Part shown: positions 1 through 34,140 of the stretch, one piece after another
Layout of the letters: each line of letters begins with the position of its first letter
Position numbering within the stretch: position 1 is the stretch's first letter
Assembly: GCA_020726285.1 (NCBI GenBank)
Contig: DYSW01000014.1
Span: 1 to 34,140 of the forward strand
Direction of reading: 5' to 3'
From: Melioribacter roseus
GTDB lineage: Bacteria; Bacteroidota; Ignavibacteria; Ignavibacteriales; Melioribacteraceae
Length of the DNA: 34,140 bases
The notes under the pieces: generated by a model
The model's input: only the letters and a program-made list of their open reading frames with translations
Databases searched by the model: none
Told to the model about the DNA's origin: nothing
Translations under genes and position numbers: made by a program

Positions 1-83
1 AAGTTATTCCCCAATTTTAACCTAACGGAAGGAAGAAACTTAATCACGGTCTCATTGACCAAGAGTTTAACCTTCTCTTCCAT
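1..83 (-). CDS. Possible N-terminal fragment of a leftward gene, cut by window edge
   Basis: Reading leftward from an ATG at 83-81, 27 codons stay open to the window edge, beginning MEEKVKLLVNETV. The product is not recognised. Codon choice (GAG, AAG, CTC, GTC, ACC, GTG) is less AT-biased than in the rest of the window. That could mean a different origin, or that this is not a gene. No convincing ribosome binding site precedes the ATG. With so few codons the call is weak. Confidence 0.25.
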   Translation of the reverse strand, partial: MEEKVKLLVNETVIKFLPSVRLKLGNN

Positions 84-332
84 TAGTAAACTTTTTATTC
101 AATATTTCAAAAAACATTTTTATAACTTTTAATATACAAGAACGAAAACATGCGGGAATGACAGAAGCAAATCAGTAATCAGTAATAAAATAAATTATTT
201 GTGTTTGGTTTCTTTCATTCACTTGACATCTCAAAAATTTTAATTAAATTCACAACCTAAATATCGGAGAGAAAGTCTATAGACGATTTGCTACATTTAT
301 TTTCAAATTTTTATTTTTAACGAAGGATAATA
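84..332. other. Intergenic region upstream of porU
   Basis: About 250 bases without a supported gene. It contains a 7-base tandem repeat (ATCAGTA twice, 171-184), a short less AT-rich patch at 150-168, and one candidate promoter (listed separately). A GAAGGA-like ribosome binding site sits just before the porU ATG at 333. No tRNA or stable hairpin was seen. Confidence 0.5.
223..250 (+). promoter_or_regulatory. Candidate promoter for the porU operon
   Basis: TTGACA at 223-228 is followed after 16 bases by TAAATT (245-250). Read as a Bacteroidetes-type promoter, the same site is cTTG, N19, TAAATTCA, a partial match to TAnnTTTG. It would give a leader of about 75 nt before porU. AT-rich DNA yields such matches by chance, so confidence is low. 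Confidence 0.3.
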
Positions 333-3300
333 ATGCGTGACAAATTGTTTTTTTTGGTGATGTTTTTAACATCATTTTCTCTCTTTGCACAAGGGGAATT
401 CAAGCTTTTAGCATCTTCAGAAACAGAAATTGTAATCTCATATAAACCAAATTATTTAAGTTTTAAGCAGAGTCTTGATAATTCATGGAAAATTTCAGTA
501 GCCAATACTTCGGTTTATCCAGATTTAGCAAATAATCAACCTAAAATCCCAATAAACATTTTCTCAATTGGTGTTCCAGCTTTTGGTTCACAAATTGAAA
601 TAGTTGAGGTTAATTACGAAGTTGTTGACGGGAAAATTGAATTATTGAATGAAAAAGAGAATTTTAACCAAGGGATTTTTCAACAAAATTGGAGTGATTT
701 TGTGGAAAATTCATCTCAAAGAATTTCAAGAAATGCCCAAATAGAGGAGTTTTGGATTTTCCCAATTATTCCAAATTCAGATAATTCATCTTTCAAGAAA
801 TTAACTGAAATTACTTTCCGCATAAAATATAAAGCAGCAACTCAAAAATTGGTTGAGAATAATGATAATCTTCTTTCAAAAGTATTATTGAACTTTGCAA
901 TTGCTAAAAAATGGGGCATTCCTCGTAAAACGATAGCAAAAGCAAATCCATCAGTATTAAGTTCAGGTATTTGGCATAGAACCAAAATTACAGATGAAGG
1001 AATTTACAAAATTAACTATCAAACTTTAGTCAATTTAGGTTTTAAACCGACTTCAGATAATCCTAAAACTATAAAAATTTATAATAATGGCGGATATGCG
1101 TTAAATGAATCTTATACATTTTTAACTCCATCTGATTTAATTGAAAATGCAATTTCTGTTGTTGGCGAAGACGATGAAGTGTTAAATGAGAATGATTATG
1201 TAGTTTTTTACGGACGAGGGACGGATTTCTTTGAAATTCAAACAACTTCGGGGAAATACGTTCGAAAACACAATCAATTTGCAAAAGGGAATTATTATTG
1301 GATAACTTGGGCGGGAAATGATGGAAAAAGAATTGCAAACGAAAACTCGCTTTCAGAATTTTCAACCGAACAAACTACAACTCAATCATTTTTATTTAAT
1401 GAGACTGATACTTACAATCCGTTAAAATCTGGTAGGCAATATTTTGGCGAACAATTTTCGATGAATCAAACTAATCGTACTTTCGACTTAAATTTTGCGA
1501 ATATCGTAAAAGAAAATCCAATTTATGTAAATTGGGCTTTTGTAAATTATAGCGTCTCGAATGTAGATTTGAATTTTTCACTAAACGGCAATTTAGTTAA
1601 AAGCGAGACAATAAATGGTTATGGTACTAATGAATATAGCGCTGGAGTACGAAAGTTAAATCATTTTACATTCTACACAAATTCCGAAATTTCCACTCAA
1701 CCATTCCTACTTAATTTTGAAGCAAATTCCACATCAGAAACTGGTGGATTAGATTTTTTTGAAGTTACTTACTACTCCAAATTAGTTGCCACAGACAACT
1801 ATCTTTCCGTGTTCGGAGAATCAATCAGTGGTGATATTAAATACACAGTTTCAAACTTTACAACAACTGCTATTGAAGTATTTGATATTACAAACTTTTC
1901 TGATGTGAAAAAAATAATTCCACTTTCAAATTCTGGTGGCGAAGTTGTGTTTGTAAAAAATCAAACAAGTTCTGCTCCAGCAAAGTTCATTTTACTTAAT
2001 TCTTCAAAATATAAAACACCGCCAACTTTCGAAAAAGTAGAAAATTCCTTTGTGAGACAATCTGACGCAAGCACAAAAATGGTAATTATTACAAATAAAA
2101 CCTTTTCAGAAGTTGCTCAAGAATATGCTGATTTTCGCATGAACGAATCGAAATTCCCAGTTTCTACATCAATTTTTTATATTGATGAAATTCAAAATGA
2201 ATTTTCTGCTGGTTTAACAGACCCAACTTCAATTCGTGGTTTTGTAAAACATATTTATGATAATTGGACAAGCATTCCAGAATATATTTTTATACTTGGA
2301 AAAGGCACTTACGATTATTTTGGAATTGAAGCAAACAAGAATAATTACGTTTTAGCTTACCACACAACAGAATCACTTTATTCCGTAAGTTCATATTTTA
2401 CTGACGATTATTATGCTTGGATTGATGGAAATGATTCCGTTGTTGATTTGGGCATTGCTCGTTTACCAATTGAATCTGATGAAGATTTACGGTTGTATTT
2501 GCAAAAAATTAAAGACTATGAAAACAATCAAGATTTTTCAAATTGGCGATATAAAATTTCTCTCGTTGCTGATGATAATATTGTCCCAAGTGGTGAAGAT
2601 ATTGCAGATCACACACCACAATCTGAAACACTTTCCGCACTTTTGCCAACTTATTTTGAGCAAAACAAAATTTATTTACTTAATTATCCTACGGTAATTA
2701 CTGGAGTTGGCAGACGAAAACCCGCCGTAAATGATGCAATTGTTGAAGATTTGAATAACGGTGTTTTGTTAATGAATTTTATCGGTCACGGAAATCCAGA
2801 TGTTTGGACTGACGAGCGTGTTTTTATGTCGGATGTTTCTATTCCGTTGCTTAAAAATACCAACTATTTCTTTTTATCAGCCGCTACTTGTTCTTTCGGA
2901 CACATAGACGACCCAGATAGAAAAGCCGCTAGCGAACAATTAATTTTTAAAGAAAATGCAGGAGCTATTGGAATTTTTGCCTCTGTGCGAGCTTCGTATT
3001 CCGACCAAAATTCAACATTGAATAATCGTTTTTATTCAAACTTGCTTGACAATCGAGATGGAATTGGCTCTAACACACTTGGCAATACATTCTTTTCTGC
3101 AAAATCGAGCTATTCTAACGAAAACACACGCAAGTTCTCTTTAATTTGCGATCCAGCTTTACGTTTACTTGAACCAGATTTCACCTCAAAAATTGATAGT
3201 GTAAGTGGTTCAGATTTGTCAGTTAACGTGCAAATTCAATCTTTATCAAAAATGAATGTAAAAGGTTCGGTTGATAATGATTCTGATTTTACTGGCGAAG

Positions 3301-4223
3301 CACTAATCACAGTATTCGATTCAGAACGCATTGTTGAACTTCCAGATATTAACGATGATATGAAAGTACAAGGTGGAATTCTTTTCAAAGGACGCTCATC
3401 AGTCGTAAATGGAAAATTTGAAACTGAATTTATTGTTCCACAGGATATTTCATTCGAAAACCGAAATGGGAAAATAATAGCCTATTTTTATAATGATGAA
3501 AAAGAAGCAATCGGTTCTACCAAAAATATTATTGTCGGTGGAAGAGATACAACTCAAACAAATGATGGAAAAGGTCCAGAAATTGAAATTGCACTTGATG
3601 ATTTTTCTTATGAAAATGCATATTTAGTAAATCCAAATTTCACGCTACTTGCCAAGCTAATTGACGAAACAGGAATCAATACAAGTGGTTTGGGTTTGGG
3701 TCATAAGTTAGAAGGAATTATTGATGGAGATGAAGAAAATCCAACAGATTTTTCGAATTCATTTATAAGCGATTTGGATAAAGGTGGAACTTCTGGCGAA
3801 ATTAATTACAAATATTACAATTTCACCGAAGGAGAACATTCAATAAAGATAAAATCTTGGGATGTTTTTAACAATGCAAGCGAAAAAGAAATTTCCTTCA
3901 ATGTAGTCTCGGGCGATGGTTTGGCAATTATGTATGTCGTCAATTACCCAAATCCATTTTCTGATGTAACATATTTTACTTTTCAACACAATCTTACAGA
4001 AACAATAGATGTTGATATTCAAATATTTTCGGTTGCAGGAAGAAAAATCAAACAAATAGAAGAAAGAAGTCTTTCTGACAAATTTGTAAAAATATTTTGG
4101 GATGGAAAAGACGAAGATGGAGATAACATCGCAAATGGCACATATTTTTATAGACTGAAAGTAAAATCTAATTCAAACAATTACTCAGAAGTTTTTACTG
4201 GAAAAATTTCGGTAGTAAAATAG
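333..4223 (+). CDS. porU: T9SS sortase PorU (C25/gingipain-like peptidase with CTD)
   Basis: 1296 aa. PorU is the cell-surface cysteine transpeptidase of the Type IX secretion system. It removes the C-terminal domain (CTD) of cargo and attaches the cargo to a surface anchor. A signal peptide (hydrophobic residues 5-18, cleavage probably after FAQ) is followed by a long N-terminal beta-rich region. The C25 peptidase core runs from about residue 580 to 950. The catalytic histidine is in IGHGNP (His819) and the nucleophile in SAATCSFG (Cys853), the usual His-then-Cys order of gingipains. A type-A CTD starts at YPNPF (about residue 1205). PorU of Porphyromonas also keeps its own CTD. A GAAGGA-like ribosome binding site precedes the ATG. 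porV follows after 40 bases, matching the common porU-porV pairing. Confidence 0.93.
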   Translation: MRDKLFFLVMFLTSFSLFAQGEFKLLASSETEIVISYKPNYLSFKQSLDNSWKISVANTSVYPDLANNQPKIPINIFSIGVPAFGSQIEIVEVNYEVVDGKIELLNEKENFNQGIFQQNWSDFVENSSQRISRNAQIEEFWIFPIIPNSDNSSFKKLTEITFRIKYKAATQKLVENNDNLLSKVLLNFAIAKKWGIPRKTIAKANPSVLSSGIWHRTKITDEGIYKINYQTLVNLGFKPTSDNPKTIKIYNNGGYALNESYTFLTPSDLIENAISVVGEDDEVLNENDYVVFYGRGTDFFEIQTTSGKYVRKHNQFAKGNYYWITWAGNDGKRIANENSLSEFSTEQTTTQSFLFNETDTYNPLKSGRQYFGEQFSMNQTNRTFDLNFANIVKENPIYVNWAFVNYSVSNVDLNFSLNGNLVKSETINGYGTNEYSAGVRKLNHFTFYTNSEISTQPFLLNFEANSTSETGGLDFFEVTYYSKLVATDNYLSVFGESISGDIKYTVSNFTTTAIEVFDITNFSDVKKIIPLSNSGGEVVFVKNQTSSAPAKFILLNSSKYKTPPTFEKVENSFVRQSDASTKMVIITNKTFSEVAQEYADFRMNESKFPVSTSIFYIDEIQNEFSAGLTDPTSIRGFVKHIYDNWTSIPEYIFILGKGTYDYFGIEANKNNYVLAYHTTESLYSVSSYFTDDYYAWIDGNDSVVDLGIARLPIESDEDLRLYLQKIKDYENNQDFSNWRYKISLVADDNIVPSGEDIADHTPQSETLSALLPTYFEQNKIYLLNYPTVITGVGRRKPAVNDAIVEDLNNGVLLMNFIGHGNPDVWTDERVFMSDVSIPLLKNTNYFFLSAATCSFGHIDDPDRKAASEQLIFKENAGAIGIFASVRASYSDQNSTLNNRFYSNLLDNRDGIGSNTLGNTFFSAKSSYSNENTRKFSLICDPALRLLEPDFTSKIDSVSGSDLSVNVQIQSLSKMNVKGSVDNDSDFTGEALITVFDSERIVELPDINDDMKVQGGILFKGRSSVVNGKFETEFIVPQDISFENRNGKIIAYFYNDEKEAIGSTKNIIVGGRDTTQTNDGKGPEIEIALDDFSYENAYLVNPNFTLLAKLIDETGINTSGLGLGHKLEGIIDGDEENPTDFSNSFISDLDKGGTSGEINYKYYNFTEGEHSIKIKSWDVFNNASEKEISFNVVSGDGLAIMYVVNYPNPFSDVTYFTFQHNLTETIDVDIQIFSVAGRKIKQIEERSLSDKFVKIFWDGKDEDGDNIANGTYFYRLKVKSNSNNYSEVFTGKISVVK

Positions 4224-4263
4224 AAACAACTAAATTTGAAAATTAATTTAATGGAGATCTTTA

Positions 4264-5418
4264 ATGAAAATCAAACAAATAATCGCTTTGCTCGTTTTAA
4301 TATTTGCGGCAATTCCGCAAATTGATTTTGCACAAGGTGGAGGTTATACATCTGTGCCATTCTTATTGCTTTCACCAGATTCGCGTGCGGGCGGAATGGG
4401 AGAAACAGGTGGCGGACTTGCAGATGACGCTTCGGCGGTTTTCTGGAATCCTGCGGGATTAGCTTTTACAGCTGGTTCCGAAGTGCAATTAACTCATAGT
4501 AATTGGTTGCCTCAACTTAATCTTGATTTATTTTACGACTTTCTCGCTTATCGCCAATACATTGATGAAATTGGCGGAAGTGTTTCAGCAAGTATTGTTT
4601 ATATGAATTTTGGCGAATTTTTTAGAACCGGAGAAGCTGGACCCGAAGTTTTAGGTACTTTTCGTGCTTTTGATGCTTCTGCAACAATTGGTTATGCGAC
4701 CAAAGCTACAGAAGATTTAGGAATTGGTTTTAACTTCAGACTAATTCACAGTAGATTAGCAGACCAAGCAACTGGCGAAGAAAAAGGTTCTGGTGTTGCA
4801 ACAAGTGTAAGTTTTGACGTAGCTACAATGTGGAGACCAAAAACAATTTTTGGAATGTTTGAAGATAGTTTTAGTCTTGGTATAAATATTAGTAATCTTG
4901 GTCCTAAAATGTATTACATCGATCAAGCACAAGCCGACCCAATTCCAACTAACTTTAGATTAGGAACGGCTTTCCGTGTTTGGGAAGATGATTTCAACTC
5001 GTTAACAATAACCGCAGATTTTTCAAAATTACTAATTGCTGTTGATACAGCAAAAAATATAAAATCAGAATTCTATGAAGCAATATTTACTTCGTGGGGC
5101 GATGAAGAAATGTCAACCGAATTTCGCCAAATAGTTTCTACAATTGGGATGGAATATTGGTATGGAGATCCAAATGATTTCCAATTTGCAGTACGAAGTG
5201 GATTTTTCTATGAAGACCCAGATTACGGAAATAGAAAATTTATGACTTTCGGAGCTGGTTTAAAATACGATATATACAATTTTGATTTCAGTTACATTTC
5301 CTCATCACTTGCTGGAGCTGAAGAATCGCATCCACTTTCTGGAACTTTGCGATTTACTTTGGGAGCAAGATGGGGAGAACAAAATCGGACAATAAAAGGA
5401 TTACCACGAGGAATCTAA
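4264..5418 (+). CDS. porV: T9SS outer-membrane shuttle protein PorV
   Basis: 384 aa. PorV (LptO) is an FadL-like 14-strand outer-membrane barrel that collects CTD cargo from the translocon and brings it to PorU. The signal peptide ends near residue 24 (DFAQG). The PorV/PorQ family signature DDASAVFWNPAG lies at residues 54-65 and is followed by alternating beta-strand sequence to the end. Length is normal for the family. GGAG seven bases upstream supports the ATG. It is 40 bases after porU, and the next gene starts 6 bases after its stop, so all three are probably one transcript. PorQ is the main alternative, but adjacency to porU favours PorV. Confidence 0.9.
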   Translation: MKIKQIIALLVLIFAAIPQIDFAQGGGYTSVPFLLLSPDSRAGGMGETGGGLADDASAVFWNPAGLAFTAGSEVQLTHSNWLPQLNLDLFYDFLAYRQYIDEIGGSVSASIVYMNFGEFFRTGEAGPEVLGTFRAFDASATIGYATKATEDLGIGFNFRLIHSRLADQATGEEKGSGVATSVSFDVATMWRPKTIFGMFEDSFSLGINISNLGPKMYYIDQAQADPIPTNFRLGTAFRVWEDDFNSLTITADFSKLLIAVDTAKNIKSEFYEAIFTSWGDEEMSTEFRQIVSTIGMEYWYGDPNDFQFAVRSGFFYEDPDYGNRKFMTFGAGLKYDIYNFDFSYISSSLAGAEESHPLSGTLRFTLGARWGEQNRTIKGLPRGI

Positions 5419-5424
5419 CACAAA

Positions 5425-8397
5425 ATGAAAATGAAAATGCTTTTTTTGTTAATTTTCAGTTTCATTGCGATTTCTGAAAATCAATTTACGCAACAATTCA
5501 AACCAGAATTGTTTCTTCAAGCTAAAGGTGAAATTAAGGAAATAAATTCCGATACTCTGAAAATTCTTGCTTTAATGGTAGAATTTCAACCAGATCAATA
5601 TGATGCCACAGAAGGAAATGGAACTTTCGGCTCGCACTACACTACAGAAAGTGCAAATAGGACAGACATTCTTGATCCACTTCCGCATAATGAAGAATAT
5701 TTCAATAATCATTTACTTTTTGCTAAAAATTACTTTGCAAAAGCATCAAAAAATCGGTTGAATATCGAATACAGTATTTTTCCCGTGAAAGTTACATTAG
5801 ATAGCACAATGCGAAATTATTCTCCCGAAGTTGGCTCGAGCGATGTAAGTAGAATTGCGAGAATGAGCCAACAAGCTTGGCAAAAAGCAGCAAATCACGA
5901 AATTGCTTTTCCATATCAAGATTATGATATGTTCATTATTTTTCACGCTGGAGTCGGACGCGATGTAAGTTTTCCTGGAAGTTTGGGAATTGAACGAGAT
6001 ATTCCTTCAGTATATTTACGATTTAATGATGCAATAGTAATGCCTGATGGTGCTTCTATTTTGCACACAGCGGTTTTACCTGAAACTGAATCTCGCGAAG
6101 CACAAACAATCACTGGTTCTGTTTTAGTTGAATTAACAATAAATGGTTTGCTTGTTGGTATGATTGGCAGTCATATCGGTTTGCCAGATTTGTTTAACAC
6201 TGAAACTGGTTATAGTGCAATTGGAAGATTAGGTTTGATGGATGGTGAAAGTATGTTTGCCTATCTCGGTGCTTTTCCTCCGCTACCTTCGCCTTTCGAA
6301 AAACAATTGCTTGGTTGGTTAGATATTACTGAAATTCCTTTAGTCGATAAAAATATTTCGGTTACAACTTACGAAACAGCAAGTTCTTTCTTTGGAGATA
6401 CAACAATTGTAAAAATTCCAATTAATTCTAAAGAATATTTTTTAGTGGAAAATAGACAGCGAGATGCCCGAAAAAATGGTGCAATGGTTACTTATATCAA
6501 CGATGGAATAACTTACCAAAAAATATTTGAAAAAGACTCAAGTGGATATTTTAATAATTGGGATTTAACAGCACTCGAAGGTGTAATTACAAATGTTGAT
6601 GAATTTGACTGGGCGTTGCCTGGCGGTGGAATTCTGATTTGGCACATTGATGAAAACATTATTGATGAAAAAATTACTTCGAATTCAATTAACAATGACT
6701 CGAAAAATAAAGGTGTAAAAGTTATTGAATCCGATGGAATTGATGATATTGGTGTAAAATTTACAACTGTTTTTGGTGATACTTTTGTCGGAGCTGGTGA
6801 TTCAACAGATTTTTGGTTTTCTGAAAATTGGGCGAATTATTACGAAAATGAGTTTTCTGCAAATTCCAAACCGAATACAAATGCTAATTCTGGCTCAAAT
6901 AGTGGAATTTCATTAACAAATTTTACAATAAATTCTAATCAAATTTCATTCGATTTTGAATATAAACCCGAAAAAGTGGAATTTGTTACGAGAATGACAA
7001 GCGAAAATTCAATCCAAATACAAAACACTGTTTCTGCTCAAAATTCCGAGAAAATTGGTATTCTCTCCGAAAACAATTTGCAAATATTCGATTATTCTGG
7101 AAATCTGCTTTCTGAATTTGACGATTTCTCTAACGGAAATTTGATTCAATTCTATTCTTCAAATGAAAATAAATCAATTTTTGTAGGCAATGTCGGAGAA
7201 AATCTGAATTTTGTTTCAATTGATGAAAATGGAACGGATTTGCAAATAATAACTTTTGGCGATGAAATAACTTCGGAACTTTCGGCACAAATTGAAAGCG
7301 ATTTTGTTGTAAACTTCGCTTATTCTGAAAATGCAACCGAAAAAGTTGTTGAACTTGATTTAACAAACACTTCAAACCCGATAGTAAATACAAGTAATTT
7401 TCTAATTCAGAAAATAATTCCGCTATTTGATTCTAAAATTCTTGTTGGAACTAGGGAAATTGAAATTTTGGGTAATTCATACACATTAACTCAAAATATT
7501 TTGAATGCTTTCTTTGCTCAAACAAACGCAAATTCAGTAAAATCTCAATTTCTTATTGTTCACACAAACGATAATAAAATTCATATTCTTGAAATTAGTT
7601 CAAGTGGAATTTCGCCATTTGCTGAAATTGAGAATTCGAATGAAATCAGCAATTTATCGTTAGTCCCAAATGAAAACAGAAGTGAGATTTTCATCTCATT
7701 TTCATCTGATTCGACACTTTTTGCGTACAACTTGGTTGGGAATTTGATTGATAATTATCCAATTGTAATTCCAAATCGAATTTCGGATGAATATACAAAT
7801 TCGCAAAGCTCTCTTGTTTCGTATTATGATGGAGAAAATCTGAAGAAACTTTTTGTTTCAGAAGAAGGTGATTTGTATCCTGAAAATTCATCAAATCCAA
7901 TCCTTTCAGTTGGAATCGAAAATGAAGGAAATCCTTTGATTTCTGTTCAAACCGGAAAGTTGTTCGGAATTATGAAATCGAACTCTAATTTAGATATTTA
8001 CCAAATATTTACAGAAGCTGAACCTTCAATTTTGTGGAGTGGAAATTCATCAAACTCTACAAATTCTTCTGTCCTAATTTTAGATGAAATATCAGTTTCT
8101 GAACCAAATTTCAATACAATTAAAGCATACAATTGGCCAAATCCCATTTACGATGGTGGAATTACACATTTTAGATATGCTTTTAGAGAAGATTCTAAAG
8201 TTACAATTACAATTTTCGATTTAGCGGGGTGTTTAGTTGCAGAATTGAACGGAAATTCCCGTGCAAATTTCGAATCAGAAATTGATTGGAATACAGAAAA
8301 TGTTAAAAGTGATGTTTATTTTGCATCATTTTCGGCAAAAGGAAATGACAGCGGAAAAGAATATCAAAAAATTATTAAAGTTGCAGTTATTAAATAG
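5425..8397 (+). CDS. M6-family metallopeptidase homologue lacking zinc-site residues, T9SS exported
   Basis: 990 aa. The start of the chain looks like a hydrophobic signal peptide (MKMKMLFLLIFSFIAIS). Residues about 45-310 resemble the M6 (immune inhibitor A-like) peptidase fold: an opening segment with LKILALMVEF, the segment ending GLPDLF, and a Met-turn-like GRLGLMDGES. Active M6 enzymes have HEFGHxxGLPDL at the zinc site. Here the aligned residues 245-249 read GMIGS, so both zinc histidines and the catalytic glutamate are replaced. A long serine/asparagine-rich beta region follows, and the last ~90 residues are a CTD-like domain (WPNPI at the usual YPNPF position). It follows porV by 6 bases. 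Inference: a surface pseudo-peptidase handled by the T9SS. The fold assignment is good; its role is unknown. Confidence 0.72.
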   Translation: MKMKMLFLLIFSFIAISENQFTQQFKPELFLQAKGEIKEINSDTLKILALMVEFQPDQYDATEGNGTFGSHYTTESANRTDILDPLPHNEEYFNNHLLFAKNYFAKASKNRLNIEYSIFPVKVTLDSTMRNYSPEVGSSDVSRIARMSQQAWQKAANHEIAFPYQDYDMFIIFHAGVGRDVSFPGSLGIERDIPSVYLRFNDAIVMPDGASILHTAVLPETESREAQTITGSVLVELTINGLLVGMIGSHIGLPDLFNTETGYSAIGRLGLMDGESMFAYLGAFPPLPSPFEKQLLGWLDITEIPLVDKNISVTTYETASSFFGDTTIVKIPINSKEYFLVENRQRDARKNGAMVTYINDGITYQKIFEKDSSGYFNNWDLTALEGVITNVDEFDWALPGGGILIWHIDENIIDEKITSNSINNDSKNKGVKVIESDGIDDIGVKFTTVFGDTFVGAGDSTDFWFSENWANYYENEFSANSKPNTNANSGSNSGISLTNFTINSNQISFDFEYKPEKVEFVTRMTSENSIQIQNTVSAQNSEKIGILSENNLQIFDYSGNLLSEFDDFSNGNLIQFYSSNENKSIFVGNVGENLNFVSIDENGTDLQIITFGDEITSELSAQIESDFVVNFAYSENATEKVVELDLTNTSNPIVNTSNFLIQKIIPLFDSKILVGTREIEILGNSYTLTQNILNAFFAQTNANSVKSQFLIVHTNDNKIHILEISSSGISPFAEIENSNEISNLSLVPNENRSEIFISFSSDSTLFAYNLVGNLIDNYPIVIPNRISDEYTNSQSSLVSYYDGENLKKLFVSEEGDLYPENSSNPILSVGIENEGNPLISVQTGKLFGIMKSNSNLDIYQIFTEAEPSILWSGNSSNSTNSSVLILDEISVSEPNFNTIKAYNWPNPIYDGGITHFRYAFREDSKVTITIFDLAGCLVAELNGNSRANFESEIDWNTENVKSDVYFASFSAKGNDSGKEYQKIIKVAVIK

Positions 8398-8406
8398 GAA
8401 ATAGAT

Positions 8407-11400
8407 TTGATGAATAAGATATTTGCGATTATGTTGCTTTTTTCAGTTAGTATTTTTGCACAATACAACGAGTTTAATCCCGAATACGAGTGGTTTACTA
8501 TTGAAGGAAAACATGTAAAAGTGCATTTCCACGAAGGAACTGAACGAACAGCAAAAATTGTTTTAAAAATTGCAGAAGAAGTTTGGGAACCGATTACAAA
8601 TTTATATGGTTTTGAACCAGAAACTGTTCATTACATAATTAAAGATATTAATGATTATTCCAACGGAGCAACTTATTTCTTTGATAATAAAATCGAAATT
8701 TGGTCTTCAGCTTTGGATTTCGATTTGCGTGGATCACATAATTGGCTTCGTAACGTAATAACTCATGAATTTGTACATATGGTAAATTTGCAAACAGCAA
8801 TGAAAATGAGTCGCAGAATTCCAGCTTTCTACCTTCAATACTTGCATTATCAAGATGAACGCCGCCCAGATGTTCTTTACGGTTATCCGAATACAATAAT
8901 TTCGTATCCAATTGCGGGAATTAACGTCCCAAATTGGTTTGCTGAAGGAACTGCACAATATCAAAGAAAAGAATTCAATTATGATAATTGGGATTCGCAC
9001 CGCGATATGATTTTGCGAAGTTACATTTTGGGAAGTAATTTGTTAAGTTGGAACGAAATGGGAGTTTTTAGCAAAACAAGTTTAGGCAACGAATCAGTTT
9101 ATAATCTTGGTTATAATTTGGTGGATTATATTTCGCGTGTTTACGGCGAAGAGAAACTCCAACAAATTTTTGCTGAATTGAAGAACCCATTAACTGTTAC
9201 AATAGATAAAGCAATTGAAAATGTAATAGGAATTGAAGGAATTGAACTTTACAATCAATGGAAATTGCATCTTGAAAAGGATTATCAAGCTCGTATTAGT
9301 CCAGTTTTGAAAAATGAAGTGAAAGGAACTGAGATTGAATCGGAAGGTTTTGCAAATCTTCAACCACATTTTTACGAAAACGGCAAAAAAATTCTATATT
9401 TATCCAACAAAGGAATGGATTATTTAAGTCAAACAAGTGTTTATTCATTTGACATTTCCACAAAAGAGAAGAAAAAAATTGTTCGAAAAGTTAATTCGAA
9501 TGTGGAATTCATTTCAAACACGAACAAAATATTGTTTGCAAAGTTGAGTACTGAAAACCCAAAATGGACAAATATTCATGATTTATTTATTTACAATTTA
9601 GATGATGAAGAAGAAACTAGACTTACTTTCGGACTTCGGGCAAATAATCCCTCAATTTCATCAGATGGTAAAAAAGTTGTATTTCTGTTCCAAAAAGATG
9701 GAACAACTAATCTTGGGACAGTTACTATCGATGGAAAAAATTTCAGACAATTAACATTTTATGATCGCGGTGAACAAGTTTTTAATCCCGTTTTTTCACC
9801 CAAAAATGATGAAATATATTTTGGAATTATAAAAAGAGATAATCAGGATATTGCTAAAATTGATACAAACGGCGCCAATTTTGAATTTGTACTGAATTTA
9901 GAATCTGATGAAAGAAATCCAAGTTTCGGAAAAGATGGAAAATTCTACTTCTCTGATGATAAAACTGGAATTTTCAATATCTATGAATATAATTTTTCAT
10001 CAAAACAAAGAACTCAGATTACAAACGTTACAGGCGGTAGTTTTTATCACGATATTGATTCTGAAGGAAACATTGTATTTGCAAATTATACTTCAACGGG
10101 TTATAAATTGAATTATCTTTCCAAAAATGAAAGGAAACCAATTTTAGCGGAAGATAACTATCTAAAAACATCTGAATTCTCATTGCCAAAGTCAAAAACA
10201 TTGCAAGATTTAGAACAAGGCGAAATTTCGTATCTTAAAAATTATGATGATTTTACTTTGCCTGAATACGAAGTTAAAAAGTATAAAGGACAATATACAA
10301 ATGCCACGTTAATTCCTTTTGTTAGATATGACGATTACAACACAACAAGCAACGCTCTCGAAAAATTTAAATTTGGCTTATACTTTGCTTCGTCTGATTA
10401 TCTTAATCGATATGATATTTTTGCTGGTTTTGGAATGAATTCTCGTTTTGAAAGAGACGCTTTTTTGATGTTTAATTATCGCGATAAAATTCCATTTTTA
10501 ATTAATCTTGGTTTAAAACCGCAAATTAGTCTCGAACTTTACAACGTTACACGTAAAGCAAGTGCTGATATTTATTTTAATGTTGATTCAACAGACCAAG
10601 ATTTTGGAGCAGATTATCACACAAAAACTGATGTAACCTACAATTTGTTAGAATTTGACTTTGCGGCAAAGCAGAATTTTCTTTCAGAAGATAATTTTCT
10701 TGAATTTAGATATATTTTAAGCAAATATTCAGCAACAATCGGAAGTTTTCTTCTACCCGGCAATACTTATCTTTATCCAACAACAAACGATACTTATTTA
10801 TATGGACACAATTTTCAATTAACATTTAACCATACAGATTATTTAGCAAATAGAAATATGTGTATAAATCCGATAGGTAGAAAAATTGAAGTTAAAGTGA
10901 ATTATGAAATGAACAACTATAATTCAGAAGGAGAATACACAGTTGAAAATGGTGCTTTGAAACCAATTTATGGTGATTTTTATTTTCCTCGACTTGAAAT
11001 GCGTTGGTCAGAAAATTTCCGTGTGTTTGATTCACATTCAGTGAATTTTAAGTTGAAATATGGAACAATTTTTGGACCACCACAACCTAATTTCTTCGAT
11101 TTTTACATTGGTGGCTTAAATGGAATGCGAGGTTATCCTTTCTATTCACTCGGTGGAAACGAAATGGCGACATTAAATGTTAGTTACAGATTTCCACTTT
11201 TCAGAGAAATTGATTATCGACTTGGATTATGGTACCTCGACAAAATGTATTTTACTTTTTTTGGCGATGTTGGAAATGCTTGGAACGAAGGCGTGCTAAA
11301 ATTTGATGATTTGAAAAAAGACGTTGGTGCCGAATTACGAATGAAATTTGTCTCATTTTATATTTTTCCAACAGCAGTATTTTTCAGTTGGTCTTATTCA

Positions 11401-11499
11401 TTCGATCAAGTAGAAGAAATGGTGAACACAACAAATGTAATCTCGGGAAAAGAATCGCGATTCTACTTTGGTGTTTTATTTGATTTTGAACTTTATTAA
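8407..11499 (+). CDS. Gluzincin (peptidase MA-like) fused to beta-propeller and Omp85-type barrel
   Basis: 1030 aa in three parts. After a signal peptide (cleaved near FAQ, residue ~19), residues ~25-300 are a peptidase MA-like gluzincin: HEFVH at 120-124 and the downstream glutamate in NWFAEGTAQY (Glu180) make a complete zinc site. Residues ~305-560 contain WD40/TolB-like propeller repeats (NPSISSDGKKVVF, NPVFSPKNDEIYF, NPSFGKDGKFYF). From ~640 to the end the sequence is an outer-membrane barrel of Omp85/surface-antigen type. It has GMRGY (906-910), matching the conserved loop-6 RGF/Y motif, then GDVGNAW, and an aromatic C-terminus. It lies 9 bases after the M6-like gene in the T9SS operon. 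The domains are visible; a role in processing or inserting surface proteins is inference. Confidence 0.8.
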   Translation: MMNKIFAIMLLFSVSIFAQYNEFNPEYEWFTIEGKHVKVHFHEGTERTAKIVLKIAEEVWEPITNLYGFEPETVHYIIKDINDYSNGATYFFDNKIEIWSSALDFDLRGSHNWLRNVITHEFVHMVNLQTAMKMSRRIPAFYLQYLHYQDERRPDVLYGYPNTIISYPIAGINVPNWFAEGTAQYQRKEFNYDNWDSHRDMILRSYILGSNLLSWNEMGVFSKTSLGNESVYNLGYNLVDYISRVYGEEKLQQIFAELKNPLTVTIDKAIENVIGIEGIELYNQWKLHLEKDYQARISPVLKNEVKGTEIESEGFANLQPHFYENGKKILYLSNKGMDYLSQTSVYSFDISTKEKKKIVRKVNSNVEFISNTNKILFAKLSTENPKWTNIHDLFIYNLDDEEETRLTFGLRANNPSISSDGKKVVFLFQKDGTTNLGTVTIDGKNFRQLTFYDRGEQVFNPVFSPKNDEIYFGIIKRDNQDIAKIDTNGANFEFVLNLESDERNPSFGKDGKFYFSDDKTGIFNIYEYNFSSKQRTQITNVTGGSFYHDIDSEGNIVFANYTSTGYKLNYLSKNERKPILAEDNYLKTSEFSLPKSKTLQDLEQGEISYLKNYDDFTLPEYEVKKYKGQYTNATLIPFVRYDDYNTTSNALEKFKFGLYFASSDYLNRYDIFAGFGMNSRFERDAFLMFNYRDKIPFLINLGLKPQISLELYNVTRKASADIYFNVDSTDQDFGADYHTKTDVTYNLLEFDFAAKQNFLSEDNFLEFRYILSKYSATIGSFLLPGNTYLYPTTNDTYLYGHNFQLTFNHTDYLANRNMCINPIGRKIEVKVNYEMNNYNSEGEYTVENGALKPIYGDFYFPRLEMRWSENFRVFDSHSVNFKLKYGTIFGPPQPNFFDFYIGGLNGMRGYPFYSLGGNEMATLNVSYRFPLFREIDYRLGLWYLDKMYFTFFGDVGNAWNEGVLKFDDLKKDVGAELRMKFVSFYIFPTAVFFSWSYSFDQVEEMVNTTNVISGKESRFYFGVLFDFELY

Positions 11500-11528
11500 T
11501 AAATTTTATCAGATATTAAGTGAGAAAA

Positions 11529-12377
11529 ATGAAAAAATTAATTCTAATATTAATATTGGGCTTTATCCAAAATTATGCTCAAGCAAATTTAAGCAGCAAT
11601 TTGTATCAAGATATGGATTTCTCGTTTAACCAAACTTTTGCACAACTCGATTCAAATTCGGTCCAAAATTTGACTTCTCCCAAAAAATCAGTTGCACTTG
11701 CAGCGGGATTATCTGTCTTGTTGCCTGGAGCGGGACAATTTTACAACGAAGATTACTGGAGAACAGCAATTTATATTGGAATTGAGGTTGTTGCAATTGC
11801 AACAATCATTATATACAACAAAAAAGGTGATGAGCAAACCGAATATTTTGAGTCATTTGCAAACGAAAATTGGTCGGTAGAAAGATATGCAGATTGGACT
11901 TTGGTTCACATTAACGAGTTAAATCCAGATTTAGATGTAAACGACTATAATATTTACGATGGAAATGGAAATCTTGATTGGTCTGAATTGAATAGACTTG
12001 AACAAGCAATTGGAAGTTATTATTCGCATCAATTAGCTCCGTTTGGTGATCAACAATATTATGAAATGATTGGAAAATACACGCAATTTAACGTTGGTTG
12101 GTCAGATTTTGATGGAGGTGATTACAATTATGGAGATCCTGTAACACCACTTTTTGAATATTATTCAATTGAAAGAGGCGAAGCAAACGAACTTTATAAT
12201 ATTGCTCGTTGGGGTTCAATTGTAGTGTTGTCAAACCATATAATAAGTGCAGTTGAAGCTGCTTTTACAACAAATTATCGCAATAAACATGTTGATGTAA
12301 ATGTCGAATTAAAAAGACAAACAATCAATTTTAGGAATGAATACTACCCGCAAATAAATTTGAGAATAAAAATATAA
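11529..12377 (+). CDS. DUF5683-like membrane protein
   Basis: 282 aa from the ATG at 11529. An in-frame GTG nine bases upstream (11520) is possible, but the ATG gives a cleaner signal peptide, MKKLILILILGFIQNYAQA. The mature part has the segment AAGLSVLLPGAGQFYNEDYW, which is characteristic of DUF5683/P13-like proteins of Bacteroidetes relatives, then one hydrophobic helix and a Tyr/Asp-rich region. A second amphipathic stretch lies near residue 230. The function of the family is unknown. Its stop overlaps the start of der (TAATG), so the two are translationally coupled. It sits inside a run of envelope and T9SS genes, which suggests an envelope role but does not prove one. Confidence 0.65.
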   Translation: MKKLILILILGFIQNYAQANLSSNLYQDMDFSFNQTFAQLDSNSVQNLTSPKKSVALAAGLSVLLPGAGQFYNEDYWRTAIYIGIEVVAIATIIIYNKKGDEQTEYFESFANENWSVERYADWTLVHINELNPDLDVNDYNIYDGNGNLDWSELNRLEQAIGSYYSHQLAPFGDQQYYEMIGKYTQFNVGWSDFDGGDYNYGDPVTPLFEYYSIERGEANELYNIARWGSIVVLSNHIISAVEAAFTTNYRNKHVDVNVELKRQTINFRNEYYPQINLRIKI

Positions 12378-13690
12378 TGAATGAACCTTTAGTTTTAATT
12401 GTTGGAAGACCAAATGTTGGAAAATCCACACTTTTTAATAGATTAACCAAAAGCAAAGAAGCAATTGTAGATGATTCTAGTGGTGTAACCCGCGATAGAA
12501 TTTACGGTGAAGTTGAATGGAATGGTAAAATATTTAAACTTATCGATAGCGGCGGTTACGTCCCAGAAAGTGATGATTTGTTTGAAAAAGCAATTCGTGA
12601 ACAAGTTGAATTTGCAATCGAAGAAGCAGATTTACTTTTTTTTGTAGTTGACGGAAGACATGGAATAAATCCATTCGATTCCCAAATTGCTAAAATGCTT
12701 CGAACTTCGCACAAACCAGTTTATATACTTGTTAATAAATTAGATACAGCTGAAATGAGTTACCAAACATCAGATTTTTATACACTTGGTTTTAACAAAG
12801 TAGTAGATATTTCCGGTTTGAATGGAAGAAATTTAGGCGATTTGCTTGATGAAGTGCTTTCTGATTTGGATTTTTCACGAACAAATGCTGAATTAGATAC
12901 AAGATTGAAAATTGCTATGATTGGCAAACCGAACGTTGGAAAATCTTCGTTAACAAACGCACTTCTTGGTTACGATAGAACAATTGTAACCAACATTCCT
13001 GGCACAACTCGCGATTCAATAAATTCAGTACTTAAATATTACGGAGAAGAAGTAATTCTTGTAGATACAGCCGGTTTGCGAAGAAAATCCAAAATAACAG
13101 AAAATATTGAGTATTATTCATCTGTGCGAACTTATCGTGCATTGATGGAAAGCGATGTTTCGGTTTTACTTTTAGATGCAGAAATTGGATTGGAAAATCA
13201 AGATCAAAGAATAATTCAAGAAGCAATCAGAAGAATGAAAGGTTTGATAATTGCTGTAAATAAATGGGATTTGATTGAAAAAGAAACCAATACCGCACGC
13301 GATTTTGAACGTAAATTACGAGATGAATTAGGAAGTGTTAATTTTGTGCCGATTGTTTTCATTTCGGCGCTAAATAAGCAGAGAATTTTCAAGTTAATTG
13401 ATATGGCAAAGGAAATTCAAACTGAAAGAAGCAAGAAAATTTCAACTTCAACTTTGAACGATATTATTTTACCAGAAGTACAGAAAAACCCACCACCTTC
13501 TACTCCGACTGGAAGAGAAATAAAAATTAAATATTTAACTCAAGTTGGTGAACATTATCCAATGTTTTTTATCTTTTCTAATGAACCGAAACACATTCCA
13601 GATTCTTATAAAAGGTTTGTTGAAAGAATTATCCGTGAGAATTTTGGGTTTAAAGGTGTGCCTGTTAAAATTATTTTCAAAGAGAAATAG
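12377..13690 (+). CDS. der: Ribosome-assembly GTPase Der (EngA)
   Basis: 437 aa, normal length. Der has two tandem GTPase domains and a C-terminal KH-like domain and is needed for 50S ribosomal subunit maturation. Both P-loops are intact: GRPNVGKS (10-17) and GKPNVGKS (183-190). Also visible are the switch/G3 segments (DSGG, DTAG) and the base-specificity motifs NKLD and NKWD. The C-terminal region ends VPVKIIFKEK, as is typical. The ATG overlaps the stop of the preceding gene by one base. A conserved housekeeping gene inside an envelope/T9SS run is notable. The identification is secure. Confidence 0.97.
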   Translation: MNEPLVLIVGRPNVGKSTLFNRLTKSKEAIVDDSSGVTRDRIYGEVEWNGKIFKLIDSGGYVPESDDLFEKAIREQVEFAIEEADLLFFVVDGRHGINPFDSQIAKMLRTSHKPVYILVNKLDTAEMSYQTSDFYTLGFNKVVDISGLNGRNLGDLLDEVLSDLDFSRTNAELDTRLKIAMIGKPNVGKSSLTNALLGYDRTIVTNIPGTTRDSINSVLKYYGEEVILVDTAGLRRKSKITENIEYYSSVRTYRALMESDVSVLLLDAEIGLENQDQRIIQEAIRRMKGLIIAVNKWDLIEKETNTARDFERKLRDELGSVNFVPIVFISALNKQRIFKLIDMAKEIQTERSKKISTSTLNDIILPEVQKNPPPSTPTGREIKIKYLTQVGEHYPMFFIFSNEPKHIPDSYKRFVERIIRENFGFKGVPVKIIFKEK

Positions 13691-13711
13691 AAAAATTGAT
13701 GTAGAACTGAA

Positions 13712-16700
13712 TTGAAAATCCTAATTAAAAATTGGTTGTTGCTTGTTCTTTTTACCAACATTTCAATTTTTTCGCAAACAATTCAGTTCAATCTCACAAA
13801 AACTGATACTTTTTCGGTAACTTATAAAACTCCCAACTTCCTTTCGGAATTTAACATAAATCCCAATTCCCTTAAGTTTTATGATTTGTATAGAAATTCA
13901 ATTTTCCCAAAATATTTATTTGATTCTACTTCAAACTCAATTGTTTTCGATTCAATCGGATTAAATAGTTCTGATAAAATTTTAGTTTGCTATTCTGCAG
14001 TTAAAATTCCGCTTAAAAAGGAAGTATTTCACAAAAAAATTGTTCAAGTTTATGATGGAATTATTCCAGATTCAGTTGTAACAAGCAATTTTGATGATTA
14101 TAAAATTTCAAATGATGCAATTTTTGGGGAAAAATTAAACAGAAATGGTTCAATAATTCGTGGAATTACAGTTGGTTCAAATCAAGATGCAATAGTTAAC
14201 AGCGGAATGCGACTTAATTTATCGGGAAAAATATCTGAAGATGTTGAAATTGTGGCGGCATTAACTGACCAAAGTTCTCCACTTCAACCCGAAGGAGCTA
14301 CGGAATCAATTGAAGAAATTGACAAAGTGTTTATTGAATTGAAACATAAAAATGCAAATGGAACATTCGGCGATTTTTATCTTGAAGAGAATTACGGTCA
14401 ATTTGCAAAAGTGAATAGAAAATTACAAGGTTTGTATGGAAAAGTAAATTTTGAAAATCAGAATGGATTTTTTTCTTATGCTTCGCAACGCGGAAAATAT
14501 ACAACCAACGAGTTTTTTGGACAAGATGGCGTGCAAGGTTCATATTTGCTTTACGGCGAAAACAACGAAAAGGAAATTATTGTAATTGCTGGAACGGAAA
14601 TTGTGTATGTTGATGGCGAAAAACTAAATCGTGGCGAAAATAATCATTACACAATAGATTACGCCAATTCTTCAATTACATTTACGGCAAAAAAAATCAT
14701 TTCGAAAACTAGTAGGATTTTTGTGGAATTTGAATATTCGGATAGAAAATTTGGGCGATCATTTCTTTCAGGTGGTGGAAAAACAAATTTATTTGATAAA
14801 AAACTAATGATTTCAGCATCTTATTTTAGCGAAAATGACAATGAAAAAGAGCCAATTGATTTTACATTATCTGAAGATGAACTCGAAATTCTTTCGAACG
14901 CTGGAAATAATCCGTTAAACGCAACAATTTCTGGTGTTTCTTTGGTAGCGGAAGATTCCAACGGTGTGCGAAAAGGGAATTACACGAAAATTGATTCAAC
15001 GATTAATGCAGATGAATTTTCGTACTTTGTTTATCAAACGGAAAGTGAAAATGCAATTTATAATGTAAAATTTACTTTTGTTGGCGCTGGAAAAGGTGAT
15101 TACAGCAAAAAATCGACATTAGAATACAATTTTATTGGAATTGGAAAGGGAAGTTATTTGCCAGTTGTTTTTCTTCCGTTACCGCAAAAAAAGGAAATTG
15201 CAAATTTTTTGCTAACCTATCAGCCAAGTAAAAATTTGCGACTTAATGCAGAAATATCTGGTAGTAATTTTGACAGAAACAAATTTTCTGTTTTAGATAA
15301 TGACGAAAATCAAGGTTTTGCTTGGAATTTATCAACTAATTATCAAATCGAAGATATTAAATTGCTTGATTTCGATTTTGGGCGAATCGATTTGAATTAT
15401 CGAGACAGATTTATTGATGAGAAATATAATTCGATAGAAAAGTTGAATAGTGTGGATTTTAGTAGGAATTACAACTTGAATTCCCAAGCAGGTAATTCAC
15501 AAGTTTTGCGTGAATTTGACTTGAAATACAATAAGTCCGAAAATTCGGAATTTGGACTTTCTTATGGATTTTTGAGCGAAGGCGAGAATTTTTCATCAAC
15601 GAGGAAGAGAATAAATTATCATCTTGATAAAAAAGAAAATTATAATTTAGATTTAAGTTTTAATAGAACAGATTCCAAAAATTTGGGAATTTCAGGTAAT
15701 TTCACAGAAATTAAATTGAATTCATTTTACAAAATTGGAATTTTCAGACCAATGTTTTCTGTTTTAAAGGAAATGAAAACCGAGTTTATTATTTCCGGCG
15801 ATACTCTAATAAATCAGAGTTACAATTATTCCGAAATACAACCCAAAATAGAAATTGTAAGTGGAAAAAACTTCACTTTGCAAATGTTCTACGGTTATCG
15901 AAATGATAAAAATCCGCTAAAAAACAAATTGGAAAATGAATCAGTTCAACACAAATATGGCATAGAAACGCAATTCAATTATGATAAAAATTTGCGTTCA
16001 AACTTGAATTTATCTTTCCAACAAAGAAAGTATGAGAAAATATTTATACAAAATGGAATGCTGGATAATGAAAATTTGATAATAAAATCACAAACAAATT
16101 ATAATATTTTCTCAAATATGGTTTTCGGCGATATTTTTTATTCAGCTGCAACTGAAAAAACGGCAAAGTTGCAGAAAATATTTATTCCAGTGCCAATTGG
16201 ACAAGGTGAATATATTTATTCTGGTGATTTGAATTCGAACGGAATTGCAGAAGACGAAGAGTTTGAACAAGTTAACGAAAACGGGAATTTTACAACGATG
16301 ACAATTCCAACAGATGAACTATTTCCGATAGTAAATCTTCGTTTTGACGCCAAATTTAAGTTGGACTTTTCGAAAATATCGAATTTCAATTCAATTTTCA
16401 AAGCAATAATTTCGTCAATTTCATCTGAAACATTTTACAGAATTGATGAAAAAAGTAAGATTATTAACCCGATTAATATTTATTTAATGAATCAAAATTA
16501 CTTTTTACAAGATTCTACAACAATTAACGGTTCAAATTTTATTCAACAAGATTTATTTTATCAAAAAAATAGTAGCGAATTTTCAGTCCGAGGAAGAATT
16601 CTACAACGGAAATTTCTGAACCAATATTCAAATGGTACTGAAAATGGAATAAAAACGGAAAAAAGTTTGCAGATTCGAACAAAATTGATTACCGAAATAA

Positions 16701-17173
16701 GAAATCAAACCGAATACAAAATTATTGACGATTTTATGATTTCGGAAGCAAATGAATCTAAAAATCGAAAAGCTGAAACTGAGGAAATTAACACGGATTT
16801 TTCTTATCGCCCAATAAATAATATTGAAGTCGGAATTAAACTTTCTGTAGGTAGAACAATTGACAACTTTCCAGAAAAACCAACTACAATAGATGGAAAT
16901 ATCCAATCAATACGAATTTTGTATTCTGTTATCAATAGTGGAAAAATTAGATTTGAGATAGAAAGACGAGAGTTAGCAACAAAAAATGTAAGTACAAGTA
17001 TTCCTTTTGAAATTTCTCAAGGGTTTAGCATAGGTAAGAACTTTATTTTTCGGATTAATGCTGATTATAAAATTTCTGAAAATCTTCAGACAACACTTCT
17101 TTATTCAGGGAAAAAATACGGAAATAGCGATATAATACACTTATTTCAAGCTGAAGCGAGAGCCTTTTTCTGA
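13712..17173 (+). CDS. SprA-like large outer-membrane protein (single SprA_N-type module)
   Basis: 1153 aa from a TTG start. A signal peptide (to about residue 23, IFSQ) is followed by a region at 145-330 that matches the style of the SprA N-terminal repeat. It has RNGSIIRGITVGSNQ, then LQPEG near a DKVFIEL segment, then GDFYLEENYG, and finally YTIDYANSSITF followed by SRIFVEFEYSDR. The rest alternates polar and aromatic residues, as in a large barrel. SprA/Sov is the T9SS translocon and is usually about 2400-2500 aa with two such modules. This protein has one and is about half that length. It could be a reduced translocon, a paralogue, or a different barrel that shares the module. It is the last gene of the porU run, 21 bases after der. 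Confidence 0.62.
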   Translation: MKILIKNWLLLVLFTNISIFSQTIQFNLTKTDTFSVTYKTPNFLSEFNINPNSLKFYDLYRNSIFPKYLFDSTSNSIVFDSIGLNSSDKILVCYSAVKIPLKKEVFHKKIVQVYDGIIPDSVVTSNFDDYKISNDAIFGEKLNRNGSIIRGITVGSNQDAIVNSGMRLNLSGKISEDVEIVAALTDQSSPLQPEGATESIEEIDKVFIELKHKNANGTFGDFYLEENYGQFAKVNRKLQGLYGKVNFENQNGFFSYASQRGKYTTNEFFGQDGVQGSYLLYGENNEKEIIVIAGTEIVYVDGEKLNRGENNHYTIDYANSSITFTAKKIISKTSRIFVEFEYSDRKFGRSFLSGGGKTNLFDKKLMISASYFSENDNEKEPIDFTLSEDELEILSNAGNNPLNATISGVSLVAEDSNGVRKGNYTKIDSTINADEFSYFVYQTESENAIYNVKFTFVGAGKGDYSKKSTLEYNFIGIGKGSYLPVVFLPLPQKKEIANFLLTYQPSKNLRLNAEISGSNFDRNKFSVLDNDENQGFAWNLSTNYQIEDIKLLDFDFGRIDLNYRDRFIDEKYNSIEKLNSVDFSRNYNLNSQAGNSQVLREFDLKYNKSENSEFGLSYGFLSEGENFSSTRKRINYHLDKKENYNLDLSFNRTDSKNLGISGNFTEIKLNSFYKIGIFRPMFSVLKEMKTEFIISGDTLINQSYNYSEIQPKIEIVSGKNFTLQMFYGYRNDKNPLKNKLENESVQHKYGIETQFNYDKNLRSNLNLSFQQRKYEKIFIQNGMLDNENLIIKSQTNYNIFSNMVFGDIFYSAATEKTAKLQKIFIPVPIGQGEYIYSGDLNSNGIAEDEEFEQVNENGNFTTMTIPTDELFPIVNLRFDAKFKLDFSKISNFNSIFKAIISSISSETFYRIDEKSKIINPINIYLMNQNYFLQDSTTINGSNFIQQDLFYQKNSSEFSVRGRILQRKFLNQYSNGTENGIKTEKSLQIRTKLITEIRNQTEYKIIDDFMISEANESKNRKAETEEINTDFSYRPINNIEVGIKLSVGRTIDNFPEKPTTIDGNIQSIRILYSVINSGKIRFEIERRELATKNVSTSIPFEISQGFSIGKNFIFRINADYKISENLQTTLLYSGKKYGNSDIIHLFQAEARAFF

Positions 17174-17191
17174 TAGATAAAGAAAATTGTA

Positions 17192-17228
17192 TTTGTAACT
17201 TGTTTGTAATTAGTTTCGGTTAATTTTT
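17192..17228 (+). promoter_or_regulatory. Phased direct repeats and -7 element before the response regulator (Pho-box-like)
   Basis: TTTGTAA occurs at 17192-17198 and again at 17203-17209, exactly 11 bases apart. A degenerate third unit begins TTT at 17214. A TAATTTTT element (17221-17228) starts 14 bases after the T of the last TAA. Direct repeats with an 11-base period replacing a -35 box are the pattern bound by PhoB/PhoP-type regulators, so the downstream regulator may control itself. The gene's ribosome binding site, AAAGGTGA, lies further downstream near 17248. Confidence 0.5.
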
Positions 17229-17258
17229 TAATACAAAATTAATCTTAAAGGTGAGATT

Positions 17259-17942
17259 GTGAAGAAGATTTTAATTGCTGAAGATGATATTGATATCAGG
17301 GAAATAATTGAATTTAATTTGCAAAATGCTGGTTATTCAACAATTCCAGTTAAAAATGGACATGAAGTTCTTGAACAAATAAATAAAATGCCCGATTTGA
17401 TTTTGCTTGATATAAATATGCCTGGTTTGAATGGATTTGAAGTGTGCACAAAAATTCGTAAAAACACTAAGTTTGATGAAATACCAATAATCTTTATCAC
17501 AGCACGTGATGAAGAAATTGATGAATTGCGTGGACTATCACTTGGGGCGAACGATTACATAACAAAACCTTTTTCACCTGCCAAAATTCTTGCAAGAATT
17601 AAAACACATCTCCGTAAAGCTAAAGATCCGAATCAAAATAGCATTTCTTTTACAACAGAAGATGGAATTCTTGAAATAAACGAAGAAAAGTACATTGTTG
17701 TTGTAAACAACGAAAAGTATGATTTACCTAAAAAAGAGTTTGATTTGCTTTATTATCTTGCTAAAAATATGGGAAGAGTTTTTGACAGAGAAAATATTTT
17801 GAATAATGTTTGGGGCTTAAATGTTTATGTGAGTGATAGAACGATTGATGTTCACATTCGAAGAATTCGTAAAAGATTAGGAATTTTTGGGAAATATATT
17901 GAAACAATAAAAGGTGTTGGGTACAAATTTTCACAAATCTAA
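17259..17942 (+). CDS. OmpR/PhoB-family response regulator
   Basis: 227 aa from a GTG start preceded by AAAGGTGA at good spacing. The receiver domain (1-120) has the acidic pocket (AEDD, residues 7-10), phosphoacceptor Asp51 in LLDINMPG, Thr81 in FITARD and Lys103 in ITKPFSP, so it looks competent for phosphorylation. Residues ~130-227 are a PhoB-type winged helix, with RVFDRENILNNVWG, then SDRTIDVHIRRIRKRL, and ending in GVGYKF. There is no adjacent intact sensor kinase. A ruined kinase lies about 10 kb downstream but nothing links the two. The phased repeats in its own promoter and in the next gene's promoter make it the likely regulator of both. It could be PhoB itself, but the OmpR family is large and sequence alone does not settle the signal. 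Confidence 0.9.
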   Translation: MKKILIAEDDIDIREIIEFNLQNAGYSTIPVKNGHEVLEQINKMPDLILLDINMPGLNGFEVCTKIRKNTKFDEIPIIFITARDEEIDELRGLSLGANDYITKPFSPAKILARIKTHLRKAKDPNQNSISFTTEDGILEINEEKYIVVVNNEKYDLPKKEFDLLYYLAKNMGRVFDRENILNNVWGLNVYVSDRTIDVHIRRIRKRLGIFGKYIETIKGVGYKFSQI

Positions 17943-17954
17943 CAGTGTAATTTC

Positions 17955-18013
17955 TCGTTAATAATGATTTAATATAAAGTTAAGACTTAGCTAACCTTCT
18001 TCTTCTAATTTTG
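17955..18013 (+). promoter_or_regulatory. Four 11-bp-phased TAA repeats plus TAATTTTG element before the TonB receptor
   Basis: GTTAA (17957), TTTAA (17968), GTTAA (17979) and GCTAA (17990) are spaced exactly 11 bases apart. A perfect match to the Bacteroidetes -7 consensus TAnnTTTG (TAATTTTG, 18006-18013) starts 14 bases after the T of the last TAA, the same distance as in the response-regulator promoter. There is no -33 TTTG, which fits an activator-dependent promoter. The arrangement recalls cyanobacterial Pho boxes (YTTAAYYW repeated every 11 bases). It lies in the 99-base gap between the regulator and the receptor gene. Confidence 0.5.
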
Positions 18014-18033
18014 GGCTCGTTTATTTTATTATA

Positions 18034-18050
18034 AAGGAGAAGTGGGATTG
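18034..18050 (+). promoter_or_regulatory. Ribosome binding site that decides a TTG start
   Basis: AAGGAGA at 18034-18040 is one base from an in-frame GTG at 18042, which is too close. It is seven bases from the TTG at 18048, a normal distance. The receptor therefore most likely starts at TTG 18048, giving MKTNLFTII and a standard signal peptide. Confidence 0.6.
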
Positions 18051-20909
18051 AAAACTAATTTATTCACAATCATTTTGAGTTTGTTTTTATTAACAAATTC
18101 AATACTATCTCAAGAAAAAGGGATAGTTTATGGCAAAGTAGTGGACGCAAAGAGTGGCGAATCATTACTTGGCGTAAATATTTTTTTACAAGGAACAACT
18201 TTAGGCGCAGCATCTGATTTAGATGGCGAGTACATCATCAAAAATATTCCCATTGGTGAATATTCTATTATTTATTCAATGGTTGGTTTTGAAAAGAAGA
18301 TAATCAGCAACGCAATTATTGAAAAGAGAAAGTCTTTAAAGCTTGATATTGCTTTATCTGAAGAAACTTTTGAAACAACCGAAGTAATAATAACAGCTAA
18401 AGCAATAACAAGTTCTGAAGCTGGTTTATTGGTCAAACGACAAAAATCAAATTCAATAAGTGATGCAGTTGGTTCGGAGCAAATAGGGAAAAGCGGCGGA
18501 AGTAATGCTGCAGAAGCTGTAAAACAAATAACTGGTGCTTCAGTTTTTAACGGTGAAGATGTTTTCGTTCGAGGTCTAGGCGATAGATACACAAGCACAA
18601 ACTTGAACGGAGCTCAAATTCCAAGTGTTGATCCTTACAAACAAAATTCCTCAATTGATATTATTCCATCAAGCATGATTGATAACGTTCAGGTTGTAAA
18701 ATCATTTACTCCAGATAAACGTGGTGATTTTTCCGGTGGAATTGTTGATATTGAGACAAAAAGTTTTCCAGATAGATTTACATTAGCAATTACTTCGAAA
18801 GCAAGTTCGATTAATGGGTTAACATTCTCAGAAAATGGTTTGGCAGCAGAGGCAAGTTCAACCGATTGGCTTGGAATGGATGACGGAAAACGTGCATTAC
18901 CTTCATTTCTAAAAAATACAACCTATGTTGCTAACCCAGGTGGAGCTTCACAAGATTCTGAAATTGCAGCCGAAATGGATAAAGTAACTAATGCTTTTAA
19001 TCCAGAAATGGCACCACATAAATATACAGTTCCTTTAAATCAAGATTATGCACTTTCTTATGGAGATCAGTACACTTTATTTGGAAATACATTGGGTGTA
19101 ATTGCAAGCGTTTCTTATAAAAATGGATTTTCTGGTTATACAGATGGTGAAATTAATCGTTGGACACGAGGTGTTATTGATCCAACAAAATCGCAATTAG
19201 ATAACACATATTCAATGTCTGATACAAAAGTTACAAATAATGTTTTGTGGACTACAATGGCGAAAATTTCGTATAAATTGGATAATCAAAACATAATTAC
19301 ACTAAATTCTCAATTCAACCAAAATGGAGAATCAGTTTCAAGATATCTATCAGGTTCATATCCATACGATTTAGACCCAGAATGGTTATATGAAGCTAGA
19401 ACAATTCAATATAAAGAACGTTCTTTGGAATCTTACCAATTAAATGGCGAGCACAGATTTGCTGATTTTTTTGATGGTAATTTTGATTGGAGACTTTCTT
19501 ATCAAAAATCTTTGCAAAATGACCCCGATACAAGATTTTTCTACAATTTTATGACTGATGATTCAGTTTACGGAATAAAAACAAATCTAATGCCTGAAAG
19601 ATATTTTAGAACTACTGATGAAGATCAAATTGAATTCCAAAGTGATTTTACAATTCCTTTTCATCAATGGAGCGACTTGAATTCCGCTTTCAAAATAGGT
19701 GGTTTCCTATCTCAAAAACAAAGAACATTTATTGAAAGAAGATTTTCTTATCAACCAACTTCAAAAATTGGTACATATTTTCGAAATGAAAACGGTGATA
19801 TTGATGCTCTATTTTCGGAAAAATATCTTGGTTGGGTAAGAACTGATACTCTTGCAAACGGAACAATTCAAAATATTCTCCCAATTTATATTCAAGAAAC
19901 GGATCAATCATCAAATAATTATGATGGTGAAAGCAACATATATGCAGGCTATGCAATGATTGATTTGGGAATTCTCTCAAATTTGCGAATGATTGCTGGA
20001 GCCAGAATTGAAAATACTAGAATGCAAACATTTTCAGCTGAAGATAATTCTATAATCGGCGAAATAAAAACAAGCGATGTTTTGCCTTCTTTCAATTTGA
20101 TTTATACTCCACTTGAAAATTTAAACATAAGATTTTCATACGGTAAAACGTTAGCAAGACCAACTTTTAGAGAAATCTCACCATTTACAAGTTACGATTT
20201 TAACGGCGGGGATACTTATATTGGCAACCCAGCATTAGAAAGAACTACAATAGATAACCTCGATTTACGTTTTGAATGGTTTATAAAAGCTGGTGAAATT
20301 GTTGCAATTAGTGGTTATTACAAGGAATTTAAAAATCCAATTGAGGTTATGATTCAAGACGCAGTTAATAGTGTTTTAACTTGGACAAACGTTGATAAAG
20401 CTAAAGTAATGGGACTAGAATTTGAAACAAGAAAGAAACTTGATTTCATTCATCCTTATTTTAACGATTTTACTTTAGGTGGTAATTTCTCATACATTTT
20501 TTCAGAAGTTCAAATTCCTGAATCCGAGTTACTAGTTTTACGAGCATATGACCCAGAAGCAAAAGATATTCGTCCATTTACTGGTCAATCTCCATACTTA
20601 ATAAATGTATTTTTGGGATATGATAACTACGATGCCGGTTTTTCATCAAACTTATATTTCAATGCATTTGGAGAAAGACTATTCGCACTTGGATCAGTTG
20701 GTGCCCCAGATGTATATGAAAAATCGTTCAATCTATTGAATTTTTCCGCTTCACAAAGAATTTCAGAAAATTTCTCAATTTCCATTGGTGTTAAAAATAT
20801 TCTTGATGATTCCATTACTCAGATCCAAGAGTTCAAAGGAACAGAATATATCTACAACAACCACTTTAATGGAAGAAGTTACGATTTTGGTTTAAAATTT
20901 AACTTATAA
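18048..20909 (+). CDS. TonB-dependent receptor with carboxypeptidase-like N-terminal domain
   Basis: 953 aa from TTG 18048 (an in-frame GTG lies at 18042). A signal peptide ends near SQEKG. Residues ~25-110 form a CarboxypepD_reg-like beta-sandwich (VYGKVVDAKSGESLLGVNIF, then AASDLDGEYIIKNIP). The plug domain (~130-235) has the conserved VRGLGDRYTSTNLNG (from ~174) and FSGGIVDIE. The rest is the 22-strand barrel, with YGKTLARPTFREISP and a closing aromatic strand ending LKFNL. Such receptors import a bound ligand using TonB energy; the substrate cannot be read from sequence. The next gene starts 17 bases after its stop, so the pair is almost certainly co-transcribed. The candidate phased-repeat promoter lies directly upstream. 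Confidence 0.93.
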   Translation: MKTNLFTIILSLFLLTNSILSQEKGIVYGKVVDAKSGESLLGVNIFLQGTTLGAASDLDGEYIIKNIPIGEYSIIYSMVGFEKKIISNAIIEKRKSLKLDIALSEETFETTEVIITAKAITSSEAGLLVKRQKSNSISDAVGSEQIGKSGGSNAAEAVKQITGASVFNGEDVFVRGLGDRYTSTNLNGAQIPSVDPYKQNSSIDIIPSSMIDNVQVVKSFTPDKRGDFSGGIVDIETKSFPDRFTLAITSKASSINGLTFSENGLAAEASSTDWLGMDDGKRALPSFLKNTTYVANPGGASQDSEIAAEMDKVTNAFNPEMAPHKYTVPLNQDYALSYGDQYTLFGNTLGVIASVSYKNGFSGYTDGEINRWTRGVIDPTKSQLDNTYSMSDTKVTNNVLWTTMAKISYKLDNQNIITLNSQFNQNGESVSRYLSGSYPYDLDPEWLYEARTIQYKERSLESYQLNGEHRFADFFDGNFDWRLSYQKSLQNDPDTRFFYNFMTDDSVYGIKTNLMPERYFRTTDEDQIEFQSDFTIPFHQWSDLNSAFKIGGFLSQKQRTFIERRFSYQPTSKIGTYFRNENGDIDALFSEKYLGWVRTDTLANGTIQNILPIYIQETDQSSNNYDGESNIYAGYAMIDLGILSNLRMIAGARIENTRMQTFSAEDNSIIGEIKTSDVLPSFNLIYTPLENLNIRFSYGKTLARPTFREISPFTSYDFNGGDTYIGNPALERTTIDNLDLRFEWFIKAGEIVAISGYYKEFKNPIEVMIQDAVNSVLTWTNVDKAKVMGLEFETRKKLDFIHPYFNDFTLGGNFSYIFSEVQIPESELLVLRAYDPEAKDIRPFTGQSPYLINVFLGYDNYDAGFSSNLYFNAFGERLFALGSVGAPDVYEKSFNLLNFSASQRISENFSISIGVKNILDDSITQIQEFKGTEYIYNNHFNGRSYDFGLKFNL

Positions 20910-20926
20910 CAAAACAAAGGACAATA

Positions 20927-23869
20927 ATGAAAAAAATTACATTAATCATGCTAAATTTGATGCTTTCTGCATCTTTATTTGCACAAACATCTGGCTTCTT
21001 CGATGAAGTAAATTACAAAGGAGCCTTTGGAAGCAGTAACTGGCTAAAAGGTTGGACAGCTTTAGACCATTATGGATATTTAGCACCAGCAACCACAAGC
21101 AGCAGCGAAGTAACCGTAACAGATGGAGATATCAATTCAGGAGAAGTAGTATATTGGACAGCAGACAAAACCTATATATTAGATGGATTTGTATATGTAG
21201 AAGATGGAGCAGTCTTAAATATAGAAGCAGGAACAGTAATAAAAGGTAAAACAGGTCAAGGCGAAAGTGCAAGTGCCTTAGTAATAGCACAAGGCGGAAA
21301 AATCTATGCAGAAGGAACTTCAACCAGCCCAATCATCTTTACAGGCGAAAGCGATGATGTAAACAATCCAAACGATTTACCATTGCCAACCTCAAATTTA
21401 TGGGGAGGCTTAATTATCTTAGGAAAAGCTCAAATCAATACAACAATTGGTGTAGGTAATATCGAAGGATTACCAGTAAGTGAAAAGAGCCAATACGGTG
21501 GAGAAGATGATCACGATAATAGTGGAGTATTGCGTTATATTTCAATACGTCACGGAGGAACAGATATCGGTTCAGGCAACGAAATCAACGGATTGACGTT
21601 GGGTGGCGTAGGAGATGGAACAACAATAGAATATATAGAAGTATTTAACAATAATGATGACGGATATGAATGGTTTGGCGGAACAGTAAATTGTAAGTAT
21701 TTAGTAAGTGTATTCAACGGAGATGATGCATTTGATCATGATGAAGGACTCAGAAGCAAAATGCAATTCTTATTTGCCATCCAAGATTCAGAGATGGGCG
21801 GTCACTTAGGCGAACATGATGGAGGAACAGTTCCAGAAGATGGAGAACCATATGCTTTCCCACAAATCTACAATGCAACGTTCTTAGGAAGTGGAGTAAG
21901 TTCAACAAATCCAGACAACTCAAATCTATTTAACTTACGCGATTTCTGGGGTGGCTTATACAATAATAGTATCTTCGGAGATTTTCGAGGAGATGCGATG
22001 AAAGTAGAAGATTTAGCAACAGGAAATGATAGTAGATTAAGATTAGAAAATGGACAAATAGTATTCAAAAACAACGTATGGTTTGATTTTGGAGCAGGCA
22101 GTACATTCGCAGAATTAGGTAATCACGAATGGGAAGCAGCATATTTATCAGATGCGGCAAATGGAAACACAATAGAAAATCCAGGATTGAAATCAATAAA
22201 TAGAATGTCTTCAACAGCAAGTTTAGACCCACGTCCAACTGCTGGTGGTGCTGCTTACCAAAATTTAGCTGCTTTAACAGATGAATTCTTCGATGAAGTA
22301 AATTACAAAGGAGCCTTTGGAAGCAGTAACTGGCTAAAAGGTTGGACAGCTTTAGACCATTATGGATATTTAGCACCAGCAACCACAAGCAGCAGCGAAG
22401 TAACCGTAACAGATGGAGATATCAATTCAGGAGAAGTAGTATATTGGACAGCAGACAAAACCTATATATTAGATGGATTTGTATATGTAGAAGATGGAGC
22501 AGTCTTAAATATAGAAGCAGGAACAGTAATAAAAGGTAAAACAGGTCAAGGCGAAAGTGCAAGTGCCTTAGTAATAGCACAAGGCGGAAAAATCTATGCA
22601 GAAGGAACTTCAACCAGCCCAATCATCTTTACAGGCGAAAGCGATGATGTAAACAATCCAAACGATTTACCATTGCCAACCTCAAATTTATGGGGAGGCT
22701 TAATTATCTTAGGAAAAGCTCAAATCAATACAACAATTGGTGTAGGTAATATCGAAGGATTACCAGTAAGTGAAAAGAGCCAATACGGTGGAGAAGATGA
22801 TCACGATAATAGTGGAGTATTGCGTTATATTTCAATACGTCACGGAGGAACAGATATCGGTTCAGGCAACGAAATCAACGGATTGACGTTGGGTGGCGTA
22901 GGAGATGGAACAACAATAGAATATATAGAAGTATTTAACAATAATGATGACGGATATGAATGGTTTGGCGGAACAGTAAATTGTAAGTATTTAGTAAGTG
23001 TATTCAACGGAGATGATGCATTTGATCATGATGAAGGACTCAGAAGCAAAATGCAATTCTTATTTGCCATCCAAGATTCAGAGATGGGCGGTCACTTAGG
23101 CGAACATGATGGAGGAACAGTTCCAGAAGATGGAGAACCATATGCTTTCCCACAAATCTACAATGCAACGTTCTTAGGAAGTGGAGTAAGTTCAACAAAT
23201 CCAGACAACTCAAATCTATTTAACTTACGCGATTTCTGGGGTGGCTTATACAATAATAGTATCTTCGGAGATTTTCGAGGAGATGCGATGAAAGTAGAAG
23301 ATTTAGCAACAGGAAATGATAGTAGATTAAGATTAGAAAATGGACAAATAGTATTCAAAAACAACGTATGGTTTGATTTTGGAGCAGGCAGTACATTCGC
23401 AGAATTAGGTAATCACGAATGGGAAGCAGCATATTTATCAGATGCGGCAAATGGAAACACAATAGAAAATCCAGGATTGAAATCAATAAATAGAATGTCT
23501 TCAACAGCAAGTTTAGACCCACGTCCAACTGCTGGTGGTGCTGCTTACCAAAATTTAGCTGCAATAGTTTCAGTTGAAAATATTTCTTTCGAAGATGTAA
23601 ATCCAGCTGACTTTGCTTTAAATCAAAATTATCCAAATCCATTTAACCCATCAACTGTTATTAATTTTGAATTAAAATCAAATTCAAATATTTCATTGAA
23701 AGTTTATAATGTTTTAGGAGCTGAAGTTGCAACTTTAGCAAATGGAAATTATGCTTCAGGAAAATATAATGTAACATTTGATGCTTCAAAATTATCTTCT
23801 GGAGTTTATTTCTATAGACTACAAGCTGGAAACTTTATTGAAACAAAGAAAATGGTACTTATAAAATAG
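20927..23869 (+). CDS. T9SS-exported beta-helix protein with exactly duplicated passenger
   Basis: 980 aa. A signal peptide (to about residue 20, SLFAQ) is followed by two identical ~426-residue copies (24-449 and 454-879) joined by a few residues, then a type-A T9SS CTD (from about residue 900, NYPNPFNPSTVINF to the end). Each copy reads as a right-handed beta-helix: VLNIEAGTVIKG, LWGGLIILGKAQ, GVLRYISIRHGG. It is rich in Asp/His (GGEDDHDNSG, GDDAFDHDEG), which suggests calcium or other metal binding. Proteins of this type commonly sit beside TonB receptors in Bacteroidetes relatives, and their function is unknown. The start is supported by AAAGGA upstream. Codon choice in the passenger differs from that in the CTD. 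A surface-exposed or secreted ligand-capturing partner of the receptor is inferred. Confidence 0.85.
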   Translation: MKKITLIMLNLMLSASLFAQTSGFFDEVNYKGAFGSSNWLKGWTALDHYGYLAPATTSSSEVTVTDGDINSGEVVYWTADKTYILDGFVYVEDGAVLNIEAGTVIKGKTGQGESASALVIAQGGKIYAEGTSTSPIIFTGESDDVNNPNDLPLPTSNLWGGLIILGKAQINTTIGVGNIEGLPVSEKSQYGGEDDHDNSGVLRYISIRHGGTDIGSGNEINGLTLGGVGDGTTIEYIEVFNNNDDGYEWFGGTVNCKYLVSVFNGDDAFDHDEGLRSKMQFLFAIQDSEMGGHLGEHDGGTVPEDGEPYAFPQIYNATFLGSGVSSTNPDNSNLFNLRDFWGGLYNNSIFGDFRGDAMKVEDLATGNDSRLRLENGQIVFKNNVWFDFGAGSTFAELGNHEWEAAYLSDAANGNTIENPGLKSINRMSSTASLDPRPTAGGAAYQNLAALTDEFFDEVNYKGAFGSSNWLKGWTALDHYGYLAPATTSSSEVTVTDGDINSGEVVYWTADKTYILDGFVYVEDGAVLNIEAGTVIKGKTGQGESASALVIAQGGKIYAEGTSTSPIIFTGESDDVNNPNDLPLPTSNLWGGLIILGKAQINTTIGVGNIEGLPVSEKSQYGGEDDHDNSGVLRYISIRHGGTDIGSGNEINGLTLGGVGDGTTIEYIEVFNNNDDGYEWFGGTVNCKYLVSVFNGDDAFDHDEGLRSKMQFLFAIQDSEMGGHLGEHDGGTVPEDGEPYAFPQIYNATFLGSGVSSTNPDNSNLFNLRDFWGGLYNNSIFGDFRGDAMKVEDLATGNDSRLRLENGQIVFKNNVWFDFGAGSTFAELGNHEWEAAYLSDAANGNTIENPGLKSINRMSSTASLDPRPTAGGAAYQNLAAIVSVENISFEDVNPADFALNQNYPNPFNPSTVINFELKSNSNISLKVYNVLGAEVATLANGNYASGKYNVTFDASKLSSGVYFYRLQAGNFIETKKMVLIK
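20996..22272 (+). repeat. Perfect tandem direct repeat, copy 1
   Basis: 1277 bases, beginning TTCTTCGATGAAG, repeated with an offset of 1290 bases. I compared most lines of the two copies by eye and found no difference. The 1290-base offset is 430 codons, so the reading frame is kept. Confidence 0.95.
22286..23562 (+). repeat. Perfect tandem direct repeat, copy 2
   Basis: Second copy of the 1277-base unit, separated from copy 1 by 13 bases (TTTAACAGATGAA) that do not recur after copy 2. After position 23562 the sequence passes into the linker and the CTD. Confidence 0.95.
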
Positions 23870-23918
23870 TAATTAAGATTAATGTGTAATTAGTTGAATT
23901 ACTAAACACAACTTTTCA

Positions 23919-23958
23919 AAAACCTCTAAAGGAGAAATCTGATAGAGGTTTTTATTTT
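23919..23958 (+). terminator. Rho-independent terminator after the beta-helix protein gene
   Basis: AAAACCTCTA (23919-23928) pairs with TAGAGGTTTT (23943-23952) around a 14-base loop and runs into a T-rich tract. It lies about 50 bases after the stop codon and would end the TonB receptor/beta-helix transcript. Confidence 0.8.
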
Positions 23959-24116
23959 AATAAAGAGAACTATTAATTAACTTGTTTTTTTTGAACGGAG
24001 CTAGAATCATTTAGATTGCTTGATTGATGATAAAAGGAAAATATGAGATGAACAATTTTCAATAACTTTTTATCTTAAAATGACGCAAAAAATGAATTGA
24101 AATATTTGAATACAAT

Positions 24117-24147
24117 AAAAAAAACGGCATCTCTACCGTTTTTTTTT
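24117..24147 (-). terminator. Terminator after the M3 peptidase gene, probably bidirectional
   Basis: An A-tract plus ACGG (to 24127) pairs with CCGT plus a T-tract (24136-24147) around an 8-base loop, CATCTCTA. Long A and T tracts on both sides let it work in either direction. It lies 25 bases beyond the stop of the leftward peptidase gene. Confidence 0.75.
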
Positions 24148-24171
24148 GTGTAAAATCAAATTATTTTGTGA

Positions 24172-26064
24172 TTATTCAGCTAATAACCTTTCCATTTCAT
24201 CAAGAAGTTTGTTCATCTTATTTACAACTGCTTCAATCGGCTCTTTTGAATTCATATCAACGCCAGCTTTTTTAAGAACTTCAATTGGATAATCAGAACT
24301 TCCAGAACTTAAAAACGCTAGATATTTATCAATTGCAGGTTGTCCTTCTTTTTTAATTTTTGCAACTAATGCTTGCGATGCTGCAAAACTTGTGGCATAC
24401 TGATAAACATAAAAATTATAGTAAAAATGAGGTATTCGCGACCAAGTGTATTTTTCTTCTTCATCAACAAACATGCTTGGTCCCCAATATTTTTGGTAAA
24501 TATCGCCGTAAAGTTGAGTTAATTTATCGGGAGTTAGAGATTCACCACTTTCAGTTAATTTGTGAATTTCTCTTTCGTATTCGGCAAATCCTGTTTGTCG
24601 GAAGAATGTGAATGTCATATTATCAAGATTTTTTTCTATTAACGCTAACTTTTCAGCTTTTGTTGTAGCATTTTCAATTAAATAATCAAGTAACAAAGCT
24701 TCATTTGCAGTTGAAGCAACTTCGGCAACAAAAATAGAATAATCAGCATACATAAATGGTTGTTTCGTTCCAGAAAAATGAGAATGCATATTATGTCCCA
24801 TTTCGTGAGTTAATGTAAAAACATCATTTAATTGATTATTCCAATTTAAAAGAACATAAGGATGAACTCCGTAACCCATATCTGAAGAATATGCACCGCT
24901 TCTTTTTCCTTTTGTTTCATAAACATCTATCCAACGGTTTTCGAATGCAAATTCCAGACTTTTTATGTATTCTTTGCCAAGAGGTTGAAGAGATTTTAAC
25001 ACGACATTTTTTCCTTCATCAAAAGAAAATTGCTTTTCAGTTCCTGGGAAAAGTGTTACATAAGTATCGTAAGGATGAAGTTCATTATAATTTAGAACTT
25101 TCTTTTTCAAGTCAGCCCAACGGTGCATAACTTTTATATTTTCGTTAGCAATATTTATTAGATTATCATAAACTGATGTAGGAATGTTGTTGTGTGAAAT
25201 TGCTGCTTCAAGTGTATTTGTAAAATTTCTTGCTTTTGCATTAAAAATGTTAGTCTTAATGTTTCCCACAAGTAAACTTGCTAAAGTATTTTTATTTTCC
25301 AAATAAGGGACGTAATATGCCTTGTAAGCTTCTTTTCTGTAATCACGATTTGTTGAATACATTGCTGCGTAATATCTTCCGTCAGAAATTTGAATCTCAT
25401 TACCTTGTTCATCTTTTATTGCTGGATATTTCAAATCAACGTTTTTTAACAATGAAAATGTGTTTTGTGGAACTTGCATTGCTGATGAAGCAAGTGCAAT
25501 TATTCTTTCTTCTTCTTCAGATAGAATGTGTTTTTTATTTCTTAGAAGATTATTGAAATGTTGAGAATAAATATTTAATTCTTTGGAAGAATTAACATAC
25601 GACCACAATTTGTCTTCTGGAATTGCCATAATTTCTGGCGTAACGAATGAACTCGCTTCAGAAAGTCGCGACCACAAATCTTCAACTCGGTTGTAAAGTG
25701 TTTGATTTTTTGCATCGCCCAAATCCAAATCGTGTGATAAAGAAGCATAAAGAAATAATTTGCCGAGTATAATATCAACTTGCTCATCAAATTTCAGAAA
25801 ATTATACAAATCAGAAGAAGAATTGCCAATTTTCCCTTTGAAGTTATTAAAAGTTGGAATTTGAGATTCTATCCATTTATAGTCAGTTTCCCAATCAGCT
25901 TCGGTTTTGTAAATATCTTGTAAATTCCAAGTGTATTTCGGAGCGATATTTTCACGTTTTACTAATTCACATGAATTTTCTTGCCCGAAAGAGGGAAGAA
26001 ATGCAAGGTTGTTAAAAATAAATATCATAATAAAAAACCTCTTAAGTTTTTGTAATTGTTTCAT
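24172..26064 (-). CDS. Exported oligoendopeptidase F-like M3 metallopeptidase
   Basis: 630 aa. I chose the ATG at 26064 because AAAGGAG lies five bases upstream and the product then opens with a signal peptide (MKQLQKLKRFFIMIFIFNNL to SFGQ). An in-frame start 30 bases further upstream would put ten polar residues before it. The N-terminal helical PepF domain is followed by the M3 catalytic domain, with zinc motif HEMGH at 420-424 and a further glutamate in FVAEVASTANEALL. Length and motifs fit PepF, which cleaves short peptides. Classical PepF is cytoplasmic, whereas this one carries an export signal and would act in the periplasm or outside. It is 11 bases after the mlaE-like gene and presumably shares its transcript. 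Confidence 0.9.
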   Translation of the reverse strand: MKQLQKLKRFFIMIFIFNNLAFLPSFGQENSCELVKRENIAPKYTWNLQDIYKTEADWETDYKWIESQIPTFNNFKGKIGNSSSDLYNFLKFDEQVDIILGKLFLYASLSHDLDLGDAKNQTLYNRVEDLWSRLSEASSFVTPEIMAIPEDKLWSYVNSSKELNIYSQHFNNLLRNKKHILSEEEERIIALASSAMQVPQNTFSLLKNVDLKYPAIKDEQGNEIQISDGRYYAAMYSTNRDYRKEAYKAYYVPYLENKNTLASLLVGNIKTNIFNAKARNFTNTLEAAISHNNIPTSVYDNLINIANENIKVMHRWADLKKKVLNYNELHPYDTYVTLFPGTEKQFSFDEGKNVVLKSLQPLGKEYIKSLEFAFENRWIDVYETKGKRSGAYSSDMGYGVHPYVLLNWNNQLNDVFTLTHEMGHNMHSHFSGTKQPFMYADYSIFVAEVASTANEALLLDYLIENATTKAEKLALIEKNLDNMTFTFFRQTGFAEYEREIHKLTESGESLTPDKLTQLYGDIYQKYWGPSMFVDEEEKYTWSRIPHFYYNFYVYQYATSFAASQALVAKIKKEGQPAIDKYLAFLSSGSSDYPIEVLKKAGVDMNSKEPIEAVVNKMNKLLDEMERLLAE

Positions 26065-26075
26065 AGCTTCTCCTT

Positions 26076-26879
26076 TTAATTGATAAACATCCAAAAGATG
26101 TAATCGAAAATTAGTATTGTTGCGGAAATTAAAACGAATGCTTTAATTGTTGATTTTCCAACACCTTCTGCTCCTCCTGACGTTTGAAACCCGAGAAATG
26201 TTCCAACTAATGCAGTAATTCCGCCAAAAAAGAATCCTTTAATTATTCCAAAAAATAAATCTTGCATTAAAAATGTTTTCTTTACTGAATCAAAAAAAAC
26301 ATCTGCTGAGACTGAAAGAAAGTAATTTGAAATGAAGTAGGCACCAAAAATTGCAATTATATCGGCAAAAATCACAAGAATTGGAATCATAATTATTGAT
26401 GCGTAAAAACGAGGTAAAGCTAAATAACGAACTGGGTCAATTGCCATTGTTAAAAGTGCATTTATTTGATCAGTAACTTTCATCGAACCAATTTCTGCCG
26501 CAATTGAAGCTCCAATTCTACCCGCAATTACAATTGCAGTTAAAACCGGACCAAGTTCTGTGATTATTGCTCTGCTTGTAGCTGTTCCTAAGAATGAAAG
26601 TGGTGCTAATCCTTTAAGTTGGTATGCAGCTTGCCAAGCCGCCACTGCACCAGTAAAAAGTGCAATTACAAAAACAAGAGGAATTGAGCCAACTCCAATA
26701 TGATCCATTTGGATAATTAATTGCTTTTTAGTTCTGAAAATTTGTGGTGTTTGTTTAAATATTTTCATTAATAGAATGAAAATTCCACCAATTTCAGCAA
26801 AAAATCGAATTGTTTTCTTTCCGATGTTGCTTAAAATCTGTTGAATTGCAGTCTCAAGTTTATTTTTTGAATTGTGCAA
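26076..26879 (-). CDS. mlaE: MlaE-like ABC transporter permease
   Basis: 267 aa from a TTG at 26879. MlaE is the permease of the Mla-type ABC system that moves phospholipids between inner and outer membranes. The family signature ELGPVLTAIVIAGRIGAS starts at residue 108 and is followed by AAEIGSMKVTDQINAL. Five or so hydrophobic helices follow, ending FDYIFWMFIN. The ATPase (MlaF) and MCE-domain (MlaD) partners usually found beside it are not in this window. The start is uncertain: no ribosome binding site precedes the TTG, and the next ATG is residue 38. The full version fits family length better. Confidence 0.88.
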   Translation of the reverse strand: MHNSKNKLETAIQQILSNIGKKTIRFFAEIGGIFILLMKIFKQTPQIFRTKKQLIIQMDHIGVGSIPLVFVIALFTGAVAAWQAAYQLKGLAPLSFLGTATSRAIITELGPVLTAIVIAGRIGASIAAEIGSMKVTDQINALLTMAIDPVRYLALPRFYASIIMIPILVIFADIIAIFGAYFISNYFLSVSADVFFDSVKKTFLMQDLFFGIIKGFFFGGITALVGTFLGFQTSGGAEGVGKSTIKAFVLISATILIFDYIFWMFIN

Positions 26880-26984
26880 ATTAACAAAGTTAATTGTGAT
26901 TTTCGAGAAAATGTAGCATTAAAAATCGAAAATAAAATAATTGTAACTTAAAATATCCTTAATTTTACCAATACTTTTAATCGG

Positions 26985-28220
26985 ATGAAAATGAACGAAA
27001 TTACAATAGAACAACTAAACAATTGTGTAACTATAATTACAGAAGAACTTACCGAGGCAAAATCATTTACTTTGGGATTTTGGTTTCCGCATGGTTCAAG
27101 ATGGGAAAATGAAAATGAAAATGGTATTTCTCATTTTCTTGAACACATGATTTTTAAAGGTACTAATATCCGAACGGCAAAGAAAATTTCTGATGAAATT
27201 GAAAAAACCGGCGGTTATTTGAACGCATTTACCACTAAAGAAGAAACTTGTTTTTACGGAAAAGGAATAAATGGAACCGAACAAAAGCATTTTGAAGTGC
27301 TTTCGGATATGATTTTCAATTCAACTTTTCCAGAGAAGGAAATTAAACGCGAAGCTGAAGTTGTTATTGATGAATTGAATGATATTGAAGATACACCCGA
27401 TGAAATTATTTTTGATGATTTCGAGCAATTGCTATTCCCAAATTCAAAACTTGGCTATCCGATTATTGGCAATGAAAAGAATATACGTTCCTTTTCTCGT
27501 GAAATAATTACAGATTATTACAAAAAAAACTACATTTCTTCAGAATTTTACGTAGTAAGTTCGGGATCAGTTAAACATAAAAAAATTATGGAGTTTGCCG
27601 CAAAGTATTTTTCATTAACGAATTGTAATCAAAACAAACGAAAATCATCTGAAATACAGCCAAATATTATCAGCAATCTCGAAATTCCACACGCAAGTAC
27701 GCAAGCATACAAAATTCTTGGAATGCAAGCAGTTGGAGCAATTCATAATGATTATAGAAAGTTACGAATTTTATCAATTTTACTTGGAGAAGGTAGTAGT
27801 TCTCGTTTATTCAATTCGATTCGAGAAAAACGCGGAATTGCATATCAAATTAATACTTTTGTTAATTCATATCACGATGTTTCGGCTTTCGGAGTATTTT
27901 TATCCACAAATGCAAAAAATATGGAGTTGGCAAAAAAATTAATTGAACAAGAAAAAGTAAAAGTGATAGAAAAGGGAATTTCGAAAGAGGAATTTATTAG
28001 AGCCAAAAATATATTTATCGGCAACACAATTTTATCTCTTGAAGAAACATCAAATAGAATGACAAGATTGGCAAAATCTTACCAAAGATATAACAAAATT
28101 GTGTCAGTAAATTCAATGATAGAAGAAGTTAACTCAATTGAAAAGTTGGAATTTGAAAAATTTGCAAAACAAACTCTGAACAATAATTTTATTGAAGTGA
28201 GTAGAATCCCGGAAAAATAG
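26985..28220 (+). CDS. M16-family zinc peptidase (processing-peptidase-like)
   Basis: 411 aa (or 409 from the second ATG at 26991). It is a zinc peptidase of the pitrilysin/M16 type. The inverted zinc motif HFLEH is at 50-54 and the third ligand is Glu130 in VVIDELND, about 76 residues later as expected. An N-terminal catalytic half and a C-terminal M16_C half (~170-400, with GEGSSSRLFNSIREKRGIAY) are both present, the size of single-chain bacterial homologues of mitochondrial processing peptidase. No signal peptide is seen, so a cytoplasmic location is likely. It is transcribed away from the mlaE-like gene across a 105-base gap. Confidence 0.92.
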   Translation: MKMNEITIEQLNNCVTIITEELTEAKSFTLGFWFPHGSRWENENENGISHFLEHMIFKGTNIRTAKKISDEIEKTGGYLNAFTTKEETCFYGKGINGTEQKHFEVLSDMIFNSTFPEKEIKREAEVVIDELNDIEDTPDEIIFDDFEQLLFPNSKLGYPIIGNEKNIRSFSREIITDYYKKNYISSEFYVVSSGSVKHKKIMEFAAKYFSLTNCNQNKRKSSEIQPNIISNLEIPHASTQAYKILGMQAVGAIHNDYRKLRILSILLGEGSSSRLFNSIREKRGIAYQINTFVNSYHDVSAFGVFLSTNAKNMELAKKLIEQEKVKVIEKGISKEEFIRAKNIFIGNTILSLEETSNRMTRLAKSYQRYNKIVSVNSMIEEVNSIEKLEFEKFAKQTLNNNFIEVSRIPEK

Positions 28221-28291
28221 ATAAAAAGATTTGGCAGTTTTTAGGTAATTATTTATCTCTTACCTTTATGTAAAGAAGGATAGTTAAAGAC

Positions 28292-28675
28292 ATGCTAAGG
28301 GATTTTTGGGAAAAATATTTTCTAAGAAATCAGAATAAGCAACAAAAATTCGTTTTCTATTTAGCTCTTTTAGCTTGTGTTGTTTATTCCGTTGTTTCAT
28401 TTTGGATAATAAAATTATCTTTGAATGATTTTTACAAATGGTTATGCACATATTTCAGTTATTGATACTGGAATTGGAATACCAATTGAAGCTCAAAATA
28501 AGTTATTCAAAATTAATGAGCATTATACTACAATTGGACAAATCAAGAAATTGGTACAGGTTTGGGATTAATTCTTGTTCAGGAATTTGTAGAAAGAAAT
28601 TATGGAACAATTTGATTTGAAAGTGAACTTGGAAAAGGGACAAAATTTACCTTCACCATACCAATTGTTAAATGA
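28292..28675 (+). pseudogene. Decayed sensor histidine kinase
   Basis: The ATG at 28292 opens a short frame, MLRDFWEKYFLRNQNK plus one membrane helix, which stops after about 57 codons. Overlapping it in another frame, the C-terminal ATPase part of a histidine kinase begins near 28436: HISVIDTGIGIP (G1 box). A one-base deletion near 28537 then shifts the frame. Reading on gives IGTGLGLILVQEFVER (G2 box), an in-frame TGA at 28613 where the family usually has tryptophan or lysine, and ESELGKGTKFTFTIPIVK to the stop at 28675. The dimerisation/phosphoacceptor region and the N box are missing. So there is an internal deletion, a frameshift and a nonsense codon. Confidence 0.8.
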
Positions 28676-28696
28676 GATTAAATACAAATTAACGAA

Positions 28697-29815
28697 CTAA
28701 ATGTCTATTTGATAGATTCTGTAAGTTTTATACAAAGTTGCATTCATCATTTTTGTTCCTTTGTTCATCATTTCGTTATCTTCCAAAATCCAACTTGCTT
28801 CACCTTTGGTTATTCCTAAATCAGCAGCTCTTTTTGTAATTTCGTGGTATAAAACTGCATCTAACCCACGTTTCTGAAATTCAGGGATAATACCAAGAAT
28901 TAAAATTCTTGCCCAGTCGGTTTTACCTTTCCAATTTAACAATTTTAGAATTCCAAAAGGAAATAGTTTACCTTTTAAACCTTTGATAATTTTGTTGTAA
29001 TCGGGCATTACGAGAGCAAAACCAATTGGTTGATTATTAATTTCGGCAAAAACTGTAATATGAGGCACAACAAGAGGTTTCAGTTCTTTAGCGAAAGTTT
29101 CAATTTCTTCTTCAGTGAAAGGAACAAATCCCCAATTTGGTTGCCAAGCTTTATTAAAAATAACTTTAATTTTCGCCAATTCATTTTGAAAATCTTTCAA
29201 ATTAACTGGTCGTATTACTACACCTGCACGTTTTGCGGCAAATTGTGAAACTCGAGTTATTTTTTCTGATTCAAGTAATTTTTGCTTATCTATTTGATAA
29301 GCGTACAAATCTTTCGCTTTATAAAACCCATATTTTTCAATTAATTCAACATAGTATTTTGGATTGTAAGACATCATTAAACGAGGTTCATCTTCAAAAC
29401 CATCAATTAAAAGTCCGTAAATATTATTAACATCCGGGCTAGCTGGTCCACGCATTTGTTCTAATCCACGTTCCTTTAACCAATTTCTAACAGTGTCAAA
29501 TAATTTTGAAGTAATTTCGTGGTCATTTAATGCTTCGAAAAAACCAAAAAACCCAACTTTATCATTGTGAATTTGGTTGTGTAAGTCATTTTTAATAGCA
29601 GCAATTCTACCTACAATTTTCCCATTATTTTCAGCAAAGAAAAGTTGCATTTCTGCATGCTTAAAGAATGGATTTTTATCTACGTTAAGTGTATTCTTTT
29701 GGTCAAAATTTAATGGAGCTACCCAATAATTATCGTTTTTGTAAACTTCAAAGGGGAATTTAATAAATTGATTTAATTCATTTTTTTGAACTTTTCTTAT
29801 AATAATTTCTGACAT
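28697..29815 (-). CDS. GNAT-fold acyltransferase, probable bacterial ceramide synthase
   Basis: 372 aa. The start, MSEIIIRKVQKNELNQFIKF, then NPFFKHAEMQLFFAENNG, VGRIAA and RGPASPDVNNIYGLLIDG, has the pattern of the YghO-like family. That family includes the Caulobacter ceramide synthase (bCerS), which N-acylates 3-ketosphinganine. The C-terminal half (~200-372) holds a second GNAT-like core (WARILILGIIPEFQKRGLDAVLY). The gene starts one base after the stop of the serine palmitoyltransferase-like gene, so the two are translationally coupled. That context supports a role in sphingolipid synthesis. The alternative is an unrelated GNAT enzyme; the family has many uncharacterised members. Confidence 0.65.
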   Translation of the reverse strand: MSEIIIRKVQKNELNQFIKFPFEVYKNDNYWVAPLNFDQKNTLNVDKNPFFKHAEMQLFFAENNGKIVGRIAAIKNDLHNQIHNDKVGFFGFFEALNDHEITSKLFDTVRNWLKERGLEQMRGPASPDVNNIYGLLIDGFEDEPRLMMSYNPKYYVELIEKYGFYKAKDLYAYQIDKQKLLESEKITRVSQFAAKRAGVVIRPVNLKDFQNELAKIKVIFNKAWQPNWGFVPFTEEEIETFAKELKPLVVPHITVFAEINNQPIGFALVMPDYNKIIKGLKGKLFPFGILKLLNWKGKTDWARILILGIIPEFQKRGLDAVLYHEITKRAADLGITKGEASWILEDNEMMNKGTKMMNATLYKTYRIYQIDI

Positions 29816-29816
29816 T

Positions 29817-31007
29817 TTATATCACTTTTAATTGTTTTCCAACTTCGATAAATTTTTCAATAATAAAATCAAGATGTGAATTTTCATGAGAGGACATATA
29901 ACTTGTTCGAAGCATTTGTCTTCCTTGTGGAACGCCTGGCGAAATGAAAACATTTGTAAAAATACCATTATTGTACAGCAAACGCCACATTGTGAAAGCA
30001 AGTTGATCATCTCCAACAATTACTGGTACAATTCCAGTTCTTCCTGGTACAATATTAAAACCAGCTTCGATTAAACCTTTTCTTACTCTTTCGGCATTTT
30101 GAACAAGTTTTGTAACTAATTCGGGTTGTTCTTCCAATATTTCAAGAGCTGCAGTTGCTGCTGCTACAGATGATGGAGTTGGCGAAGCACTAAAAATTAA
30201 TGCTGGTGAATGATGTTTTAAATAATCAATAACTTTTGCCTTTCCAACAACAAAACCACCGAGAGAAGCAAATGTCTTTGAAAAAGTTCCAATAGTTAAG
30301 TCAACGTCTTCTTCAAGGTTAAATTCACTTGCTGTTCCTCTTCCACCTTTTCCAATAACACCAATTGAGTGAGCGTCATCAAGCATAATTTTCGCATTAT
30401 TCTTTTTAGCAAGTTCATTAAGTTTTGGTAGGTTTACAATTTCTCCACCAGTACTAAATACACCATCACTCACAATTAATTTTGGAGAATCTAATGGCAA
30501 TTTAGATAAAGCACGCTCTAATTCTTTCATATCATTATGTTTATAACGCACCAATTCAGCTCGTCCGACTTTTGCTAGTAAAGTTCCAGCTACTATACTT
30601 GCGTGGTTATCTTTGTCCGAAATTAAATATTCTCCTTTTCCAACAAGCGGTGCAATAACTCCTTGCGAAGTTTGAAAACCAGTACTAAACAATAAACAAG
30701 CTTCTTTTCCTAAGAATTTTGCAAGTTTTTCTTCAAGTTGAATGTGCAAATCAATTGTTCCAGTAAGGTATCGAGAACCAGAACAACCAGTTCCATATTT
30801 ATTTATTGCATTTCTTGCGGCTTCGATTACTTTTGGGTGAGCTGTTAGTCCCAAATAATTATTTGAACCAGCCATAATAACTTTTCTTCCTTCAAGCATT
30901 ACAACTGGACCTTCATTTTCCTGTACAGCACGAAAATATGGGTAAATTCCCAAAGCTTTTACTTCATCGGCTCGAGTAAAATCGTAACATTTCTGAAAAA
31001 GATCCAA
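29817..31007 (-). CDS. spt: Serine palmitoyltransferase-like PLP enzyme (alpha-oxoamine synthase)
   Basis: 396 aa from a TTG start with a strong GGAGG ribosome binding site (complement of TCCTCC at 31011-31016). Alpha-oxoamine synthases condense an amino acid with an acyl-CoA or acyl-ACP. PLP-site residues are visible: His135 in DNHAS, Asp211 and His213 in LDDAHSIG, and Lys244 in [13 protein letters not shown], which forms the Schiff base. The TFSK-SLGGF version and the segment [14 protein letters not shown] are typical of serine palmitoyltransferase of Bacteroidetes relatives, which makes 3-ketosphinganine. 8-amino-7-oxononanoate synthase (BioF) and Kbl are close relatives, but no biotin gene is nearby. 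Coupling to the GNAT gene and the divergent SDR favours sphingolipid synthesis. Confidence 0.82.
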
Positions 31008-31099
31008 AATTCCTCCAAAAAAAATGGTGTATATTTAACTATTCATAAATTTAATTTGTGAAGATACTTAAAATTGTAATAAATAATTCAAAAGATTTA

Positions 31100-32095
31100 A
31101 TGGAAATGGATAGAAAAATTTGTTTAGTTACAGGTGGAACCGGTTTTGTCGGAAGTCATTTAGTAGATTATTTGCTCCAAAAAGAGTATAGAGTTCGCGT
31201 TCTTACACGAAAAGGAAGTAATCTAAAATGGTTAAAAGATAAAGAAGTTGTGATTTATGATTGTGGCTACGATGATAAAATTGGAGTTGAAAAAGCTGTA
31301 AAAGGTATAGATTTTCTATTTCATGTTGCAGGAGTTGTAAAAGCTAAAACTTGGAATGATTATTTAGAAGGGAATGTAAAAACTACAGAAAATCTATTGC
31401 AAATTGTTGAGGAAACAAATCCAAAAATTGAAAAAGTTGTTATTGTTTCAAGTTTGGCAGCAAATGGACCAGCTAAAAGTGGAATATTTTCTGATGAAAA
31501 CACAACACCAAACCCAATTACTCGATACGGAAAAAGCAAGTTAGAACAAGAAAAATTAGCGAAAAGTTACTTTTCTAAACTTCCGATCACAATTGTTCGT
31601 CCGCCCGCTGTTTATGGAGAACGTGATACTGAAATTTTCTTGTTTTTCAAAACATTCAAAAATGGTTTAATGACAAAAATTGGATATAACCAAAAATTAG
31701 TTTCACTTGTGCATGTTAGTGATTTGGTAGAAGGCATTTTTCTTGCTGGAATTTCACCACATTCGCAAAATGAAATATTTTGTATCGGGTCTGATAAATA
31801 TTATTCTTGGGATGAAATTGCCGATGCCACTTTTTTAGCATTTCAGAAAAAGCCAATAACAATAAAAATCCCGCATTTTCTTGTTTTTGGAATTGGAGCA
31901 ATTGCAGAATTTATTTCATTTTTTAGCACAAAACCGGCAACTTTTAATTTTGAAAAAGCAAAAGATTTTGTACAAAATTATCAAACTTGTACAATAAGAA
32001 AGGCTGAAAAAATTCTCGGTTACAAACCAAAAGTTAATTTGGTTGAAGGAATTAAACGAACTGTAGATTGGTACAGAGACAATAATTGGTTGTAG
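31100..32095 (+). CDS. NAD(P)-dependent extended SDR, probable ceramide reductase
   Basis: 331 aa from the ATG at 31100. An in-frame GTG at 31058 would add 14 residues but has no ribosome binding site, and MEMDRKICLVTGGTGFVG is a natural start for the family. The Rossmann motif TGGTGFVG is at 11-18, catalytic Tyr143 and Lys147 are in YGKSK, with a serine pair near 117. The substrate-binding C-terminal part is normal in length. Extended SDRs of this kind reduce or epimerise sugars and lipids. Next to serine palmitoyltransferase and a bCerS-like gene, the best candidate is CerR, the reductase of 3-oxo-ceramide described in Caulobacter. A sugar epimerase or steroid-dehydrogenase-like role cannot be excluded. 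Confidence 0.72.
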   Translation: MEMDRKICLVTGGTGFVGSHLVDYLLQKEYRVRVLTRKGSNLKWLKDKEVVIYDCGYDDKIGVEKAVKGIDFLFHVAGVVKAKTWNDYLEGNVKTTENLLQIVEETNPKIEKVVIVSSLAANGPAKSGIFSDENTTPNPITRYGKSKLEQEKLAKSYFSKLPITIVRPPAVYGERDTEIFLFFKTFKNGLMTKIGYNQKLVSLVHVSDLVEGIFLAGISPHSQNEIFCIGSDKYYSWDEIADATFLAFQKKPITIKIPHFLVFGIGAIAEFISFFSTKPATFNFEKAKDFVQNYQTCTIRKAEKILGYKPKVNLVEGIKRTVDWYRDNNWL

Positions 32096-32490
32096 GAAAT
32101 TTTCTTTTTGGAATAAAGCAAATGAGAATTGCAAGAATTACAGTCGGAATTTCCAAACTTGTGAATTTCAAATTCCAATTTCATTTGTGATTTTAGAAAG
32201 AAGATAACTTCGCACTCATTTTGCTTTTGTTTTCCTTCAAAAATGAAAACTCGCTCAACTTTATTAGTAATTTTAGTTGTTAAGTAATCTATATGCCAAT
32301 GAATTTTCTTTTCCTTTTGTACATGTCTGCTAATTCTGGATTTCAAATTTTTAACTGCACTGCCTGAATAGTAATAAAATCCTTTTCGAAAAATAATATC
32401 ACTAAAATTTTTGTGATTTATAGTGAAATCATTGTTTGCTCGTATTTCGAGGAGATAAGTTCCGCTATCTGATTTAGTTATTTTTTGCAC
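32020..32490 (-). CDS. DUF123 GIY-YIG-type protein
   Basis: 156 aa from a GTG at 32490. An ATG at 32532 is also open but lies 59 bases inside the upstream gene and has no ribosome binding site. DUF123 proteins are small GIY-YIG nuclease-like proteins of uncertain function. Seen here are GTYLLEIR, FRKGFYYYSGSA, a basic segment LKSRISRHV, KIHWHIDYL, and a C-terminal cysteine/histidine cluster CNSCNSHL. The last ~25 residues run past the family's usual end and overlap the 3' end of the convergent SDR gene by 76 bases. The upstream lipoprotein gene ends at 32474, so the two are probably co-transcribed. Confidence 0.75.
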   Translation of the reverse strand: MQKITKSDSGTYLLEIRANNDFTINHKNFSDIIFRKGFYYYSGSAVKNLKSRISRHVQKEKKIHWHIDYLTTKITNKVERVFIFEGKQKQNECEVIFFLKSQMKLEFEIHKFGNSDCNSCNSHLLYSKKKISYNQLLSLYQSTVRLIPSTKLTFGL

Positions 32491-32878
32491 CTTCGTCAAT
32501 CCAAGTAATAATTCCTTGAATTTGTTTTTCATCTAAAGGTGGAACAGTTCCATAAATTGGTGGCATCAAAGCTGTGCCTGGTAAACCTTGAATTGCCCAA
32601 ACAAGTCTCGAATTGTCAGAATTTTCTGGTGAAATAACAAGCGGGTTCAGTGTAGCATTCGACCAAGAAGTTAGTGAAATATTTCCTTCGGCTGATGAAT
32701 TATCATGGCAGCCGATTAAAGCACAACTTGTATTAAAAATTGGTTGAATGTGTTTACTATAACTAACATTTTCAGTTGGGATATCTTCTGAATTTAAAAT
32801 GGTGTCATCGCAAGCAACAATAAATTGTACGGAAATAAACACAATTATGATTGCAGTATTTATTGTAATTTTTTTCAT
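32474..32878 (-). CDS. Lipoprotein with CX4CH haem-like motif
   Basis: 134 aa. A lipoprotein signal peptide ends in FIVAC with the lipid-bearing Cys23. The mature part resembles a small cytochrome c-like domain. HIQPIFNTSCALIGCHD contains Cys52, Cys57 and His58, that is CX4CH rather than the usual CXXCH. Downstream LMPPIYG supplies a possible axial Met105, and the closing helix QIQGIITWIDEGA is typical of such domains. CX4CH is a known haem-attachment variant in some multihaem cytochromes. Inference: an envelope c-type cytochrome or a relative that may not bind haem. It is transcribed leftward with the DUF123 gene. Confidence 0.7.
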   Translation of the reverse strand: MKKITINTAIIIVFISVQFIVACDDTILNSEDIPTENVSYSKHIQPIFNTSCALIGCHDNSSAEGNISLTSWSNATLNPLVISPENSDNSRLVWAIQGLPGTALMPPIYGTVPPLDEKQIQGIITWIDEGAKNN

Positions 32879-32953
32879 AAACTTTTTTGTTCTAAAATAT
32901 TAAAAAACAATCATCTATAAAAGGTGATTTGTAGCAAACTCATATTATTTTTC

Positions 32954-32985
32954 TTTGTTAACAATATCAAATATTCTATTTTTTG
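32954..32985 (+). promoter_or_regulatory. Candidate Bacteroidetes-type promoter
   Basis: TTTG (32954-32957) is followed by 19 bases and then TATTTTTTG (32977-32985), close to the consensus TTTG, N19, TAnnTTTG but with one extra T. It would start transcription about 25 bases before the lipoprotein gene at 33016 and also serve the transporter behind it. Confidence 0.45.
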
Positions 32986-33015
32986 CCAACAAAATTTTAG
33001 ATAAAAAGGAACTCA

Positions 33016-33483
33016 ATGAAAAATAAACTCGCTTATATAATAATTCTAATTTCAATAATTGCTTGCAATTCTATACAAACTCAAAAATTTGAAGGTTTGG
33101 GTGGATTGGAATGGGGAAGCGATATTTTGACTGTGCGTGAGTATTTTGCATCGAAAAAGGAATTTACCGATAAGTATTACAAATTTGATAGAGATAGTAG
33201 AATTTTAACTTTGCAGTATGGTGGCGGGAATTTTTTGGGCGAACAAGTAGAAATGTGGAAAATAAAAATTAAAGCCGACTCAATGTTTTCATATGAAATT
33301 GAGATTACAAAGGATATTGAAGGAAATTTTCCAAAAATGAAGGAACAATTAATTCAAAGTCTCGGCAAACCAGATTCAGAAAACGATACATTGGTTACTT
33401 GGAAAAACATAGAAAAACCGAATGAAAAATATTCATTACATAGATTAATTAATTCAATTGTTTTCACAGCAACCAAAATTTAG
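33016..33483 (+). CDS. Small lipoprotein of unknown function
   Basis: 155 aa. The signal peptide ends in the lipobox SIIAC, with Cys17 as the lipid-bearing residue. The mature protein is charged, with segments GGLEWGSDILTVREYF and a later FPKMKEQLIQSLGKPD. This pattern is seen in small proteins annotated only as hypothetical. No catalytic motif was found. AAAAGGA before the ATG supports the start. The transporter gene begins 8 bases after its stop, so the two probably form an operon. Confidence 0.75.
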   Translation: MKNKLAYIIILISIIACNSIQTQKFEGLGGLEWGSDILTVREYFASKKEFTDKYYKFDRDSRILTLQYGGGNFLGEQVEMWKIKIKADSMFSYEIEITKDIEGNFPKMKEQLIQSLGKPDSENDTLVTWKNIEKPNEKYSLHRLINSIVFTATKI

Positions 33484-33491
33484 GAATCATT

Positions 33492-34140
33492 ATGCTAGAT
33501 ATTCAAAAGAAACTAACAAATGTATTCTATTCAATACTCTCATTACCAGCAACCGCAATGGGATTTGCATTATCAATCCAAATATCAGCTTTAAGTTGGA
33601 TTTTAATTACAAAATTTAATTTGGATTTACACGAAATGGGATTTGTTTGGGCTGCTGGGCCAATTGCTGGTTTAATTGCTCAGCCAATAGTTGGATTAAT
33701 TAGCGATAATGTGTGGTTTTGGGGTGGAAGAAGAAGACCATTTATCATAATTGGTGGTGTTTTGGCTTCGCTGATGTTACTTTCGTTACCAAATATTGAT
33801 GTAATCCAAAAAATTACTGGAATTGAAAGTTTAGTTGCAGTTGCAATGATTATTGCTTTAACGCTCGATTTATCAATAAACGTTTCATTCAATCCGACTC
33901 GTTCATTAATTGCTGACGTAACTCCGGAAGGCGAAGCAAGAACAAAAGGTTATACTTGGATGCAAACAGTTTCAGGTTCATTCGGTGTTTTAGCATACGC
34001 AATTGGAGCAATATATGGAAATTATTTGTTGATTTATTTCGGTTCAATTCTCGTTGTACTTTTAACCATATTCCCATCATTCATAATTGAAGAAAAAAGA
34101 CAATTAGAATCAGCAACCGAAGAAGTGTTAGATTCTTCTT
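33492..34140 (+). CDS. MFS transporter, SLC45/glycoside-like (3' end outside window)
   Basis: 216 codons are open from the ATG at 33492 to the window end, with no stop, so the gene is truncated by the window. The N-terminal half of a major facilitator is clear. Several membrane helices are visible, and the loop 2-3 region reads AQPIVGLISD then FWGGRRRPFIIIGG, the motif of the SLC45/sucrose and glycoside-type branch. Its likely role is proton-linked uptake of a sugar; the substrate is not determinable. GGAATC nine bases upstream is a weak ribosome binding site. It follows the small lipoprotein by 8 bases. Confidence 0.85.
   Translation, partial: MLDIQKKLTNVFYSILSLPATAMGFALSIQISALSWILITKFNLDLHEMGFVWAAGPIAGLIAQPIVGLISDNVWFWGGRRRPFIIIGGVLASLMLLSLPNIDVIQKITGIESLVAVAMIIALTLDLSINVSFNPTRSLIADVTPEGEARTKGYTWMQTVSGSFGVLAYAIGAIYGNYLLIYFGSILVVLLTIFPSFIIEEKRQLESATEEVLDSS

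Follow-up and report, generated by a model that had tools for sequence, protein, structure and literature searches.

Phased TAA repeats of two classes mark candidate Pho-type promoters of an orphan PhoB-like regulator gene and a TonB receptor gene in Melioribacter

Organization of the locus

The DNA analyzed here, referred to as the window, is a stretch of 34,140 nt from Melioribacter roseus that represents contig C105 of a complete-looking genome bin of an uncultured organism. Two intergenic gaps enclose a response regulator gene, and the second gap is followed by genes for a TonB-dependent receptor and an ElpS-like protein:

17174 to 17258: gap 1, between genes, 5' of the response regulator gene
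17194 to 17212, forward strand: class A operator, two TGTAAY units with a period of 11 bp, TAA at 17196 and 17207
17221 to 17228, forward strand: −7 element TAATTTTT, 14 nt past the last TAA (T17207)
17259 to 17942, forward strand: orphan PhoB-like response regulator, 227 aa, receiver and winged-helix (Trans_reg_C) domains, GTG start
17943 to 18041: gap 2, 5' of the TonB receptor gene
17947 to 18001, forward strand: class B operator, five TAA units at 17948, 17959, 17970, 17981 and 17992
18006 to 18013, forward strand: −7 element TAATTTTG, 14 nt past the last TAA (T17992)
18042 to 20909, forward strand: TonB-dependent receptor with a CarboxypepD_reg-like N-terminus
20927 to 23869, forward strand: ElpS-like secreted protein, predicted beta-helix, doubled, with a T9SS C-terminal signal

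In gap 1, the TTTGTAA copies can be read directly from the sequence at 17192–17198 and 17203–17209, in agreement with the initial annotation, which had placed an 11-bp repeat of this type at the same coordinates, with a TAATTTT(T/G) element at a distance of 14 nt. In gap 2, the 11-base phase and the 14-nt offset described before hold, whereas the count of four units does not: a fifth in-phase TAA lies at 17948, and the units are, in order, of the types GTAA, TTAA, TTAA, TTAA and CTAA. Transcription is predicted to start near 17233 for the regulator gene and near 18018 for the TonB receptor gene, and the start codon of the latter is, as judged from the sequence, more likely TTG at 18048, 8 nt after AAGGAG. 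TAnnTTTG is the −7 box of the main sigma factor of flavobacteria, spanning −12 to −5 (PMC9723704). If the box takes this position here, the last TAA falls at about −26 and the repeats stretch upstream over the −33 region, which would resemble the placement of activators substituting for the −35 contact.

The ElpS-like gene is putatively in one operon with the receptor gene. Its predicted likeness to ElpS runs through homologues in the same gene order. Members of the family accompany TonB receptors in many phyla, and pst/pho genes are often close by (Latescibacterota, Opitutaceae, Pontibacter); in relatives, the TonB pairing comes with a T2SS or pho/pst link. The gene order is ElpS-like, TonB receptor, T2SS genes in Indioceanicola and phoB, phoR, pstS, oxygenase, ElpS-like, TonB receptor, ExbBD on an Alteromonas plasmid, which corresponds to the neighbourhood elpS-cc0171-gsp of Caulobacter. 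In Caulobacter, ElpS is made in phosphate starvation (PMC2996285). A sequence search of the PDB with the ElpS-like protein gave no match, and the top PDB matches of its structure model (pLDDT 79) were all beta-helices (pectin-lyase-like) and weak, with E values of 0.004 or worse. The gene itself is an in-frame tandem doubling of 1290 bp (20927–23869 of the window; 5573–8515 of locus L288). Between its two units, about 1277 nt are identical in the window and 1265 nt in the nearest relative, G001, even though the two species differ by about 9.5% in the ElpS-like region; this may point to homogenisation that is still going on, unless the assembly produced the effect in both bins. A T9SS block at 333–11499 of the window encodes the PorU sortase, an inactivated M6-like T9SS metalloprotease and a large TolB-propeller protein, and its 384-aa protein at 4264–5418 resembles, by eye, PorV-type outer-membrane proteins. 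In the same genome (G000), contig C117 carries a stretch of N inside a small ORF near 12.7 kb (L083).

Conservation of the repeats and their two classes

The layout of gap 1 was recreated in 74 of 40,000 dinucleotide shuffles of that gap, and the layout of gap 2 (at least four units and TAnnTTTK at +14) in none of 40,000 shuffles of gap 2. A loose composite, TAA-N8-TAA-N11-TANNTTTK, was searched in the 2.06-Mb genome with the reversed pattern as control and showed no genome-wide enrichment (10 sites versus 14 and 20), so that the count was dropped as proof and conservation was taken as the test instead. Yet three of these 10 sites are the promoters of pstS, the window regulator and the TonB gene, and at least five of the remaining seven fall within coding sequence, which bears out the earlier statement that phase and equal spacing are the real signal.

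The comparison drew on about 130 relatives. The promoters of TonB receptor genes were compared at 30 loci: one each from the own genome and G001, plus 28 belonging to other genera within the family and order. At least four TAA units with a period of 11 were present upstream of the receptor at 27 of the 30 loci, while periods of 7–10 and 12–16 gave at least four units at none of them; of 29 arrays, 26 had a TAnnTTTG box (at least five of six matches) at offset 14, and no other offset was seen more than twice. The consensus consists of repeated (c)TTAACATt units followed by TAnnTTTG. Moreover, among 80 loci of many phyla, at least three TTAAYA-like units were observed 20 times at a period of 11 as compared to 3, 0, 1 and 0 times at periods of 9, 10, 12 and 13. 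Conservation is the decisive evidence. That the repeats arose by chance in AT-rich DNA, for which the unenriched loose pattern might speak, is hardly conceivable in view of the shuffles and the specificity of period and offset, and is already refuted by conservation across phyla. The repeats and their spacing in both gaps are thus confirmed as real and far above chance.

The genome possesses a single operon pstS-pstC-pstA-pstB-phoU-regulator-kinase on contig C84. Upstream of pstS stands GTAATAATTCT GTAATAAATAT GTAACATCTGC AAAG TACATTTT, i.e., three GTAA units in 11-bp phase and the −7-like box TACATTTT at exactly +14. The initial annotation had named pst and phoU genes as places where the motif might recur, and the operon for PstSCAB, PhoU and a PhoB/PhoR-type pair indeed has the same promoter; together with the arrays at phosphate genes of relatives, this supports the reading of the gaps as activated promoters of the Pho type. 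The description of the two promoters as matched applies to their common geometry, but not to the type of unit, which is TGTAAY in two copies in one and TTAA-type in four to five copies in the other; hence it is right for the geometry and not necessarily for the protein reading both promoters.

We accordingly distinguished class A, TGTAAY-N5-TGTAAY-N10-TAnnTTT with two or three units and the −7 box at +14, from class B, (TTAACA-N5)n ending 14 nt before TAnnTTTG, mostly with four to six units. Class A is found before the window regulator and before those pst operons that include a regulator gene of their own, and class B before TonB-ElpS. The 2.2 Mb of DNA taken from targeted stretches contain 10 distinct strict class A sites:

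pst or porin-pst promoters: G000, G001, G013, G017, G019, G124
regulator promoters: G000 and G001 (window regulator), G017 (homologue of the window regulator)
TonB promoter: G019, where TonB-ElpS adjoins the pst operon

All genomes with strict class A sites also encode a pst-linked regulator, and near-class-A sites were seen in G003 (offset 13) and G011 (weaker box). Genomes without a pst-linked regulator have TTAA-type arrays at pst or none that is clear, and several of their phosphate operons showed no clear array. The link between class A and the pst-linked regulator had been written down in advance of the analysis of the G013 and G124 promoters, and both fitted. As the pst-linked operon may have a single origin, its class A promoters should not be counted as wholly independent; those of the window regulator, the regulator of G017 and TonB in G019 are separate cases. 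A Fisher test (8/8 versus 0/9) suffers from bias, some members of the second group having been gathered by the TTAAYA pattern or by eye, and unbiased support comes from the PstS-query set and the class A scan.

G017, which belongs to another genus, repeats the arrangement of the window, with class A before the regulator and class B before TonB-ElpS, and its regulator homologue adjoins a kinase gene. Among genomes with both regulators, class A precedes the homologue only in the genus of the window and in G017; no box was found before the homologue in G013, G019 and G124, and the homologue's operon in G011 is preceded by a class B array. In G131, G132 and G133, the genes for TonB-ElpS, PstS, in some cases also PhoU, and a window-type regulator are clustered (L277, L279, L281, L306–L308); in G131 and G133, TonB is preceded by class B arrays.

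A scan of 20 genomes with TTAAYA-N5-TTAAYA-N9-TANNTTTG, allowing one mismatch, gave matches before TonB receptors, PstS (G048), porin-PstS (G005), OlsF/GlsF-like acyltransferases (G014, G046) and a GT21 glycosyltransferase (G022). In the own genome, a match precedes a PAP2-GH1-GT21-metallophosphoesterase operon on contig C85, where a five-unit TTAA array (36821–36877; L066) lies between this operon and an OlsF/GlsF-like acyltransferase gene. Triple TTAA sites elsewhere in the genome were mostly scattered or coding, and the C85 site was kept because the lipid operon follows it; pattern matches on C36 and C23 lay inside genes and were discarded. Replacement of phospholipids by glyco- and aminolipids is a classic response to phosphate starvation, and the C85 genes are predicted to form a phosphate-controlled lipid-remodelling cluster. 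In Flavobacterium johnsoniae, lipid-remodelling genes are phosphate-induced too (PMC8115612).

The two regulators and the proposed wiring

The genome encodes two OmpR-family regulators only, the one in the window and the one in the pst operon on another contig (C84; positions 9915–10589 of locus L064), where it is paired with the PhoR-type kinase. The window regulator scored highest with the Bacteroidota PhoB model NF053854 (226.6, below the cut-off of 270) and reached 217.7 with TIGR02154 (cut-off 296.2), which was the top model of the pst-linked regulator (234, likewise below cut-off). Since neither passes the curated PhoB cut-offs, both are named PhoB-like. The earlier assignment of a PhoB-family regulator between the gaps therefore stands as far as PhoB likeness and the receiver and Trans_reg_C domains are concerned, but not with respect to the curated cut-offs or an adjacent kinase: no PhoR-type kinase gene adjoins the window regulator in G000 and G001. 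Candidates for its source of phosphorylation are PhoR of the pst operon or another kinase; a 244-aa kinase on C138 only weakly resembles (27%) the usual kinase partner. In most Ignavibacteria relatives, the window-type regulator and its kinase follow dxs, in many cases separated from it by a Gfo/Idh oxidoreductase, and these dxs-linked regulators have no phased array (L087–L101, L276, L278, L280 for both observations).

WalR and similar OmpR-family proteins read TGT(A/T)A(A/C/T)-type repeats, and the window protein scores 197 bits with YycF/WalR. Moreover, the PhoP motif of Riemerella is similar to that of E. coli ArcA (PMC9603813). It is nonetheless very unlikely that another OmpR-family stress regulator, WalR-like or ArcA-like and not specific for phosphate, uses the 11-bp repeats, as PhoB models score highest and the targets, comprising pst, porin-PstS, ElpS and lipid-remodelling genes, carry a phosphate signature.

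In the phylogenetic tree, the window regulator branches with Bacteroidota regulators that adjoin ElpS-TonB, with a support (91/92) below the threshold of the tree program, and the conserved regulator of the regulator-kinase pair behind dxs in Ignavibacteria falls into the same branch; the pst-linked regulators form a separate clade (100/99). The recognition helices read RT(I/V)DVH(I/V)R(K/R)(I/L)R in window-type regulators versus mostly (R/H)(T/K)V(D/N)V(N/T/A)(I/V)KRLRD in pst-linked ones, with RTIDVHIRRIRKRL in the window regulator itself and RTVDVHIRRLRKAL in E. coli PhoB. This consistent difference between the clades, as well as the strong class B arrays where a window-type but no pst-linked-type regulator was detected, makes it unlikely that pst-linked PhoB binds both classes, with G or T before TAA tuning affinity only and the window regulator being an ordinary regulon member with other targets, even if the units grade into one another, GTAA being the first one before the TonB gene of the window, and the genome has just the two OmpR-family regulators.

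Both gaps are probably Pho-type promoters, and the most likely wiring would lead from low phosphate via PhoBR and the window regulator to TonB-ElpS. It is backed by the promoter layout, its conservation, its presence at pst and the occurrence of class A only alongside a pst-linked regulator, whereas the binding of the proteins to DNA, the response to phosphate and the sequence of steps in the cascade are inferred. We propose that PhoB-family regulators would bind the 11-bp repeats head to tail on one face of the helix and would activate the main sigma factor at the TAnnTTTG −7 box, 14 nt past the last TAA. At low phosphate, the promoter at 17194–17228 would thereby turn on the orphan regulator and the promoter at 17947–18013 the TonB receptor and the ElpS-like protein, which may jointly scavenge phosphorus outside the cell.

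More specifically, PhoR-PhoB of the pst operon may read the class A TGTAAY pair and turn on pst and the window regulator, which in turn may read the class B TTAA-type array and turn on TonB-ElpS and the PAP2-GH1-GT21 lipid operon. Such a nesting of two operator codes within one Pho regulon, paired TGTAAY for pst-linked PhoB and TTAACA arrays for the second PhoB-like regulator, is offered tentatively, and is consistent with the occurrence of class B by itself where only the window-type regulator was detected. If true, the second regulator would run outer-membrane scavenging and membrane-lipid replacement in a staged phosphate response, and paralogous regulators would combine separate DNA codes with identical promoter geometry.

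The main rival to the cascade is autoregulation, with the window regulator binding its own promoter weakly by two TGTAAY units and that of TonB strongly by five units, and pst-linked PhoB uninvolved. Positive autoregulation is frequent among PhoB-type genes, Riemerella PhoP binds its own promoter (PMC9603813), the class B array of G011 precedes the operon of a regulator homologue, and the TAA core and 14-nt spacing are common to both box types. However, class A was seen solely in genomes with a pst-linked regulator, where it also fronts the pst operons, and in genomes with only a window-type regulator the pst and porin genes have either class B or no clear array, so that we consider autoregulation possible but doubtful.

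Comparison with known phosphate systems

The comparison of genomes yields an explicit model of two operator classes, with which further Bacteroidota genomes can be searched. Furthermore, it ties the TonB-ElpS pair, widespread and poorly understood, to phosphate control in several phyla, and lipid-remodelling genes join the predicted regulon. Our literature searches found no paper on the Pho operator of Ignavibacteria and no direct match for a Bacteroidota Pho box motif.

As in the window, the boxes of E. coli PhoB and of B. subtilis and Streptomyces PhoP consist of several 11-nt head-to-tail direct repeats and lie just upstream of the −10/−7 element of pst and other phosphate genes, whereas their units are CTGTCAT or GTTCACC instead of TTAACA or TGTAAY (PMC4415409). 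Unlike these classical Pho boxes, the arrays described here are followed by the Bacteroidota TAnnTTTG box and comprise two unit classes in one genome. The most conserved PhoP core, TTTAACA, determined by DAP-seq in Riemerella anatipestifer, for a Bacteroidota regulator of the PhoB/PhoP type, is like the class B unit; this PhoP is tied mainly to aerotolerance and pathogenicity and not to a phosphate regulon (PMC9603813). In the phoBR/PUSIV locus of F. johnsoniae (Fjoh_0541–0549), a PhoB gene likewise lies beside a CarboxypepD_reg-type TonB receptor, accompanied by a secreted beta-helix lipoprotein related to Caulobacter ElpS, and these homologous genes are strongly induced when phosphate is depleted, with log2 values of about 3 for PhoB (Fjoh_0544), about 8 for the receptor (0545) and about 10 for the lipoprotein FII (0546) (PMC8115612). 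F. johnsoniae PhoB adjoins PhoR, whereas the regulator of the window is an orphan with its own Pho-type promoter besides a separate pst-phoU-phoB-phoR operon. Similarly, the elpS (cc0170)-cc0171-T2SS locus of Caulobacter crescentus combines an ElpS-type protein and a TonB receptor with a link to phosphate starvation (PMC2996285); in contrast, the window has a T9SS-type signal, the receptor gene before the ElpS gene and no adjoining T2SS genes. Taken all together, the promoter pair is real and conserved; loci of this type have precedents in Flavobacterium and Caulobacter, and what is new is the pairing of operator codes and the possible cascade.
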